Origin: Embleya hyalina
GTDB taxonomy: Bacteria; Actinomycetota; Actinomycetes; Streptomycetales; Streptomycetaceae
Assembly: GCF_003967355.1 (NCBI RefSeq)
Contig: NZ_BIFH01000030.1
Span: 149,716 to 213,715 of the forward strand
Reading direction: 5' to 3'
Length of the DNA: 64,000 nt
A program made the position numbers and the translations under genes. Below are positions 1 to 64,000 of the stretch, piece by piece (position 1 is the stretch's first letter; the number at the start of each line of letters is the position of its first letter). The notes beneath the pieces were generated by a model that ran no database searches, was not told the origin of the DNA, and saw only the letters and a list, made by a program, of their open reading frames with translations.

Positions 1-27
1 GCCGGTCGGGTCGGTCGTGCGGGACAT
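1..27 (-). CDS. 5' end of an unidentified gene (partial)
   Basis: Only the first nine codons are present (M-S-R-T-T-D-P-T-G), so no function can be given. The ATG at 27-25 has a good ribosome site just upstream on the minus strand (AGAAGGGG at about 35-42, 7 nt spacing). The start is 15 nt beyond the stop of the O-methyltransferase, so it is very probably the next gene of the same operon. Confidence 0.55.
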
Positions 28-42
28 GATCGATACCCCTTC

Positions 43-1170
43 TCAGGCCGGCGTTGCCTCGATCACCCGGAAGTCGAAGCGGGGGAGTGCGGTGACCCGG
101 GTCGTCGCGAAGCCCGTCGTGTGCAACAGGCGCCGAAACTCCTCCTCGGTACGCTCGCGGCCGCCGGTGGCGACCAGCATGTGCAGGTCCAGCAGGAGCG
201 CGGTGGCCTGCGACCGGCTGCCGGCGGTGACCGTCCCGGGCAGCGCGCGCTCCAGCAGGAACACCCGGCCCGCCGGGGGGATCACCGCGCGGATGTTGCG
301 CAGGATGGCGCCGGCTTCCTTGTCGTCCCAGTCGTGCAGGATCTGCTTGAGCAGATAGGCGTCGCAGCCCGGGGGCACCGCGGCGAAGAAGTCCCCGCTC
401 ACCACCCGTGCCCGGGCCGACACCCCGGCGGCGGCGAGCGTGTCGGCGGTGCCGGCCAGACCGGTGGGCACGTCGAACACCACACCCTCGACCTCGGGAT
501 GGGCCCGCAACACGTGCGCGACGAGGGTGCCGTCGCCGCCGCCGAGATCGACCACGGTACGAAACCGCCCGAGGTCGGCTGCGGCGATCGCCTCGGGCGC
601 CACGTCGCGGGTGTGTTCGGCCATGGCCAGGTTGAACGTCTCCGCGGCCTCGGGGTGGGCCGCGTAGTACTCGGTCCACCCCATGCCGTGGGCCAGCTCC
701 CACGGCGGCTCGCCGGTACGCACGCCGGGCACCAACTCGCCCCAGCTCCGCCAGACTTCGGGGCCGCACATCATCCGCATCAGCCCACGGATCGAGTCCG
801 GCGTGTCGGTGCGCAGCGGCTGCCCGAGCTCGGCCAGCTCGAAGCGGTCCGCGCCGACCGGGGTCAGCACCCCCAGCCCGGCCAGGGCCAGCAACAGGCG
901 GTGCAGGGACGGGCCGTGCGCGCCGAGGCGTTCGGCCAACTCGGCGCTGCTCCGCGGCCCCCCGGCGAGCAGGTCGGGGATGCCCAACTCGGCCGCCGCG
1001 TGCACCGCCTTGCCGGCCAGCACCTGCACGATCATCGCGGTGAGCCGGGCCGAGGGCGGCGGTTTCCGCCCACCTCCGCGCGGCTCGTGCCCCGCCGCGT
1101 CCTCGGACGTCGCACCCTGCGGGCCCTCGGGTCCGGCCGCGGCGCGCACGGCGTCAGCCTCCGAGCGCAT
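43..1170 (-). CDS. SAM-dependent class I O-methyltransferase (ketoreductase-cluster type)
   Basis: Predicted small-molecule O-methyltransferase of the AcnO/carminomycin-methyltransferase class. The first 40 residues are low-complexity. An N-terminal dimerisation winged-helix follows (about 45-130: LAGKAVHAAAELGIPDLL). The Rossmann domain has the SAM loop VVDLGGGDG and the catalytic-base region LKQILHDWDD, whose His normally deprotonates the hydroxyl substrate. Length (375 aa) is slightly above the usual 340-350 because of the N-terminal tail, so the true start may lie inside. The ATG overlaps the end of the acyltransferase gene by 17 nt, which implies translational coupling. The substrate is unknown; context suggests it modifies the product of the upstream three enzymes. 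Confidence 0.88.
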   Translation of the reverse strand: MRSEADAVRAAAGPEGPQGATSEDAAGHEPRGGGRKPPPSARLTAMIVQVLAGKAVHAAAELGIPDLLAGGPRSSAELAERLGAHGPSLHRLLLALAGLGVLTPVGADRFELAELGQPLRTDTPDSIRGLMRMMCGPEVWRSWGELVPGVRTGEPPWELAHGMGWTEYYAAHPEAAETFNLAMAEHTRDVAPEAIAAADLGRFRTVVDLGGGDGTLVAHVLRAHPEVEGVVFDVPTGLAGTADTLAAAGVSARARVVSGDFFAAVPPGCDAYLLKQILHDWDDKEAGAILRNIRAVIPPAGRVFLLERALPGTVTAGSRSQATALLLDLHMLVATGGRERTEEEFRRLLHTTGFATTRVTALPRFDFRVIEATPA

Positions 1171-1882
1171 CGGTCGGGCACAACGTCGATTCGGCCACGT
1201 CGGCGGCGATTCTCTTCATGGTGACCTTCCGATGGAAATAGTGGTAGCTCCGGGAGACCGCGTAATCGACGTGTTCTTTCCGGTCGGTCATGAAGTAGGT
1301 CACGTAGTCGCAGATGGTCTCGTCGCCCAGGAGATGCAGGGGCGCGTGACGTACCGGAATCGTCCCGAAGTCCACGAACATGGGCAGGATTTCGTGCCGA
1401 ATGAGCCCGGCGACGTAGTCGAAGCCCTTGGCGTGCGAAAGCAGCGCACAGTTGCGCATGATGATGCCGAGCAGGAGGTCGCCCTTGAAGGACTGTTCGA
1501 TCGCGACATTGTTGACCTCGATGATTTGCCGGCCCGCGGCGCCCGGTATCACCTCGTGGTAGATCGATTCTGGCGCGGCCGGGGTCAACCTGAAGATGGC
1601 CGCCATGCGGCCGTCGAAGGTGACCTTGTAACAACTCGAAGCCACTTCGGGCAGGAATTTATCGCGATAGATGCCGAGCGGCTTGAGCGCCTTTTCCAGA
1701 AAGTCGCGGTATTCTTCGCGTTCCTGGGTCTCGGTGATCATGCAGGTCTGGTATTTCCGCACCTCGGCCAGGACGGATTCGTCTTTCGGCGCGGCCGTGA
1801 ACGCCACCGGTGAGGTCGCCATCGCGTGGTCGGTCGGAATGCCGTCGTCCTCGGTCCGCGGCTCGTCCCGTATGCTCCTCAT
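1154..1882 (-). CDS. FeeM/LuxI-like GNAT-fold N-acyltransferase (putative)
   Basis: 242 aa. No close named family is certain, but the layout resembles autoinducer synthase / long-chain N-acyl amino acid synthase (FeeM) enzymes. A basic N-terminal half contains the CYKVTFDGRMAAIFRL strand pair. Then comes IIEVNNVAIEQSFKG, matching the E-x-x-x-x-V strand and following helix of the GNAT fold, and the helix LLLGIIMRNCALLSHAKGFDY followed by a FGTIPVRH strand. Such proteins transfer an acyl chain from acyl-ACP or acyl-CoA to an amino group. The start ATG has GAGG about 10 nt upstream. The gene begins 18 nt after the diiron oxygenase and has visibly lower GC than the flanking chromosome. Assignment rests on fold-level similarity and is tentative. 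Confidence 0.6.
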   Translation of the reverse strand: MRSIRDEPRTEDDGIPTDHAMATSPVAFTAAPKDESVLAEVRKYQTCMITETQEREEYRDFLEKALKPLGIYRDKFLPEVASSCYKVTFDGRMAAIFRLTPAAPESIYHEVIPGAAGRQIIEVNNVAIEQSFKGDLLLGIIMRNCALLSHAKGFDYVAGLIRHEILPMFVDFGTIPVRHAPLHLLGDETICDYVTYFMTDRKEHVDYAVSRSYHYFHRKVTMKRIAADVAESTLCPTDALGG

Positions 1883-1900
1883 CCCGTCGGATCCTCGACT

Positions 1901-2569
1901 CTAGGATGCGATGGGAGTGGTCAGCACATCATCGAACATCCGACTGTAGTAGTGGATCGTCATCCTCCTTCCCTGGATGACGTCGGCCATGTCGGAATCC
2001 TTCACCAGCAACTCGTCGACCGCGCGCTTCACGTCTTCGATGTGCTTGGCGTCGAATCCGCCGTGGCTCTTGATGAAGGTCACCTGATTACGTTCGAGGC
2101 CGTATCGCTCCCGGAGCACCTGCGCCATGACCTTGCCCAGCTCCGCGCCGAGGCCCTCGGTCAGGCTGGCCACGCCGAGGATGCCCACGGGGTTGCCGTA
2201 GGTGGCCATGTAGTAGTTCTGCGAGACCAGTCCCCAGGACCCGGGCTTCGGCGGCACGGCGAGTACCCGCGCCACGTCCTCGCCCAGGTTCCGCAGGTCG
2301 TTCATACAGAATTGGTCGTGATTGTTCTCCTCCTGGACCTGCTCGAAGAACCAGTCGCGCAGACCCCGGTAGTCGTCGCCGAGCCGCGCGCCGGCCAGCG
2401 ACAACATCCGCGAGGTGTGTCGCACCATGTGGTACGTCTCGCGCAGGTAGCTCACGTAATGCTCGCGTTTCATCGCGCCCCCGAGTACGAGCTCGATCAG
2501 CCCGTTCTTTTCGATCGAGGCCTTGTAGTCCTCTTCCGTCGCGGCGAGCAGGTCGTCGAAGTTGCTCAT
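1901..2569 (-). CDS. haem-oxygenase-like diiron oxygenase (HDO; TenA/PqqC-like iron redox enzyme)
   Basis: 222 aa, all-helical, the usual size of the HDO superfamily (UndA, SznF central domain, CADD and relatives). Putative metal ligands are in the expected order: H47 and/or E44 in the YLRETYH helix, E81 and H84 in EENNHD, E138 in SLTEGLG, and H169, D173 and H176 in SHGGFDAKH. Family members use O2 for N-oxygenation, oxidative C-C cleavage or desaturation of small amines and acids. The start has GGAG about 8 nt upstream. It sits between a hotdog thioesterase and a FeeM-like acyltransferase, so a fatty-acyl or amino-acid-derived substrate is plausible (inference). Confidence 0.82.
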   Translation of the reverse strand: MSNFDDLLAATEEDYKASIEKNGLIELVLGGAMKREHYVSYLRETYHMVRHTSRMLSLAGARLGDDYRGLRDWFFEQVQEENNHDQFCMNDLRNLGEDVARVLAVPPKPGSWGLVSQNYYMATYGNPVGILGVASLTEGLGAELGKVMAQVLRERYGLERNQVTFIKSHGGFDAKHIEDVKRAVDELLVKDSDMADVIQGRRMTIHYYSRMFDDVLTTPIAS

Positions 2570-2749
2570 GATCGGTGCTCCATTCGTTCCGGCGGGCTGA
2601 CGGACGGTGGTGGCGACAATCCGGCCGAGGCGGGGTTCGACCGCGGTGCGAGAGCGATGACGAAAAGCGGGACCGGAGGCGGGAACCGGGAGCGGAACGG
2701 AAACGGGAGCCGGGGCGGCGGCGCGAACGGCGACGGGGCGACGGGGCGA

Positions 2750-3196
2750 CTAACGGGTTTTCGTCGGCGGCTTCGGGAAGGGGAGAAGCCGGTAGGTGCC
2801 GATCGCCCGGGCCAGGGTCCGACCCTCCGTATCGGTCAGCCTCGCCTCCAGGAAGGCCGAGCTGTTGCCCCGCGACGTGATGTGTCCCGTGCCCAGGATC
2901 CGACCCACGGAAATCGGTTTCACGAAATCGGTGGACAGGGAGACGGTAACCGGCATGAACTCCGCGTCGGTGAGACCGACGATGGCCGAACCCATGCACT
3001 CGTCGAGCATGGCGACAATGAATCCGCCGTGCACGTTGCCGGCCGGGTTGGTGAACTCGGGAAGTGCGGTGAAGGAAAGGTGGATCGAATCCGATTTCTT
3101 GTCGAGCTCGAGCAGCGTCCAGTCGACGAGAGCGGCGACCTGCGGCAGATCCCCCAGGCGGTCGAAAACGGTCTCTTCGACGTTCGTATTCGGCAC
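2750..3196 (-). CDS. PaaI-family hotdog thioesterase
   Basis: 148 aa from the GTG at 3196, which has the ribosome site GGAAAGAAG upstream; an in-frame ATG at 3277 would add 27 residues unlike the family. The hotdog signature FTNPAGNVHGGFIVAMLDECMG (catalytic HGG plus D/E helix) and the strand VSLSTDFVKPISVG are clear. Members hydrolyse acyl-CoA or acyl-ACP thioesters, often releasing or proof-reading aromatic or fatty acyl groups. It is the first gene of the minus-strand operon and is separated from the diiron oxygenase by 180 bp of G-rich sequence with no gene visible. Role inferred: release or supply of an acyl intermediate. Confidence 0.85.
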   Translation of the reverse strand: MPNTNVEETVFDRLGDLPQVAALVDWTLLELDKKSDSIHLSFTALPEFTNPAGNVHGGFIVAMLDECMGSAIVGLTDAEFMPVTVSLSTDFVKPISVGRILGTGHITSRGNSSAFLEARLTDTEGRTLARAIGTYRLLPFPKPPTKTR

Positions 3197-3294
3197 CGGC
3201 GATTCTTCTTTCCTCGATTTTGCCGGACATTTCGCGGCTCGACTCGCGCGGCTCGCCCATGCGTCCGACCCATGCACATTCGGCCGCGCTTGTC

Positions 3295-3324
3295 AGCATG
3301 GTGAGGTCGGAGGGCGAATGTCAA
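3295..3324 (-). promoter_or_regulatory. candidate promoter of the thioesterase-HDO-acyltransferase operon
   Basis: On the minus strand a perfect -35 hexamer TTGACA (3324-3319) is followed after 18 nt by CATGCT (3300-3295). It lies about 100 nt upstream of the thioesterase GTG, in the 400-bp stretch 3197-3604 that otherwise holds only a terminator hairpin. The -10 match is modest. Confidence 0.5.
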
Positions 3325-3526
3325 CCACTCCGACAAGATCATGCGAGAGCGACGGGCGATTAGCACCCGACCGGGTGAAGGCAAATGGACCGGCGGCCAA
3401 GATCGCGAATGGAGATCAAATATCCGCCGCCGGGCCGGCGAATCGTGGACCTTCGATCCGACCGATTCCCGGGCCCGCGCCCGACATCCGAGCGTCGGGG
3501 TATGGTGCCCGCCCCCGAACGCGACT

Positions 3527-3555
3527 CGGCCGCCCCGCGCGATGCGGGGCGGCCG
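3527..3555. terminator. strong hairpin terminator after the LppX-like gene
   Basis: A perfect 12-bp G/C stem (CGGCCGCCCCGC against GCGGGGCGGCCG) with a 5-nt loop, no U-tract, as is usual in actinomycetes. It isolates the lipoprotein gene from the operon further left. Confidence 0.75.
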
Positions 3556-3604
3556 AGGAAGCGCGTTCGCGCCGGGAGGGCGCGGGGGTCGAACGGGTCG
3601 GGGT

Positions 3605-4588
3605 TCAGGCGGCCTTGTCGTCGCCGAACATGTCCGACAGGCCACCGCCGAAGGACTTCAGCAGGCCGTTCAGGTCGATCGTCTCACCGGCCGGGGGCGC
3701 CTTGGGCGAGACGCCGCCGGAGAGCTTGGAGTACTTGAGGTCGATGGTCACCTCGTTGGTGCCGTCGCCCTTGTCGTCGGCGGTCACCCGCACCGGGAAC
3801 GGCGTGCCGTTGGCCGCCACGTAGATCGTGGTGACCGTGCCGTCCGCGTCCTTCGCGATCAGCGGGATCGTCTTGACCCCGTTGATGTCGGTGATCGGGC
3901 CCTTGGTCAGCTTCGGATGGTCGGTCGGGTCGGACGAGTCGGAGTCGGAGTCCGAGCCGAACAGCGAACCCGCGCCCGGCTTCGAGCCGAAGAGGTTGTC
4001 GAGCGACGGAGTGCCGCCGCCCTTCAGCAGATCCTGGCCGAACTTGCTCACGTCGGTGTCGCCGAACTTGACATATTTGCCCTCGACCAGCTTGGCGGCC
4101 TCGGTGAACATCGTGTCGAATTGGTCCCCCGACTTCTTGTCACCGGGGGAGGAGGAGCCGGGCCTGCCGGACGGGGAGGCGGCCTCGATCCGCTTGCCCA
4201 GGTCGACGACGGTCTGGATGGTGCCGGGCGCGAGCCGGACGTAGAACGCCTTGTCGACCGCGATCAGATCGAGCGCCTTGCCCTGGACGGTCACCTTGCC
4301 CTCGGCCCGGTTCTCGGTGCCGATGCGCAGGTCCACGCCGACCGGCGCGTCGTAGATCTTCCCGGTTCCCTCGATGTGCAGGTTCGTGAGGTCCTTGTAG
4401 CCGTTCTCGGCCTGCTTGGACAACGCTTCCACGCTCAGTCCCTCGTTCGAGGGACCCTTCGGGTCGAGGGCGTTGCCGCCGGCGGCAACGGATTCGAAGG
4501 GGTCTCCCGAGGACGACTCGCCACAACCGGCGGCGAGCAGGACCAGCGGAACGGTCAGGGCCGCGGCGGATATCCGGATCGGACGCAC
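3605..4588 (-). CDS. LppX/LprG-like secreted lipoprotein
   Basis: 327 aa from the GTG at 4588, chosen because GGGAG lies 7 nt upstream; an in-frame ATG at 4645 would place an odd acidic tail before the signal peptide. The N-terminus has an R-x-x-R start, hydrophobic stretch and lipobox LLAAGC, so it is predicted to be lipid-anchored on the outer membrane face. The remainder matches the LppX/LprAFG fold: alternating beta strands such as LHIEGTGKIYDAPVGVDLRI and LIAVDKAFYVRLAPG. Mid-protein there is a serine/aspartate-rich linker (SDSDSDSS). Family members carry lipids across the wall region. It is divergent from ubiX. Confidence 0.8.
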   Translation of the reverse strand: MRPIRISAAALTVPLVLLAAGCGESSSGDPFESVAAGGNALDPKGPSNEGLSVEALSKQAENGYKDLTNLHIEGTGKIYDAPVGVDLRIGTENRAEGKVTVQGKALDLIAVDKAFYVRLAPGTIQTVVDLGKRIEAASPSGRPGSSSPGDKKSGDQFDTMFTEAAKLVEGKYVKFGDTDVSKFGQDLLKGGGTPSLDNLFGSKPGAGSLFGSDSDSDSSDPTDHPKLTKGPITDINGVKTIPLIAKDADGTVTTIYVAANGTPFPVRVTADDKGDGTNEVTIDLKYSKLSGGVSPKAPPAGETIDLNGLLKSFGGGLSDMFGDDKAA

Positions 4589-4759
4589 AGTTGAACTCCC
4601 GGTCGAGGAACGATCGATGGCATCACGAAGGATGCCTACCCGCATGGTAGGCAGCTTCGTCCACCCGATTACGCCACGGGTGGCGCGTCGGGGCCGAACG
4701 GGGCGAGCCACACCCCTCCCCTGCGGGAGTCGCCGGCCCCGCGACGCGACAATGGGGGC

Positions 4760-5425
4760 ATGGACACGGAGCGCGGCAACAAGGGAGAACGACGTCCGTG
4801 GCTCGTCGGTGTGTCCGGGGCCTCGGGTACGCCGTACGCCGCCGCGGTGCTGCGCGCGCTGCTGGACGCCGGGGAGGCGGTGGACCTCGTGGTCAGCCGG
4901 GCCGCCCGGTTGACCCTGCTCGACGAGACCGGCACAGCGTTTCGGGACGCGCACTGGCGCGACGACCTCACCGCGTGGACCGGGCTCGACGAGGCCGCCC
5001 TCGACCGGGTCCGCTACTGGTCGGCCGGCGACCTGGGCGCGGGACCGGCGAGCGGTTCGTACCCGGCCAAGGGCATGGTCGTGGTCCCGGCCAGCACCGC
5101 CTCGGTCGCGGGCATCGCCATCGGCCTGTCCAAGGACCTGCTCCAGCGCGCCGCCGACGTCACGCTCAAGGAGCGCCGTCCGCTCGTGGTCGTGCCGCGC
5201 GAGACGCCGCTGACCGGCACCACGCTGCGCCACCTGGTCCGCCTCGACGACGCCGGCGCGGTGATCCTGCCGGCCTCCCCGGCCTTCTACGCGGGTGCGC
5301 AGGACGTACAGCGCCTGGTCGACTTCGTCGCGGGCAAGGTGCTGGACGTGCTCGGCGTCCACCACGACCTGTACCGGCGCTGGGACGGCGAACTCGGCGG
5401 CGCCCGACGCGAGGCGACCGGATGA
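4760..5425 (+). CDS. ubiX: UbiX-type flavin prenyltransferase
   Basis: 221 aa. Makes prenylated FMN from FMN and dimethylallyl phosphate, the cofactor of UbiD-type decarboxylases. The FMN-binding loop GVSGASGT is at 17-24, PAKGMVVVPASTASVAGIAIG and the conserved VPRETPL and ILPASPAFY motifs follow. No UbiD gene is in the window, but mqnE is 2 kb downstream, and a UbiX/UbiD pair completes the futalosine menaquinone route, so that is the likely pathway. No Shine-Dalgarno is visible; a -10-like GACAAT ends 6 nt before the ATG, compatible with a leaderless mRNA. The stop overlaps a small cationic ORF. Confidence 0.92.
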   Translation: MDTERGNKGERRPWLVGVSGASGTPYAAAVLRALLDAGEAVDLVVSRAARLTLLDETGTAFRDAHWRDDLTAWTGLDEAALDRVRYWSAGDLGAGPASGSYPAKGMVVVPASTASVAGIAIGLSKDLLQRAADVTLKERRPLVVVPRETPLTGTTLRHLVRLDDAGAVILPASPAFYAGAQDVQRLVDFVAGKVLDVLGVHHDLYRRWDGELGGARREATG

Positions 5426-5526
5426 GCCCGACCCGACAACCGCGGCCCTTCCGGCAACAGCCCTTCCGACAACCGCGGGCCTTCCGACAACCACAGCCCT
5501 TCCGACAACCAAAAAGGCCCCCGTGA
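5422..5526 (+). CDS. 34-aa arginine/proline-rich repeat peptide, coupled to ubiX
   Basis: The ATG overlaps the ubiX stop (ATGA) and has GAGG 7 nt upstream. The peptide is built from repeats of P-F-R-Q-P (for example RQPRPFRQQPFRQPRAF), has no acidic residue and many Arg, and ends just where a terminator hairpin starts. The DNA consists of four degenerate copies of a unit like CTTCCGACAACC. It could be a real translated peptide resembling proline-rich cationic peptides, or simply repeat DNA read in an open frame. No homologue is recognised. Confidence 0.35.
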   Translation: MSPTRQPRPFRQQPFRQPRAFRQPQPFRQPKRPP

Positions 5527-5539
5527 GAACGGGAGCCTT
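5514..5539 (+). terminator. ubiX terminator hairpin
   Basis: An 11-position stem with one mismatch (AAGGCCCCCGT against ACGGGAGCCTT) around a GAGA loop, directly after the small repeat ORF and facing a convergent small gene. Confidence 0.65.
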
Positions 5540-5568
5540 GGCGGGTCGTGCCGGATCTGCCGAGGTGA

Positions 5569-5703
5569 TCAGCGCCCGGTCTTGCGGCGGCCGACCAGGC
5601 GCTTCACACGCTTGAGCGTGCTCGACGGCTGGGTGGCTCGTGAGCGTTCCGCGATCTCATGCAGTTCCTGCATATGGGCGCGGGCCATCTCCAGGGTGTA
5701 CAC
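5569..5703 (-). CDS. 44-aa small basic protein (hypothetical)
   Basis: An open frame of 44 codons from a GTG at 5703 with GGGAG about 8 nt upstream. It has an N-terminal helix (YTLEMARAHMQELHEIAER) and a strongly basic C-terminus (KRVKRLVGRRKTGR). Composition and ribosome site favour a real gene. It is divergent from the AsnC regulator and shares with it the intergenic region that carries the palindrome at 5757. The basic tail suggests nucleic-acid or membrane contact; no function can be stated. Confidence 0.5.
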   Translation of the reverse strand: MYTLEMARAHMQELHEIAERSRATQPSSTLKRVKRLVGRRKTGR

Positions 5704-5756
5704 GGTGTCGTCTCCCAACGAATCGTCATCAGAGGCTTGTGGCTTCCGATGCCTTT

Positions 5757-5775
5757 GATTCTAAGGGTTAGAATC
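5757..5775. promoter_or_regulatory. perfect palindrome, likely AsnC/Lrp operator
   Basis: GATTCTAA-GGG-TTAGAATC: two perfect 8-nt arms around a 3-nt centre, A/T-rich in a very GC-rich region, placed between the divergent 44-aa gene and the AsnC gene, 109 nt upstream of the latter's start. Lrp/AsnC proteins bind palindromes of this size and commonly autoregulate. Confidence 0.65.
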
Positions 5776-5883
5776 GAAACCGTCCAATGAATTACAGGCA
5801 TCACCGGGGTTTGTGCCTGCGTCATGTCGTAGTCCCCTGGCGGACCCCCGGTGGACACCATCGAATACCTGGAGGAAACGGAC

Positions 5884-6342
5884 ATGGATGCCGTCGACCG
5901 CAAGCTGATCCAGGCGCTGCGCGGCAACGGACGAGCCTCGTACGCGGAGTTGGGCCGACTGGTGGGCCTGTCCGGACCGAGCGTCACCGATCGCATCAAC
6001 CGCCTCGAACAGGCCGGCGTGATCACCGGCTACCGCGCCTCGGTCGACCCGGTCTCGCTCGGCCTGGGCGTGACCGCGCTGATCGGGATCCAACTCTCCG
6101 ACGCGGCCGATCACGACGACGTCAGCCGCCGGTTGCGCGACCTGGACGAGATCGAGGACTGCTGGTTCATCGCCGGTGACGACTCCTTCATGCTCAAGGT
6201 CCGGGTCTCGGACATGGAGGGCCTGGAGAACGTGGTCCGGCGCCTGTCCGGCACGCGCGGCGTGGCCCGTACCCGGACCACCGTGGTGCTCTCCACCAAA
6301 TGGGAGTACCGCGCCGCCGAACTGCCCGAACCCACCGAATAG
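5884..6342 (+). CDS. AsnC/Lrp-family transcriptional regulator
   Basis: 152 aa. The start is the ATG at 5884 with GGAGGA 8 nt upstream, rather than the GTG at 5851. N-terminal HTH (about 1-50: LIQALRGNGRASYAELGRLVGLSGPSVTDRINRLEQAGVI) and a C-terminal ligand/oligomerisation RAM domain (LGLGVTALIGIQLSD, CWFIAGDDSFMLKVRV). Such regulators sense amino acids. It is 56 bp upstream of a threonine/serine dehydratase in the same direction, so regulation of that gene in response to an amino acid is likely. Probably autoregulated through the palindrome upstream. Confidence 0.92.
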   Translation: MDAVDRKLIQALRGNGRASYAELGRLVGLSGPSVTDRINRLEQAGVITGYRASVDPVSLGLGVTALIGIQLSDAADHDDVSRRLRDLDEIEDCWFIAGDDSFMLKVRVSDMEGLENVVRRLSGTRGVARTRTTVVLSTKWEYRAAELPEPTE

Positions 6343-6398
6343 CCGCACCCCGACCGGTATCCGAGTGATCGTCGACGCGCCCTCGTAGGGTGGCGGAC

Positions 6399-7358
6399 AT
6401 GACGAATCCGGTGACACTCGAAGACCTCCGGGCCGCACAAAAGCGCATCGCGGGCACGGCCGTACGCACCCCGCTGCTGCCGTCCCTGCACGGCGACGCC
6501 GACCGGCCGCTGTGGCTCAAGCCGGAGAGCCTGCAGCCGATCGGCGCGTTCAAGATCCGCGGCGCTTACAACGCGATCGCGGCGCTGACCGACGCCGAAC
6601 GCTCGCGCGGGGTCGTCGCACACTCCAGCGGCAACCACGCGCAGGCGGTGGCCTACGCGGCCCGCCTGTTCGGCGCCAAGGCGGTGATCGTGATGCCGGA
6701 CACCACCCCGCAGGTCAAGATCGACGCCACCCACGCGCTGGGCGCCGAGGTGGTGATCGTCACCCCGGAGCGGCGCGACACCGCCGCCGGGGAACTGGCC
6801 GAGGAGCACGGCTACGCGTTCGTACCGCCCTACGACGACGCGCGGATCATCGCCGGCCAGGGCACCGCCGGCCTGGAGATCACCGAGGACCTGCCCACCG
6901 TCGACACCGTGCTCGTCCCGGTCAGCGGCGGCGGCCTGATCTCCGGCATCGCCGCCGCGGTCAAGCTGACCAGCCCGCACACCAAGGTGATCGGCGTCGA
7001 GCCCGAACTGGCCGCCGACGCCGCCGAGTCCTTCCGTACCGGCGTGCGCACCACGTGGTCCACCACGCAGACATACCGCACGATCGCCGACGGCCTGCGC
7101 ACCACGTCCGTGGGCGTGCTGCCGTTCGCGCACATCCAGGCGTACGTGGACGACATCGTCACCGTCACCGAGGACCAGATCCGCGAGGCGATGCGCTTCC
7201 TGGGCCTGCGCGCCCGCCTGGTCGCCGAACCCGCCGGCGCCGTCGCCACCGCGGCCTACCTCTTCCGCGAGGACGTGCTCCCGGCCGGACGCGAACACGT
7301 CGCCGTGGTCAGCGGCGGCAACGTCGACCCCGCGCTCTACGCCGAGGTGATGGCCTGA
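6399..7358 (+). CDS. PLP-dependent threonine/serine dehydratase without ACT domain
   Basis: 319 aa from the ATG at 6399 (AGGG about 9 nt upstream); a GTG at 6390 is the alternative. Fold type II PLP enzyme: the PLP lysine is in GAFKIRGAYNA, the substrate loop is SSGNHAQAVAYA, and the phosphate-binding glycine loop is VSGGGLISGIAAA. It deaminates Thr or Ser to the 2-oxo acid. It lacks the C-terminal ACT domain of the longer paralogue at 23.5 kb, so it should not be feedback-controlled by Ile and is more likely catabolic or a racemase/dehydratase. It lies between an AsnC regulator and mqnE. Confidence 0.9.
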   Translation: MTNPVTLEDLRAAQKRIAGTAVRTPLLPSLHGDADRPLWLKPESLQPIGAFKIRGAYNAIAALTDAERSRGVVAHSSGNHAQAVAYAARLFGAKAVIVMPDTTPQVKIDATHALGAEVVIVTPERRDTAAGELAEEHGYAFVPPYDDARIIAGQGTAGLEITEDLPTVDTVLVPVSGGGLISGIAAAVKLTSPHTKVIGVEPELAADAAESFRTGVRTTWSTTQTYRTIADGLRTTSVGVLPFAHIQAYVDDIVTVTEDQIREAMRFLGLRARLVAEPAGAVATAAYLFREDVLPAGREHVAVVSGGNVDPALYAEVMA

Positions 7359-7438
7359 GCGGGCGCGTCCGGGGCCGGGCGTAACCTCGTACAAGCCGCG
7401 CAGCGGCGGACAAGAAGACCAAGAGGGAGTACTCACGC

Positions 7439-8602
7439 ATGGACGCGGGCCTGCGCAGGGAGATCGAGGACAAGGTTTTCGCCGGGGAACGCCTGAGCCG
7501 TGAGGACGGCATCGCGCTCTACGCGAGCGACGACCTGGCGTGGCTCGGCGGGCTCGCGCACCACGTGCGGACGGTGAAGAACGCCGACAAGGTGCACTTC
7601 AACGTCAACCGCCACCTCAACATGACCAACGTGTGCAACGCGTCGTGCGCCTACTGCTCGTTCCAGCGCAAGCCGGGCGAGAAGGACGCGTACACGATGC
7701 GCATCGAGGAGGCCGTGCGGCTCGCCAAGGAGATGGAGCCGGACGGGATCACCGAACTGCACATCGTCAACGGCCTGCACCCGACCCTGCCGTGGCGCTA
7801 CTACCCGAGGTCGCTCGGCGCGCTCAAGGAGGTGCTGCCGAACGTCGCGCTCAAGGCGTTCACCGCGACCGAGATCCACTGGTTCGAGAAGATCTCCGGC
7901 CTGTCCGCCTCGGACATCCTCGACGAGTTGATGGACGCGGGCCTGGAGTCGCTGACCGGCGGCGGCGCGGAGATCTTCGACTGGGAGGTCCGGCAGCACA
8001 TCGTCGACCACGACACCCACTGGGAGGACTGGTCGCGGATCCACCGGCTCGCCCACTCGAAGGGCCTCAAGACGCCCTGCACGATGCTCTACGGCCACAT
8101 CGAGGAGCCGAGGCACCGGGTCGACCACGTGATCCGGCTGCGCGAACTCCAGGACGAGACCGGCGGATTCCAGGTCTTCATCCCGCTGCGCTACCAGCAC
8201 GACTTCCACGACAGCAGGGACGGCATCGTCCGCAACCGGCTCCAGGCCCGGACCACGATGGCCACCGGCGCCGAGGCGCTGAAGGTGTTCGCGGTCTCCC
8301 GGCTGATGTTCGACAACGTCCCGCACGTGAAGTGCTTCTGGGTGATGCACGGCCTGGCCACCGCGCAACTCGCGCTCAACCACGGCGCGGACGACCTCGA
8401 CGGCTCGGTGGTGGAGTACAAGATCACCCACGACGCGGACGACTTCGGCACGCCGAACAAGATGACCCGCGACGACCTGCTCGAACTGATCCGGGACGCG
8501 GGCTTTCGCCCGGTGGAGCGCAACACGCGCTACGAGACGCTGCGCGAGTACGAGGGCCCGGACCCGGCCCGGCGCGACACGCCGCAGCCGATGAAGCTCT
8601 GA
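7439..8602 (+). CDS. mqnE: aminofutalosine synthase MqnE (radical SAM)
   Basis: 387 aa. Radical SAM enzyme that joins 3-[(1-carboxyvinyl)oxy]benzoate to SAM-derived adenosine to give aminofutalosine, an early step of the futalosine menaquinone pathway. The [4Fe-4S]-binding cysteines are C66, C70 and C73 in CNASCAYC. The family motifs ITELHIVNGLHPTLPW, TGGGAEIF and the C-terminal LDGSVVEYKITHDAD are all present. GGGAG lies 9 nt before the ATG. Together with ubiX 2 kb upstream this marks the organism as using the futalosine route rather than the MenA-H route. Confidence 0.96.
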   Translation: MDAGLRREIEDKVFAGERLSREDGIALYASDDLAWLGGLAHHVRTVKNADKVHFNVNRHLNMTNVCNASCAYCSFQRKPGEKDAYTMRIEEAVRLAKEMEPDGITELHIVNGLHPTLPWRYYPRSLGALKEVLPNVALKAFTATEIHWFEKISGLSASDILDELMDAGLESLTGGGAEIFDWEVRQHIVDHDTHWEDWSRIHRLAHSKGLKTPCTMLYGHIEEPRHRVDHVIRLRELQDETGGFQVFIPLRYQHDFHDSRDGIVRNRLQARTTMATGAEALKVFAVSRLMFDNVPHVKCFWVMHGLATAQLALNHGADDLDGSVVEYKITHDADDFGTPNKMTRDDLLELIRDAGFRPVERNTRYETLREYEGPDPARRDTPQPMKL

Positions 8603-8644
8603 TCCGACGCGGTCGAGGACGATCGGCGACGGGGGAGCGGGGCG

Positions 8645-9587
8645 ATGCGGGACGGTGCGCGCGCGGACGCGGCGGCATTCGTGCGCGCGTTCGGCCCCGT
8701 CGCCGAGGCCGCGCTGCTGCGGCTGTATCCCGAGCCGCGCGAGCCCGAGGACGGGATGCTCGTGCCGGGCGAGTCCGGGTGGCTCGCCCCGAGGGTGATC
8801 CTGCTCGACCCGGGGAGCGGGCGGGTGTACTCGCACCCGGGCGAATCGGAGTTGTCGGCCGCGGGATCCGGGGCGGGCCGCGCGTGCGGCGCTCGGGCGG
8901 GTGCGCGCGTACGAGCCCGGGATCCCGGCGAGCGATCCCGACGTGTGCGCCTTCCGGCGGGCGGCCCTGCCGGTGTGGCCGCTGCTGCACGCGCCCGGGC
9001 CGGGGCGAGACGGGCTGCGGCTCGGGCTCACGCACACCGGCTTGGCCGCCGACCTCGGGCGGGAGCGGGTGGTGCGGATCACCACGGGGAACATCCCCGA
9101 CGTGCTCGACTCCCACGCGCCGTCCCGGCGCTTTCTCCGCGACGTCGGGTTGGTCGACGCGCCGCCGGTGTGCCCGGACCCGGATCGCCCGCTGTGGGTC
9201 GGCGCGCTCGACGCCTTCGACCCCGATGGTCATCGGGATCCGCCGAACGCGGCGCGGCTGGTGCGGATCGGCGGCGTGGACGTGATCGGTTCGCGCGTCG
9301 ACCTGCTTCCGGACGCCGACGACGGCCGGGTGCACGGCTGGTATCGCGACGACGAACCGGAACTGTTCCCGATCGCCGCGGACCCGTCCACGCTCGCCTT
9401 CGCCCAGTGGTCGATCGTGCGGGTGCGGGAGTACGACCGCGAGTTCGCGATCACCGACGACTACGACGGCCTGGCCGCGATCATGACCGCCGTACCGGGC
9501 ACCGTGGACCCGATGGCGGTCCGCGGGCCGGCCGCGTACCGGCCGAACGTGTTCGACGACGAGGCGGGAGGACTGCTGTATGGCTGA
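8645..9587 (+). pseudogene. SUKH-like immunity gene with an apparent frameshift
   Basis: Frame 2 begins well (ATG 8645, GGAG 8 nt upstream) and encodes VILLDPGSGRVYSHPGE, homologous in layout to VLLDGATGRVFAEE of the next gene. After about 8870 that frame turns to Arg/Ala-rich noise, while the frame open to 9587 picks up with LGRVRAYEPGIPASDPD and a SUKH-4-type module (SRRFLRDVGL). A shift of +1 nt between about 8850 and 8895 would restore one roughly 313-aa protein with two modules. Either the gene is broken, the base is an assembly error, or the right part is translated from the GTG at 8901. Confidence 0.6.
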
Positions 9588-10665
9588 CGCGTTGCGGATC
9601 GCGATCACCCGGCGCGACGTCGAGGAGTGGTTCGGGCCCGACGAGGTGGTCCGACACGACCTGCCCGGGATCGCCCACGAACCCACCCGGCGCTTCCTGG
9701 CCGAGGTCGGCCTGCCCCGCCGGGCGGCGCTGATCGGCTTCGAGCCCGACGCCGAGCCCGACCCCGGTCGGGACGGGCGGATCGTGCTCGGCGCCTACGG
9801 CTCGCTACGCACGGCCGACCAGGCGGTGCTGCTCGACGGCGCGACCGGCCGGGTGTTCGCCGAGGAGCGCTACGGCGACCCGGCGCTGATGTCCGTCGAC
9901 GTGTCCACGCTGGTGCGCAACTGCGCCCTGGTCGAGGCGATCCGCCCCGGCCGTGGTCCGGTGCGCACCGCCGAGGAACTGATCGACCTGCTCGGCGAGA
10001 CCGAACCCGAGTTGAACCCGGGGCACTCGTTCTGGCACACCTCCTTCGCGCTGTGGCAACTGCGCCGCGCGGCGCTGCCCGGGGACGGCCTGGCGGTGCG
10101 GATCACGCCCGCCATGCTCGACCTGGTCTACGAGAACGAGTTCTCCGGCTACGAGGAGCGGCAGCTGCCCGCCGCGATCACGCACGAGCCGACCCGACGG
10201 TTCCTGCTCGACGTCGGGCTGATCGACGCGTGGGCGTATCTGGACATGCGCAGCGACGGCAAGCCGCTGCCGACCCTCGCGGAGTTGGCCGCCGAGCGCC
10301 GGGCGGACTGGGACGACGAGCCGGAGCCGCCGGCCGACGCGGAGCACCTGGTGGTGCTCGGCTACGTCAGCGAGGACGGCGATCTGCTCGTGGACGGCCG
10401 CACCGGCGTGGTCCGGCGTTGGAACACCGGCGGCGACGAGCCGTTTCTCGACACGCTCGACACCGACCTGTCCACACTCGCCTTCACGATGTGGGTGATC
10501 GGCCGGATGCACCGGCAGGGCGAGCGGTTCGGGATCGGCATCCACGACGTATGGGAGTCGATCGCGGTCGACCTGCTGTCGTCGGTGGACCCGCTCGCCT
10601 GGGCCGAGCCGGGCGGCTATTGGGAGGACATGATCCTGGACGGCATCAACGGACTGGGCCCCTGA
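9580..10665 (+). CDS. tandem SUKH-4-like immunity protein
   Basis: 361 aa with two repeats of the SUKH-4-like module: EEWFGPDEVVRHDL...HEPTRRFLAEVGL near the N-terminus and AAITHEPTRRFLLDVGL near residue 200, each followed by a LLDGxTGRV-type hairpin and an acidic half (FLDTLDTDLSTLAF). SUKH proteins are cytoplasmic antidotes to secreted polymorphic toxins, although many actinomycete copies have no known partner. The ATG overlaps the end of the preceding frameshifted gene by 8 nt. No toxin gene is visible in the window. Confidence 0.7.
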   Translation: MADALRIAITRRDVEEWFGPDEVVRHDLPGIAHEPTRRFLAEVGLPRRAALIGFEPDAEPDPGRDGRIVLGAYGSLRTADQAVLLDGATGRVFAEERYGDPALMSVDVSTLVRNCALVEAIRPGRGPVRTAEELIDLLGETEPELNPGHSFWHTSFALWQLRRAALPGDGLAVRITPAMLDLVYENEFSGYEERQLPAAITHEPTRRFLLDVGLIDAWAYLDMRSDGKPLPTLAELAAERRADWDDEPEPPADAEHLVVLGYVSEDGDLLVDGRTGVVRRWNTGGDEPFLDTLDTDLSTLAFTMWVIGRMHRQGERFGIGIHDVWESIAVDLLSSVDPLAWAEPGGYWEDMILDGINGLGP

Positions 10666-10794
10666 GCCGGGTCGGATCGCCGATTCGGGGTCGGGATCCG
10701 GGTCCGAAATGGGGGATGCTTGACTGGTAGTGGCGGCCCGGGCTCGCGCCCGCGGCCTCTCGTACCGCGTCCGCCAGTGGAACCGAAGGTGACC

Positions 10795-11100
10795 ATGTCG
10801 AATCCCGCGCTGCGTTACTCGCTCTACCGGCTCGGCATCTTCGCCGCACTGTTCGCGGCGGCCATGGGTGTGTTCGGCCTGTTCGACATGGACGGCGGCG
10901 GCAACGTCTTCATCGCGATCGCCATCGCCGCGGGGCTGTCGGCGGTGATCAGCTACCGATTCCTCGACGCGCAGCGCGAGGCCATGTCCGAGGCCCTGTA
11001 CAACCGGGTGCAGGCGGCCAAGGACCGGATCGCCGAGGACAACCGCGCCGAGGACGAGGCGACGGGCGCGATCTCGCCGCGCTCCAGGGAGGCCTCCTAG
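10795..11100 (+). CDS. DUF4229 small membrane protein
   Basis: 101 aa from the ATG at 10795 (AAGGTG just upstream). Two hydrophobic segments (about 12-28 LGIFAALFAAAMGVFGL and 38-55 VFIAIAIAAGLSAVIS) and a charged cytoplasmic tail (REAMSEALYNRVQAAKDRIAEDNRAEDEA). This is the DUF4229 layout, found in actinobacteria; the function is not known. Confidence 0.8.
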   Translation: MSNPALRYSLYRLGIFAALFAAAMGVFGLFDMDGGGNVFIAIAIAAGLSAVISYRFLDAQREAMSEALYNRVQAAKDRIAEDNRAEDEATGAISPRSREAS

Positions 11101-11175
11101 GGCGTGTCGTGCCCCGGGACGTCGCGTAAGCGAGGTGTGGCCGTCGGTGTCCGGCGGTGTCCGTTCCGTAATTCT

Positions 11176-11205
11176 TTGCGTTTATCGGTTTGCTGTCGCT
11201 ATCCT
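11176..11205 (+). promoter_or_regulatory. candidate promoter for the dicarboxylate transporter
   Basis: TTGCGT (11176-11181), 18-nt spacer, TATCCT (11200-11205). It lies in the 427-bp gene-free stretch before the symporter and would give a leader of about 315 nt. Confidence 0.45.
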
Positions 11206-11527
11206 CGCCTCATGATCGGTGCAGGCGACACGCAGATGACACACGGTGCGGTGGGTTTCCCGCTCGTGTCACGTCGTCATGTCGACCTGGGCCGTTGCGC
11301 CACCGCGCTGTGTTGCGGCTGACCGCTGCCGTGCCCCCGTCGGGTCGACGCCTTCACGCTCGTCGTCCCGACCGCCCGCACGTCGGCCTTTTGCGGCCGT
11401 TCTGCGCGAAGTAACGCTTCCTCGTAGTTCTTCCTGCGGGCACTCGGGTGCCTTTTGATGCGCAGGTTCACGGCCGCTCCGTACCGCCACCCTCCGTCCC
11501 CCACGGTGCCCGTTCAGGAGCCCTGCC
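11206..11527 (+). other. long 5' leader with an attenuator-like hairpin
   Basis: No convincing ORF is seen here. At 11439-11452 the arms GGCAC and GTGCC pair around TCGG and are followed by TTTT (11453-11456), resembling a small intrinsic terminator 70 nt before the start codon. AGGAG at 11516-11520 is the ribosome site of the transporter. The rest of the leader matches no riboswitch class that I recognise. Confidence 0.35.
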
Positions 11528-12862
11528 TTGTCATCAGCAGTCGATTCCCTCAAGACATTGAAGCGAACGCCCTTTTGGGCGCAGATAGCCGCCGGTCTCG
11601 TGCTCGGTGTGGTCCTCGGCTTCATCGCCAAGGAGTACAGCGTCTCGTGGCTGACCGAGACCCTCGACCAGATCGGCACGATCTTCGTCCAGCTGCTCAA
11701 GCTGGCCGTACCGCCGCTGGTGTTCACCGCGATCCTGGTCAGCGTGGTGAACCTGCGCAACGTGAACAACGCCGCCCGGCTCGCCGCCCGCACGCTGATG
11801 TGGTTCCTGATCACGTCGCTGATCGCGGTCGCCATCGGCCTGACCATCGGCCTGATCACCAACCCGGGTGACGGCTTCAAGCTGCCGGCCGACCCGGGCA
11901 AGGCGCCGAAGACCAACGGCGACTGGCTCGACTTCCTCACCGGCATCATCCCGACCAACATCGTCACCGCGTTCTCCGAGGTCAAGGTCCTGCAGATCGT
12001 GTTCCTCGCGGTCGTGCTCGGTTCCGCGATCCTGTCGGTCGGTGCCAAGGCCGAGCCGCTGGTCAAGGGCGCCGAACTGGTCCTGGAGATCATCCAGAAG
12101 GCGCTGTGGTGGGTCATCAAGCTGTCCCCGCTGGGCACGCTCGGCCTGATCGGCACCTCGGTCGCCACCTACGGCTGGGACCTGATCAAGCCGCTGGGCA
12201 CGTTCACCGCCGACATCTACATCGGCTGCGCGCTGGTGATGTTCGTGGTCTACCCGCTGCTGCTCTGGCTGGTCGGCAAGGTCAACCCGCTCAACTACTT
12301 CAAGGGCGCGTGGCCGGCCATCCAGCTCGCCTTCGTCTCCCGCTCCTCGGTCGGCACCATGCCGGTCACCCAGAAGGTCACCGAGCGCCTGGGCGTGCCG
12401 AAGGACTACGCGTCCTTCGCGGTGCCGTTCGGCGCCACCACCAAGATGGACGGTTGCGCCGCGGTCTACCCGGCGATCGCCGCGATCTTCGTGGCCGAGG
12501 TCTACGGCGTGAACCTGGGCATCAAGGAATACCTGCTGATCGCGTTCGTCTCGGTGATCGGCTCGGCGGCCACCGCCGGTCTCACCGGCGCGATCATCAT
12601 GCTGACCCTCACGCTCAGCACGGTGAACCTGCCGCTGGCCGGCGTCGCCCTGCTCCTGGCGATCGACCCGATCCTGGACATGATGCGCACCGCCACGAAC
12701 GTGGCCGGGCAGGTGGTCGTGCCGATCCTGGTCTCCGCTCGGGAGAAGACGCTCGACCTGGAGATGTACAACAACCCGCGTGACCTGGAAGCGCCGGACG
12801 AGCCGGTCAAGCCCCACGTCCCGCTCCAGAAGACCCCGGAGCGCGAACCGGTCTCCGTCTGA
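11528..12862 (+). CDS. dicarboxylate/amino acid:cation symporter (DAACS family)
   Basis: 444 aa inner-membrane symporter of the DctA/GltP family, for C4-dicarboxylates, glutamate or similar acids with H+ or Na+. The start is a TTG at 11528 with AGGAG 7 nt upstream; no in-frame ATG fits. Family marks: LKLAVPPLVFTAILVSVVNLRN, the re-entrant serine-rich loop AFVSRSSVGTMPVTQK, the substrate/cation region FAVPFGATTKMDGCA and the helix LLLAIDPILDMMRTATNVAGQ. Its long leader suggests post-transcriptional control. It ends in a strong terminator facing the WYL regulator. Confidence 0.93.
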   Translation: MSSAVDSLKTLKRTPFWAQIAAGLVLGVVLGFIAKEYSVSWLTETLDQIGTIFVQLLKLAVPPLVFTAILVSVVNLRNVNNAARLAARTLMWFLITSLIAVAIGLTIGLITNPGDGFKLPADPGKAPKTNGDWLDFLTGIIPTNIVTAFSEVKVLQIVFLAVVLGSAILSVGAKAEPLVKGAELVLEIIQKALWWVIKLSPLGTLGLIGTSVATYGWDLIKPLGTFTADIYIGCALVMFVVYPLLLWLVGKVNPLNYFKGAWPAIQLAFVSRSSVGTMPVTQKVTERLGVPKDYASFAVPFGATTKMDGCAAVYPAIAAIFVAEVYGVNLGIKEYLLIAFVSVIGSAATAGLTGAIIMLTLTLSTVNLPLAGVALLLAIDPILDMMRTATNVAGQVVVPILVSAREKTLDLEMYNNPRDLEAPDEPVKPHVPLQKTPEREPVSV

Positions 12863-12874
12863 CCCACCCCGAAC

Positions 12875-12918
12875 CGACGCCCCCGATCCCCTCATGCCGA
12901 GGGGGGTCGGGGGCGTCG
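12875..12918. terminator. bidirectional terminator
   Basis: A 19-bp stem (starting CGACGCCCCCGATCCCCTC) with a single bulged G and a 5-nt loop lies between the convergent transporter and WYL-regulator genes. Confidence 0.85.
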
Positions 12919-12934
12919 TCGCGTCGGCCCCGGG

Positions 12935-13948
12935 TCAGCTCGGGGAGGGGTCCTCGGCCGGTGCGGGCTCGCGCTCGGGCTCGGCGGTCGGGGTCGGGGT
13001 GGCCGCCGTGTAGCGGCGGGCCAGGGTTCGGATGTGGTCGACCAGTTCGGGTGGGTCCTCGATTTCGAAGTCGGCGTCGAGCAGGCCGATGTAGACGGCC
13101 AGGCTCTCGATGCTGGGGGCGCTGGTCTCGAAGACGCAGGTCCGGTCGTCGACCACCGCGAACGAGCCGAAGGCGGGCGGCACCCGGTCGGCGACCGTGC
13201 CGATCGGGGCGTGCACCAGCACCCGGGCCCGGTACTGCCCGCGCGCGTTCTGCACACCCTGGTTGACGAAGGCGGCCACGTCGCCGTCGGCGGGCAACTC
13301 GCGCGGAGTGAAGCGCGGTCCGTGCGGTGGACGCGGGGTGATCCGGTCCAGCCGGAAGGTGCGCCAGTCCGTGCGTTCCAGGTCCCACGCGACCAGGTAC
13401 CAGCGGCCCATCCGGTGCACGAGGCGATAGGGCTCGACCCGGCGCGAGGACTCCTTGCCGTCGTGCGAGCTGTAGCGGAAGCGCAGTTGCTCGTGGTCGC
13501 GGCAGGCGCCGGCGAGTACGGTCATCACGTCCATGTCCACCGCCGGGCCGGTCGCGCGGACCGGGACGGTGTACTTCTGCAGCGCCTTCACCCGGCGGTG
13601 CAGCCGGGACGGGAGCACCTGGTCGAGCTTGCCGAGCGCGCGCAACATCGCCTCGTCCATGCCGTCCACCACGCTGCCCGCGGCGATCCGCAGACCGACC
13701 ACGACGCTGACCGCCTCCTCGTCGTCGAGCAGCAGGGGCGGCAGCGCCTTGCCCGCGCCGAGCCGGTAGCCGCCGACCACCCCTCGACGTGCGTCGACCG
13801 GATAGCCCAGACTGCGCAGGCGTTCGATGTCGTAGCGGACCGTCCGGCCGCTCACCCCGAGCCGTTCGGCGAGCTCGGGACCGGTCCAGTCGGGCCGCGT
13901 CTGCATCAGCGAGAGCATGCGCAGCAGGCGCGCGGAGGTTTCCAACAT
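12935..13948 (-). CDS. HTH/WYL-domain transcriptional regulator (YafY/DeoR type)
   Basis: 337 aa. N-terminal winged HTH (MLSLMQTRPDWTGPELAERLGVSGRTVRYDIERLRSLG; about residues 9-50), a linker, then a WYL domain (about 140-225: HEQLRFRYSSHDGKESSRRVEPYRLVHRMGRWYLVAWD) and a C-terminal WCX extension. WYL proteins sense small ligands or nucleic acids. It is divergent from an MFS exporter with only 74 bp between the starts, so it most likely controls that pump and itself. No Shine-Dalgarno is evident. Confidence 0.9.
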   Translation of the reverse strand: MLETSARLLRMLSLMQTRPDWTGPELAERLGVSGRTVRYDIERLRSLGYPVDARRGVVGGYRLGAGKALPPLLLDDEEAVSVVVGLRIAAGSVVDGMDEAMLRALGKLDQVLPSRLHRRVKALQKYTVPVRATGPAVDMDVMTVLAGACRDHEQLRFRYSSHDGKESSRRVEPYRLVHRMGRWYLVAWDLERTDWRTFRLDRITPRPPHGPRFTPRELPADGDVAAFVNQGVQNARGQYRARVLVHAPIGTVADRVPPAFGSFAVVDDRTCVFETSAPSIESLAVYIGLLDADFEIEDPPELVDHIRTLARRYTAATPTPTAEPEREPAPAEDPSPS

Positions 13949-13979
13949 GAGCCGAAGTCTGCCGGCTCCGGGCGTGATG

Positions 13980-14015
13980 AACAGGAACGAACCTTGCCTG
14001 TTTGAACCCTAGTGT
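13980..14015. promoter_or_regulatory. inverted repeat and -10 region between WYL regulator and MFS pump
   Basis: AACAGG (13980-13985) and CCTGTT (13997-14002) form an inverted repeat with an 11-nt spacer. TAGTGT at 14010-14015 ends 7 nt before the MFS GTG start, as in leaderless actinomycete promoters. The repeat would overlap the -35 zones of both divergent genes. Confidence 0.45.
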
Positions 14016-14022
14016 CGGAGAC

Positions 14023-15777
14023 GTGGAAAAGAGCCCGGAAATCAGCGGCGAGCACACCCTCGCCACCCCGTCGTCCCCGTCCTCCCGGCCCGTCGTCGGC
14101 CCCCGGCAGCGTTGGCTCGGACTCCTCGTGGTGCTCGCCGCCACCCTGATGAACCTGCTCGACTCCAGCGTGGTGGGCGTCGCGGCACCGGCGATCCGCC
14201 GGGACCTGGGCGGCGGCTACTCCAGCCTCCAGTGGATCGCGGCGGGCTACACGCTGGCCCTCGCGGTGGGCCTGCTCACCGGCGCGCGGCTCGGCGACAT
14301 GTACGGCCGCAGGTTCATGTTGATGGTCGGTGTGGTCGGCTTCGTGGCCCTGTCGGTGGCCTGCGCCGCAGCGTGGTCGCCGCAGACGCTGATCGTGGCG
14401 CGGGTGCTCCAGGGGTTGTTCGGGGCGCTGATGATCCCGCAGACGTTCGGGCTGCTCCGGGACCTGTTCCCGCCGGCCGAGCTCGGCAAGGCGTTCGCGG
14501 TGTTCGGCCCGGCGATCGGGTTGTCCACGGTGCTCGGGCCGATCGTCGCGGGTGTGCTCGTGGACGGCGACGTGTTCGGCACCGGGTGGCGGATGATTTT
14601 CCTGATCAACCTTCCGCTGGGCGCCTTCGCGCTGTTCGTCGGCGGGCGGGTGTTGCCGAAGGTGGCGCCGAGCGAGCCCGGCGGGCGGCTGGACGTGGTC
14701 GGCATGGTGCTCGCCGGGGTCGGCACCTTCATGCTGGTGCACCCGCTGGTACAGGGCCGCGAACTGGGCTGGCCGCTCTGGTCGTTGATCGAGTGCGGCG
14801 CGTCGCTGCCGGTGCTCGCCGGGTTCGCGGTGTACCAGCTGCGGCGGCAGGCGGCGGGCAGGGCGCCGCTGATTCGGCTCGGGGTGTTCCGGCGCCGGTC
14901 GTACGCCTCGGGTGTCGGGTTCGTGATGGTGTTCTTCGGCGCGATCGTCGGCATCTCGATGGCGATCGGGCTGTTCCTCCAGCTGGGCCTCGGGTACACG
15001 CCGACCCGGGCGAGCCTGACCATGGGCGCGTGGGCGGTCGGCGCGTTCGTGGGGTCCGGGTTCAGCGGTGTGGTGATGGGCAGGCTCGGTCGGCGCATCC
15101 TGCACATCGGGCTGACCGTGATGGCGGCGGGGACCGGCTGGCTCTACCTGGTCTTCAGGCAGGCCGAGACGGGCCTCGGCAGCGGCGACCTGCTCGGTCC
15201 GCTGGCGGTGTTCGGCCTCGGGATGGGCATGATCTTCGTCCCGGTCTTCGACATCATCATGGGCGAGGTCGAGGACCACGAGGTCGGCTCGGCGTCCGGT
15301 GCGCTGGAGTCCCTGCAGCAGCTCGGCGCCTCGCTGGGCATCGCGGTCCTGGGCACGGTGTTCTTCGGTGTGATCGGCGCCCAGGCCACGCACAACTTCG
15401 ACACGTCGGCGGCGCCGAGGCTGCGCGCGGAGATGAGCCTGGCGGGCGTGCCGACCGGGACGCAGGACTCGATCGTGACCGGCCTGCGGGCCTGCCTGGA
15501 CGACCGGGAGAACGCCACCGACCCGGACACCGTCCCGGCGAGCTGCCGCACCCTCCGGGTACCGCCGGCCGCGACCGCCGCGGTCGCCGAGGCGAGCGCC
15601 GACACCCACACCCGCTCCTCGCTCGACGCGATCCGCCGCACCACCCTCCTGGCCTTGGCCCTGACCGCGGTCGCCTTCGCCCTGGGCTTCCTCCTCCCGA
15701 AGCGGGCACGGGAGAACCAGCTCGCCGAGGCCACCCCGGAAAGCCTCACCGAAACCCGCGAACCGGCCCTGGTCTGA
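14023..15777 (+). CDS. MFS drug exporter, DHA2 (EmrB/QacA) family
   Basis: 584 aa from the GTG at 14023; the TTG at 14002 is less likely because it overlaps the operator. Fourteen predicted membrane helices. Motif A is GARLGDMYGRRFMLMVG between TM2 and TM3, motif C-like GPAIGLSTVLGPIVAGVL is in TM5, and the TM1 motif is LMNLLDSSVVGVAAPAI. A 70-residue hydrophilic loop with two Cys lies between TM13 and TM14. Proton-driven efflux of hydrophobic drugs or a natural product is expected. Divergent from the WYL regulator. Confidence 0.92.
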   Translation: MEKSPEISGEHTLATPSSPSSRPVVGPRQRWLGLLVVLAATLMNLLDSSVVGVAAPAIRRDLGGGYSSLQWIAAGYTLALAVGLLTGARLGDMYGRRFMLMVGVVGFVALSVACAAAWSPQTLIVARVLQGLFGALMIPQTFGLLRDLFPPAELGKAFAVFGPAIGLSTVLGPIVAGVLVDGDVFGTGWRMIFLINLPLGAFALFVGGRVLPKVAPSEPGGRLDVVGMVLAGVGTFMLVHPLVQGRELGWPLWSLIECGASLPVLAGFAVYQLRRQAAGRAPLIRLGVFRRRSYASGVGFVMVFFGAIVGISMAIGLFLQLGLGYTPTRASLTMGAWAVGAFVGSGFSGVVMGRLGRRILHIGLTVMAAGTGWLYLVFRQAETGLGSGDLLGPLAVFGLGMGMIFVPVFDIIMGEVEDHEVGSASGALESLQQLGASLGIAVLGTVFFGVIGAQATHNFDTSAAPRLRAEMSLAGVPTGTQDSIVTGLRACLDDRENATDPDTVPASCRTLRVPPAATAAVAEASADTHTRSSLDAIRRTTLLALALTAVAFALGFLLPKRARENQLAEATPESLTETREPALV

Positions 15778-15791
15778 GGCCCGTTCCCCGT

Positions 15792-15839
15792 GCCGCCGCC
15801 CGGCCCGGACCCCGAAAGGGGCCCGCGCCGGGCGGCGGC
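15792..15839 (+). terminator. hairpin terminator after the MFS gene
   Basis: A perfect 13-bp outer stem (GCCGCCGCCCGGC against GCCGGGCGGCGGC) encloses a second helix closed by a GAAA loop. Confidence 0.75.
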
Positions 15840-15975
15840 GCGTCTCCCCCGTGACCACGCTTCGCGGAGTCGGCTCGGCGTCCACTTCGGCCACATCGGC
15901 CACGGCCCCGCCGACCGCCGGCGATCGGGGCGGGGTTGGTCGGGGGCCGAGCGAACGGCGCGGGAGAATGGTTGT

Positions 15976-16494
15976 ATGACAATGCCAGTCCGGCTCTCCG
16001 CGATCGATCTCGTCACGTACACCCCCGGTCTGGCCGCGCTGCTCGTGGACGCGGTGGACGACGGGGCCGGGGTCGGCTTCCTCGCCCCGCTGCCGATCGA
16101 CGCGGCCGCCGAGTGGTGGGCGACGCAGGCGGCCGAGATACGCAACAACCGGATCATCGTGTGGGCGACCTCGGACCACGAGGGCGTCACCGGGACCATC
16201 CAGCTCCGCTTCGCCGGCATGCCGAACAGCCGGCACCGCGCCACGATCTCCAAGCTGCTCGTGCACCGACGTGCCCGAGGCAACGGCATCGCCCGCGAAC
16301 TCCTGTCCACCGCCGAGCAGTTCGCCGCCGCGTCCGGCCGCAGCCTGCTCACCCTGGACACCCAGACCGGCAGCGGCGCGGAGCGGCTGTACAAACGCGC
16401 CGGCTGGATCGAGTCGGGCGCCATCCCGTCCTACGCGGCGGACGCCTCGGGTGTGCTGCGCTCCACCACGATCTTCCACAAACACCTGGCCTGA
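15976..16494 (+). CDS. GNAT-family N-acetyltransferase
   Basis: 172 aa from the ATG at 15976 (GGGAG about 10 nt upstream). Acetyl-CoA motif A is ISKLLVHRRARGNGIARELLSTAE (R-x-x-G-x-G/A loop near residue 100), followed by the LTLDTQTGSGAERLYKRAGW strand-helix typical of the C-terminal half. The C-terminus ends TTIFHKHLA, as in many small-molecule acetyltransferases. The substrate cannot be told; an amine or antibiotic is possible. It lies 49 bp before the DUF4186 gene. Confidence 0.88.
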   Translation: MTMPVRLSAIDLVTYTPGLAALLVDAVDDGAGVGFLAPLPIDAAAEWWATQAAEIRNNRIIVWATSDHEGVTGTIQLRFAGMPNSRHRATISKLLVHRRARGNGIARELLSTAEQFAAASGRSLLTLDTQTGSGAERLYKRAGWIESGAIPSYAADASGVLRSTTIFHKHLA

Positions 16495-16543
16495 GCCGGA
16501 CGAGCACCCGGCCCGAGCCGGACCGGTTACCGTTGGAGGCGAT

Positions 16544-17041
16544 ATGACGACCAAGACCTCCAAGGGCGCCAGGCCCGAGCCGCTCGATGCCCGCCTGGAC
16601 GCGATCGGCAAACTTCCGTCCCGTGCCCGGTTCCACCTGCCCGGCCGGGAACGCACCGTCGCCGTGACGCTGGGCGAGTCCGGCGTGCGCTGGTACGCGT
16701 ACGACGTGATCGCCCGGCGCCTCGGCCCCGCCAAGCCGAGCAAGGACGGCCGACAGACCCCGTACCGGGGCCACCCGGTCTTCGTCGCGCAGCATGCCAC
16801 GGGCACCTGCTGCCGGGGCTGCCTGGAGGAAGTGCACGGCATCCCCCGGGGCCGGCCGCTGGACAGGGCCGAGCTCAACTACGCGGTCAACCTCGTCTGC
16901 GGCTGGCTGACCCGGGAGATCGGCCCGGTCGCGAAGACCCGCGCGAGTCGCCCGCCGCGCTCGGCGATGCCGACCGTCCCGGAGAACCCGTCGGGCTCCC
17001 CGAGGTCGGCCCGCGCCTCGCGGGCGTCCAGGTCCCGCTGA
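16544..17041 (+). CDS. DUF4186 domain protein
   Basis: 165 aa with GGAGG 6 nt before the ATG. The DUF4186 core covers about residues 20-125: RARFHLPGRERTVA, WYAYDVIARRLGPAKPSKDG, RGHPVFVAQHATGTCCRGCLEEVHGIPRG. The CCRGC cluster with nearby His looks like a metal site. The last 40 residues are a Ser/Arg/Pro-rich tail. Function unknown; family members are widespread and small. It is convergent with the FN3 lipoprotein, 15 bp away. Confidence 0.85.
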   Translation: MTTKTSKGARPEPLDARLDAIGKLPSRARFHLPGRERTVAVTLGESGVRWYAYDVIARRLGPAKPSKDGRQTPYRGHPVFVAQHATGTCCRGCLEEVHGIPRGRPLDRAELNYAVNLVCGWLTREIGPVAKTRASRPPRSAMPTVPENPSGSPRSARASRASRSR

Positions 17042-17056
17042 GCGGCCCGGACGGCG

Positions 17057-18043
17057 CTACGGCCCGCCGGGCGTCGCGGCGCCGGGCGGCGCGTCGGTGA
17101 CGGTCAGGTCGGCCGAGAACTCGCCCCACGTGCCGTCGGGCAGCTGCCCCCGGACCTTCAGCACGTGTCCGACCACCGGCCGATCGCCCAGCGGCAGGCT
17201 GTACCGCGCCACCTCGGTCGGCGGCGCCGCGCCCCACTGGACCGTGGTCAGGAACCGCCCGTCCAGGTACACCTCGTAGCTCGCGACCACCCCGTCCACG
17301 TCCGGCGGGGTCCAGGTGAGGTCGGCGTAGGTGCCGTCCACCGCGGTCCGGGGGATCGCGCGCAGGTCGGTCGGCGCGGTGTTGCGACCGTTGCCGGCGC
17401 CCTGTTCGGTGACCACCGTGACGGGGCTGCTCGCCGGCGACTTGTTGTCGGCGGCGTCGCGCGCGGTGACGGTGAAGACGTACTCGGTGCCCGGACGCAG
17501 CCCGGTGACCACCGCCGTGGTGCGATCCGCGGCGACGCTGTGCACGCGTACGCCGGCCTGCCATATGTCGTACGCGGTCACCCCCACGTCGTCCGTGGCG
17601 GCCGCCCACGTCAGCGTCGCCCCGTCCTTGCCCCGGGCCTGGCCGCGCAGGTTCCCGGGCGCGGTCGGCGGCACCCGTTCGCCCTGGACCACGGACGGCG
17701 TGGTGGCCGGCACCCCCGGGCTCGCCGCCGACACGTTCCCGGCCTTGTCCCGGGCCCGCACGGAGAACGTGTACGCGGTCCCCGGCGTCAGTCCGCTCAC
17801 GTCCACCATGTGCCGCCCGCCGGTGACGTCCAGCACCTTGGCGTCGCCGCGAAACACCTCGAACACCGCCACGCTCGGATCGGCCCGCCACATCACGTGC
17901 ACCGACACCGAACTCGACGCCAGCGCGCTCACCTCGACGGGCACCGGCGGCGGCGTGGTGTCCCGTCCGTCGTCCGAACACCCGGTCGCCGCCAGCGCAA
18001 CGACCAAGCCGGCCAAGCCGATCCGTGCCACCCGTCGCGCCAC
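17057..18043 (-). CDS. lipoprotein with fibronectin type III repeats
   Basis: 328 aa from the GTG at 18043 (GGAG about 9 nt upstream). The signal peptide VARRVARIGLAGLVVALAATGC ends in a lipobox Cys, so the protein is predicted to be lipid-anchored outside the cell. Three FN3 modules follow: about 35-125 (VPVEVSALASSSVSVHVMW ... YTFSVRARDKAGN), 130-220 (PPTAPGNLRG ... YVFTVTARDAADN) and 235-325. FN3 repeats of this type accompany chitinases, cellulases and other secreted polysaccharide enzymes. No catalytic domain is present, so a binding or spacer role is likely. The DasR-like site upstream suggests an amino-sugar response. Confidence 0.85.
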   Translation of the reverse strand: MARRVARIGLAGLVVALAATGCSDDGRDTTPPPVPVEVSALASSSVSVHVMWRADPSVAVFEVFRGDAKVLDVTGGRHMVDVSGLTPGTAYTFSVRARDKAGNVSAASPGVPATTPSVVQGERVPPTAPGNLRGQARGKDGATLTWAAATDDVGVTAYDIWQAGVRVHSVAADRTTAVVTGLRPGTEYVFTVTARDAADNKSPASSPVTVVTEQGAGNGRNTAPTDLRAIPRTAVDGTYADLTWTPPDVDGVVASYEVYLDGRFLTTVQWGAAPPTEVARYSLPLGDRPVVGHVLKVRGQLPDGTWGEFSADLTVTDAPPGAATPGGP

Positions 18044-18075
18044 AACGCCTCTCCACCGATCTTCGCCGAGGAGCA

Positions 18076-18091
18076 ATTGGTCTAGACATAT
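18076..18091. promoter_or_regulatory. DasR-like responsive element (dre)
   Basis: ATTGGTCTAGACATAT. The known dre consensus is close to ACTGGTCTAGACCAGT. The left half and the GGTCTAGAC core match exactly; the right half is degenerate. It begins 32 nt upstream of the FN3-lipoprotein start, an appropriate operator position. Confidence 0.55.
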
Positions 18092-18290
18092 ATGACACAG
18101 TCCCCCGCCCCGGAACAAGAGCACAGCCCCACACGTGGGCCCGCCGGGTCGCCGGACGCGCCGTCCAGGTTCGGGGAACTCCCCGTGATTTTCCCGGGAA
18201 TCGCGCAATCCCCCGGGTTCGGGTGTGGGAGTTCGCGCCACCCGCTTGAATGGGACTCGACGCTGGGGTTTCGGGAGGCGGGGGCGTTCC

Positions 18291-19139
18291 ATGGTGCGCA
18301 AGGCGGGGATGGCGGCGGCCCTGATCGTGAGCGGGGTGCTCGTGGCGGGGTGTTCGGGTGGGTCGTCCAAGGGCGGGCCGTTCGGCCTCGGGGTGAGCGA
18401 TTCGCCCACCGTGAGCCGAGGTTCGACGCAGAACCCGGAACCTCCGCCGCCGCCCTCGCCGGATCCGGTCACCCCGGAACCGGTTACCACGAGTGCCACG
18501 CCGCGTCCCACCACGACCACCCGCGCCGACGTGACGCTGACCGCCGCGCGGGCGCAGAGCGTGGTCTCCGCCGTCGCGCTCGTCCCCAAGGACTGGGGCG
18601 ACACCTACGTCCCCCAGGAGCAGAACTACGAACACACCGCGCTCGACCACGTGATCACCGGCACCGACTGCAAGCAGGCGCTCCAGGGCACCACCCCGGG
18701 CGCGCTGGCGACCATGGCGCGCTATGTGTACATCCCCGACGGCAAGCCGAGCGTGGACAACCTCAGCAAGACGCTCGCCACGTCCTCCGCGACGGTGTAC
18801 TCCACGGCCCTCGCGGCCCGCACCGACATGCAGGTCGGCGTCGCCGACGCCCGGCGCTGCCCCGACCAGGTGCTCGGCGGCGACGAGAAGCTGAACGGCA
18901 TCCAGGTCCTGGACCTGACCGTGGAGGGCATCGACGAGGTACACGTCGCCCGGGCCCAGTGGATCTCCGGCCACGGCGGCGCGCCGTTCCAGTACGTGTG
19001 GGTGACGGCTCGGCAGGGCCAGACGGTGCTCACCGCCGCGGTCGTCGACCGCGGGGACAAGACCTTCGAGTCGGCCAAGAACCAGGCGATCGACGCGGTG
19101 GCCAAGATGATCGCCCGCGCCACCGTGCAACTGCGTTGA
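18291..19139 (+). CDS. secreted lipoprotein, hypothetical
   Basis: 282 aa from the ATG at 18291. Signal peptide with lipobox LVAGC (about residue 17), then a Pro/Thr-rich wall-spanning linker (PPPPPSPDPVTPEPVTT) and a globular C-terminal domain of about 200 residues with two Cys (TDCKQAL and ADARRCPD), possibly a disulfide. The domain shares the layout ALVPKDWGDTYVPQEQNYEH with ALAPEDWGGGFVKQSTYEF in the next gene, so the two are paralogues. It resembles actinobacterial sensor-type lipoproteins; no function is known. Confidence 0.75.
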   Translation: MVRKAGMAAALIVSGVLVAGCSGGSSKGGPFGLGVSDSPTVSRGSTQNPEPPPPPSPDPVTPEPVTTSATPRPTTTTRADVTLTAARAQSVVSAVALVPKDWGDTYVPQEQNYEHTALDHVITGTDCKQALQGTTPGALATMARYVYIPDGKPSVDNLSKTLATSSATVYSTALAARTDMQVGVADARRCPDQVLGGDEKLNGIQVLDLTVEGIDEVHVARAQWISGHGGAPFQYVWVTARQGQTVLTAAVVDRGDKTFESAKNQAIDAVAKMIARATVQLR

Positions 19140-19162
19140 CCCGCCGCGCCCGCGCCGACCTC

Positions 19163-19196
19163 GCGTGAACACGGTGAATATCATGTGGGTTCACGC
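19163..19196. promoter_or_regulatory. perfect inverted repeat before the second lipoprotein
   Basis: GCGTGAAC (19163-19170) and GTTCACGC (19189-19196) are perfect 8-nt arms with an 18-nt spacer containing AATATCAT. It lies in the 75-bp gap before the lipoprotein gene and fits a dimeric operator; the start codon is 18 nt downstream. Confidence 0.45.
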
Positions 19197-19214
19197 TCAC
19201 GGGGGAGTCATCGG

Positions 19215-20036
19215 ATGAACGGCACGAGAATCCGCGCGGGATCCGGCGCGAGACGAACGATGCTCCGCGCGATCGGCCCGCTCCTGGGCGCCCTGCTGCT
19301 CGCGGGTTGCGCCGACAGCGGCGACGGGCCGTTCGCGGTCGTCCCGAACGCGACGTCCACCGACGCGAGCCCCGTCGCCAAGGGCCCGAGCCCGACCGCC
19401 TCCACCACCGCGACCTCCCGGCCGTCCGGCACCACCGCGCCGCCGAGCCGCAGCCCCGAGCAGGCGCAGACGCTCGCTCGTTCGCTGGCGCTGGCCCCCG
19501 AGGACTGGGGCGGCGGTTTCGTCAAGCAGAGCACCTACGAGTTCGCCGGCGAGACCTGGACCGACTACGCCGCCGACTGCACGCAGCAGACCGTGCCGCT
19601 GCCGTCGAGCATCATCGGCCAGTGGGTGCGCCAGGTCCAACAGTCCGACGCCGCACAGCCGAACACGCTCTCCAGCGGCAGCACCAGCGCGATCGTGCAC
19701 AAGGACACGCGCGGCGCGCACGATCAGGTCCAGAACGCGCGCCAGGTCAAGGACCGCTGCCCGACCCGCACCTACACCGACGGCACCCAGGCCAAGGACA
19801 GCCCCGGCGCCCCGCAACCCCCGTTCGCCGAGGCCGACGAGGTGTTCGCCGAGGAGGGCCTGATGTACCTGAAGTCGGGCGGCAGTCCGTACGCGTACGT
19901 CGTGGTGACCCTGCGCAAGGACACCGTGGCGATGTCCGCCTACTTCAGCGCCCCCGGCCCCGAGCACATGGCCGACGTGCGCACCCGCGCGACCCAGGCC
20001 GCCCGCCTGATGCTCGACCGCCTGCTGCGCGCCTAG
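19215..20036 (+). CDS. secreted lipoprotein, hypothetical (paralogue)
   Basis: 273 aa from the ATG at 19215, with GGGAG 8 nt upstream. Signal peptide and lipobox LLLAGC, then a Thr/Ser/Pro linker (about 45-90) and a globular domain related to that of the preceding gene: ALAPEDWGGGF at the start, a Cys pair (AADCTQQT and KDRCPTRT) and an ending of the type VVVTLRKDTVAMSAYF. The paired genes probably arose by duplication. The role at the cell surface is unknown. Confidence 0.75.
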   Translation: MNGTRIRAGSGARRTMLRAIGPLLGALLLAGCADSGDGPFAVVPNATSTDASPVAKGPSPTASTTATSRPSGTTAPPSRSPEQAQTLARSLALAPEDWGGGFVKQSTYEFAGETWTDYAADCTQQTVPLPSSIIGQWVRQVQQSDAAQPNTLSSGSTSAIVHKDTRGAHDQVQNARQVKDRCPTRTYTDGTQAKDSPGAPQPPFAEADEVFAEEGLMYLKSGGSPYAYVVVTLRKDTVAMSAYFSAPGPEHMADVRTRATQAARLMLDRLLRA

Positions 20037-20122
20037 CGGGTGTCCCCGGTTCCCGGTTCCCCCGGTTCCCCGGATCGGTCGGATGCGCGCCCCAGCGCGT
20101 CGGGGCGACTAACGTTCCGGTC

Positions 20123-21271
20123 ATGACCCAATCGCACGGCTTTGAGACCCTGGCGATCCATGCCGGGCAGGAACCCGACCCGCTGACCGGGGCCGTGGTT
20201 CCGCCGATCTACCAGGTGTCCACCTACAAGCAGGACGGCGTCGGCGGGCTGCGCGGCGGCTACGAGTACAGCCGTTCCGGCAACCCGACCCGCACCGCGC
20301 TCGAGGAGTGCGTCGCGGCCCTGGAGGACGGCACCAGGGCGCTGACCTTCGCCTCCGGACTGGCCGCCGAGGACTGCCTCCTGCGCGCCCTGTGCGCGCC
20401 GGGCGACCACGCGGTGATCCCGGACGACGCCTACGGCGGCACCTTCCGACTGTTCGCGAAGGTGGCCTCGCGCTGGGGGATCGGGTACACCCCCGCGCAC
20501 GCCGGCGACCTCGACGCGGTACGGGCCGCGATCCGGCCCGGCGTCACCCGGATCGTGTGGTGCGAGACGCCGAGCAATCCGCTGCTCGGCGTCGCCGACA
20601 TCGCCGCCCTCGCGGCGGTCGCGCACGACGCGGGCGCGCTGCTCGTGGTCGACAACACCTTCGCCTCGCCCTACCTCCAGCAGCCGCTGACCCTGGGCGC
20701 GGACGTCGTGGTGCACTCCACGACGAAGTACATGGGCGGCCACTCCGACGTGATCGGTGGCGCGCTCGTGGTCGAGGACGCCGGTCTGGCCGCCGAGTTG
20801 GCGTTCCACCAGAACGCGATGGGCGCCGTGCCCGCGCCGTTCGACGCGTGGCTGACGCTGCGCGGGCTCAAGACGCTGGGCGTGCGGATGGACCGGCACT
20901 GCGCCAACGCGGAGCGGGTCGTGGACCTGCTCTCCCGGCACCCGCGCGTGGCCGAGGTGATGTATCCCGGGCTGCCGGGACACCCCGGCCACGATGTCGC
21001 GGTCAAGCAGATGAAGGCGTTCGGCGGCATGGTCTCGTTCCGGGTGAACGGCGGCGAGGAGGCCGCCGTTCGGGTGTGCGACCGGGCCGAACTCTTCACC
21101 CTGGGCGAGTCCCTCGGCGGCGTCGAGTCGCTGATCGAGCACCCGGGCCGGATGACGCACGCCTCGGCGGCGGGCTCGCCGCTGGAGGTCCCGGGCGACC
21201 TGGTGCGCCTGTCGGTGGGCATCGAATCCGCCGACGACCTGCTGGCCGACCTGGAACGCGCCCTGGGCTGA
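20123..21271 (+). CDS. metB: cystathionine gamma-synthase (or gamma-lyase)
   Basis: 382 aa PLP enzyme of the Cys/Met metabolism family. It joins activated homoserine and Cys to cystathionine in methionine synthesis, though some homologues run the gamma-lyase reaction. Motifs: YEYSRSGNPTRTALEECVA near the N-terminus, DDAYGGTFRLF, the aspartate region LLVVDNTFASPYLQQPL, the PLP lysine in VVHSTTKYMGGHSDVIGG, and SLGGVESLIEHPGRMTHAS near the C-terminus. Start at the ATG 20123; the open frame extends far upstream but that part overlaps the lipoprotein. No strong Shine-Dalgarno. Confidence 0.93.
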   Translation: MTQSHGFETLAIHAGQEPDPLTGAVVPPIYQVSTYKQDGVGGLRGGYEYSRSGNPTRTALEECVAALEDGTRALTFASGLAAEDCLLRALCAPGDHAVIPDDAYGGTFRLFAKVASRWGIGYTPAHAGDLDAVRAAIRPGVTRIVWCETPSNPLLGVADIAALAAVAHDAGALLVVDNTFASPYLQQPLTLGADVVVHSTTKYMGGHSDVIGGALVVEDAGLAAELAFHQNAMGAVPAPFDAWLTLRGLKTLGVRMDRHCANAERVVDLLSRHPRVAEVMYPGLPGHPGHDVAVKQMKAFGGMVSFRVNGGEEAAVRVCDRAELFTLGESLGGVESLIEHPGRMTHASAAGSPLEVPGDLVRLSVGIESADDLLADLERALG

Positions 21272-21303
21272 GGCCCGGGTGCCGCGTATCGGGCGTCGCG
21301 TCC

Positions 21304-21340
21304 CGAGCGCCGGGGGGCCGGTCGGCCCACCCGGCGCTCG
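21304..21340 (+). terminator. metB terminator hairpin
   Basis: An 11-bp perfect stem (CGAGCGCCGGG against CCCGGCGCTCG), loop of 15 nt, 33 bp after the metB stop and before the convergent membrane-protein gene. Confidence 0.65.
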
Positions 21341-21370
21341 CGGCTTCGCCGACCTTCGCCGGCACCGGCG

Positions 21371-22066
21371 CTACCGCGCCTCGTCCGTACAGCCCGCGCA
21401 GGCGGCGACCAGGTTGCCCGCCTCGTCGTAGACGGTGATCGAGACCGGGGACCCGCCGGTGAAGGCCCACAGGTAGGCCACCCCGGGCAGGTCCGCCGGG
21501 CGCTCCAGGCGCATCCGTCGGGCACCCGCGGCGTCGTGGAGTTCGCCGCGCAGGGCCGGCGCGGTCGTACCGCGGCCGATCAGGACGGCGACCACCAACC
21601 GCTGTCCGGCGGGCGCGTATCGGCCCGAAGGCATGATCGCCGTGTCCAGCCGCCCCGGGGTGGGCAGGAAGCGGCAGCGCGCCTCCTCCGGCTCGGCCGC
21701 GCCGCCCAGGCACCAGGACGAGTCGCCCTCGGGGCCGGTGTCGCCGATCCACGCCGAAGCGCCGAAGCCGACATCGGTGCGCAGATCCGACGGCTGGCTC
21801 CGGTCCACCGGCCACAGCGGCGTGGGATCCGGCGGCGTCGGCGGCAGTCCGCCCCCGCCGCCGCTGCCCGGGGCCGCCAGCCACAGGCCGCCGGCCGCCG
21901 CGCCGGCCAGTACGACCGAGCCGAACACGTGGCGCAGCCTGCGCAGCGCCGCCCGCCGCCGCACCCGCCGGGCCAGGTTCGGCGGCAGCGGCCGATACGG
22001 GAACTCCGGCGGCTCGGGCACCTCCTCCGCGTCCGCCGCGCCCGGCGGCGACACGGTCACGCTCAT
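21371..22066 (-). CDS. single-pass membrane protein partnered with a sigma factor
   Basis: 231 aa. Its ATG overlaps the sigma-factor stop (ATGA), a sign of translational coupling. A basic Pro-rich cytoplasmic N-terminus of about 45 residues (PPNLARRVRRRAALRRLRH) leads into one membrane helix (VFGSVVLAGAAAGGLWLAA). The outer domain of about 150 residues carries Cys pairs (SSWCLGG, ARCRF, ACAGC). By position it could be the anti-sigma factor or sensor for the neighbouring sigma factor, but it lacks a recognisable zinc anti-sigma motif. Hypothetical. Confidence 0.7.
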   Translation of the reverse strand: MSVTVSPPGAADAEEVPEPPEFPYRPLPPNLARRVRRRAALRRLRHVFGSVVLAGAAAGGLWLAAPGSGGGGGLPPTPPDPTPLWPVDRSQPSDLRTDVGFGASAWIGDTGPEGDSSWCLGGAAEPEEARCRFLPTPGRLDTAIMPSGRYAPAGQRLVVAVLIGRGTTAPALRGELHDAAGARRMRLERPADLPGVAYLWAFTGGSPVSITVYDEAGNLVAACAGCTDEAR

Positions 22067-22569
22067 CGGTACGCCTCCGCGTCCGCGGCGAGATCCGTCG
22101 CCTCCCGCGACCCGACCGGCGCCGCGCGGACCAGCCCGCCGCCGGCCAGGACCTGCGCCATCCCGCGCCGCCACGCCCCGGACACCGTCTCCACCGGCAG
22201 CCCCATCGCCTCGGCCGCGTCGTACTCGTCCAACCGCGCGTAGAGCCGCAACACCACCGCGGCCCGCTCCCTCCGGCCGAGCCGGTCCAGCGTGGTGAAC
22301 GGCTCGCCCGCGTCCGGGAGTTCGTGATCGTGCCCGCGCGGCCCCGGACGCCACGGATCCAGGTAGCCGGCCAGCAGCGCCCGCCACGCGGTGCGTACCG
22401 GATCCTGGCTCGGCAGTCGACTCCACTTCAGACAGGTATGCGCCAGCGCGCGCTCGACCCGGCGTTCCGCGCGTTGTCGGTCACCGGTGAGCAGGTCCGC
22501 GGCGTGCAGCAACTGCGTGCCGACCGTATGGACGAAAATCTCGAATTCGCGAGCGTCGCGCTTGTGCAC
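22063..22569 (-). CDS. SigE-family ECF-like RNA polymerase sigma factor
   Basis: 168 aa from the GTG at 22569, with GGGAGG 5 nt upstream. Region 2: EFEIFVHTVGTQLLHAADLLTGDRQRAERRVERALAHTCLKW. Region 4 HTH near the C-terminus: LDRLGRRERAAVVLRLYARLDEYDAAEAMGLPVETVSGAWRRG. The size and layout fit the SigE-type group 40-like sigma factors common in Streptomyces. Region 2 is rather divergent, so promoter recognition may be weak. It probably directs RNA polymerase to a small regulon controlled through the downstream membrane protein. Confidence 0.78.
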   Translation of the reverse strand: MHKRDAREFEIFVHTVGTQLLHAADLLTGDRQRAERRVERALAHTCLKWSRLPSQDPVRTAWRALLAGYLDPWRPGPRGHDHELPDAGEPFTTLDRLGRRERAAVVLRLYARLDEYDAAEAMGLPVETVSGAWRRGMAQVLAGGGLVRAAPVGSREATDLAADAEAYR

Positions 22570-22866
22570 GGTGCCTCCCGCAGGTCTGCCGAGCGGATGC
22601 CCTCGGGCCCGGCTCGGTGCCGTCGCCGCTCTGTCTGTGCTGCTGCCCCACACCTGTCCGGGTAGTCGCGGGTCGCGACATATCGCCCCTCGGCGCCGCA
22701 TCCCCGTCACCGGGCCCGCACTCCGGCAACGGCGGCAAAACACCCCGTTGTGGCCACGGTAAAACGCTCGGCGTCATTGCGGGGTGGAATCGTCCCGTCG
22801 GGGCCCGGTGATCCCGGTCCGCGCAATATCCTCGGGGGATCACATCGGACCTACGAACGAGCGGCG

Positions 22867-23364
22867 ATGACACCGGAACAGGACCCGATCGACCCCACCG
22901 GCTCTGCGGACCCGCTCTACGACCGCCTGCAGCACGAGGTGGCCCTCTTCGCGCGGCGCGCCGAACAGACCCGCCTCGGTGCCGTCGGCGAACTGCGCAA
23001 CTCGATGGACCGCGCGGCCTACCTGCTGCTCGGCCGGTTGGAGCTGGGCGGCCCGATGGGCGTCAAGGCCCTTGCGCAGGCCATGACGATCGACTCGTCC
23101 ACGGTGACCCGCCAGGTCACCCCGCTGGTCGAACAGGGCCTGGTGGACCGGGTTCCCAACCCGGACGACGGCCGCGCGGTCCTCCTCGAACTCTCCACCG
23201 AGGGCCGCGACCGCCTCCACCAGGTCCGAAACGCCCGACAACGCCTGATGGCCGAAATCTGCGAAGGCTGGAGCCTGGACGACCGCGAACGCTTCACCGC
23301 CCTCCTCACCAGATTCAACGCCAGCATGGAACGCCGCCAAAACCGCACCGCGTCGGACTCCTGA
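22867..23364 (+). CDS. MarR-family transcriptional regulator
   Basis: 165 aa from the ATG at 22867. Winged-helix MarR core: AAYLLLGRLELGGPMGVKALAQAMTIDSSTVTRQVTPLVEQGLVDRVPNPDDGRAVLLELSTEGRDRL, with the recognition helix and the D-x-R wing (DDGRA). Family members sense phenolics or oxidants and control nearby genes. It stands alone, divergent from the sigma factor across a 297-bp gap in which I see no gene, and 176 bp before ilvA. Confidence 0.92.
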   Translation: MTPEQDPIDPTGSADPLYDRLQHEVALFARRAEQTRLGAVGELRNSMDRAAYLLLGRLELGGPMGVKALAQAMTIDSSTVTRQVTPLVEQGLVDRVPNPDDGRAVLLELSTEGRDRLHQVRNARQRLMAEICEGWSLDDRERFTALLTRFNASMERRQNRTASDS

Positions 23365-23540
23365 CCCGCGCTCCCCGCGCCCCGGCGCACCCGCCGTTCG
23401 TCGCGCGTCGTGGGCCGGCCGCCCGGCGCGGGGCCGCTCGTCGCTCGCGCGCAACGGTGGGGAAGCGGGCGATCGGTGGGGCGCCCGGGCAACGTGACAC
23501 CCGACGGATGCGCACGGGCGGTTGGTGCGACACTCGGCGT

Positions 23541-24764
23541 ATGAGCAGCCCTGCCTCGGACGTGGTGAATCTCCACGACATCCGCCTCGCGCGGAAGATG
23601 TTGGAAAGTGTCGTCCGCGAGACGCCGATACGGCCCTGTCGGGCGCTGACCGACCGTGTCGGCACACCCGTTCACCTCAAGTGCGAGAACCTCCAGCGCA
23701 CCGGGTCGTTCAAGATCCGCGGTGCCTACGTGCGGATCGCGGGACTGTCGGACGCCGAGCGGGCCCGGGGTGTGGTCGCCGCCAGCGCCGGCAACCACGC
23801 GCAGGGCGTCGCGCTCGCGGCCCGCACCCTCGGCGTCGCGTCCACCGTGTTCATGCCGGCCGGCGCGCCGCTGCCCAAGGTCGCCGCGACCCGTTCCTAC
23901 GGCGCCGAGGTGATCCTCGGCGGGGACAACGTCGAACACGCGCTCGCCGCCGCGCGCGCCCACGCGGACGAGACCGGCGCGGTGTTCATCCACCCCTTCG
24001 ACCACCGCGACGTGGTGGCCGGCCAGGGCACCGTCGGCCTGGAGATCCTGGAGCAGTGCCCCGAGGTCAAGACCATCCTCGTGGGCACCGGCGGCGGTGG
24101 CCTGCTGGCCGGAATCTCCGTGGCCGTCAAGGCACTTCGCCCCGACGTCAAGGTGATCGGCGTACAGGCCGCGTCCGCCGCCGCCTACCCGCCCTCGCTC
24201 GCCGCCGGTGCCCCGGTGTCGCTGCCCTCGTTCGGCACCATGGCCGACGGGATCGCGGTCGGCCGCCCCGGCGAGGTGCCCTTCGGGCTGATCCGCGAGC
24301 ACACCGACGCGATCCGGACCGTCGGCGAGGAGTCCCTGTCCCAGGCGCTGCTGCTGTGCATGGAGCGGGCCAAGCTGGTGGTCGAACCGGCCGGCGCCGC
24401 GTCGGTGGCGGCACTGCTCGAGGTCGGCGAGCCGATCGAGGGCCCGGTGGTCGCGGTGTTGTCCGGCGGCAATGTGGACCCGCTGCTGATGTTGCGGGTA
24501 TTGCGGCACGGCCTGGCCTCGGCCGGCCGCTACCTCTCGCTGCGCGTGCGGATCCCCGACAGCCCGGGCGCGCTGGCCACCCTGCTCGGCCGGTTGGCGG
24601 AGACCGACGCCAACATCGCGGCGGTGTCGCACGTACGCACCGACGCCACGCTGCGCGTCGGCGAGGCGGACGTGGACCTGCAACTGGAGACCAAGGGCCG
24701 CAGCCACTGCGCGGCCGTGGTGGAGGCGCTGTACGGCGCGGGGTACACGGTCAGCAAGAGCTGA
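23541..24764 (+). CDS. ilvA: threonine ammonia-lyase with ACT domain
   Basis: 407 aa. Converts threonine to 2-oxobutyrate, the first step towards isoleucine. PLP lysine in GSFKIRGAYVRIAGL, serine loop ASAGNHAQGVALA, phosphate loop GTGGGGLLAGIS and VLSGGNVDPLLML. The C-terminal 75 residues form an ACT-like regulatory domain (YLSLRVRIPDSPGALATLLGRLAETDANI), so allosteric control by amino acids is expected. Start at ATG 23541; no ribosome site, so possibly leaderless. It differs from the shorter ACT-less enzyme at 6.4 kb. Confidence 0.93.
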   Translation: MSSPASDVVNLHDIRLARKMLESVVRETPIRPCRALTDRVGTPVHLKCENLQRTGSFKIRGAYVRIAGLSDAERARGVVAASAGNHAQGVALAARTLGVASTVFMPAGAPLPKVAATRSYGAEVILGGDNVEHALAAARAHADETGAVFIHPFDHRDVVAGQGTVGLEILEQCPEVKTILVGTGGGGLLAGISVAVKALRPDVKVIGVQAASAAAYPPSLAAGAPVSLPSFGTMADGIAVGRPGEVPFGLIREHTDAIRTVGEESLSQALLLCMERAKLVVEPAGAASVAALLEVGEPIEGPVVAVLSGGNVDPLLMLRVLRHGLASAGRYLSLRVRIPDSPGALATLLGRLAETDANIAAVSHVRTDATLRVGEADVDLQLETKGRSHCAAVVEALYGAGYTVSKS

Positions 24765-24848
24765 CCACGAGGCACGGGATCGGCGGGAGCCGACCGCACG
24801 ACGCGGGAGACCGGCGGGCGCCGACCGCGAGCCACGCGTCCGCCGGAG
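24760..24848. repeat. degenerate tandem repeat overlapping the ilvA 3' end
   Basis: Three imperfect copies of a roughly 30-nt unit beginning GC(C/T)GACC at 24760, 24789 and 24820, each ending in a GGCGGG(A/C)-like block. The first copy starts in the last codons of ilvA. No coding role is seen. Confidence 0.5.
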
Positions 24849-25004
24849 CCGGGCCGCCGGGTCCGAACGAGCGTGCCCGTGCGCCCTCCCGGCGTGCGGG
24901 TACGGCGATTGTCGGTGCGGTGTGCTTGGCTCGACGCACGAGCCATGCCCGTCCACGGGGGATGCGGCCGTGCGGGACCCGGACCGGGTCGGCGCCGTCG
25001 AAGC

Positions 25005-25038
25005 GACCGACCGATGACGCGAGTGCCGTCGGTCGGTC
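25005..25038. repeat. perfect inverted repeat between ilvA and the ABC exporter
   Basis: GACCGACCGA and TCGGTCGGTC, perfect 10-nt arms with a 14-nt loop, in the 407-bp gap 24765-25171. It could be an RNA hairpin ending ilvA or an operator for the exporter. The rest of this gap shows no gene that I would accept. Confidence 0.5.
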
Positions 25039-25171
25039 ACGCAGAGTCGCTTCTCCGGTGAAATGCGGTCGCACACTCGCTGTGTTTGGGCGCATGGTGG
25101 AGATCTCAATCGATCCATCCGACCGCGGCCCCACCCCCCTGCCCCACCCGCACGAGGAGTGATCCACCGAC

Positions 25172-26203
25172 ATGCAGGAAGCGATCGTCGCCGAAGGTCT
25201 GGTCAAGACCTTCGGCTCGGTCCGAGCGCTCGACGGCGTGGACGTGAGTGTGCCCACAGGCACCGTCCTCGGTCTGCTCGGCCCGAACGGCGCAGGCAAG
25301 ACGACATGCGTACGCGTACTGACCACACTGCTCAAACCCGACTCGGGGCGAGCCGTGGTGGCCGGTCACGACGTGCTCAAGAACCCCAACGAGGTCCGCC
25401 GCTCGATCGGTCTGTCCGGGCAGTTCGCCGCCGTGGACGAATATCTGACCGGCCGGGAGAACCTGCGGATGGTCGGCGAGCTGTACCAGCTCAGCGGGCG
25501 CGACGCCAAACGTCGTGCCGACGAACTGCTGGCCCAGTTCGACCTGGCCGACGCGGGCGATCGGCCCGCCAAGACCTACTCCGGCGGGATGCGCCGCCGG
25601 CTCGACCTGGCGGCGGCCCTGGTGGTCAGCCCGCCGGTGATGTTCATGGACGAGCCGACCACCGGCCTGGACCCGCGCAACCGCATGGCGCTGTGGCGGG
25701 TGATCGAGGAACTGGTCTCCGACGGCACCACGTTGCTGCTGACCACGCAGTATCTGGAGGAGGCCGACCACCTCGCGCACGACATCGCCGTGGTCGACCA
25801 CGGCAAGGTGATCGCGCGCGGCACCGCCGACGAACTCAAGGCCAAGGTCGGCGGCGAGCGGGTCGAGGTGGTCGTGCACGACCAGGAACGACTCACCGAG
25901 GCCACCGAGATGCTGGCCGGGTTCGGCAAGGGCGAGTTGGGCGTGGTCAAGCTCCAGCGCCGGATCACCGTCCCCGTCATAGGCGGCGCCAAGCTGCTCG
26001 CCGAGGTCATCCGGGAACTGGACGCCCGCGGCATCGAGATCGACGACATCGGGTTGCGTCGACCCACCCTCGACGACGTGTTCATCACCCTCACCGGGCA
26101 TGCGGCGGAGACCGAGGACGGCAACGCCGGCGGCGAAGGCGACGACGAAGAGCAGAGCGAGGCCGCTCCGCAGCGCGGTCGCGGCAAGGCGGTGAAGCAC
26201 TGA
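25172..26203 (+). CDS. ABC exporter ATPase, DrrA/daunorubicin-resistance type
   Basis: 343 aa cytoplasmic ATPase. Walker A LLGPNGAGKTTCVRVL, Q-loop region SIGLSGQFAAVDEYLTG, signature YSGGMRRRLDLAAAL, Walker B VMFMDEPTTGLDPRNR and the H-loop LLTTQYLEEADHLAH. After the ATPase core comes the DrrA-type C-terminal domain (VEVVVHDQERLTEATEMLAGF ... RRPTLDDVFITLTGHA) and an acidic 35-residue tail. With the permease 82 bp downstream it forms an ABC-2 exporter, probably for a hydrophobic antibiotic or lipid. GAGGAG lies 12 nt before the ATG. Confidence 0.93.
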   Translation: MQEAIVAEGLVKTFGSVRALDGVDVSVPTGTVLGLLGPNGAGKTTCVRVLTTLLKPDSGRAVVAGHDVLKNPNEVRRSIGLSGQFAAVDEYLTGRENLRMVGELYQLSGRDAKRRADELLAQFDLADAGDRPAKTYSGGMRRRLDLAAALVVSPPVMFMDEPTTGLDPRNRMALWRVIEELVSDGTTLLLTTQYLEEADHLAHDIAVVDHGKVIARGTADELKAKVGGERVEVVVHDQERLTEATEMLAGFGKGELGVVKLQRRITVPVIGGAKLLAEVIRELDARGIEIDDIGLRRPTLDDVFITLTGHAAETEDGNAGGEGDDEEQSEAAPQRGRGKAVKH

Positions 26204-26285
26204 TGGCCGTGCCGACCCGAGTGTCCGTACCGACGACCGTGCCGTGCACGGCGTCCGCGGCGACGTCCGCAAAGGAGTGCGTCGT

Positions 26286-27092
26286 ATGAGCATGGTGGCC
26301 GACTCCTGGGTCATCGCGCGCAGGAATCTGATCCGGATGACCCGGATTCCCGAGATGGTCCTGTTCGGGATCATTCAACCGGTGATGTTCGTGGTGTTGT
26401 TCACGTACGTCTTCGGCGGTTCGATGAAGATCGGCGATACCACCGACCCGGACGTCTACAAGGACTTCCTGATGCCGGGCATCTTCGCGCAGACCGTCAC
26501 CTTCGCCACGGCGGGATCGGCGGCCGGCATCGCGGACGACGCGCAGAAGGGGCTGATGGACCGGTTCCGGTCGTTGCCGATGGCGCGTGGTGCCGTACTG
26601 ACCGGCCGTACCGTCGCCGACCTCGTGCAGACGGCCCTCACCCTGATCATCCTCGCGGCCGTCGCGCTGATGGTGGGCTGGCGGACCGGCACGGCCGAGT
26701 CGACCAACGCCGCGCGCATCCTGGCCGGTTTCGGCCTGCTCCTCCTCCTGGGCTACGCGTTCACCTGGATCGGCGCGCTGATCGGCCTGTCGGTGCGCAC
26801 CCCGGAGGCGGCGACCTCGGGCGGGATCATCTGGCTGTTCCCGGTCACGTTCATCTCGAACGCCTTCGTGGACTCGTCGCAGATGACGCCCTGGGTGCGA
26901 CACATCGCCGACTGGAACCCGTTCAGCGCCACGGTGCAGGCCGCACGGGTGTTGTTCGGCTCGCCGGGCGTCGTGCAGTCCGACGCCTGGCCGATGCAGC
27001 ACCCGGTGTGGGCCTCGCTGCTGTGGTCGGTGCTGATCGTCGCGCTGTTCCGCACGCTGGCGGTGCGCAAGTACCGGTCCGCGGTCTCCTGA
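26286..27092 (+). CDS. ABC-2 type permease, DrrB type
   Basis: 268 aa from the ATG at 26286, with AAAGGAG 9 nt upstream. Six predicted membrane helices; the ABC-2 signature spans GSAAGIADDAQKGLMDRFRSLPMARGAVLTGR (EAA-like coupling helix) and the C-terminal FPVTFISNAFVDSSQMTPWVRHIADWNPFSATVQAAR. It pairs with the DrrA-type ATPase just upstream. Substrate unknown; the pair often protects producers against their own antibiotic. Confidence 0.92.
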   Translation: MSMVADSWVIARRNLIRMTRIPEMVLFGIIQPVMFVVLFTYVFGGSMKIGDTTDPDVYKDFLMPGIFAQTVTFATAGSAAGIADDAQKGLMDRFRSLPMARGAVLTGRTVADLVQTALTLIILAAVALMVGWRTGTAESTNAARILAGFGLLLLLGYAFTWIGALIGLSVRTPEAATSGGIIWLFPVTFISNAFVDSSQMTPWVRHIADWNPFSATVQAARVLFGSPGVVQSDAWPMQHPVWASLLWSVLIVALFRTLAVRKYRSAVS

Positions 27093-27131
27093 CCCGAGCG
27101 CCGAGCGCCGCACACCCTCGAAGAACACGGC

Positions 27132-27162
27132 CGGCCCGGTCCCCCACGCGGGGACCGGGCCG
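27132..27162. terminator. bidirectional terminator
   Basis: A perfect 13-bp stem (CGGCCCGGTCCCC against GGGGACCGGGCCG) with a CCACG-type 5-nt loop lies between the convergent permease and greA genes. Confidence 0.8.
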
Positions 27163-27176
27163 TGTCGCGTCGGTGC

Positions 27177-27674
27177 TCAGCCCCGGTAGGGCTTGGCGTC
27201 CACGACCTCGACACTGGTGGTCTTGCCGTTCGGCAACGCGAAGCTGGCCTGGTGGCCGATGGTCTTGCCGTTGATCGCCTTGCCCAGCGGGGACTGGGGC
27301 GAGTAGACCTCGATGTCGGTCACGGCGTCCTCGCGCGAGCCGAGCAGGAAGGTGGTGGGGTCGTCCTTGTCGCCGTCGAAGACGACGGTCACGACCATGC
27401 CGGGCTCGACGACGCCGTCGTCCGCGGGCGCCTCGCCGACCTTGGCGTTCTGGAGCAGGCCGATGAGCTGGCGAATGCGCAACTCCTGCTTGCCCTGCTC
27501 CTCCTTGGCCGCGTGGTAGCCCGCGTTCTCCTTGAGGTCGCCTTCCTGGCGGGCCTCTTCGATCTTCACGGCGATCTCGGCACGGCCGGGACCCGACAGG
27601 TCTTCCAGCTCGGCCTTCAGCCGGTCGTACGCCTCCTGGGTGAGCCAGGTGACGCTTTCGCTGGTCTGGGTCAC
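27177..27674 (-). CDS. greA: transcription elongation factor GreA
   Basis: 165 aa from the GTG at 27674 with GAGGAG 7 nt upstream. N-terminal coiled-coil that enters the polymerase channel, with the acidic tip EGDLKENAGYHAAKEEQ, and the C-terminal FKBP-like domain (PGMVVTVVFDGDKDDPTTFLLGSRE ... SPQSPLGKAINGKTIGHQASF). It rescues backtracked RNA polymerase by stimulating transcript cleavage. The frame remains open far upstream but that extension is not credible. GreA lies next to DUF4307 and mca as in other Streptomyces, to my recollection. Confidence 0.95.
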   Translation of the reverse strand: MTQTSESVTWLTQEAYDRLKAELEDLSGPGRAEIAVKIEEARQEGDLKENAGYHAAKEEQGKQELRIRQLIGLLQNAKVGEAPADDGVVEPGMVVTVVFDGDKDDPTTFLLGSREDAVTDIEVYSPQSPLGKAINGKTIGHQASFALPNGKTTSVEVVDAKPYRG

Positions 27675-27702
27675 GGGGTGCTCCTCGTAGGTTTGCGACG
27701 GG

Positions 27703-27740
27703 GGTGCGTACACGGTGCGTACGGAATACACGGTGCGTAC
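27703..27740. repeat. GGTGCGTAC direct repeats in the greA upstream region
   Basis: The 9-mer GGTGCGTAC occurs at 27703, 27714 and 27732 (spacings 11 and 18 nt), 29-66 bp before the greA start. This sits in the 329-bp gap 27675-28003, where I find no gene. It may be a regulator-binding array or promoter element. Confidence 0.5.
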
Positions 27741-28003
27741 GAAAGAGGTACACACGACCCCCGCGCCGCCCGGGCGGGCCCCGGCGGCGGAGGGGGTCAC
27801 ATATACCAGCGCCCCCTCACCGTCCGCGGTGTGAACACCTCGGGTCGTGAGGGGACGAAGCTTCGAGAGTAACAATCTCCCGCCGTCGGGGGCAGTCACA
27901 CGAGTCCGGGTGACATGCGACACCGGCGGGTGCGGCGGGGGCGCCCGCGGGAGGCGGCGGGTGCGGCGCGGAGCTTCGGTCGGTGCGGCGCGGGCCGCGT
28001 CGG

Positions 28004-28390
28004 TCAACCGACGGTGTGACAGTTCTCCAGTTCGGCGGTGTTCGGTTTGCCCGCCGTCTGGAGTGTCTCCGTGCGCTCGATGTGCTTCTCGCCCTTGGCG
28101 AACCGCAGTTCGCGGCGACCGACCTCGGCGCCGTCGCGATCGCGCGAGCGCAGTACGCAGACGGCTTCCTTGTCGGCGTCCTTGCGGATCTCGACCTGGG
28201 CCTCCACGGAGGAATCCGAGGTCACCCGGAAGCTCGGAATAGACCCGCGCACGCCGGGGTTCGCCACATCGAGGCCGATCCACACCGTCCCGGCCACGAG
28301 TACCACCATGAAGACCGCGAACGCGATCCGCAGTTTGCGATCGCTTCGGGTGGCGCCCTTGCCGTAACGGGTGACGGGCGTTGCGCTCAC
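28004..28390 (-). CDS. DUF4307 membrane protein
   Basis: 128 aa from the GTG at 28390 (AGGAG 6 nt upstream). A short basic N-terminus (TRYGKGATRSDRKLR), one membrane helix (IAFAVFMVVLVAGTVWIGL) and an outer domain of about 85 residues (VEAQVEIRKDADKEAVCVLRSRDRDGAEVGRRELRF) with two Cys near its ends. This is the DUF4307 family; it is typically found divergent from mca, as here. Function unknown, perhaps linked to envelope or thiol stress. Confidence 0.85.
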   Translation of the reverse strand: MSATPVTRYGKGATRSDRKLRIAFAVFMVVLVAGTVWIGLDVANPGVRGSIPSFRVTSDSSVEAQVEIRKDADKEAVCVLRSRDRDGAEVGRRELRFAKGEKHIERTETLQTAGKPNTAELENCHTVG

Positions 28391-28535
28391 CGGGTCTCCT
28401 GCGGGACGGGCCCGGGTTTGTGCCCGGGCGAGATCTATCGGCCACTATATGTCGGGTGCAAGAGCGGCCCTCTACAGGTCCCGGCGGTTCACCCGGCGGC
28501 CGGGACACGGGGCACGGATGAGGAGCGACGTTCCG

Positions 28536-29414
28536 GTGAGTGACGATCGACTGAGGCTGATGGCGGTGCACGCGCACCCCGACGACGAGTCGAGCAAGGG
28601 CGCGGCCACGATGGCCCGCTATGTCGCCGAGGGGGCCGAGGTCCTCGTCGCGACCTGTACCGGCGGCGAACGCGGCTCGGTACTGAACCCCGCTCTCCAG
28701 GGCGACCCGGAGATCGAGGCGAACATCCACGAGGTGCGCCGCAAGGAGATGGACGCGGCCCGCGAGATCCTGGGCGTGGAGCAGGCCTGGCTGGGCTGGG
28801 AGGACTCGGGACTGCCCGAGGGCGACCCGCTGCCGCCGCTCCCGGAGGGCTGCTTCGCCCTCCTCGACGTGGACAAGGCGGCCGAGCCGCTGGTCCGGCT
28901 GATCCGCGAGTTCCGTCCGCACGTGATCACCACGTACGACGAGAACGGCGGCTACCCGCACCCGGACCACATCCAGACGCACAAGATCACCATGGTGGCG
29001 TTCGACGCCGCGGGCGACCCGGACGCCTACCCGGGCGCCGGCGAGCCGTGGCAGCCGCTGAAGCTGTACTACAACCAGGGCATCTCCCGGGCGCGGATCG
29101 AGGCGCTGCACGAGGGCATGCAAAAGCGCGGCCTGGAGTCCCCCTACGGCGAATGGCTGGAGCGCTGGGGCGACCGGGACGAGCGCGACATCACCACCCG
29201 TGTGCCGTGCGCCGACTGGTTCGAGACCCGGGACCGGGCGCTGACCGCGCACGCCACCCAGGTGGACCCGGACGGCTTCTGGTTCCGGGTGCCGATCTCG
29301 GTGCAGCGCGAGGTGTGGCCGACGGAGGACTACGAGCTGGTGCGGTCGCTGGTGGACACCGACCTGCCCGAGGACGACCTGTTCGCGGGTGTCCGGGTGG
29401 GCGTGCGCCGGTAG
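28536..29414 (+). CDS. mca: mycothiol S-conjugate amidase
   Basis: 292 aa. Zn-dependent amidase that cleaves mycothiol conjugates of electrophiles and antibiotics, releasing a mercapturic acid for export. Metal ligands: HAHPDDE near the N-terminus and the later His in GGYPHPDHIQTH; the LmbE-type motif GGERGS is also present. The start is the GTG at 28536 because GAGGAG lies 10 nt upstream; an ATG at 28518 would add six residues. Presence of Mca indicates mycothiol as the main thiol, confirming an actinobacterium. Confidence 0.95.
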   Translation: MSDDRLRLMAVHAHPDDESSKGAATMARYVAEGAEVLVATCTGGERGSVLNPALQGDPEIEANIHEVRRKEMDAAREILGVEQAWLGWEDSGLPEGDPLPPLPEGCFALLDVDKAAEPLVRLIREFRPHVITTYDENGGYPHPDHIQTHKITMVAFDAAGDPDAYPGAGEPWQPLKLYYNQGISRARIEALHEGMQKRGLESPYGEWLERWGDRDERDITTRVPCADWFETRDRALTAHATQVDPDGFWFRVPISVQREVWPTEDYELVRSLVDTDLPEDDLFAGVRVGVRR

Positions 29415-29434
29415 GCGGCGGCGATCGATACGCG

Positions 29435-29466
29435 CGAGGGCCCGGGAGCGACTTTCCGGGCCCTCG
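29435..29466 (+). terminator. mca terminator hairpin
   Basis: A perfect 11-bp stem (CGAGGGCCCGG against CCGGGCCCTCG) with a 10-nt loop, 20 bp after the mca stop. Confidence 0.75.
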
Positions 29467-29535
29467 GTGCATACGTTCCGGCGATCGGATGTCACTCTTG
29501 ACACCGAGGGGTTCCGATCCAGGAGGTAGTTCGTC

Positions 29536-29757
29536 ATGTCGCTCGCGGTCCAGCTCGCGGTCGAGGAAAGCAAGGTCACGCCCGGCCTGCTCGGATTCGT
29601 GGTGGTCGCGTTCCTGGCGGTCGCCACCTGGCTGCTGCTGAAGTCGATGAACACGCGGCTCAAGCGCGTCGACTTCGACGAAAGCCCCAACCCGACCGAC
29701 CCGGCGCGGACCGGCGCGGCGCAGAAGAAGGAAGACAACGGCGCGCCCGTCGCCTGA
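29536..29757 (+). CDS. 73-aa single-helix membrane protein
   Basis: Excellent ribosome site (AGGAGG about 8 nt before the ATG). One membrane helix ([22 protein letters not shown], about 14-36), followed by [14 protein letters not shown] and a disordered Pro/Gly/Lys tail. This small protein is, as far as I recall, conserved next to mca in Streptomyces; function unknown. Confidence 0.8.
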
Positions 29758-29794
29758 GCGGTCCCGCGCACGGCGGCCCTGCGAGGATGACGTC

Positions 29795-31858
29795 ATGCCG
29801 AATCGTCTCGCCGGGTCCACGTCGCCCTACCTGCTGCAGCACGCCGACAATCCCGTCGAGTGGTGGCCGTGGGGGGAGGAGGCGTTCGCGGAGGCGCGTC
29901 GTCGGGATGTGCCGATCCTGCTCAGCGTCGGGTACAGCGCCTGCCACTGGTGTCACGTGATGGCCCACGAGTCCTTCGAGGACGAGGCCACCGCCGCGAT
30001 CGTCAACGCCGGCTTCGTGGCGGTCAAGGTCGACCGCGAGGAACGCCCCGACGTGGACGCGGTCTACATGGAGGCCACGGTCGCGCTGAACGGCGGCCAG
30101 GGCGGCTGGCCGATGACCGTGTTCGCCACCCCCGACGGCGAGCCGTTCCACTGCGGTACCTACTACCCGAACGAGGCCCGCCAGGGCATGCCCTCGTTCC
30201 GCCAACTGCTGCACGCGGTCAAGGCCGCCTGGAACGACCGCAACGACGAGGTGCGTCGCACCGGCACCCAGATCGCCGCCTCCCTGGCCGCCCCGCGCGA
30301 GTTGTACACCGACGGCGCGGCGCCGACCGCCGAGGAACTGGACGCGGCGCTGAGCCTGCTCGCGCGCGAATACGACACCGCGCACGGCGGGTTCGGCCAC
30401 GCGCCCAAGTTCCCGCCGTCGATGGTGCTCGAGTTCCTGCTGCGCCACCACGCCAGGACCGAGTCCGAGGCGGCCCTGGGCATCGTCCAGGAGACCTGCG
30501 AGGCGATGGCCCGCGGCGGCCTCTACGACCAGCTCGGCGGCGGCTTCGCGCGCTACTCGGTGGACGAGGCGTGGGTGGTGCCGCACTTCGAGAAGATGCT
30601 CTACGACAACGCCCAGCTGATCCGGGTCTACACCCACCTGTGGCGGGCCACGGGCAGCGAGTTCGCCCGCCGGATCGCGCTGCAGACCGCCGACTTCGTG
30701 GTGCGCGAACTGCGGACCCCCGAGGGCGCGTTCGCCTCCGCGTTGGACGCGGACAGCGTGGACGCCGAGGGCCACTCCGTGGAGGGCGCGTTCTACGTGT
30801 GGACCCCGGCCGAACTGGTCGAGGTGCTGGGCGCCGAGGACGGCGCGTGGGCGGCCGACGTGTTCGCGGTGACCGAGGAGGGCACCTTCGAGCACGGGCG
30901 GTCGGTGCTGCGACTGGTCGACGACCCCGAGGACTTCGAGCGACTGACCGATGTCCGGGCGAAGTTGCTGGCCGCGCGCGGGAAGCGGGAGCGGCCGGGG
31001 CGCGACGACAAGGTCGTGGCCGCGTGGAACGGGCTCACGATCGCCGCGTTGGCCGAGGCCGGCACCCTGTTCTCCCGCCCGGACCTGCTCGACGCCGCGC
31101 TCGCGGCGGCCGACCTGCTGGTCGCGGTGCACCTGGGCGGCGACGAGGACGACGAGCTGGGCGACCGGCTGGTGCGCACCTCCCGCGACGGCCGGCCCGG
31201 GCCGAACGCCGGGGTCCTGGAGGACTACGCCGACGTGGCCGAGGGGTTCCTGGCGCTGTACGCGGTGACCACCGACGACGCGTGGCTGACCTTCGCCGGG
31301 GTGCTCGTGGACGTGATCCTCGGGCACTTCGTGGACGAGAGCGGCGCGCTGTACGACACCGCCGACGACGCGGAGGAGCTGTTCCGCCGCCCGCAGGACC
31401 CCACCGACGGGGTCACCCCCTCGGGCTGGACCGGCGCGGCCGGCGCCCTGCTCGGCTACGCGGCGTATCTGGGCTCGGCCGAACACCGCGAGGCCGCCGG
31501 ACGCGCGCTCGGCGTGGTCCGGATGCTGGCGGCCCGGACGCCGCGCGGGATCGGCTGGGGCCTGGCGGTCGCCGAGGCGTGGCTGGACGGCCCGCGCGAG
31601 ATCGCCGTGGTCGGCCCGCGCGACGACGACGCGACCTGGGCGCTCTACCTGACCGCGCTGATGACCACCGCGCCCGGCGCCGTGGTCGCGATGGGCGACC
31701 CGGCCGAGGACCCGCCGGTGCCGCTGCTGCGCGACCGCACGCCGGTGGGCGGCAGGCCGGCGGCGTACGTGTGTCGGCACTTCACCTGCGACGCCCCGGT
31801 GACCGACCCGGAGCAGCTGGCCGACCAGGTCCTGGCCAAGGCGGTCGCCCGAGCCTGA
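29795..31858 (+). CDS. DUF255 thioredoxin-fold / YyaL-type protein
   Basis: 687 aa cytoplasmic protein. The N-terminal DUF255 thioredoxin-like domain (about 1-165) has the motif [17 protein letters not shown], in which the Cys pair replaces CGPC, and [16 protein letters not shown]. The rest is an (alpha/alpha)6-barrel resembling glycosidases/N-acylglucosamine epimerases: [35 protein letters not shown] and [19 protein letters not shown]. Family includes human SPATA20 and B. subtilis YyaL; the biochemical role is not settled. Full family length. Confidence 0.92.
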
Positions 31859-31863
31859 ACCCG

Positions 31864-31894
31864 CCGGTCCCCGCCCGGCCCGGGCGGGGACCGG
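31864..31894. terminator. bidirectional terminator
   Basis: A perfect 14-bp stem (CCGGTCCCCGCCCG against CGGGCGGGGACCGG) with a 3-nt loop lies between the convergent DUF255 gene and tetR. Confidence 0.8.
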
Positions 31895-31901
31895 GCCGGC
31901 A

Positions 31902-32531
31902 TCAGGGTCCGTCCCGCAACCCCGCCTCCAGGATCCCCAGCGCCCGGTCCACCGGCACGGTCGGATCCCCGACGCAGCCGCTCTCCGCCCAGGTCAGGAT
32001 CGCCACCGACATCGCCGCGTTGATCGACGAGACGGCCACCCGGAGGTCGAAGTCGTGCGCCGAGCGCCCGGTCCGGGCGGCGTACGTCTCGGCCACCAGG
32101 TTCCACGACTCCATCTGCTGTTCGTAGCTGCGCCGCCGGAGCGCCGGCACGCCGACCACGAGGGACATCCGGGTGACCATCTCCTCGCGCTCCTCGCGCA
32201 TGATCCGCCGCAGCACCTCCAGCACGCCGGTGCGCACGATCCGGATCAGGTTGGTGCCCTCGGGGGCGCTGCGCAGGATCTCCACGAGCAGCGGGTCGTA
32301 CTCGTCGGTGAGCACGACGTCCTCCTTGCTCGGGAAGTAGCGGAAGAAGGTGCTCGGCGAGATCTCCGCGGCCTCGGCGATCTGGTCCACGGTGGTCGCG
32401 TCGTAGCCGTGCTCGCGAAAGAGCCGATAGGCCTCGCGGCGGATCGCCCGCCGGGTCTTGATCTTCTTGCGCTCGCGCAGCCCCGCGGGGGCGACGGGCA
32501 GGTCAGGGATGGAGGACTCCTTCGCGGTCAT
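31902..32531 (-). CDS. TetR-family transcriptional regulator
   Basis: 209 aa. HTH at about 20-65: KIKTRRAIRREAYRLFREHGYDATTVDQIAEAAEISPSTFFRYFPSKEDVV, the classical TetR_N signature. The C-terminal ligand domain (about 75-200) resembles that of regulators with an MftR-like C-terminus. Its ATG lies inside the end of the MFS gene (overlap 29 nt), with GGGAG 9 nt upstream. It is therefore co-transcribed with the pump and most likely represses that operon, releasing it when the exported compound appears. Confidence 0.92.
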   Translation of the reverse strand: MTAKESSIPDLPVAPAGLRERKKIKTRRAIRREAYRLFREHGYDATTVDQIAEAAEISPSTFFRYFPSKEDVVLTDEYDPLLVEILRSAPEGTNLIRIVRTGVLEVLRRIMREEREEMVTRMSLVVGVPALRRRSYEQQMESWNLVAETYAARTGRSAHDFDLRVAVSSINAAMSVAILTWAESGCVGDPTVPVDRALGILEAGLRDGP

Positions 32532-34125
32532 GGTCCGATTCTCCCGGTCCGCCCGCGCCGTCTCCTCCCGGTCCGCCCGCGCCGCCCGTCGGCGCCGGGG
32601 TCGTCGCGGCGCGGCGGGGCAGGAAGACCGCCACCGCGGCGGCCAGCACCAGCGTCGTGACGCCGCAGATCAGCAGGCTCAGGTCCATGCCGTGCACGAA
32701 CGCGTCGCGGGCCGAGTCGAGCAGCGCGGGGTCGGCGCCGCGGCCGGCCACCTTGGCCGCGCCGCCGATCGACTCGCGCGCGGTGTCGGCGACCGGTGCG
32801 GGACGCCCGCCCGTGTCGATCCGGTCCACGTAGGTCGACGCGAGCACGCTGCCCAGGATGGCCACCCCGAGCGCGCCCGCGACCTGGCGCAGGGTCTGCA
32901 CCAGGGCCGACCCCATCCCGGCCCGCTCCGGCGCGACGCCCGCCATCACCGCGTCCATCGCGGGCACCAGGGACAATCCGAGGCCCATCCCCGTCAACGC
33001 CAGCCAGCAGGCCGTCCACCCGTAGCCGTCGTCGGCCGAGCCGGTCGCCCCCAGCAGCAGCCCGCAGCCGAGCACGAACATCCCGCTCGGGATGACCACC
33101 TTGTAACCGAATCGCGGCGCGACCTTGTCGCTCGCCAGCGCGGTCACGAACAGCCCGCCGAGCAGCGGCAACAGCCGCAGACCGGTGCCCAGCGCACTGT
33201 TTCCGTCGACCCCCTGGAACCGCTGCGGGACCAGGAACAACACGCCCGACATGGCGAAGGACGGCACCAGCGCGGAGATCGTGGCCCACCGGAAGTTGCG
33301 GTCGCGGAAGAGCCCGAAGTCGATCATCGGTCGCCGGGCCCGGCTCTCGCGCACCGCCACGCTCGCCGCGAGCAGCACCGCCGCGCCGAACAGGGTGAGC
33401 ACGCGGGCGTCGCCCCAGCCCCACTCGGGCGCCTCGATCACCGCGAAGATCAGCGTGGTCAGCGCGGCGGTCACCAGGACCGTGACCGCGACGTCCACCC
33501 TGGGCGCCTCGGCGGAGCGGGAGACCGGCAGCAGGACTCCGCAGACCAGCAGGGCGAGCCCGACCATCGGGATGTTGATCAGGAACACCGAGCCCCACCA
33601 GAAGTGCTCCAGGAGCAGCCCGCCCAGGATCGGCCCGAGCGGGATGCCGAGCGCGGTGCTCGCGGCCCAGATCGAGATCGCCCGGCCGCGCTCGGCGGCG
33701 GGGAAGAGCGAGGGCAGGATGGACAACGACAGCGGCATGATGAACGCGCCGCCGACGCCCATCAGCGCGCGGGCCGCGATCACCCCCTCGACCGAGCCGA
33801 CGAGCGCGCCGACCACCGAGCCGACGCCGAACACGGCGAGCCCGACCAGCAGGAAGCGCCGCCGGCCGTAGCGGTCGCCGATCAGTCCGGCCGGGAGCAT
33901 CAGCGCCGCGAACACCACGATGTAGGAGTCGGCGATCCACTGGAGGTCGCCCGTGCTCGCGCCCAATCGGTCGCTCATCGTCGGCATCGCCACGTTGATG
34001 ATCGTGGTGTCCAGGCCGACCACCAGGAGTCCGACCACCAGCGCCCCCAACGCCCACCACCGCCTCGGGTCCGGCGGCCCCTCGGCCTCGGTCGCGCGGG
34101 TCGGCTCGCCCGTCGTCGCTTGCAT
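32503..34125 (-). CDS. MFS drug exporter, DHA2 (EmrB/QacA) family
   Basis: 540 aa, fourteen predicted helices. TM1 motif ALVVGLLVVGLDTTIINVAMPTM, motif A LIGDRYGRRRFLLVG, motif C region ASTALGIPLGPILGGLLLEHFWW in TM5. The C-terminus is a Gly-rich tail. AGGAGG is 9 nt before the ATG. It is the first gene of a two-gene operon with tetR. Proton-coupled efflux of a drug or natural product is likely; the substrate is not predictable. Confidence 0.93.
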   Translation of the reverse strand: MQATTGEPTRATEAEGPPDPRRWWALGALVVGLLVVGLDTTIINVAMPTMSDRLGASTGDLQWIADSYIVVFAALMLPAGLIGDRYGRRRFLLVGLAVFGVGSVVGALVGSVEGVIAARALMGVGGAFIMPLSLSILPSLFPAAERGRAISIWAASTALGIPLGPILGGLLLEHFWWGSVFLINIPMVGLALLVCGVLLPVSRSAEAPRVDVAVTVLVTAALTTLIFAVIEAPEWGWGDARVLTLFGAAVLLAASVAVRESRARRPMIDFGLFRDRNFRWATISALVPSFAMSGVLFLVPQRFQGVDGNSALGTGLRLLPLLGGLFVTALASDKVAPRFGYKVVIPSGMFVLGCGLLLGATGSADDGYGWTACWLALTGMGLGLSLVPAMDAVMAGVAPERAGMGSALVQTLRQVAGALGVAILGSVLASTYVDRIDTGGRPAPVADTARESIGGAAKVAGRGADPALLDSARDAFVHGMDLSLLICGVTTLVLAAAVAVFLPRRAATTPAPTGGAGGPGGDGAGGPGESDHDREGVLHP

Positions 34126-34140
34126 GACATCTACCTCCTA

Positions 34141-34174
34141 TTGAGTGCTTCTACTTTATGACAGTAGCTCTCAA
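34141..34174 (-). promoter_or_regulatory. promoter and dyad operator of the MFS-tetR operon
   Basis: On the minus strand TGACTT, 16-nt spacer and TAAAGT fit a promoter. Overlapping it is a dyad: TTGAG (34141) with CTCAA (34170), and CTAC (34151) with GTAG (34164). This lies 16 nt before the MFS start and is the expected TetR site. Confidence 0.5.
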
Positions 34175-34238
34175 AAGTCAGCGGCAGTCACTTTTCTCGG
34201 CAAAGGGCAGCCCAAGCTCGGGGGAAAATCCGGAAAAG

Positions 34239-34280
34239 CCCGAAGGCCCGCAACTCCCGGGGGAGTGGCGGGCCTTCGGG
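34239..34280 (-). terminator. haemolysin III terminator
   Basis: A perfect 13-bp stem (CCCGAAGGCCCGC against GCGGGCCTTCGGG) followed on the minus strand by CTTTTCC, a conventional intrinsic terminator 20 bp after the stop. Confidence 0.8.
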
Positions 34281-34300
34281 CCGACGAGTGTGGGGTCGGG

Positions 34301-34966
34301 TCAGCCGAGCGCGACCAGCGCGACGGCGACGAAGTGGCTCGCGAACGCGAGCAGCGTGAAGGCGTGGAAGACCTCGTGGAAGCCGAACCACTGCGGCGAC
34401 GGGTTGGGCCGCTTGATCCCGTAGACCACCGCGCCGAGGCTGTAGAGCACGCCGCCGACGATCACCAGGACCACCACCGCGACGCCGCCCTCGCGCATGA
34501 ACTCGGGCAGGTAGAACACCGCCGCCCAGCCGAGCACGACATAGATCGGGGTGTAGAGCCAGCGGGGCGCGCCGATCCAGAAGACCCGGAAACCGATGCC
34601 GGCGAGTGCCCCGATCCACACCGCCCACAGCAGTATTTGATCGCTTTTGCCCAGCAATAGGATGGTCAACGGGGTGTAGGTGCCCGCGATGATCAGGAAG
34701 ATGTTGGCGTGATCGAGCCGCCGCAACACCGCCTCGCCGCGCGGTCCCCAGTTGCCGCGGTGGTACACCCCGGACGTGCCGAAGAGCATCGCCGCGGTCA
34801 GTGCGAACACGCCGCACGCGACGCGGGACTTGGCGTCGTCGGACAGTGCGACCAGGACTATGCCCGCGGCCACCGCCAGAGGGAAGGTGCCCGCGTGGAT
34901 CCATCCGCGGAGCCTGGGTTTGATGGGCGACAAGGGCGCCGTGAAGCCATGTGCGTCCACACTCAT
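34301..34966 (-). CDS. haemolysin III / YqfA-type membrane protein (PAQR-like)
   Basis: 221 aa from the ATG at 34966. Seven predicted membrane helices. Family marks are the TM2 region with GTSGVYHRGNW, the RRLDHANIFLIIAGTYTPLTILLL segment carrying conserved D and H, and the C-terminal WFGFHEVFHAFTLLAFASHF with the His pair of the putative zinc site. Function in bacteria is uncertain; the eukaryotic PAQR relatives are receptors with possible hydrolase activity. No Shine-Dalgarno; a TACACT hexamer about 8 nt before the ATG suggests a leaderless mRNA. Confidence 0.9.
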   Translation of the reverse strand: MSVDAHGFTAPLSPIKPRLRGWIHAGTFPLAVAAGIVLVALSDDAKSRVACGVFALTAAMLFGTSGVYHRGNWGPRGEAVLRRLDHANIFLIIAGTYTPLTILLLGKSDQILLWAVWIGALAGIGFRVFWIGAPRWLYTPIYVVLGWAAVFYLPEFMREGGVAVVVLVIVGGVLYSLGAVVYGIKRPNPSPQWFGFHEVFHAFTLLAFASHFVAVALVALG

Positions 34967-34977
34967 GCGCAGAGTGT

Positions 34978-35004
34978 ACTTACGCCGACGTAAGTTACCG
35001 GTAA
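34978..35004. promoter_or_regulatory. overlapping palindromes upstream of haemolysin III
   Basis: ACTTACG-CCGA-CGTAAGT (34978-34995; perfect 7-nt arms) runs directly into the perfect palindrome TTACCGGTAA (34995-35004), and a further GTAAGT half-site copy extends to 35006. It covers the expected -35 region of the haemolysin III gene. It looks like an operator for a dimeric repressor, possibly two adjacent sites. Confidence 0.6.
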
Positions 35005-35210
35005 GTACGGAGTGAGACGCATCACGGGAGATCTTGTCCCGGAGGGGCGCGAAAGCGCACGTCTTTGGGGTTTTCGGTCCGGGACGGGGCACAACTTCCA
35101 GGTGGGGGCCCGATCCCGGACGGTTCCGTGTTCGACCGACCGGATAAAATCCCCGCAACCCTCAACCCGACGCCGGGGACTCGCCGTCCCGGGCGCGAAA
35201 TGGAGCGATC

Positions 35211-37013
35211 GTGGCCAACGAGGTCCCGACGAAACACAGGCAGCTGCTCGACTGGGTGAGCGAGATCGCCCGGCTGACCGAGCCCGACCGAATCGAATGG
35301 TGTGACGGTTCGGAAGAGGAGTACCAGCGCCTCGCCGACCTCCTCGTCGAGAAGGGCACCTTCCGCAAGCTCGACGAGAACAAGCGCCCCAACAGCTACT
35401 ACGCGACGTCCGACCCTCGGGACGTCGCGCGCGTCGAGGACCGGACCTTCATCTGCTCCGAAAAGGAGGAGGACGCGGGTCCGACCAACAACTGGATAGC
35501 CCCGGCCGAGATGCGTTCCAGGCTCGACGGGCTGTTCGCCGGTTCGATGCGTGGTCGCACGATGTACGTGGTGCCGTTCTGCATGGGTCCGGTCGGCTCG
35601 CCGCTGGCCGCCTACGGCGTCGAGATCACCGACTCCGCCTACGTCGCGGTGTCGATGCGCACGATGACTCGCATGGGGCAGGCGGTCCTGGACCACCTGG
35701 GCACCGACGGCGAGTTCGTCAGGGCCGTGCACACCGTCGGGGCACCGCTCGCCGAGGGCGAGGCGGACGTGCCGTGGCCGTGCAACACCGAGAAGTACAT
35801 CACGCACTTCCCCGAGGACCGGGAGATCTGGTCCTTCGGTTCGGGCTACGGCGGCAACGCCCTGCTCGGCAAGAAGTGCTACGCGCTCCGGATCGCGTCG
35901 GTCATGGCGCGCGACGAGGGCTGGATGGCCGAGCACATGCTGATCCTGAAGCTCACGCCTCCCTCGGGCGCCGAGCCGAAGTTCATCGCCGCCGCCTTCC
36001 CCTCCGCGTGTGGCAAGACCAACCTCGCGATGCTCGAGCCGACCATTCCCGGCTGGACCGTGGAGACCGTCGGCGACGACATCGCGTGGATGCGGTTCGG
36101 CGAGGACGGCCGGCTGTACGCGATCAACCCCGAGGCGGGCTTCTTCGGGGTCGCGCCGGGCACCGGCGAGCACACCAACGCCAACGCGATGAAGACCATG
36201 TGGGGCAACTCGGTCTTCACCAACGTCGCGCTCACCGACGACAACGACGTCTGGTGGGAGGGCATGACGGAGGAGCCGCCGGCACACCTGATCGACTGGA
36301 AGGGCAACGACTGGACGCCCGAGTCGGAGACCCCCGCCGCCCACCCCAACGCGCGCTTCACCGTCCCGGCCGCCCAGTGCCCGACGATCGCGCCGGAGTG
36401 GGAGGACCCGAAGGGCGTGCCGATATCGGCGATCCTCTTCGGTGGCCGCCGGGCCAGCGCGGTGCCGCTGGTGACCGAGTCCTTCGACTGGCAGCACGGT
36501 GTCTTCCTCGGCGCGAACGTCGCCTCGGAGAAGACCGCCGCCGCCGAGGGCACGGTGGGCGAACTGCGCCGCGACCCGTTCGCGATGTTGCCGTTCTGTG
36601 GCTACAACATGGGCGACTACATGGCGCACTGGCTGGACATCGGCCAGGCGACCTCGGCGGACAAGCTGCCGAAGATCTACTACGTGAACTGGTTCCGCAA
36701 GGACGCGGACGGCAAGTTCGTGTGGCCGGGCTTCGGGGAGAACAGCCGGGTGCTCAAGTGGATCGTCGAGCGCCTGGAAGGGCTCGCCGACGGCGTGGAC
36801 ACCCCGATCGGCGTACTGCCCACGCGCGAATCGCTGGACCTCAAGGGTCTGGACCTGAGCGACGCGGAGCTGGACCTGCTGCTGAGCGTGGACCGGGAGA
36901 TCTGGAAGCAGGAGGCCGCACTGGTCCCCGAGCACCTGGAGAAGTTCGGCACGCACACCCCGCGGGGTCTGTGGGACGAGTACAACAAGCTGGTCGCGCG
37001 ACTCGACGGCTGA
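35211..37013 (+). CDS. pckG: phosphoenolpyruvate carboxykinase (GTP)
   Basis: 600 aa, the normal size. Converts oxaloacetate and GTP to PEP, GDP and CO2 (gluconeogenesis from TCA intermediates). GTG start at 35211 with GGAG 6 nt upstream. The P-loop carrying the reactive Cys is [14 protein letters not shown]; the Mn-site region is [21 protein letters not shown], and [17 protein letters not shown] and [17 protein letters not shown] are also conserved. A -10-like TAAAAT at about 35146 may mark the promoter. Works with fumC and the dicarboxylate transporter in central carbon flow. Confidence 0.97.
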
Positions 37014-37089
37014 GCCGGCCGTACGCCCACATCGGGCGGTCGACGAGCCGACGGTGAGCTGACTCGACGTCAAAATACCGGTACGCTCC

Positions 37090-37120
37090 GGGCCCGGCGG
37101 GATCTCCTCCCGCCGGGCCC
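37090..37120 (+). terminator. pckG terminator hairpin
   Basis: A perfect 12-bp stem (GGGCCCGGCGGG against CCCGCCGGGCCC) with a 7-nt loop, 77 bp after the pckG stop. Confidence 0.8.
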
Positions 37121-37208
37121 TCGGCGTTTCGACCGGATCCTTCCCCGGCCGGGACCCGGCCGGCCCCGAAGCACGTGTCGTGGCGCGACACGCCGTTCGC
37201 GGGCCGAC

Positions 37209-37230
37209 CTTCACCGCATCTTCACGCCTG
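37209..37230 (+). promoter_or_regulatory. PhoP-box-like direct repeat before uppS
   Basis: CTTCACCGCAT followed immediately by CTTCACGCCTG: two 11-nt direct repeats with TTCAC at an 11-nt period, as in Streptomyces PhoP boxes (GTTCACC units). Thirty-odd bases earlier, 37174-37192 holds the perfect dyad CGTGTCG-TGGCG-CGACACG. The rest of the 301-bp gap 37014-37314 contains the pckG terminator. Confidence 0.35.
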
Positions 37231-37314
37231 TCCTCCGCCGCGTGAGATCGAGCGGGCGTCGGACGGGAGTAGGGTTTTCGGCGCGGGTGATCACGGACGG
37301 AGGAGCAGGTGGAC

Positions 37315-38076
37315 ATGGGCCTGCGGGACCTCGCATACGGCGCGTACGGCAAGCGCATCGAGGCGTCGCTCGACCGTACGGTGATACCGCGTCACGTCGG
37401 CGTGATCCTCGACGGCAACCGCCGCTGGGCGAAGGCGTACGGCGAGCAGGTCGCCGAGGGACACCGCAAGGGCGCCGACAAGATCCACGAGCTGCTCACC
37501 TGGTGTGAAGAGGTCGGCGTCGAGGTCGTCACCCTGTGGCTGCTGTCCACCGACAACCTCAACCGGCCGCCCGACGAGCTGGCCGACCTGATGGTGATCA
37601 TCGAGAACGCGGTCACCGACCTGGCCGCCGCGCGGCGCTGGCGGGTGCACCCGGTGGGCGCGCTCGACCTGCTGCCCGAACACACGCGCGAGGTGCTCAA
37701 ACGATCCGAGGCCGAGACCGCCGACCTGACCGGCGTCTTCGTCAACGTCGCGGTCGGCTACGGCGGACGGCACGAGATCGCCGACGCGGTGCGCTCGCTG
37801 CTGGTCGAGCACGCCGGCAAGGGCACCTCGATCGAGGAGTTGGCCGAGGTGCTCGACGTCGAGCACATCGCGGAGCATCTGTACACGCGCGGGCAGCCCG
37901 ATCCGGACCTGGTCATCCGAACCTCGGGTGAACAGCGGTTGTCCGGCTTCCTGTTGTGGCAGAGTGCGCATTCGGAGTTCTACTTCTGCGAGGCCTTCTG
38001 GCCGGACTTCCGAAAAGTCGACTTTCTCCGGGCGTTGCGCGACTACTCCGCCCGCCATCGCCGCTACGGGGCCTGA
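37315..38076 (+). CDS. uppS: cis-prenyltransferase (isoprenyl/undecaprenyl diphosphate synthase)
   Basis: 253 aa from the ATG at 37315 with AGGAG 9 nt upstream; the GTG two codons earlier is too close to the site. Condenses isopentenyl diphosphate onto an allylic primer in cis, for the lipid carriers of cell-wall synthesis. Motifs: VGVILDGNRRWAKAYG (catalytic Asp and diphosphate loop), HRKGADKI, VTLWLLSTDNLNRP, and PDLVIRTSGEQRLSGFLLWQSAHSEFYF with the R-T-S-G-E motif. The exact chain length cannot be told. Confidence 0.94.
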   Translation: MGLRDLAYGAYGKRIEASLDRTVIPRHVGVILDGNRRWAKAYGEQVAEGHRKGADKIHELLTWCEEVGVEVVTLWLLSTDNLNRPPDELADLMVIIENAVTDLAAARRWRVHPVGALDLLPEHTREVLKRSEAETADLTGVFVNVAVGYGGRHEIADAVRSLLVEHAGKGTSIEELAEVLDVEHIAEHLYTRGQPDPDLVIRTSGEQRLSGFLLWQSAHSEFYFCEAFWPDFRKVDFLRALRDYSARHRRYGA

Positions 38077-38097
38077 CGCCTCGTCACCGGGCTTGTC

Positions 38098-38224
38098 GGA
38101 ACCAGGGGTTCCACCGGTGTGTGATCATCCGGTTTGTGTTGGACCCCCCGTGGCCGGGCATAACCCCGTCGGGCCGGCGCACATCATGTGGGCCGGTGCG
38201 ATATGTGGGTGACACCCCGTCACC
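38098..38224. repeat. short inverted repeats in the uppS-phoH gap
   Basis: GGAACC-AGG-GGTTCC (38098-38112) could be a uppS terminator or operator. GGTGAC-ACCCC-GTCACC (38208-38224) lies in the phoH leader. Between them are two similar blocks, GCCGGCGCACATCATGTGG and GCCGGTGCGATATGTGG. No gene is seen in 38077-38367. Confidence 0.4.
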
Positions 38225-38367
38225 TGCCCGGGAGGCCCTTCCGTGCACTTCAAGCTCCACTGTTCACGGCGACAGGAGGGTCGGGCACCCGGCCTTCGGG
38301 CCGGGGCCCGGACTCCGAGCGATCAGGGCGCACGGTGCGCGTGCCCTGAGAGGGGGCGAGGCACTCC

Positions 38368-39684
38368 GTGGCCACGATCCAACGCCGTGCTCCGCAGCAC
38401 CGGACGTATGTCCTCGACACCAGCGTGCTCCTTGCCGATCCGTCGGCGCTCTTGAAGTTCGACGAGCACGAGGTGGTTCTGCCCGTCGTCGTGATCACCG
38501 AGTTGGAGGCCAAGCGGCACCACCCGGAGCTGGGCTACTTCGCCCGGCACGCGCTGCGGATGCTGGACGAGCTCCGCACGCAGTACGGGCGGCTCGACGC
38601 GCCGGTGCCGATCGGCGAGTCCGGCGGCACCCTGCGGGTGGAGCTCAATCACATCGACGCGACGGTGTTGCCACCCGGATTCCGGTTGGGTGACAACGAC
38701 TCGCGGATCCTGGCGGTGGCCAGGCACCTCATGGCCGAGGGGCACGATGTGACGCTGGTGTCCAAGGACGTCCCGATGCGGGTCAAGGCCTCCGCCGTGG
38801 GGCTGAGCGCGGAGGAGTACCGCGCCGAACTGGTGAACACCTCGGGCTGGACGGGGATGGCCGAACTCCAGGTCGACTCGGCCGACATCGACGCCCTGTT
38901 CGAGCACGACCGCACACACATCGAACAGGCCGCCGAGCTGCCCTGTCACACCGGTCTCGTGCTGGTCTCCGAGCGCGGCAAGGCGCTCGGTCGGGTCACC
39001 GCCGACAAGCAGGTCCGACTGGTGCGCGGCGACCGCGACGTGTTCGGTCTGCACGGGCGCAGTGCCGAGCAGCGGATAGCGCTGGATCTGTTGCTCGACC
39101 CCGACATCGGCATCGTGTCCCTGGGCGGCCGGGCGGGCACCGGCAAGTCGGCGCTGGCGATGTGCGCGGGCCTGGAGGCGGTCCTGGAGCGCAATCAGCA
39201 CCGGAAGGTGATGGTCTTCCGGCCGCTGTACGCGGTGGGTGGTCAGGAGCTCGGCTATCTGCCGGGCACCGAGAACGAGAAGATGAGCCCCTGGGCCCAG
39301 GCGGTCTTCGACACATTGTCGGCGGTGACCACGTCGGATGTGATCGAGGAGGTCGTCGCGCGCGGGATGCTGGAGGTCCTGCCGCTCACCCACATCCGCG
39401 GGCGTTCGCTGCACGACGCGTTCGTGATCGTGGACGAGGCGCAGTCGCTGGAGCGCAACGTGCTGCTGACCGTGCTGTCGCGGATCGGCAGCAATTCGCG
39501 GGTGGTGCTCACCCACGACGTCGCCCAGCGGGACAACCTGCGGGTGGGTCGACACGACGGAGTGGTCGCGGTGGTGGAGAAGTTGAAGGGGCATCCGCTG
39601 TTCGCCCACGTGACGCTGACCCGATCCGAGCGCTCGCCGATCGCGGCGCTGGTGACCGAGATGCTGGAGGACCTGCCGGGCTGA
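38368..39684 (+). CDS. phoH: PhoH2-type protein: PIN nuclease domain fused to PhoH ATPase
   Basis: 438 aa from the GTG at 38368 with GAGG 6 nt upstream. The N-terminal PIN domain (about 12-150) has the acidic residues in [20 protein letters not shown] and NDSRILAVA. The PhoH-like ATPase (about 225-438) has Walker [33 protein letters not shown], and Walker [13 protein letters not shown]. PhoH2 proteins have been described as ATP-dependent RNA helicase/ribonucleases related to VapBC systems. No antitoxin gene precedes it. Confidence 0.95.
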
Positions 39685-39723
39685 CGGATGCCTGGTGAAC
39701 GACCCGGGGGAGTGCTTCGACCG

Positions 39724-39770
39724 GCCCCGTCGGCGACGTCTCGACTGCTTCCAGACGTCGGCGGCGGGGC
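39724..39770 (+). terminator. phoH terminator hairpin
   Basis: A very long stem (about 18 bp with one mismatch and one G-U pair; left arm begins GCCCCGTCGGCGACGTCT) around an 11-nt loop, 40 bp after the phoH stop. Confidence 0.85.
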
Positions 39771-39977
39771 TTCGACGTGTCCGCATATTCCGGGTGGAAA
39801 CGGTCCGCGACGAAATGGAAAAGGCTTGGCGATTCCGGGAGTTGTGATGTTCGACACGTCTCGGGAAATTTGCTTCCCGATGTTTGGCTGAGGCAGGCTG
39901 CTGGACTTGTAAGACCTCCGCGTACAGTTCGGCCCCGAAAACTCAACACATGACCTGCTGTACGCCACCCACGGCAC

Positions 39978-40028
39978 GCGCCCGGCGAACGATCGGGCGC
40001 GCAGGCCGAAACGCCCCCCGAGGGGGCG
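39978..40028 (+). other. structured 5' leader of the lytic transglycosylase
   Basis: Two hairpins in a row: GCGCCCG (39978-39984) with CGGGCGC (39994-40000), then CGCCCCC (40012-40018) with GGGGGCG (40022-40028), ending 67 nt before the start codon. A possible promoter is TTGGCT-18 nt-TGTAAG around 39888. The second hairpin could act as an attenuator. I compared it with the c-di-AMP (ydaO) riboswitch known before Streptomyces wall hydrolases and did not find its conserved segments. Confidence 0.35.
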
Positions 40029-40095
40029 GGGGAGACCGGAGGTTGGACCCGTTCGCCGCTTGGATCGCGGTGCACGCCTGCCGGAAGGAACGTGT

Positions 40096-40830
40096 GTGAG
40101 CCGGATCTCGGTTCGGGGGATAGCCGTGGCGTCCGCCACCGCTGTCACGGCCGTTGGCGCCGTGGTCGGATTCAGTGGCACGGGCGTTTCCGCGTCCGCC
40201 GACGCCCAGACGGCAGACGAAGCGAGCACCACGAAGCTTCTCGAGGTTCCCGCGGCCCCCGCGGCGCAGCGGTTGAGCACCGGTATCACCCACCAGGCGG
40301 ACGCGCAGACCGCCGCCTACGACGAGGCGCAGCGGGTGCAGGCCGAAGAGGCCGCCCGGGTCAAGGCCGAGCGCGACGCGGCCGACAAGGCCGCCGCGGA
40401 GAAGGCGGCGGCGGACAAGGCGGCCGCCGAGAAGGCCGCCGCCGAGAAGGAAGCCGCCCAGAAGGAGGCCGACCGCAAGGCGGCCGCCGAGCGCGCGGCA
40501 CGATCCGACAACCGCGGCGCGGTCGAGAAGGTGTCGGCCTCCGCCGCCGACGCCCAGGCGATCGCCAAGTCGATGATGAGCGCGAGTTCGTACACGTGCT
40601 TCAGCAACATCGTCGAGCGGGAGAGCGGCTGGCGCGTCGACGCCACCAACAAGTCCTCCGGCGCGTACGGCCTGATGCAGGCGCTGCCCGCGAGCAAGTA
40701 CGCCACCGCCGGCGCCGACTGGCGAACCAACCCCGCGACACAGATCAAGTGGGGCCTGAGCTACATGAACGAGCGCTACGGCAGCCCGTGCCAGGCGTGG
40801 ACGTTCTGGCAGAACCACAACTGGTACTGA
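40096..40830 (+). CDS. secreted lytic transglycosylase (SLT-like) with coiled coil
   Basis: 244 aa from the GTG at 40096 with AAGGA 7-9 nt upstream. N-terminal Sec signal (SRISVRGIAVASATAVTAVGAVV, cleavage likely after VSASA). A long Ala/Glu/Lys coiled coil follows (about 85-140, repeats of KAAAEKAAADKA). The C-terminal 80 residues are an SLT-type domain: CFSNIVERESGWRVDATNKSSGAYGLMQALP, with the catalytic Glu in VERESGW and ending WTFWQNHNWY. It should cleave peptidoglycan glycan strands outside the cell, in growth or remodelling. Confidence 0.9.
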   Translation: MSRISVRGIAVASATAVTAVGAVVGFSGTGVSASADAQTADEASTTKLLEVPAAPAAQRLSTGITHQADAQTAAYDEAQRVQAEEAARVKAERDAADKAAAEKAAADKAAAEKAAAEKEAAQKEADRKAAAERAARSDNRGAVEKVSASAADAQAIAKSMMSASSYTCFSNIVERESGWRVDATNKSSGAYGLMQALPASKYATAGADWRTNPATQIKWGLSYMNERYGSPCQAWTFWQNHNWY

Positions 40831-40862
40831 GCCGGCCGCGGGTCTCCCGACCCGCCCCTCGC

Positions 40863-40912
40863 CGTACGACCGAGCCCCGCCCGCCTTTCGGCGCGCGGGG
40901 CTCGGTCGTACG
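40863..40912. terminator. bidirectional terminator
   Basis: An 18-bp perfect stem (CGTACGACCGAGCCCCGC against its complement at 40895-40912) between the convergent transglycosylase and thiolase genes. Confidence 0.88.
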
Positions 40913-40923
40913 CGGTGGGTGTC

Positions 40924-42093
<1,170 letters not shown>

Positions 42094-42191
42094 CTAGCGA
42101 GTCCTGAGTGGCCGGTCCTCGGGGCCGGGCCACGGTGGCGACGGGTTGCCGGCCCGAGCCGACCAGCCTGTCTCACCCTGCACCAAGTGTA

Positions 42192-42202
42192 TGACTAAGT
42201 CA
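42192..42202. promoter_or_regulatory. palindrome TGACTAAGTCA between thiolase and double TetR
   Basis: A perfect 11-nt palindrome centred on A42197, with CAAGTGTA just before and CAAGG after. It is 108 nt upstream of the thiolase start and overlaps a TTGACT on the minus strand that may be its -35 element. Likely operator for the divergent regulator. Confidence 0.5.
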
Positions 42203-42291
42203 AGGATATGGGGTGTCGACCGGGTTCGGCGAGGGCGCCGACGTGGTCGATGATGGGGTGGACGGGACGGATGGGGACTACCGGAACGTGA

Positions 42292-42321
42292 GATTCCGCA
42301 TGGGAATCCCAGGCGTACTAC
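42292..42321 (+). promoter_or_regulatory. dyad and -10 region of the double TetR gene
   Basis: GATTCC (42292-42297) and GGAATC (42303-42308) form a dyad with a 5-nt centre. TACTAC at 42316-42321 ends 9 nt before the GTG start, and no Shine-Dalgarno is present, so the gene may be leaderless with the dyad over its -35 region (autoregulation). Confidence 0.4.
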
Positions 42322-42330
42322 GCTTGCCCC

Positions 42331-43638
42331 GTGTTGAGCGATCGAGCGGGTGCGGAGCGTCACATCAGGCCGCGAGCGGATCGACGCGCGGAGATCATCA
42401 GACACGCCTGCGCGCTGTTCGCCAAGCGCGGCTACGGCGCCACGACGGTTCGTCAGATCGCCGAGTCCGCCGACATGCTCTCGGGCAGCCTGTACCACCA
42501 CTTCCCGTCCAAGGAAGCGATGCTGCTCGAAGTGCTCGACTCCTTCTTCGCCGACATCATGAGCCGCCAGCGCGCCACCGTCGAGCGTGGCGGCGCCCCC
42601 GTCGACACCCTGCGCGGGCTGCTGCGGGACAGCCTCGAAGTGATCGGCAACAGCCCCGACGCGGCGATCGTGGTGGTCGGCGAGTCGCGCCGGCTCTCCG
42701 GGAGCGACGGTTTCGTGTGGCTGTCCGAGCGCACCGTCGAGGCATCCGCGCTGTGGGGGCGGGTGTTGCGGCGCGGCGTCGAGGAGGGCAGCCTGCGTCG
42801 GGACCTGCATCCCGTACTGCTGTCGCTGATGCTCCAGTCGGCGGTGTGGGGCATGGCCCAGTGGTATCGGCCGAGCGGGCGCTACGACCCCGACGCCGCC
42901 GCCGGTCGGCTCGTCGACCTGTTCGTGCGCGGCATCGTCCGGCCCGGACGCTACGCGTCGCAGCACATCTGCACCCTGCTCGGACCGGCCCGCCACACGA
43001 TGCCCACGCTGCGCCGGACCGGCGCGGCCGACGACGTCCGGGTCGAGGCCGAGCGGCGGATGGCCCGGGCGCCGCGCCGCACCGACGCGCGCACCCGGAT
43101 CCGGATCGCCTCCAACCTGCTCTTCGAACAGGACGGGTACGCGGGCACCACGGTGCGCCGGATCGCCGATCTGGCCGGTGTCCCGGTCGGCAGCCTCGCC
43201 CATCACATCGGCTCCAAGGAGCAGTTGCTCGGCGAACTCCTCGGCGAATTCCTCGGCGATCTGCGCAGTGCCTTCGACAAGGACGCCGCGGATCGGCCGG
43301 AGCCGGTCCAGCGACTGGCCGGTCTGATCGGACACACCGTGGAGGCGCACGCGTGCCACGGCGTGTCGACGGTGCTGGCGATAAACGAGGTGCGCGGTGA
43401 CGAACTGCCCGCGAGCCGGCTGTCCGCGCAGCGCGCCAAGGTCTCCGACACGTGGACCCGGGCGCTGGTCGCCGGGATCCGCTCGGGCGACTTCCACCCG
43501 GACCTGGACCCGGTGTTCACCCAGCGGGTGTTGCGCACGGCGATCTCGACCGGGAGCCGGATCTATCGGGGGATGGGCGTGCGGGATGCGGTCGGGTTGT
43601 ATCGGGAGGTCGCCTTGGCGGGGATGGCGGCGTCGTGA
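42331..43638 (+). CDS. double TetR-family regulator (two complete TetR units in one chain)
   Basis: 435 aa. Unit 1 (about 12-205) begins with RRAEIIRHACALFAKRGYGATTVRQIAESADMLSGSLYHHFPSKEAM, a KstR2-like HTH with the LSGSLYHHF recognition helix. Unit 2 (about 245-435) begins TRIRIASNLLFEQDGYAGTTVRRIADLAGVPVGSLAHHIGSKEQL. Each HTH is followed by its own helical ligand domain. Normal TetR proteins are about 200 aa dimers, so this may act as a single-chain pseudo-dimer with two different half-site readers. Divergent from the thiolase it probably controls. Confidence 0.88.
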   Translation: MLSDRAGAERHIRPRADRRAEIIRHACALFAKRGYGATTVRQIAESADMLSGSLYHHFPSKEAMLLEVLDSFFADIMSRQRATVERGGAPVDTLRGLLRDSLEVIGNSPDAAIVVVGESRRLSGSDGFVWLSERTVEASALWGRVLRRGVEEGSLRRDLHPVLLSLMLQSAVWGMAQWYRPSGRYDPDAAAGRLVDLFVRGIVRPGRYASQHICTLLGPARHTMPTLRRTGAADDVRVEAERRMARAPRRTDARTRIRIASNLLFEQDGYAGTTVRRIADLAGVPVGSLAHHIGSKEQLLGELLGEFLGDLRSAFDKDAADRPEPVQRLAGLIGHTVEAHACHGVSTVLAINEVRGDELPASRLSAQRAKVSDTWTRALVAGIRSGDFHPDLDPVFTQRVLRTAISTGSRIYRGMGVRDAVGLYREVALAGMAAS

Positions 43639-43802
43639 GGGCGGGGCTCGGGGCGGGTTCGCGGCCGGTGTCGGTTCGGCTGCGGTGGACGGCCCGGTGG
43701 TGGCGGGCGACCTGGGCGCGCGGAGCGGTTCGGGTGCGGTGGGCGATTCGGTCCCGGCCGGTGGGGTGGTCGCGCGCGGGGCGGTGAGGGGCGCGACGCG
43801 GA

Positions 43803-43897
43803 AGAGCCCGCCCCCGGACGGGACGGGCTCTCGCGTCGTTCTCGCTTGCCGTGCGCGGGTGTTCGGGCGGGGGCGTGCTCGGCCCGGCCCGAACACC
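43803..43897. terminator. two hairpins between double TetR and ahpD
   Basis: AGAGCCCG (43803) with CGGGCTCT (43824-43831), and a perfect 11-bp stem GGTGTTCGGGC (43858-43868) with GCCCGAACACC (43887-43897). They stand between convergent genes; the second is 8 bp from the ahpD stop. Nothing coding is seen in the 266-bp gap. Confidence 0.65.
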
Positions 43898-43904
43898 GGC
43901 GTGC

Positions 43905-44429
43905 TCAGCCCTGCTCGGACTCCAGCGTCACGCCGACCGCGTGGATCACGGCGGCGATCTTGATCGCCTCCTGGATGGTCTCGCGCGGCATGTTCTCCTT
44001 GCGCAGGACCTGCTCGTGCGACTCCAGGCACCGACCGCAACCGTTGATCGCCGAGACGGCGAGCGACCACAGTTCGAAGTCGGCCTTCGGGGCACCCGGG
44101 TTGGCCATGATGTTCATCCGCAGCCCGGCCCGCAGGTTGCCGTACTCCGGGTCGCCGATGAGGTGCATCGACCGGTAGTAGACGTTGTTCATCGCCATCA
44201 CCGCGGCGGCGGCCCTGGCGGCGTTGTACGCCTCCTCGGACAGCCGGCTCTTCGCCTCGGGCTCCAGCTCGGCGAGCACCTTCGGGCTGCGCGTGGCGAT
44301 CGCCGACACGAGCACCGTGCCCCAGAGCGTCTGCTCCTGGAGCTTGGAGTTGCCGACGACCGAGCCCAGGTTGAGCTTGAGATCCTTGGCGTATTCGGGC
44401 AGTGCGGCCTTCAGGACGTCGAGACCCAT
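43905..44429 (-). CDS. ahpD: alkylhydroperoxidase AhpD
   Basis: 174 aa, family length. The active-site motif is [16 protein letters not shown] (Cys-x-x-Cys with downstream His), preceded by the conserved [10 protein letters not shown] segment. AhpD reduces AhpC, receiving electrons from lipoyl carriers in actinobacteria. Its ATG lies 3 nt after the ahpC stop, so the two are translated together. Confidence 0.95.
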
Positions 44430-44432
44430 GGA

Positions 44433-44984
44433 TCAGGCGTCCATCAGCTTGGCGGCGTCGAGGGTCTCGCCACCCTTCTGCCAGTTGCACGGGCACAGCT
44501 CGTCGGTCTGCAGCGCGTCGAGGACCCGCAGGACCTCGTCGGGGTTGCGGCCCACCGAGCCGGCGGTGACCATCACGAACTGGATCTCGTTGTTCGGGTC
44601 GATGATGAAGACCGCGCGGTCGGCGACACCGTCGGCGTTGAGCACGCCGGCGGCCGAGGACAGCTCGCGCTTGAGGTCGGACAACATCGGGAACGGCAGG
44701 TCGGTCAGGTCCGGGTGGTCCTTGCGCCAGGCCAGGTGCACGAACTCGGAGTCCACGGACACGCCGAGCAGCTGCGCGTCACGGTCCTGGAAGTCCTCGT
44801 TGAGCCGGCCGAACGCGGCGATCTCGGTCGGGCACACGAAGGTGAAGTCCTTCGGCCAGAAGAAGATGACTTTCCAACCCTTGTCGCCCCACTTGGGAGT
44901 GATCTGCTCGAACGCCTTGTCCGCCTCCAGGGAGACGACTGCGGTCAGGTCGTAGTCAGGGAACTGGTTACCGACAGTAAGCAC
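44433..44984 (-). CDS. ahpC: alkyl hydroperoxide reductase AhpC (2-Cys peroxiredoxin)
   Basis: 183 aa from a GTG with GGAGGAG 6-9 nt upstream. Peroxidatic Cys in KDFTFVCPTEIAAFGRL and resolving Cys in DELCPCNWQKGG (an extra Cys makes CPC, as in actinobacterial AhpC). Reduces H2O2, organic peroxides and peroxynitrite. In many Streptomyces oxyR lies divergent to ahpC; here no oxyR is adjacent, but an OxyR-like dyad precedes the gene and oxyR occurs at 57.4 kb. Confidence 0.96.
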   Translation of the reverse strand: MLTVGNQFPDYDLTAVVSLEADKAFEQITPKWGDKGWKVIFFWPKDFTFVCPTEIAAFGRLNEDFQDRDAQLLGVSVDSEFVHLAWRKDHPDLTDLPFPMLSDLKRELSSAAGVLNADGVADRAVFIIDPNNEIQFVMVTAGSVGRNPDEVLRVLDALQTDELCPCNWQKGGETLDAAKLMDA

Positions 44985-45067
44985 TTGATCTCCTCCGCAA
45001 GGGGCCGGGGAGGCAGGTTCACCACCCCGGTCGGACGTACGTCGATCACGATGTCACAGCCAAATTG

Positions 45068-45096
45068 ATAGATGAAATAAGCAACGCTTCACCTAT
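45068..45096 (-). promoter_or_regulatory. OxyR-like dyad upstream of ahpC
   Basis: ATAGATGAAA and CTTCACCTAT, imperfect 10-nt arms (8 of 10 match) with a 9-nt centre, giving the ATAG...CTAT ends typical of OxyR sites. It is about 85-110 nt upstream of ahpC in an unusually A/T-rich patch. GTGATCAC follows at 45102-45109. The remaining gap 44985-45356 (372 bp) shows no acceptable gene. Confidence 0.55.
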
Positions 45097-45356
45097 TGAT
45101 CGTGATCACTTATCAGTGTGGGAGAGGTGGCGAACGGCCTGCTCAATCCACCCGCGTGCATGTTCGACGGCCGGCGGAGGGGGCCGGAAGGAGCATACGC
45201 GTCACCCTCGCGAGTGCCGAATCGGCTCATTTGGGAGGGTGTCCGACCCGGTCGCCGAGAGGGTGGACGGGGAGGGTCGGGGGCGGCCGGAGCGCCCCGC
45301 GACCGCATGGATGGGCGGCCGGGGTCGATCACGGAGTGTGCCCGACCCGGGCCCGT

Positions 45357-45692
45357 CTAGCCCGCCGGATAGAAGAGGAACAGGGTGCAGCCGGTGGTGG
45401 TCGAGGGGAGGTGCCACGACCCGGCGGGGGCGTGCAGGAAGGTGCCGGCCGGGTAGTCGCGCGCGCCGTCGTTGAAGGTGCCGGCGACCACGTAGACCTC
45501 CTCCGGACCGGGCTCGTGCACGTCGCGACGGGGCCAGGCGGAGTTCGGGTCCATCTCCAGCACGCCGGCGTGCGCACCGGTCGGCGCCTGCCACAACGGA
45601 CGGAACCGAACCCCGGGGAAGAGCGTGCGGATCGGGGCTTCGTCGACGGACACGGAAACATAGCCCGGCTGGGCGAGGATCTCGGGATGCAT
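45357..45692 (-). CDS. ChrR-like cupin-domain protein
   Basis: 111 aa. Single-domain cupin of the anti-sigma ChrR-like class: RFRPLWQAPTGAHAGVLEMDPNSAWPRRDVHEPGPEEVYVVAGTF, with the metal-binding His/Glu set (H-x-x-G-x-E-E) and a later His in PAGSWHLPS. No zinc-finger ASD domain is present, so it is not itself an anti-sigma factor. Start is uncertain: the ATG at 45692 has GAGGAGC immediately before it, too close, so the GTG at 45701 is possible. It is divergent from a GlxA-type regulator. Confidence 0.85.
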   Translation of the reverse strand: MHPEILAQPGYVSVSVDEAPIRTLFPGVRFRPLWQAPTGAHAGVLEMDPNSAWPRRDVHEPGPEEVYVVAGTFNDGARDYPAGTFLHAPAGSWHLPSTTTGCTLFLFYPAG

Positions 45693-45764
45693 GCTCCTCA
45701 CGGTGCCGTGGGCGGGCCGCGGCGGGACAGGGTCCGGGCGGACACCATGGGGTACGTTCCTGCC

Positions 45765-46727
45765 ATGCATCGTGTGGTGGCCCTGGTGCGGCCGGTGCAG
45801 TCGACGTTCGAACTCGGCTGCGCGGTCGAGGTCTTCGGCACCGAGCGAGCCGGGGTGCCGCGGCACTACACGTTCGAAACCTGCACCGAGACGCCGGGGC
45901 CGGTGCCGACCACCGGCGGATACACGATGCACGTGCCGCAGGACCTGGCGGCGCTCGACCGCGCCGACACCGTGATCGTCCCGGGGTGGTTGCCGGTGGA
46001 GACGCCGCTCTCCGCCGGCGTGCGCCGCGCGTTGCTTCGGGCGCACGCGCGCGGGGCGCGCCTGGTCAGCATCTGCTCGGGGGTGTTCGCGCTGGCCCGC
46101 ACCGGGCTCCTGGACGGCCGCTCGGCCACCACACACCGGGCACGCGCCGAGCAGTTGCGTCGGGAGTTCCCCCGGGTGCGGGTGGAGCCGGACCGGCTGT
46201 ACGTGGACCACGGCGACGTCGCCACCAGCGCCGGCGCGGGCGCGGGGCTCGACCTGTGCCTGCACCTGGTCCGGCGCGACCACGGAGTCGCGCACGCCGC
46301 CCTCCTCGCGCGGGACATGGTGCTGCCGCCGCATCGCGAGGACGGCCGGGTGCGGTATCCGCCGGCGCCCGAGGACGGCCTCGACGACCTGTTCGCGTGG
46401 GCGGACGAGCGCGTCGGCACGCCGCTGTCCGTGCACGACCTGGCCGCCCACCTCGGCGTCTCGCCCCGCACGCTGGCCAGGCGCTTCGCCGACCGCCTCG
46501 GCACCAGCCCCGGCGCCTGGCTCCTCTCCCGCCGCGTGGCGGCGGCCCGCACCCTGCTGGAGGAGACGGACCTGTCGGTCGAGGCCATCGCCACCCGGGT
46601 CGGGCTCACCTCGGCGGTCAACCTCCGCCGCCGCTTCCGCACCCGGGTGGGCACCACCCCGGGCGCGTACCGCCGCGCCTTCCGAGCGCCGGAGACCGCC
46701 ACGATCCCGGCCACCCGCCGCCCGTGA
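45765..46727 (+). CDS. GlxA-family AraC-type regulator with DJ-1/PfpI domain
   Basis: 320 aa. N-terminal DJ-1/PfpI-like domain (about 1-175: VVALVRPVQSTFELGCAVEVFG, and the nucleophile-elbow-like ARLVSICSGVFALARTGLLDG with Cys). C-terminal AraC DNA-binding region with two HTHs (about 220-310: LAAHLGVSPRTLARRFADRLGTSPGAWLLSRRVAAARTLLEETDLSVEAIATRVGLTSAVNLRRRFRTRVGTTPGAYR). GlxA-type regulators respond to small metabolites. An in-frame ATG 18 nt earlier is an alternative start. Likely partner of the divergent cupin gene. Confidence 0.92.
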   Translation: MHRVVALVRPVQSTFELGCAVEVFGTERAGVPRHYTFETCTETPGPVPTTGGYTMHVPQDLAALDRADTVIVPGWLPVETPLSAGVRRALLRAHARGARLVSICSGVFALARTGLLDGRSATTHRARAEQLRREFPRVRVEPDRLYVDHGDVATSAGAGAGLDLCLHLVRRDHGVAHAALLARDMVLPPHREDGRVRYPPAPEDGLDDLFAWADERVGTPLSVHDLAAHLGVSPRTLARRFADRLGTSPGAWLLSRRVAAARTLLEETDLSVEAIATRVGLTSAVNLRRRFRTRVGTTPGAYRRAFRAPETATIPATRRP

Positions 46728-46753
46728 CGGCGGGGGCCGTTCGGGGGTGTCGG

Positions 46754-48205
<1,452 letters not shown>

Positions 48206-48296
48206 CGCTGTGGCCTCCTAGAAAGCGTTCCCTGGCGACAACGGCTTCTCGGCCCGGCCTGTTCCTGCGGGGTGCGCCCGGCCGGTGCCGAGCCGG

Positions 48297-48938
48297 CTAG
48301 CCGACCAGCAACACGTGCAGCGTCCGCGGCCCGTGTACCCCCGCCACCCGCTCCAGTTCGATGTCGCTGGTCGCCGACGGGCCGGAGATCCAGGTCTGCG
48401 GGCGGCGCGGGTCGAGCCGGGCCACCGCCTCCGGCACGGTGCCCACGATCTGGTCGGCGCGCACCACGCACAGGTGGTAGTCCGGCAGCAGGGTGAGCAC
48501 CCGACGGCCCTGGTCGGGGCCGGTGTCCAGGACGATCGTGCCGGTCTCGGCGACGGCGAGCGCGCACCCGGTGGCCACCGCGTCGATCGTGCCGATCTCG
48601 TCCCGGCTCAGCTCGGGGGTGTCCACCACCAGCTCCGCGCCGAGCCGGCTCAGCCAGGACAGCCGGTTCCCGCTCGGCACCACCAGGCGGGTGACCCCGG
48701 CCTGGCGCAGCAGGTCGCTCGCGCCGAGCAGCAGGCCCCGGGTGTCGTGTACGCGCAGCACGGTGGCGTCGTAGTCGGCCAGCCGCGCGGCGAAGCGGGC
48801 GGCCGGGTCGAGGCCCGCCGGGCGCTCGCGCCGATAGGTCCGGCGTACCGGCGGCGGCTTGGGCCGGTCGTCGAGGGCGGCGCGGAGCCGGTCCAGGACC
48901 ACCGTCCGCGCCTCGCGGTCCGCCTCGTGGTGCTCCAC
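48297..48938 (-). CDS. lutC: LutC-type LUD-domain protein (lactate utilisation)
   Basis: 213 aa from the GTG at 48938, since GGGAG is 8 nt upstream; another in-frame GTG at 48944 is too close to it. LUD domain: VTRLVVPSGNRLSWLSRLGAELV, AVATGCALAVAETGTIVLDTGPDQGRRVLTLLPDYHLCVV and SATSDIELERVAGVHGPRTLHVLLVG. LutC is the third subunit of the LutABC L-lactate oxidising complex. The start overlaps or abuts the stop of the fused lutAB gene. Confidence 0.93.
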   Translation of the reverse strand: MEHHEADREARTVVLDRLRAALDDRPKPPPVRRTYRRERPAGLDPAARFAARLADYDATVLRVHDTRGLLLGASDLLRQAGVTRLVVPSGNRLSWLSRLGAELVVDTPELSRDEIGTIDAVATGCALAVAETGTIVLDTGPDQGRRVLTLLPDYHLCVVRADQIVGTVPEAVARLDPRRPQTWISGPSATSDIELERVAGVHGPRTLHVLLVG

Positions 48939-48940
48939 CG

Positions 48941-51250
48941 TCACAGCTCCCGACCACCTTCGGTGCGCTTGTACCAGGTCCGGAACGACTCCGCCGGAGG
49001 CGCCGGCGCGTCCCGGTCGGCGAACCACGCGCCCACCGGCCCGGACACGCGCTTCGGCAGCGGGACCCGACCGATCACGCCGTGACGCACGAAGTGCGCG
49101 CCGACCCCGGCCACATGTTGGGCGAAACCGATCCGCCACGGCTTCTCGAAGGTCCACCGCAGCGTCTTCATCCCGGCGTCCTCGGCCCGGTCGTGCGGCC
49201 CGCGTCCGCCGTCCACAACCTGTGCACGAAGACGCACCAGCACCTCGGGGATGTCGATCCGCACCGGACACGCGTCGAAGCACGCCCCGCACAGCGTCGA
49301 CGCGAACGGCAACGACGCGGTCTGCGCGTCCACCGGGTGCCGGGCGATGCCGCGCAGTTGCGGCGTGAGGATCGCGCCGATCGGCCCGGGGTACACCGAC
49401 CCGTACGCATGCCCGCCGGTGCGCTCGTACACCGGACACACGTTCAGACAGGCCGCACAGCGGATGCAGCGTAGCGCCTGGCGGCCCACCGGGTCGGACA
49501 ACACGTCGGAGCGGCCGTTGTCGAGCAGGATCAGGTGGAACTCCCGCGGCCCGTCCCCGGGGGTGACCCCCGTCCACATCGACGTGTACGGGTTCATCCG
49601 CTCCCCGGTGGCACTGCGCGGAAGCAGTTGCAGGAACACCTCCAGGTCGCCCCACGTGGGCAGCAGCTTCTCCACGCCCAGGACGGTGATCAGCGTCTCC
49701 GGCAGGGTCAGACACATGCGCCCGTTGCCCTCCGACTCGACCACGCACACCGTGCCGGTGTCGGCGATGGCGAAGTTGGCGCCGGAGACCGCGACCTTCG
49801 CGCGCAGGAACTTCTGCCGCAGGTGCAGCCGCGCGGCGGCGGCGAGCGCGGTGGGCTCGTCGCTCAGCCGTTCCGGCGCCGGTCGGCCCACGCGGCCCAT
49901 CTCGCGGACGAAGATCTCCCGGATCTGTGCCCGGTTGCGGTGGATCGCGGGCACCACGATGTGCGACGGCAGATCGTCGCCGAGCTGCACGATCAGTTGC
50001 GCGAGGTCGGTCTCCCACGCGTGGATCCCGGCCGCGGCCAGCGCGTTGTTCAGCTCGATCTCCTCGGTGGCCATGGACTTGACCTTGACCACCTCGTCCA
50101 CGCCCTTGGCCCGCGCGATGTCGACCACGATCGTGTTCGCCTCGGCCGCGTCCCTGGCCCAGTGCACCACGCCCCCGGCCGCGCGGACCGCCGCCTCCAG
50201 GCGCTCCAGGAGGCCGGGCAGCCGAGCCAGCACGTCGTCCTTGATCGCCTCGCCGGCCCGGCGCAGCAGCTCCCAGTCGGGCAGCTCCGCGACCACCGCG
50301 TCGCGCTTGGCCCGGATGGTGTGCGTGGCCGCGCGCAGATTGGCCCGTTGGACCGGATTCGCCAACTCGGCCTCGGCCGCCTCGGGGAAGGGCGGCATGC
50401 CGACGAAGGTGGGTTCCCTGTGTACCGCCGCGGTCATCGTGTCGCCTCCGGTCCCGGGGGCGTGCCCCACGACGAGGCCCGACGAGTCGGGCAGGCCCGG
50501 CCGGTACACCGGCACGTCCGGCAGCGCGTCGGTGCGGGCCAGGATGTCCGCCAGGTGCAGCATCCGGATGCCCGCGTGTTGTCGGGAGATCAGTCCGCCG
50601 ATGTGGGTCAGGCACGAGTTGTCCCCGGCGCACAACACCTGCGCGCCGGATTCCAGCGCGGCGGTGACCTTGTCGCCGCCCATCGCCACCGACGTCGGCG
50701 CGTTCTTCACCGCGAACGTGCCGCCGAAGCCGCAACATTCGTCGGCGCGCGGCAGGTCGACCAGGGTCAGCCCGCGCACCGCGCGCAGCAGCCGGGTCGG
50801 CCGATCGCCCACCCGCAACATGCGCAGCGAGTGGCAGGTGGGGTGGTACGCGACGCTGTGCGGGAAGTAGGCGCCCACGTCGGTCACCCCGAGCACGTCG
50901 ACCAGGAACTCGCTCAGTTCGTACACCTTCGGCGCCACCCGCGCGACGCCCTCCGGCAGCGTGCCGCCGGCCGTGCGGGCCACCGTGGCGTGATACTCGC
51001 GCACCATCGCGGTGCACGACCCGGACGGCACGATCACCGCGTCGTAGCCCTCGAACGCCTCGACGAAGGACCGGACCAGCGGTACCGCGTCGCGCCGGTA
51101 GCCGGAGTTGAAGTGCATCTGGCCGCAGCACACCTGGTCGTACGGGAACTCCACCTCGTGTCCGAGGCGCCGCAGCACCCGGACCACGGACGCGCCGGTC
51201 TCCGGGAAGAGCGTGTCGTTGAAGCACGTGATGAAAAGGGCAAGACGCAC
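48941..51250 (-). CDS. fused LutA-LutB iron-sulfur protein (lactate utilisation)
   Basis: 769 aa in one frame from a GTG with GGAGG 6 nt upstream. Residues 1-245 are LutA: two CCG domains with FITCFNDTLFPETG, VCCGQMHFNSGY, AYHPTCHSLR and ECCGFGGTFAVKN. Residues 272-769 are LutB: a LUD-like part, then ferredoxin motifs CIRCAACLNVCPVY and CGACFDACPVRIDIPE. The two are normally separate genes. At residue 272 an internal ATG (50437-50435) still has GGAGG 7 nt upstream, as if lutB once began there and a lutA stop was lost. Electrons from lactate would pass along the iron-sulfur clusters. Confidence 0.9.
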   Translation of the reverse strand: MRLALFITCFNDTLFPETGASVVRVLRRLGHEVEFPYDQVCCGQMHFNSGYRRDAVPLVRSFVEAFEGYDAVIVPSGSCTAMVREYHATVARTAGGTLPEGVARVAPKVYELSEFLVDVLGVTDVGAYFPHSVAYHPTCHSLRMLRVGDRPTRLLRAVRGLTLVDLPRADECCGFGGTFAVKNAPTSVAMGGDKVTAALESGAQVLCAGDNSCLTHIGGLISRQHAGIRMLHLADILARTDALPDVPVYRPGLPDSSGLVVGHAPGTGGDTMTAAVHREPTFVGMPPFPEAAEAELANPVQRANLRAATHTIRAKRDAVVAELPDWELLRRAGEAIKDDVLARLPGLLERLEAAVRAAGGVVHWARDAAEANTIVVDIARAKGVDEVVKVKSMATEEIELNNALAAAGIHAWETDLAQLIVQLGDDLPSHIVVPAIHRNRAQIREIFVREMGRVGRPAPERLSDEPTALAAAARLHLRQKFLRAKVAVSGANFAIADTGTVCVVESEGNGRMCLTLPETLITVLGVEKLLPTWGDLEVFLQLLPRSATGERMNPYTSMWTGVTPGDGPREFHLILLDNGRSDVLSDPVGRQALRCIRCAACLNVCPVYERTGGHAYGSVYPGPIGAILTPQLRGIARHPVDAQTASLPFASTLCGACFDACPVRIDIPEVLVRLRAQVVDGGRGPHDRAEDAGMKTLRWTFEKPWRIGFAQHVAGVGAHFVRHGVIGRVPLPKRVSGPVGAWFADRDAPAPPAESFRTWYKRTEGGREL

Positions 51251-51402
51251 GATTTACCTCCGCGATCGACTGTACGGACGTCCCGTGGCGCACGCCCGGT
51301 CAGACCCGCCGGGCGCGTCCGGTCGTGTGACGAAGGGCGGGGCGGGGGCGTCGGGATCGGGGCCGGTCTCCGACCTGCGCGATTGCCACGTAGGGTCTGC
51401 GC

Positions 51403-54180
51403 ATGAGCCTCCGGACGGCATTCGGCCGCCCCTTCGCCGCCGTGCGCACGCGACTGACCACGCGTCGGTCGCGGGTCGTGGCCGGTGTCCTCGCCCTCGT
51501 GGTGGTCGTGATCGCGGTCCTCGGGGTCGGCGTGGCGGTCGGTGACGACACCGCGACGCCGGTACGCGCCACCGAACAGCGCGTGGACGTGGCCGCGGGG
51601 CCGGGCGATCCGGCGCGGATCGGCATCGACACCACGCTGTTCGTGCCGCCCGGCGTGCGGGGGCGCGCGCCCGCGGTGCTGCTCGCGCACGGATTCGGCG
51701 GCAGCAAGGCCGAGTTGCGCCGGGACGCCGAGGCGCTGGCCCGTTCGGGGTATGTGGTGCTGACCTACTCGGCGCGCGGCTTCGGCGGCTCGGCGGGGCA
51801 GATCATGCTGGACCAGCCGGACTACGAGGTGGCCGACGCGCGGGCGCTGATCGACTGGCTGGCCGCGCGGCCCGAGGTGCGCCTCGACGGTCCCGGCGAT
51901 CCGCGGGTGGGCGTGGCGGGCGCCTCGTACGGCGGCGCGCTCTCGCTGCTGACCGCCGCCTACGACCCGCGCGTGGACGCCATCGCGCCGCAGATCACCT
52001 GGCACGACCTCGCCGACGCGCTGCTGCCGAACGCGGCGGGCGGCGGGCCGGCCGAGGGCGTGTTCAAGAAGATGTGGGCCGGGCTGTTCTTCTCCTCCGG
52101 GACCAGTCCGTCGGCCGGGCTCGCGCCGATCGACACGAAGACCGGCTGCGGCCGGTTCGACGACCGGGTCTGCACGATCTACCGCGAGGTGGCGGTGTCG
52201 GGGAAGTCCACGCCGCAGGCGGTCGACCTGCTGCGGCGGGCCAGTCCGGTCTCGGTCGCGGACCGGATCGCGGTGCCGACGCTGCTGATCCAGGGCCAGA
52301 ACGACTCGCTGTTCCCGCTCGACCAGGCGGACCGCAACGCGGCGGCGATCGCCCGCAACGGCGCGCCGGTGGAGATGGTGTGGACGGCGGGCGGGCACGA
52401 CGGCGGGCGGCCGCAGAGCGCGATGGTGCGCGACCGGACCACCGCGTGGTTCGACCGCTGGCTCAAGCCGAGCGGGCCCGCGCCCAAGGCCGGCGCGCCG
52501 ACCGCCGCCGGGTCGTTTCGGGTGACCCGCTCCGGCGGGGTGGACAGTGCGACGCGGGAGCAGCGGCTGCGGATCGCGGACACCGACCACTACCCGGGCC
52601 TGGGCGGGACCCGGCAGCGCGAGGTGGCGCTCGCGGGGCCGGAGCAGACCGTGGCCAATCCGCCGGGGGGTGCGCCGACGTCGGTGTCCGGGCTGCCCGG
52701 CCTGGGCCTGTTGGCCGGCTCGGGTGGGCTGGGCGCGCTGGCCGCCGGCGCGGGCGACCTCGGTGGGATCGCCTTCGACCTGCCGGGGCAGAGCGCGTTC
52801 TTCCAGAGCGACCGGGTCGATCGGAATGTGCGGATCACCGGGTCGCCGACCGCCCGGGTGCGGGTCTCGGGCGCCGACGACATCGTGTTGTTCGCGAAGT
52901 TGTACGACATCGCGCCGGGTGGGGCGAGTGTGCTGCCGCATCAGTTGGCCGCGCCGGTGCGGGTGAGTGGGGCGCAGGGCGGGCGGGACGTGGAGATCCG
53001 GCTGCCGGCCGTCGACCACGAGGTGGACTCGGGTCACCGGCTGCGGCTCGTGTTGACCGCGACCGACCTGGGCTTCGCGTCGCCGAACACGCCCACGAGC
53101 TACCGGGTCGCGCTCGCCGGGCCGCTGACGCTGCCGTCGGTGCCGCGGTTGCACGTGGCCTCGACCGGCTATGCCTGGTGGACGTGGGGCCTGCCGCTGA
53201 TCGCGGTCGCGGTCGCTCTGGCCCTGCTGCTCACCGGGCGGCGGCGGGCGGCGGCGGCCGCGCCGGATCCGGACCTGACCGACGTCCCGCTGCAGATCCG
53301 CGGCCTGACCAAGCGGTACAAGGGCGGCAAGCTCGCCGTCGACGACCTGTCCTTCGGGGTCGAGGCGGGTCAGGTGCTCGGTCTGCTCGGCCCCAACGGC
53401 GCGGGCAAGACCACCACGCTGCGGATGTTGATGGGCCTGATCCTTCCGGACGGCGGCGAGATAAGGATCTTCGGTCGGGTGGTCGGGCCCGGCGCGCCGG
53501 TGTTGTCCCGGCTCGGCTCGTTCGTCGAGGGCCCGGGTTTCCTGCCGCACCTGTCCGGGCGGGAGAACCTGTCGCTGTACTGGCGCGCCACCGGCCGGCC
53601 GCACGAGGACGCGCACTTCGACGAGGCGCTGGAGATCGCCGGGCTCGGCGAGGCGCTGGACCGGAACGTACGCACCTACTCGCAGGGCATGCGCCAGCGG
53701 CTGGCCATCGCCCAGGCCATGCTCGGTCTGCCGGACCTGCTGGTGTTGGACGAGCCGACCAACGGGCTCGACCCGCCGCAGATCCGGGCGATGCGCGACG
53801 TGCTGATCGGCTACGCGGCCACCGGCCGCACCGTGGTGGTCTCCAGCCACCTGCTGGCCGAGGTCGAACAGACCTGTACGCACGTCGTGGTGATGCACCG
53901 GGGCCGGCTGATCGCCTCCGGGCCGGTCGGCGAGATCGTCGGCAACGGCAACACGCTGGTGATCGGAACTCCCGTACCGGACCTGGCGATCGCGACCCTG
54001 AAGGATCTGCCGGGCGTCGGCTCGGTGGAGCCCGAGGAGGGTGGCGTACTCGTGCACCTGGCGGGCGCGCGGACCTCCGCCCTGGTGGCCGAACTCGTCG
54101 GCGCCGGCGTCGCGGTGGACCGGGTGACCGCGCGCCGCCGGTTGGAAGACGCGTTCCTGACGCTCATTGGGGAGTCCTGA
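51403..54180 (+). CDS. exported S15/alpha-beta hydrolase fused to an ABC ATPase
   Basis: 925 aa. A signal-anchor helix (about 25-47: VVAGVLALVVVVIAVLGVGVAV) puts an X-Pro-dipeptidyl-peptidase/CocE-like hydrolase outside (about 60-580): the nucleophile elbow is VAGASYGGALSLL, with QGQNDSLFPL and GGHDGG for the acid and His, and a jelly-roll domain follows. A second helix (about 587-612) returns the chain to the cytoplasm, where a complete ABC ATPase occupies 620-925: LLGPNGAGKTTTLRML, YSQGMRQRLAIAQAM, LLVLDEPTNGLDPP. The permease gene starts on its stop codon (TGATG). An uncommon two-sided protein joining secreted hydrolysis with transport. Confidence 0.88.
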   Translation: MSLRTAFGRPFAAVRTRLTTRRSRVVAGVLALVVVVIAVLGVGVAVGDDTATPVRATEQRVDVAAGPGDPARIGIDTTLFVPPGVRGRAPAVLLAHGFGGSKAELRRDAEALARSGYVVLTYSARGFGGSAGQIMLDQPDYEVADARALIDWLAARPEVRLDGPGDPRVGVAGASYGGALSLLTAAYDPRVDAIAPQITWHDLADALLPNAAGGGPAEGVFKKMWAGLFFSSGTSPSAGLAPIDTKTGCGRFDDRVCTIYREVAVSGKSTPQAVDLLRRASPVSVADRIAVPTLLIQGQNDSLFPLDQADRNAAAIARNGAPVEMVWTAGGHDGGRPQSAMVRDRTTAWFDRWLKPSGPAPKAGAPTAAGSFRVTRSGGVDSATREQRLRIADTDHYPGLGGTRQREVALAGPEQTVANPPGGAPTSVSGLPGLGLLAGSGGLGALAAGAGDLGGIAFDLPGQSAFFQSDRVDRNVRITGSPTARVRVSGADDIVLFAKLYDIAPGGASVLPHQLAAPVRVSGAQGGRDVEIRLPAVDHEVDSGHRLRLVLTATDLGFASPNTPTSYRVALAGPLTLPSVPRLHVASTGYAWWTWGLPLIAVAVALALLLTGRRRAAAAAPDPDLTDVPLQIRGLTKRYKGGKLAVDDLSFGVEAGQVLGLLGPNGAGKTTTLRMLMGLILPDGGEIRIFGRVVGPGAPVLSRLGSFVEGPGFLPHLSGRENLSLYWRATGRPHEDAHFDEALEIAGLGEALDRNVRTYSQGMRQRLAIAQAMLGLPDLLVLDEPTNGLDPPQIRAMRDVLIGYAATGRTVVVSSHLLAEVEQTCTHVVVMHRGRLIASGPVGEIVGNGNTLVIGTPVPDLAIATLKDLPGVGSVEPEEGGVLVHLAGARTSALVAELVGAGVAVDRVTARRRLEDAFLTLIGES

Positions 54181-55076
54181 TGACCCGTACGCTCCCCGAG
54201 TTGCCGACCGACGAGGGCGCGCACCCGATCCCGGGCGCGGCGCACGCGCACGGCTATCGCCCCCGGCACACGCTGCCGATATGGGTCGAGACGGTGCGCC
54301 AGTTCCGGCGCCGGCGCACGCTGTTCATGATCGGACTGCTGCTCGCGCTGCCGTGGATCCTGGTCGCCGCGTTCAAGATCGGCGGCGATCCGTCGCCGGA
54401 CTCGGTGCCGACGCTGGTGGACGTGGCGACCAGGAGCGCGCTGAACTTCACCGCGTTCACCCTGTTCGTCTCGACCGGGTTCCTGCTGGTGGTGGCGGTC
54501 GCGCTGTTCTGCGGCGACACCGTGGCCAGTGAGGCGAGTTGGTCCTCGCTGCGGTATCTGCTGGCCGCTCCGGTGCCGCGTGCCCGGCTGTTGCGGGTCA
54601 AGCTCGTGGTGGCGCTCGGCTACAGCGTGCTGGCCCTGGTGCTGTTGCCGCTGATGGCGATGATCGCGGGCACGATCGCCTTCGGGTGGGGGCCGTTGGA
54701 CCTGCCGGTGGGGGCGTCGCTGCCGACCGGCGAGGCGCTGGGGCGGATGTCGGTGGTGGTCGTGTACGGCGTGGTGGCGCAACTGGTGGTGATGGGCATC
54801 GCGTTCTGGCTGTCCACGGTCACCGACGCCCCGCTGGGCGCGGTGGGCGGCGCGGTCGGCCTGGTGGTGGTCTCCAACATCGTGGACGCGGTGACGGCGC
54901 TCGGGTCCTGGCGGGACTACCTGCCCACGCACTGGCAGTTCGCGTGGGTCGACGTACTCCAGACCGACCCGCAGTGGGACGGCATGATCAAGGGCTCGGC
55001 GGTGTCGGTCTCGTACGCGGTGGTCTTCCTGGCCCTGGCGTTCCGCCACTTCGGCCGCAAGGACATCGTGTCGTGA
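54180..55076 (+). CDS. ABC-2 type permease
   Basis: 298 aa; the ATG overlaps the stop of the hydrolase-ATPase gene by one base, with GGGGAG upstream. A hydrophilic N-terminus of 40 residues precedes six helices, including FMIGLLLALPWILVAAFKIG, FVSTGFLLVVAVALFCGDTVASEASWSSLRYLLAAPVPRARLLRVK (the coupling-helix region typical of ABC-2 permeases), and GAVGGAVGLVVVSNIVDAV. It forms an exporter with the ATPase half of the preceding protein. The substrate is unknown. Confidence 0.9.
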   Translation: MTRTLPELPTDEGAHPIPGAAHAHGYRPRHTLPIWVETVRQFRRRRTLFMIGLLLALPWILVAAFKIGGDPSPDSVPTLVDVATRSALNFTAFTLFVSTGFLLVVAVALFCGDTVASEASWSSLRYLLAAPVPRARLLRVKLVVALGYSVLALVLLPLMAMIAGTIAFGWGPLDLPVGASLPTGEALGRMSVVVVYGVVAQLVVMGIAFWLSTVTDAPLGAVGGAVGLVVVSNIVDAVTALGSWRDYLPTHWQFAWVDVLQTDPQWDGMIKGSAVSVSYAVVFLALAFRHFGRKDIVS

Positions 55077-56215
55077 GCCCGGACGAGGCTCCGGTGGTCA
55101 CGGGCGCCGAGCCGGGGTCGTTCGCGCGGTCGGTGCTCGCGGAGCGGCATCCGGCGTTGCTGGGGCGGGTCTCGGCGGCGTTTCCGTGGCCGCCCGAGCG
55201 CCGGCGGGCGCTGGACGGCCTGCTCGGCGAGGTCTCCGGCGGGGTGATCGCGCCGCTGCCTGCGGATGCGCACGATGCCGGTGGGTGGGGCGCCCATGTG
55301 GGTCGCTCGTGGTTCGAGGTGCCTTTTCTGTGGGCGGAGAGCTACTTCTACCGTCGGCTGCTCGCGGCCACCGGCTATTTCGAGCCCGGTCCGTGGCGGG
55401 GGGTCGACCCCTTCGGGCCGTTCAAACGGGACGAGTTGCGCGGTGCGGCGGTGGATGAGGAGTTGGCGGCGCTCGACGACCTCGGGGCATCGTCGGGTGA
55501 TGCGCTCCTGCGGAGCGCGCTGTGGGGCAATCGGGCGGACCTGGGCTTTCGGATGTCCGCGTCGGAGGGCGACCCGTCGGCTTCGCACCCGGTCGCGGAC
55601 GACAGCGCCCGGTTGTGGTCGCTGCTCCCGGTCGGCGGCGCGGCCGAGGTGCACCTGATCGCGGACAACGCCGGGCGCGAGTTGATCCCGGACCTGGTGC
55701 TGCTCGACCACCTGCTGCACACGGGCCGGGCCGCGCGGGCCGTGCTCCACCTCAAGCCGTACCCGTACTTCGTCTCGGACGCGGTCACGGCCGACTTCCT
55801 GGCCGCGCTGGACCGGCTGCGTGCCGCACCCGGGCACGCCGCCGCCGGGATCGGCGCCCGCCTGTGGTCGGCGCTGTCCGCGGGCCGCCTGGGGGTGGGC
55901 GCCCACCCGTTCTTCTGCGCCCCGTACCCCTACGAGGCGATGCCCGACGACCTGCGCCGAGACCTGTCGAAGGCGACGGTGACGATCCTCAAGGGCGACC
56001 TCAACTACCGCCGCCTGGTGGGCGATCACCACTGGCCCGCCACCACGCCCTTCGCCGACCGCGTCGCCCGCTTCCCCGGCCCGGTGGCCGCCCTGCGCAC
56101 CCTCAAGTCCGACGTGGTGGTCGGCCTGGACACACCGACCCTGACCACCCTCGAAGCGGGCGGCACCCCATGGCGCACCACCGGCACCCACGCCCTGATC
56201 CAGGTGAGCCCGTAG
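55073..56215 (+). CDS. DUF89/ARMT1-type damage-control phosphatase family protein
   Basis: 380 aa from the GTG at 55073, overlapping the permease stop (GTGA). Matches the DUF89 fold: an N-terminal helical part (WGAHVGRSWFEVPFLWAESYFYRRLL), metal-site Asp/Asn in VHLIADNAGRELIPDLVLLDHLL, LHLKPYPYFVSDAV, ILKGDLNYRRLVGD and the C-terminal LKSDVVVGL. DUF89 enzymes are metal-dependent phosphatases acting on sugar or pantetheine phosphates in metabolite repair. Its coupling to an ABC exporter is unusual and may be incidental. Confidence 0.88.
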   Translation: MSPDEAPVVTGAEPGSFARSVLAERHPALLGRVSAAFPWPPERRRALDGLLGEVSGGVIAPLPADAHDAGGWGAHVGRSWFEVPFLWAESYFYRRLLAATGYFEPGPWRGVDPFGPFKRDELRGAAVDEELAALDDLGASSGDALLRSALWGNRADLGFRMSASEGDPSASHPVADDSARLWSLLPVGGAAEVHLIADNAGRELIPDLVLLDHLLHTGRAARAVLHLKPYPYFVSDAVTADFLAALDRLRAAPGHAAAGIGARLWSALSAGRLGVGAHPFFCAPYPYEAMPDDLRRDLSKATVTILKGDLNYRRLVGDHHWPATTPFADRVARFPGPVAALRTLKSDVVVGLDTPTLTTLEAGGTPWRTTGTHALIQVSP

Positions 56216-56434
56216 CCGACCCCGCCCCCTCGCCGCCGGGAAGCTTCGGCGGGGCGGGCGGCGGGCCGGAGGCGGAAGGAGATCTTCGCGGCCGAGAGCC
56301 GACTTCGGGGCGCCGAGAGCGGGTCGAGGGCGCCGACCGTGCGCCGGCGGCCGTACCCGGATGTTCTTCGCATGATGACCCACCCGTAACATGACTCACG
56401 GTCAGGTGTCACGGGCGCTGGGTACACCAAGCTC

Positions 56435-57121
56435 ATGTCTAACATCCTGCGCATGCACGAGCACTTCGAGGATCCCCGTTCCGCGGCCGGCACCTGGTCT
56501 CCCGGCGACCAGGTGCTCTGGCGTTATCTGCGCGGGGGCAAGGTCCTGGATTGTCGGCCGGTGACCGTGGTCCGCGACGACCCGGACCAACTCGCGGTCT
56601 GGCTCGCCGGCGGCACCTCACGGGTCAAGCCGATGTTGCCGGACGGTTCGGACATCCGGACCGCGCCGATCGAACGCAGATTCCGGCTCGGCCGGATCCC
56701 CTCGGTCGTCGAGTGGCACGGGACGGGCGTGTTGATGCTGGCCCGGCCGGGCGAACCGTGGTCGGTCTGGCTGTTCTGGCAGCCCGACTGGCGGTTCTCC
56801 GGCTGGTACGTCAACCTCGAACGCCCGCGCACCCGTTGGGCGGGCGGCGTGGACACCGAGGACCACGTGCTGGACGTGTGGGTCACCCCGGATCGCCGCT
56901 GGGAGTACAAGGACGAGGACGAACTCGCGGCCTCCCGCGAGGCGGGCCGGCTCACCGATCGCCAGGTCGAGGCGATCGAGGCCGAGGGTCGGGCCGCCGT
57001 CGCGGCGATCGAGGCGTGGGGCGCGCCGTTCGACCAGGGGTGGGAGAACTGGCGTCCCGACCCGGCCTGGCCGCTGCCGCAACTGCCCGACGACTGGGCG
57101 GACAACGTCCGCATCGCCTAG
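56435..57121 (+). CDS. DUF402 domain protein
   Basis: 228 aa from the ATG at 56435. DUF402 core: PGDQVLWRYLRGGKVLDCRPVTVVRDDPDQLAVWLAGGT, WSVWLFWQPDWRFSGWYVNLERPRTR and DTEDHVLDVWVTPDRRWEYKDEDELA, ending with an acidic Trp-rich segment. Characterised relatives are nucleoside diphosphate/triphosphatases with an acidic metal site, which fits the D/E cluster here. No Shine-Dalgarno; TACACC lies 8 nt before the ATG, so perhaps leaderless. Confidence 0.88.
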   Translation: MSNILRMHEHFEDPRSAAGTWSPGDQVLWRYLRGGKVLDCRPVTVVRDDPDQLAVWLAGGTSRVKPMLPDGSDIRTAPIERRFRLGRIPSVVEWHGTGVLMLARPGEPWSVWLFWQPDWRFSGWYVNLERPRTRWAGGVDTEDHVLDVWVTPDRRWEYKDEDELAASREAGRLTDRQVEAIEAEGRAAVAAIEAWGAPFDQGWENWRPDPAWPLPQLPDDWADNVRIA

Positions 57122-57135
57122 CAACCCCTTTCTTC

Positions 57136-57159
57136 CGGGCCCGACTTCGGTCGGGCCCG
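57136..57159 (+). terminator. DUF402 terminator hairpin
   Basis: A perfect 10-bp stem (CGGGCCCGAC against GTCGGGCCCG) closed by a TTCG tetraloop, 15 bp after the stop. Confidence 0.8.
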
Positions 57160-57382
57160 ACGCGTGTGCGGCCCGGTTCGTCGTCGGGCGCGTCCCGCTT
57201 TCCGGCGACGCGGATCGGGCGCGGGACCCGGCCCGGACCACGCCGGCCGAACCGTGCCGGCACCGGAGGCGGGCGAGCCCGGCGGAGAACCCGTTCCCGG
57301 AGCCGGTCGACTTCCGGCGGGACGACCCGGTCGACCGCCGAGGGCCGATCCGAACGGCGCCGTCACGAGCCGGCGCCGGCCC

Positions 57383-58321
57383 TCACCGCACCACCCGCAC
57401 CGGCAGGTCGCCCACCGCGCGTCGCAGCGCGACCGCCAGGTCGGCGAACTCCGCGCCCCGCCCCGTGCTGGAGCGCATCACCAGGCCGATGCGTCGGTAC
57501 GGGGCGGGCGCGGCGAAGCGGGACACCGCCAGCTGTGAGCCCGGGCGGGTCTCCACGTCGATCGCGGTCTGCGGGAGCAGGGTCACGCCGAGGCCGCCGG
57601 CGACCAGTTGGACCAGGGTGGGCAGGCTCGCCGCACGGGTCGCGCCCGCCTCGGACGCGCCGACCTCGCGGCAGACGTCCAGCGCCTGGTCGCGCAGACA
57701 GTGGCCCTCGTCCAGGAGCAGTACGTCCAGCTCGCGCAGGGCGGCGCGGGGCAGGTTCCGGCGGCCCGCCAACTCGTGGCCCTCGGGCACGATCAGGGTG
57801 AAGTCCTCCTCGTACAGCGGGATCTCCTCGACCCCGCCGAGCCCGGGGGAGGGCAGCGCGAGCAGGAGCAGATCCAGCCGGCCGCCGGTGAGGCCGTCCA
57901 TCAGCGAACCGGTCTGCTCCTCGTGGACGTACAGCTGGAGGTCCGGGTACTCCTCCCGGGCCAGCCGCAGCAGCGCCGGCAGTACATACGGCGCCACGGT
58001 CGGGATCACCCCCAGGTGCAGCGGCCCGGTGAACGGGCGCCGGGCCGATTCGGCCTCGTCCACCAGGTCGGCGAGCGCGTCCAGCACGCGGCGGGTGTGC
58101 CGCGCGACCCGCTCGCCGGCGGGGGTGAGCAGGACCCGCCGCGTGGTGCGCTCCACCAACTGGGTGCCCAGGGCGTCCTCCAGGGCGGCGATCGCCCCGG
58201 ACAGCGCGGGCTGACTGGTGCCCACCGCCGCCGCCGCGTCCCGGAAGTGCAGGTAGTCGGCCACCGCGGCGAAGGCTCTGAGCTGCGACAACGTCGGCGT
58301 GCGAGTACTGATGGGAACCAC
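57383..58321 (-). CDS. oxyR: hydrogen peroxide-sensing LysR regulator OxyR
   Basis: 312 aa from the GTG at 58321. N-terminal LysR HTH (TLSQLRAFAAVADYLHFRDAAAAVGTSQPALSGAIAALEDALG). The regulatory domain holds the redox pair: LLLDEGHCLRDQALDVC, with Cys208 and Cys217 nine residues apart as in E. coli OxyR, so oxidation-dependent disulfide switching is expected. Longer frames upstream lack family similarity. It is not next to ahpC (12 kb away). It probably activates ahpCD through the dyad at 45.07 kb. Confidence 0.92.
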   Translation of the reverse strand: MVPISTRTPTLSQLRAFAAVADYLHFRDAAAAVGTSQPALSGAIAALEDALGTQLVERTTRRVLLTPAGERVARHTRRVLDALADLVDEAESARRPFTGPLHLGVIPTVAPYVLPALLRLAREEYPDLQLYVHEEQTGSLMDGLTGGRLDLLLLALPSPGLGGVEEIPLYEEDFTLIVPEGHELAGRRNLPRAALRELDVLLLDEGHCLRDQALDVCREVGASEAGATRAASLPTLVQLVAGGLGVTLLPQTAIDVETRPGSQLAVSRFAAPAPYRRIGLVMRSSTGRGAEFADLAVALRRAVGDLPVRVVR

Positions 58322-58558
58322 CTGTCGGGTGCGTGTGGGCGGCCGATCCCCCGGCTCCTCCACGATAGGGCAACCATCCGGACCGGCCCCGCGCCGAGCC
58401 CGCGGCCCGTCGGTCCGCTCGGGCGCCGGGTCGGCCGTTGTGCCGCAAGTCACTTCTCTTCCGGTGTACCCACCGGTAGCTTGCTCTCGCTCCACAGTGC
58501 CCAAGTGCCCTTTGGGCGGCTCGTGCGTGTTCCTTCCATGCCACGAAGGCGAGGGTGC

Positions 58559-60559
58559 ATGTCCAGATTCGAGCGGGTGCGGACGCTACGACGGGTGCGC
58601 GGCAAGGTGTTGCCGGTGGCGCTGATGGCGACCCTGATGGGTCTCACCGGCGGCCTGACCGCGACCGGGTCGGCCGGTGCGGCCCCGGCCGGCGCCGCGA
58701 CCACCACGCTGTCCCCCCAACTGGAGGCGATCCGGCAGGCCGAGGCCCAGGCGCTCTACGGGAGCACCGGGATCAAGCCGATCACCGAGCGCAAGACGTC
58801 GCTGATCTCGCTCGGCGACAGCGAGATCGCCGGCGAGGGCGTCGGCGTGTACGAACCCGGCACCGACGGCCCGGACAACTGGTGCCACCGGTCGCCCGAG
58901 GCGGCGATCCACAAGACCGGGATCCCGACCGACCTGACCTACAACGTGGCCTGCTCCGGGGCGTCCACGGTCAACATCAGGATCGGCGGCAGCAAGCAGT
59001 ACGCCGACGAACTCGTGCAGTCGGACAGCCTGGCGATCAAGGCGCGCAACACCCGCGTGCAGCTGATCCTGCTGGTCGCCGGGGCCAACGACGACATCCG
59101 GTTCGGCCCGACCATGACCGACTGCGTGACCAGGCGGGTGTTCTTCCAGGGCGAGTGCTACGGCACGTACCAGCCCGGCTGGCAGGCACGCGCGGACGCG
59201 ATGCGGCCCAAGGTCGAGCAGACCGTGCGCGACCTGAAGACCGTCATGGCCGACGCGGGCTACGCGAGCGGCGACTACAAACTCGTGCTGATGGGCTACC
59301 CGTCGCCGATCGCCCCGGACGTGGAGGACAACCCCGACTTCCCCGGCTGGTACGCCGGCGGCTGCGTGGGCTATCTGCGCGACGCGGCGTGGGGGCGCAA
59401 CGAGGCGGTGCCGATCTTCGAGCGGGCCGAGCGTCAGGCCGCGGCGAACACCGGTGTCACCTACCTGGACAACTCGCGGCTGTTCCACGGCCACGAGGTC
59501 TGTACCGACAACACCTGGGCACGCGGCCTGTGGTTCGCCAACCCGAACGTGTTCGACCCGAACACGACCCGGCAGAGCTTCCACCCCAACGCGCGCGGCC
59601 ACCTGGCGTTCGCGTCCTGCCTGACCCAGCTGTACGCCTCGGGCTGGAACCAGGCCGGTTGCGCGGACTCGGCAAGTACCGGACAGGCGAAGCTTTATCC
59701 GGGTGTACTCAGTGCCGACTTCCGGCAACTGCGCAACGAGGGGACCGGGTTGTGCGCCGACGCGTACGGCTTCTCCTCGCGCAACCACACCCCGGTGGAC
59801 CTGTGGCCCTGCCACGGCGGGCGCAACCAGGGCTTCCGATACGACGCCGCGAACCAGTCGCTGCACACCGAACTCAGTGAGGACCGGTGTGTGGATCCGC
59901 TCGGCGGCGGGCGCGCCTCGGGCACCGCGCTGGTGTTGTGGAACTGCAACGGCGGCACCAACCAGCGCTTCGTCGAGGTCGCGGGCACGCTGCGGCCGGC
60001 CGACACGCAGACCCTGTGCGTGGCGGCGCCGGCGGCCGACGCGACGCTCGGCGCGAAGCTGGTGCTCGCCGGGTGCGACGGTTCGGCGGGGCAGCGGTGG
60101 GTGAAGGAGCCCGCCGCGCCGGTACGGTTCGCCGAACTCGTCTCCGGCGCCAAGTGCCTGGACGTGGACGGCGGCACGATGTCGTCCGGGCGGGCCGTGC
60201 TGGCCTGGGACTGCACCGGCAACACCAACCAGAAGTGGTGGCGCAATCCGGCCACCGGCCAGGTGCACAGCCTGAAGGACCCGGCGTACTGCCTGGACAA
60301 CCGCGGCGCCACGGCGGCGGGCGCGGGCCTGGGCATCTGGCGCTGTGACGACGCGCACGGGGCGTACCTGAACAACCTGCGCTTCGACACCGATACGGCC
60401 GACCGCCTGGTCAGCCGGGTCTCCGGCCTCGCTGTCACCGCCCCGGCGGGCAACGGCGCGGTCACCCAGCAGCCGGTGGGCGCGTCGCCGGCGCAGACGT
60501 GGACGGCGGGGGTCTCGGTGGCCCTGCCCTACTCGGTGATTCCGTACGACGCCTACTGA
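58559..60559 (+). CDS. secreted SGNH hydrolase with ricin-type beta-trefoil lectin domains
   Basis: 666 aa from the ATG at 58559 (GAGG upstream); the frame stays open far upstream but begins here. Sec signal VLPVALMATLMGLTGGLTATGSAGA. SGNH hydrolase (about 75-380): block I SLGDSEIAGEGVG, block III GANDD and block V SFHPNARGHLAF (Ser, Asn and His). Residues 390-650 are ricin-type lectin repeats with Q-x-W/F motifs (NQGFRYD, NQRFVEV, GQRWVKE, NQKWWRN). It probably deacetylates or de-esterifies an extracellular polysaccharide to which the lectin binds. Confidence 0.93.
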   Translation: MSRFERVRTLRRVRGKVLPVALMATLMGLTGGLTATGSAGAAPAGAATTTLSPQLEAIRQAEAQALYGSTGIKPITERKTSLISLGDSEIAGEGVGVYEPGTDGPDNWCHRSPEAAIHKTGIPTDLTYNVACSGASTVNIRIGGSKQYADELVQSDSLAIKARNTRVQLILLVAGANDDIRFGPTMTDCVTRRVFFQGECYGTYQPGWQARADAMRPKVEQTVRDLKTVMADAGYASGDYKLVLMGYPSPIAPDVEDNPDFPGWYAGGCVGYLRDAAWGRNEAVPIFERAERQAAANTGVTYLDNSRLFHGHEVCTDNTWARGLWFANPNVFDPNTTRQSFHPNARGHLAFASCLTQLYASGWNQAGCADSASTGQAKLYPGVLSADFRQLRNEGTGLCADAYGFSSRNHTPVDLWPCHGGRNQGFRYDAANQSLHTELSEDRCVDPLGGGRASGTALVLWNCNGGTNQRFVEVAGTLRPADTQTLCVAAPAADATLGAKLVLAGCDGSAGQRWVKEPAAPVRFAELVSGAKCLDVDGGTMSSGRAVLAWDCTGNTNQKWWRNPATGQVHSLKDPAYCLDNRGATAAGAGLGIWRCDDAHGAYLNNLRFDTDTADRLVSRVSGLAVTAPAGNGAVTQQPVGASPAQTWTAGVSVALPYSVIPYDAY

Positions 60560-60575
60560 TCGCCCGCACGCACCA

Positions 60576-60611
60576 CGCGGCCCCCGTCCGGATGCCGGGA
60601 CGGGGGCCGCG
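60576..60611. terminator. bidirectional terminator
   Basis: A perfect 14-bp stem (CGCGGCCCCCGTCC against GGACGGGGGCCGCG) between the convergent SGNH and DUF1707 genes. Confidence 0.85.
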
Positions 60612-60636
60612 GCCGTGGTCGCTTCCGGGGCGCGGC

Positions 60637-61458
60637 TCAGTCGCGGTCCGGGTCCTTGCGGAGGGGGTCCTCGCGGCGGACGGGCTCCTCCTTGCGGAAC
60701 ATGTCGCGCTCGCGCTCGCGGCCCCGGTCGAGTTCGCGGCGGTACTCGGTCTCCGGGGGCAGCTCGTGGACGCGCTCCGCCTCCGTCTCGCGAACGCGCT
60801 CCGCCTCCATTTCGCGAACGCGCTCCGCCTGCGTCTCGCGTTTGCGCTCGCGTTGTTCCTTGCGCCGCTTGACCCGCACCGACACGCCGCCCATCACGGC
60901 GAGGCCCTTGACCACCACGACGGGTGCGCGCGGGTCGTCGGTGTACTGCTCGTGGACGTCGAAGCTGCCCATGAAGCCGAACCCGTGGTCGCGCACGGTG
61001 ACGCCCTCCGGGATCTTGATGTCGATCCCGCCCCAGATGGTGAACACCCGGATCACCAGCTCGGGTTCGTCGAACACCGCGTCGGTGAGGTCGATGTCCA
61101 CCCCGCCCATCACCGCGACGGCGTTCAGCTTCCCGCCCGCGCGCCAGCGGCCCTTGCGGGTGGAACCGCTCCAGAACGCGAACATGTTCGACCGGGCGGG
61201 TTTCGGCGACACCGACGTGGTCGCGGCCGGCTCGTAGCCGATCGGGGCGGGTGCCGGGAGGTCGGCGATCAGCGGTTCGAGCTGGCTCACCGTCCTCGCG
61301 GCCAGCGCCGCGTCCACCCGTTCGGCGTGTTCCTCGGCGGTCAGGCGGCCCTCCGCGAGCGCGTCGCGCAATACGTTGACGTAGCGGTCGCGGTCCGCGT
61401 CGGACGCCCGCAGCTCGGGGGTGGGCGGTTGGGATCGACGCTCTGGGCTGGTGTCCAC
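60637..61458 (-). CDS. DUF1707 protein with LiaF-like C-terminal domain and repeat tail
   Basis: 273 aa from the GTG at 61458; an ATG at 61485 would overlap the MocR stop. N-terminal DUF1707 (ELRASDADRDRYVNVLRDALAEGRLTAEEHAERVDAALAARTVSQLEPLIADLP), then a basic stretch and a LiaF/DUF2154-like beta domain (NAVAVMGGVDIDLTDAVF ... IWGGIDIKIPEGVTVRDHGFGFMGSF ... GLAVMGGVSVRV). The last 70 residues are a highly charged Arg/Glu coil with an 8-residue repeat. DUF1707 proteins are often linked to cell-envelope stress. No membrane helix is visible. A TAGATT -10-like element lies 7 nt before the GTG. Confidence 0.85.
   Translation of the reverse strand: MDTSPERRSQPPTPELRASDADRDRYVNVLRDALAEGRLTAEEHAERVDAALAARTVSQLEPLIADLPAPAPIGYEPAATTSVSPKPARSNMFAFWSGSTRKGRWRAGGKLNAVAVMGGVDIDLTDAVFDEPELVIRVFTIWGGIDIKIPEGVTVRDHGFGFMGSFDVHEQYTDDPRAPVVVVKGLAVMGGVSVRVKRRKEQRERKRETQAERVREMEAERVRETEAERVHELPPETEYRRELDRGRERERDMFRKEEPVRREDPLRKDPDRD
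60769..60840 (-). repeat. 24-bp tandem repeat (three copies) in the DUF1707 tail
   Basis: Units at 60769, 60793 and 60817, each containing ACGCGCTCCGCCT, nearly identical at DNA level and encoding Glu-Arg-Val-Arg/His-Glu-x-Glu/Pro-Ala-type octads. In frame, so copy number could vary without breaking the gene. Confidence 0.8.
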
Positions 61459-61468
61459 GAGGTCAAAT

Positions 61469-62860
61469 CTAGCCCGGGGGTGCATTCGCCGGGAGTACGG
61501 ACCGCGCGAGCAGCCGCACGGCCTCGCGCAGCCGGTCGGGGGACGACCCGGCGTAACCGATGATCACCGCCGGCGGGCCGGTCGCGAACGCGCGCAGGTC
61601 GGCCATCGGCTCGACCCGCACGCCGAGCGCCCCGGCCCGGCGTACCGTGGCCGACTCGTCGGAGCCGGGCGGCAGTTCGACGTAGAGGTGGATGCCCGCG
61701 GCGACGCCGTGCACCCGGGCGGCCGGCAGGTGTTCGGCCAGCGCCTCGACCACCGCGTCGCGGCGGGCGCGGTAGTGCGCGCGCATCGCCCGCAGGTGCC
61801 GCTCGTACGCGCCGGTGGCCAGCATCCGGACCAGGGTCAGCTGGGGGAGGGTGGCCGAGCCGAGGTCGGCGTTGGTCTTCAGGTCGTGGATCCGCTCGAT
61901 CAGCGGTGCGGGCAGGACGGCCCAGCCCAGTCGCATCCCGGGCGCGAGCGCCTTGCTGGTCGAGCCCAGGTGCACCACCCGGTCCGGCGCCAGGCCCTGG
62001 AGGCAGCCGACCGGGTCGCGGTCGTAGCGGAACTCGGCGTCGTAGTCGTCCTCGACGATCAATCCGTCGTGCGTGCGGGCCCAGTCGACCAGGGCCGCAC
62101 GGCGGCGGGGGGACAGGACCACGCCGGTGGGGTACTGGTGCGCCGGGGTGACCAGCACCGCCCGGGCGCCGGTGCGGGCCAGCGCCGCGACGTCGACACC
62201 CTCGGCGTCGGTGGGGGCGTAGGCGACGGCCAGGCCGTGGGTGGTGAAGATGCCGCGCTGCCGGTCGCTGGAGGGGTCCTCCACCGCGAGCACGTCCCGG
62301 CCGAGTCGGCGCAGCGCCTGGGAGACCAGGGACAGGCCCTGGGCGACGCCGTTGACCACCACGATGTGCTCGGGCCGGGCCTGCGCGGCCCGGACCCGGC
62401 CCAGGTAGTCGGCCAGCGCGGCGCGCAACTCGCCCGCGCCGGACGGGCCGGGATAGCCGAGCGCGCGGTGCGGGGCGGTGTTCAGCACGTGCCGGGTCGC
62501 GGCCAGCCACGCGGAGCGCGGGAACGCGGACAGGTCGGGCACCCCGGGCTTGAGGTCGTGGGTGATCGGGACGGCCGCGCCGGGATCGGGCGCGGCGGTC
62601 GGCTGGGGCGCGGTGCAGGCGGCGGTGACCTGGGTGCCGGAGCCGTGTCGGGAGACCAGGTAGCCCTCGGCGACCAGTTGCTCGTAGGCGTCGACGACCA
62701 TGCCCCGGGAGACGTCCAGGCTCTCCGCGAGCGCGCGGGTGGACGGCATCCGGAATCCGGCGGGCAGCCGGCCCGAGCGGATCGCCTCGCGCAGGCCCGA
62801 CTGCACCTGGGCGCCGAGGCGGCCCGCGGATCGGTCGAGGTGGACGAGGAGTTCGCGCAT
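61469..62860 (-). CDS. MocR/PdxR-type regulator (GntR HTH fused to aminotransferase fold)
   Basis: 463 aa from the ATG at 62860. N-terminal GntR-type HTH (LGAQVQSGLREAIRSGRLPAGFRMPSTRALAESLDVSRGMVVDAYEQLVAEGYL). The rest is a fold type I aminotransferase-like domain: VNGVAQGLSLVSQALRR, VTPAHQYPTGVVLS, VEDDYDAEFRYDR and the PLP lysine in VHLGSTSKALAPGMRLGW. MocR proteins sense PLP or amino compounds. It is divergent from an EamA transporter, which it probably controls, and is followed 10 nt later by the DUF1707 gene. Confidence 0.93.
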   Translation of the reverse strand: MRELLVHLDRSAGRLGAQVQSGLREAIRSGRLPAGFRMPSTRALAESLDVSRGMVVDAYEQLVAEGYLVSRHGSGTQVTAACTAPQPTAAPDPGAAVPITHDLKPGVPDLSAFPRSAWLAATRHVLNTAPHRALGYPGPSGAGELRAALADYLGRVRAAQARPEHIVVVNGVAQGLSLVSQALRRLGRDVLAVEDPSSDRQRGIFTTHGLAVAYAPTDAEGVDVAALARTGARAVLVTPAHQYPTGVVLSPRRRAALVDWARTHDGLIVEDDYDAEFRYDRDPVGCLQGLAPDRVVHLGSTSKALAPGMRLGWAVLPAPLIERIHDLKTNADLGSATLPQLTLVRMLATGAYERHLRAMRAHYRARRDAVVEALAEHLPAARVHGVAAGIHLYVELPPGSDESATVRRAGALGVRVEPMADLRAFATGPPAVIIGYAGSSPDRLREAVRLLARSVLPANAPPG

Positions 62861-62958
62861 GGGGTGCCTGCCCTGGGGTGGCCGGGAGGGGAGGGCGGTC
62901 GCGGCCCGCCCGGCAGGGGAGGGTCGTGGGTTCGCCCCGGTGGGAGGTCGTGGGCCCG

Positions 62959-62996
62959 CCGCCCCGAAGTGGTCCGGTTTTTCGGGGCGGAAGTGG
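62959..62996. promoter_or_regulatory. inverted and direct repeats between MocR and EamA genes
   Basis: CCGCCCCGAA (62959-62968) and TTCGGGGCGG (62981-62990) are perfect 10-nt arms with a 12-nt spacer. Overlapping them, GAAGTGG occurs directly repeated at 62966 and 62990 (24-nt spacing). MocR regulators characteristically bind direct repeats combined with a dyad. The EamA ATG is 40 nt downstream; a TAACGT hexamer at 63023 may be its -10. Confidence 0.55.
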
Positions 62997-63036
62997 CTCT
63001 GCCGAGGGCTCCACCGGCTTCCTAACGTTACGGCAC

Positions 63037-64000
63037 ATGACGCTCTCCTCGATGTCCCCCCGCTCGATCGGTCTGCTGTGCGCGGCCTCCGCACAGGGGC
63101 TGATCGGCGCCGCCGCGGGCGTCTCCGCGGTGTTGCGCGACTATCCGGTGACCGGCGGCCAGATGCTCCGCTACACGCTGGCCGCGCTGGTGTTGTTCGG
63201 GGTGCTGCGGGTGCGTCGGATCCCGCTGCTGCGGCCGACCCGGCGCGAGCTGGTCCGGCTGGGGCTGCTCTCGCTGTCCGGGCAGACGGTGTTCAACCTG
63301 TGCCTGTTCGCCGCGCTCGACCGGGCCGACCCGGCCACGGTGGGCAGCATCCTGGGCGCGACGCCGCTGCTGCTCGTGCTGGTCGCGCCGCTGCTCGGCG
63401 GGCGCCGGCCGAGTCGGTCGGTGTTCGCCGCGGCGGTGCTGGTGGTGGCGGGGGCGGCGGTGGTGCAGGGGTTCGGCGGCGGGACGGCGGTCGGGTTGTT
63501 GTTCGCGTGTGGCGTGGCGCTGTGCGAGATGGGCTTCACGCTGATCGCGGTGCCGCTGCTGCCGCGGCTGGGTGCCTGGCGGATCGCGGCGTACGCGACG
63601 GCGATGGCGATTCCGCAGATGTCGGTGGTGGGGGCGTTCACCGACGGCACGGACCTGATCCGGATGCCGTCGGGCACCGAACTGGTCGCGCTGCTCTACC
63701 TGGCGCTGCCGCTCACCGCCGGGGCGTTCCTGCTCTGGTACTCGGCACTGGCCCGGGTCGAGCCGGAGCGGGCCGGGCTGTTCATGGGCCTGGTGCCGGT
63801 CACGGCGGCGCTGTCCGGCCTGGTGCTCGGCACCGGCACACCCACGATCGGCCAATTCGCCGGCGCCCTCCTGGTCGGCGTGGGCGTGGTCCTGGGCCTG
63901 CGTGCGGAGGAGGACGAGCCGGCGGCGCAGCACGGGGAGCCGGCTCGGCGATCGGTCGAGGAATTCTCCGCGCCGGCCGCAACGACCGCGGAGCCGCCGC
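63037..64000 (+). CDS. EamA/DMT-family transporter (3' end beyond the window)
   Basis: At least 321 aa; no stop is reached by base 64000. Ten predicted helices in two EamA halves: IGLLCAASAQGLIGAAAGVSAVL, QMLRYTLAALVLFGVL, ADPATVGSILGATPLLLVLVAPLL, then VALLYLALPLTAGAFLLWYSALARVEPERAGLFMGLVPVTAALSGLVLG. A cytoplasmic acidic tail follows. DMT carriers export amino acids or other metabolites. Divergent from the MocR regulator; probably leaderless. The start could also be the ATG five codons later. Confidence 0.9.
   Translation, partial: MTLSSMSPRSIGLLCAASAQGLIGAAAGVSAVLRDYPVTGGQMLRYTLAALVLFGVLRVRRIPLLRPTRRELVRLGLLSLSGQTVFNLCLFAALDRADPATVGSILGATPLLLVLVAPLLGGRRPSRSVFAAAVLVVAGAAVVQGFGGGTAVGLLFACGVALCEMGFTLIAVPLLPRLGAWRIAAYATAMAIPQMSVVGAFTDGTDLIRMPSGTELVALLYLALPLTAGAFLLWYSALARVEPERAGLFMGLVPVTAALSGLVLGTGTPTIGQFAGALLVGVGVVLGLRAEEDEPAAQHGEPARRSVEEFSAPAATTAEPP

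What the first reader, a model, noticed from the sequence alone, without database searches (positions are those of the whole stretch)
1..3324. Thioesterase - diiron oxygenase - FeeM-like acyltransferase - methyltransferase operon
Five consecutive minus-strand genes, closely spaced or overlapping, combine a hotdog thioesterase, a haem-oxygenase-like diiron protein with a full ligand set (H47, E81, H84, E138, H169, H176), a LuxI/FeeM-like N-acyltransferase and an O-methyltransferase. HDO enzymes perform unusual N-oxygenation, C-C cleavage or desaturation. Paired with an acyl-amine-forming enzyme this suggests an oxidised, methylated N-acyl product, perhaps a signal. I know of no characterised pathway with this exact set. 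The chemistry is inference; the gene order is seen.
Basis: partly seen in the sequence, partly recalled or inferred. Interest (0 to 1): 0.75.

Follow-up and report, generated by a model that had tools for sequence, protein, structure and literature searches.

The report
Mobile four-gene acyl-oxidising biosynthetic cassette
A small set of four genes that seems to travel as one unit between soil actinomycetes probably makes an oxidised, methylated fatty-acyl compound by pairing an iron enzyme with a distant relative of the enzymes that make bacterial signalling lipids; its product is unknown.

Summary
Four complete minus-strand genes (hotdog thioesterase, haem-oxygenase-like diiron protein or HDO, FeeM/LuxI-like acyltransferase, O-methyltransferase) stand at window 43-3196. 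A fifth, flavin monooxygenase-like, starts at base 27; an AurF-like diiron gene follows off-window. The four keep their order in 7 of 7 loci of the close acyltransferase family, in three named genera and the window's own unnamed genus, with unlike flanks. Gene trees put Actinoallomurus with the window's genus, away from Actinomadura of its own family, so the cassette probably moves as a unit. The acyltransferase matches no Pfam family, but profile comparison with PF21926 FeeM proteins is well above its controls, and Foldseek ranks FeeM first on a poor model. Relatives of this HDO occur near FeeM proteins, KAS III, AMP-ligases and hotdog thioesterases. Best reading: an orphan pathway for an oxidised, O-methylated N-acyl metabolite. 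The chemistry is inferred; ten paper searches listed nothing on it.

The parts
2750..3196 (-). hotdog-fold (4HBT, PaaI-type) thioesterase, 148 aa from GTG at 3196 (ORF open to 3277)
   Evidence: PF03061 E 3.5e-16, TIGR00369 43.1 bits against cut-off 36.6; motif N..G..HGG.....LD in 7 of 7 loci
1901..2569 (-). haem-oxygenase-like diiron oxidase/oxygenase (HDO), 222 aa; ligands E81, H84, E138, H169, D173, H176
   Evidence: PF14518 E 8.8e-22; PDB 3dde E 1.3e-26, CADD (1rcw) 0.003; Foldseek 3dde TM 0.75, CtCADD TM 0.77; ligands invariant in 8 of 8
1154..1882 (-). divergent FeeM/LuxI-like (GNAT-fold) acyltransferase, 242 aa
   Evidence: No Pfam family; hhalign to two PF21926-positive proteins prob 79%, E 1.6e-5, score 41.8 against a shuffled maximum of 24.2; Foldseek best hit FeeM 2g0b E 1.2e-3 on a pLDDT-45 model
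43..1170 (-). SAM-dependent O-methyltransferase with dimerisation domain, 375 aa; LHDW and D-x-GGG-x-G motifs
   Evidence: PF00891 E 4.1e-46, PF08100; nearest solved CalO6 E 7.4e-86, then 6c5b, AlpH, DtpM, MmcR; motifs in 7 of 7
1..27 (-). first nine codons of a flavin monooxygenase-like (acyl-CoA dehydrogenase fold) gene, complete as L004:14523-15743 (406 aa)
   Evidence: PF08028 E 4.4e-21; nearest solved Rv3094c, then 3-HSA hydroxylase; XiaF and DszC further down

Best explanation
The genes form an orphan biosynthetic cassette, probably transferred as one unit, that makes a small oxidised, O-methylated acyl metabolite. Shown: gene content, order, conservation, HDO ligands, remote FeeM homology, a shared tree split that conflicts with taxonomy. 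Inferred: the FeeM-like enzyme takes an acyl chain from ACP or CoA and attaches it to an amine (amino acid or amine); the HDO, with O2 and a diiron centre, oxidises this product or its amine precursor (N-hydroxylation, or desaturation/decarboxylation next to a carboxylate bound to iron); the O-methyltransferase caps the new hydroxyl or enol; the hotdog thioesterase edits or releases acyl thioesters. Flavin monooxygenase and AurF-like enzymes may add further oxidation in some lineages.
For: Same four genes in the same order in 7 of 7 loci of the close acyltransferase family. The divergent eighth, L034, keeps HDO (44%) and FeeM-like (28%) side by side with a KAS III, a hotdog thioesterase and an MFS protein. 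Two further loci with a related HDO carry PF21926 FeeM proteins above the Pfam cut-off (E 1.3e-12 and 2.1e-10), three genes from the HDO, and an AMP-ligase (L059, L060). A third has KAS III fused to the HDO (L061). The HDO ligand set is complete. FeeM homology stands above controls. All four gene trees hold the split window genus + Actinoallomurus against Streptomyces + Actinomadura (support 0.525 TE, 0.987 HDO, 0.582 FeeM, 0.998 OMT), against taxonomy.
Against: No product, assay or expression data. No carrier protein, amine-forming enzyme or regulator in the cassette itself, so substrates are unknown. The E-x-x-R signature of FeeM/LuxI is not kept (E/Q-V-N-N). The best PDB sequence match of the acyltransferase profile is a protein called simply acetyltransferase. 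Its AlphaFold model is poor (pLDDT 45) and no Foldseek match reaches E 0.001. No O-methyltransferase gene was called in L034, so methylation may not be common to the wider group. The AurF-like gene is common without the cassette (41 of 59 family genomes other than the two cassette ones; 4 of 5 of the Actinomadura family). Of 13 other HDO hits only 4 neighbourhoods were opened, one of them (L062) without a clear pattern.
Confidence: 0.5

Rival explanations
1. The HDO acts on a free fatty acid released by the thioesterase (as UndA does, making an alkene), and the FeeM-like enzyme then transfers the modified chain; oxidation precedes acyl transfer and nitrogen is never oxidised.
For: Acyl-thioester enzymes recur around relatives of this HDO: hotdog thioesterase, KAS III (also fused), AMP-ligases. 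The HDO review (PMC13108848, passages) gives fatty acid decarboxylation (UndA) and sequential desaturation (MboA) as HDO reactions.
Against: Among solved structures the nearest characterised HDO by sequence is CADD (E 0.003); no chain named UndA is among the 6 hits up to E 10. The chain specificity of the thioesterase is untested.
Confidence: 0.25
2. The FeeM-like protein is an ordinary GNAT acetyltransferase or a non-catalytic partner of the HDO, so the product is not a long-chain N-acyl compound.
For: Best PDB sequence match to the profile is named acetyltransferase (6g96, E 0.0027); no Pfam FeeM or Autoind_synth match; signature residues changed; divergent L034 member shows only a weak GNAT match, PF13508 E 0.066.
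Against: Profile match to PF21926 proteins with 0 of 100 column shuffles reaching the score; the first 13 Foldseek rows are FeeM or AHL synthases, ahead of GNATs.
Confidence: 0.2
3. The genes are merely adjacent and do not form one pathway.
For: 180-base gap between thioesterase and HDO in the window and 228 in L012; flavin and AurF-like genes are variable.
Against: Order kept in 7 of 7 loci in three named genera plus the window's own, with different flanks; FeeM and OMT genes overlap or lie at most 6 bases apart in 7 of 7; shared tree split.
Confidence: 0.04

Closest known systems
FeeM N-acyl amino acid synthase (PF21926; PDB 2g0b)
   Same: Remote profile homology and top-ranked fold match on a poor model; bona fide PF21926 proteins sit three genes from related HDOs in L059 and L060
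   Different: Below Pfam detection; E-C-Q-R of those FeeM proteins is E/Q-V-N-N here
HDO superfamily: 3dde (Shewanella, function unknown), CADD/pABA synthase, UndA, SznF
   Same: Fold and the 3H/3C ligand set
   Different: 24% (3dde) and 16% (CADD) identity in the fold match; here it stands beside a FeeM-like acyltransferase and an O-methyltransferase
Proteobacterial operon: thermostable hemolysin (PF12261) - AMP-binding - HDO - SDR - hypothetical/TPR
   Same: Related HDO (hhalign 99.75%), same ligand motifs in 5 of 5, AMP-ligase for acyl activation
   Different: PF12261 (checked by Pfam in 1 of 5) is not convincingly similar to the FeeM-like protein (prob 4%; 0 of 100 shuffles reach its score but the reversed control comes close) nor to the PF21926 proteins (prob 0.4%); no O-methyltransferase or hotdog thioesterase is annotated in those operons
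Azodyrecin/valanimycin aliphatic azoxy clusters (PMC9379638, passages)
   Same: Flavin monooxygenase, ferritin-like protein and methyltransferase around aliphatic nitrogen chemistry
   Different: No VlmA- or VlmO-like protein among the neighbours scanned with Pfam. A class III aminotransferase and an aldehyde dehydrogenase lie upstream of the cassette in L007 only, about 3 kb off. The terms heme oxygenase, N-acyltransferase and thioesterase do not occur in that paper's main text

Membership tests
HDO, 3H/3C | Haem-oxygenase-like fold / PF14518 | tested here: met
   PF14518 78.2 bits against cut-off 28.9; Foldseek 3dde E 1.1e-6, CtCADD TM 0.77 (model pLDDT 61.6)
HDO, 3H/3C | Three His and three carboxylates on core helices | tested here: met
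   E81, H84, E138, H169, D173, H176 invariant in 8 of 8; motifs E..HD, TEG, H...D..H in 7 of 7
HDO, 3H/3C | Binds two metals and activates O2 | not testable with these tools
   needs protein
FeeM N-acyl amino acid synthase (PF21926) | Reaches the Pfam cut-off | tested here: not met
   0 families at E<=1 for the window protein and for 3 of 3 close homologues scanned
FeeM N-acyl amino acid synthase (PF21926) | Remote homology to PF21926 proteins | tested here: met
   hhalign A3 v A7 prob 79%, E 1.6e-5, score 41.8; 0 of 100 column shuffles reach it (maximum 24.2), reversed profile 14.3
FeeM/LuxI signature | E-x-x-R on the central strand (motif recalled; E-C-Q-R seen in L059/L060) | tested here: not met
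   E-V-N-N in 5 of 7, Q-V-N-N in 2 of 7
FeeM N-acyl amino acid synthase (PF21926) | Uses acyl-ACP and an amino acid | not testable with these tools
   needs assay
LuxI autoinducer synthase (PF00765) | Pfam match | tested here: not met
   no match at E<=1
Methyltransf_2 O-methyltransferase | Catalytic and dimerisation domains, SAM motif, HDW base | tested here: met
   PF00891, PF08100; DxGGGxG and LHDW in 7 of 7; role of these motifs recalled
PaaI-type hotdog thioesterase | 4HBT domain and HGG/D active-site motif (motif recalled) | tested here: met
Class D flavin monooxygenase (fifth gene) | Acyl-CoA dehydrogenase fold with PF08028 C-domain, nearest solved relatives mostly hydroxylases | tested here: met
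   activity untested
AurF N-oxygenase (sixth gene) | PF11583 | tested here: met
   E 1e-16; no solved structure at E<=0.01

The most novel reading that the evidence does not exclude
FeeM/LuxI-type acyltransferase plus HDO is a recurring two-enzyme core that makes a class of O2-derived N-acyl metabolites in several unrelated operon designs across Actinomycetota, with a Pseudomonadota version in which the protein annotated thermostable hemolysin (PF12261) is really the acyltransferase partner of the HDO.
Probability: 0.25. Interest if true: 0.75.

Novelty: new variant of a known kind. Interest (0 to 1): 0.5.

Why it matters
Only about a dozen HDOs have a known reaction (PMC13108848, passages), and several of those reactions had no precedent among diiron catalysts. 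This cassette is four genes long and apparently mobile, so it is easy to express whole, and it ties an HDO to a FeeM-like acyltransferase, which narrows the likely substrates. If the wider pairing holds, it would also give a testable biosynthetic role to proteobacterial genes now labelled thermostable hemolysin.

Tried and rejected
Azoxy/valanimycin reading: considered because a flavin monooxygenase and a ferritin-like AurF protein follow the cassette. Dropped as main reading: no VlmA or VlmO equivalent among the neighbours scanned with Pfam; the AurF-like gene lies on another contig in 4 of the 7 cassette genomes and is common without the cassette. A class III aminotransferase does lie near the cassette in L007.

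AurF as a fixed part: mixed. It adjoins the cassette in L004, L012 and L008. The copies in the window's genus (77-78%) and next to the Streptomyces cassette (82-84%) are closer to the Actinomadura copies than to the second Streptomyces copy (61 and 64%), and two same-genus genomes without a FeeM hit have only 58-59% versions, so it may have come along with the cassette. Against that, 72-73% copies occur in 2 of 5 cassette-free genomes of the Actinomadura family.

Thermostable hemolysin as a homologue of the FeeM-like protein: score 24.4, 0 of 100 shuffles reach it (maximum 23.6) but the reversed control gives 22.4, probability 4%, and it shows nothing against the PF21926 proteins (probability 0.4%); not accepted.

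Literature: ten searches. In the titles and abstract starts listed I saw no paper on this gene set or on an HDO-FeeM pair; some lists were capped (25 of 330, 15 of 1,330), two searches found no paper, and most subscription journals are not held. Read were passages only of PMC9379638, PMC13232832 and PMC13108848. Plasmid search with the FeeM-like protein: no match.

The fold search on the acyltransferase used a model of pLDDT 45, where matches are formally unreliable (TM 0.25-0.32 for FeeM); I use only its rank order, as support for the profile result.
Full report
What is there. The window begins inside an operon on the minus strand. Four genes are complete in it: hotdog thioesterase (2750-3196), HDO (1901-2569), FeeM-like protein (1154-1882) and O-methyltransferase (43-1170). 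Extending the contig leftwards (window base 1 = L004:15717) gives a fifth gene, a flavin monooxygenase-like protein of the acyl-CoA dehydrogenase fold (L004:14523-15743; PF08028; nearest solved Rv3094c, then 3-HSA hydroxylase), and a sixth, an AurF-like diiron protein (L004:13379-14482; PF11583; no solved relative at E<=0.01). Gaps are 180, 18 and -17, then 15 and 40 bases (coordinates).

Is it conserved? The FeeM-like protein is rare: 2 of 297 genomes of the window's family including its own, 1 of 396 in a phylum sample, its own, 5 of 341 in the family of the Actinomadura locus (4 close, 1 divergent), and 1 of 394 in a class sample, its own, with a profile; these samples overlap. A scan of genome contigs gave 39 pattern matches and 5 relatives (exact patterns from one sequence, so divergent members are missed). 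All 7 close loci (window, the same-genus genome G004 = L012, Actinoallomurus soli L007, Streptomyces sp. WAC05374 L008, Actinomadura L009, L010, L011) hold thioesterase, HDO, FeeM-like and O-methyltransferase in that order. HDOs are 76-98% and FeeM-like proteins 59-94% identical to the window's. HDO-FeeM gaps are 18, 18, 0 and 43 bases in the window, L012, L007 and L008; in L009-L011 I aligned stretches without fixing the FeeM start, so their HDO-FeeM values are not real gaps. FeeM-OMT runs from a 17-base overlap to a 6-base gap in 7 of 7. Flanking genes differ between genera; the three Actinomadura loci share some flanks. The flavin gene is present in L004, L012 and L007; a second hotdog thioesterase in L008, L010 and L011.

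Does it move? FastTree trees of the four proteins, read without a root, all hold the split window genus + Actinoallomurus against Streptomyces + Actinomadura (support 0.525 thioesterase, 0.987 HDO, 0.582 FeeM-like, 0.998 O-methyltransferase; the two low values lie near the long L034 branch). Actinoallomurus and Actinomadura are one family, and the window's genome, which has the gene, is not among the hits in the 341 held genomes of that family. The simplest reading is transfer of the whole cassette; old paralogy is not excluded. In the window's operon GC at third positions is lower in thioesterase, FeeM-like and HDO genes (0.79, 0.83, 0.89) than in the later genes (0.93-0.98), which fits but does not prove foreign origin.

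The HDO. The fold is secure. The 3H/3C set that defines most HDOs (PMC13108848, passages) is E81, H84, E138, H169, D173, H176, invariant in 8 of 8 including the 44% relative. Five of the six line up with like residues of CADD in the printed alignment; the first carboxylate sits three residues before the histidine, as in 3dde and in the proteobacterial relatives.

The acyltransferase. Library searches give nothing. Three lines support FeeM kinship. First, AlphaFold gives a GNAT-like order of elements at low confidence (pLDDT 45), and Foldseek puts FeeM first (E 1.2e-3, probability 0.98); rows 1-13 are FeeM or AHL synthases, ahead of GNAT acetyltransferases. No match reaches E 0.001 and TM-scores are low. 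Second, hhalign against two FeeM proteins that pass the PF21926 cut-off gives probability 79% and score 41.8; 100 column shuffles reach at most 24.2 and the reversed profile 14.3; two HDO profiles used as negative controls lie within their own shuffles (5 and 35 of 100 at or above the observed score). Third, those two FeeM proteins stand three genes from an HDO related to this one (L059, L060). Against: the best PDB sequence match is named acetyltransferase, and the E-x-x-R motif is E/Q-V-N-N. I therefore call it FeeM-like, not a member of PF21926.

The wider pattern. Relatives of this HDO were followed. L034 (G696): HDO, FeeM-like, KAS III, hotdog thioesterase, MFS protein. L059 and L060 (G698, G001; HDO profile E 1.2e-44 and 1.3e-46): FeeM, flavin halogenase-like, CMD, a ferritin-like protein (AurF match below the cut-off), HDO, AMP-ligase, then a hydrolase-like gene judged by eye and a weak blastp match (Pfam run on the L059 members other than the hydrolase, and on the FeeM and HDO of L060). 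L061 (G875): KAS III-HDO fusion, DUF6999, and on the other strand a gene with blastp similarity to the cassette thioesterases. L062 (G061) gave no clear pattern. The searches behind these gave 10 of 298 and 8 of 200 genomes with an HDO hit at E<=1e-12; I opened the neighbourhoods of 4 of the 13 hits that were not already cassette or L034 loci, so how often the pairing fails is not known. In Pseudomonadota and other plasmids 28 records have a 21-29% relative; I opened 5 of 28, and 5 of 5 show an annotated thermostable hemolysin, AMP-binding protein, HDO, SDR and one further gene annotated hypothetical or TPR (PF12261 checked in one, TPR repeats in 2 of 2 tested). The common thread is HDO plus acyl-thioester chemistry and, in the cassette, L034 and L059/L060, a FeeM-type protein.

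Mechanism. My best reading is N-acyl formation by the FeeM-like enzyme, O2-dependent oxidation by the HDO, and O-methylation, with thioesterase editing. Every catalytic step is inferred from family. The main rival is oxidation of a free fatty acid before acyl transfer. The methyltransferase family (nearest solved CalO6, then 6c5b, AlpH, DtpM, MmcR) methylates hydroxyls of varied small molecules (recalled), which does not choose between an N-hydroxyl, an enol or a phenol.

Known or new. Ten paper searches listed nothing on this set (limits in Tried and rejected). I rate it a new variant of a known kind, a compact orphan biosynthetic cassette, and a good candidate for a new HDO reaction. It is not shown to be a signal system.

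Noticed in passing
L004:7343-13227 (left of the window, G000:C30): A low-GC3 stretch with a PglX/type IIG restriction-methyltransferase (PADLOC PglX 1375 bits) and a DUF4276 (HEC-01B-like) gene lies between the operon and a UbiD gene; its called genes have no blastp match in the same-genus locus L012.
   Followed up: partly
L004:4827-6278 and window 4760-5425: UbiD and UbiX genes lie on the two sides of the cassette region, with an AsnC/Lrp regulator at window 5851; the cassette seems to sit in a decarboxylase region.
   Followed up: no
L059:7738-13537 (minus) and L060:5809-11721 (plus): A second orphan cluster in genomes of two actinomycete families: FeeM, flavin halogenase-like, CMD, ferritin-like, HDO, AMP-ligase, followed by a hydrolase-like gene.
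   Followed up: partly
L036-L040: Proteobacterial operon of annotated thermostable hemolysin, AMP-ligase, HDO, SDR and a hypothetical/TPR gene on plasmids of Variovorax, Pseudoalteromonas (two), Citrobacter and Pantoea; the hemolysin label looks doubtful in a biosynthetic-looking operon.
   Followed up: partly
L061:6626-8563: KAS III fused to an HDO domain in one 645-aa ORF, next to a DUF6999 gene.
   Followed up: no
L008:14219-19469; L011:12976-16010: TIR and NB-ARC/TPR proteins, possibly defence, downstream of the Streptomyces cassette; McrBC-type and AAA genes downstream of the cassette in L011.
   Followed up: no
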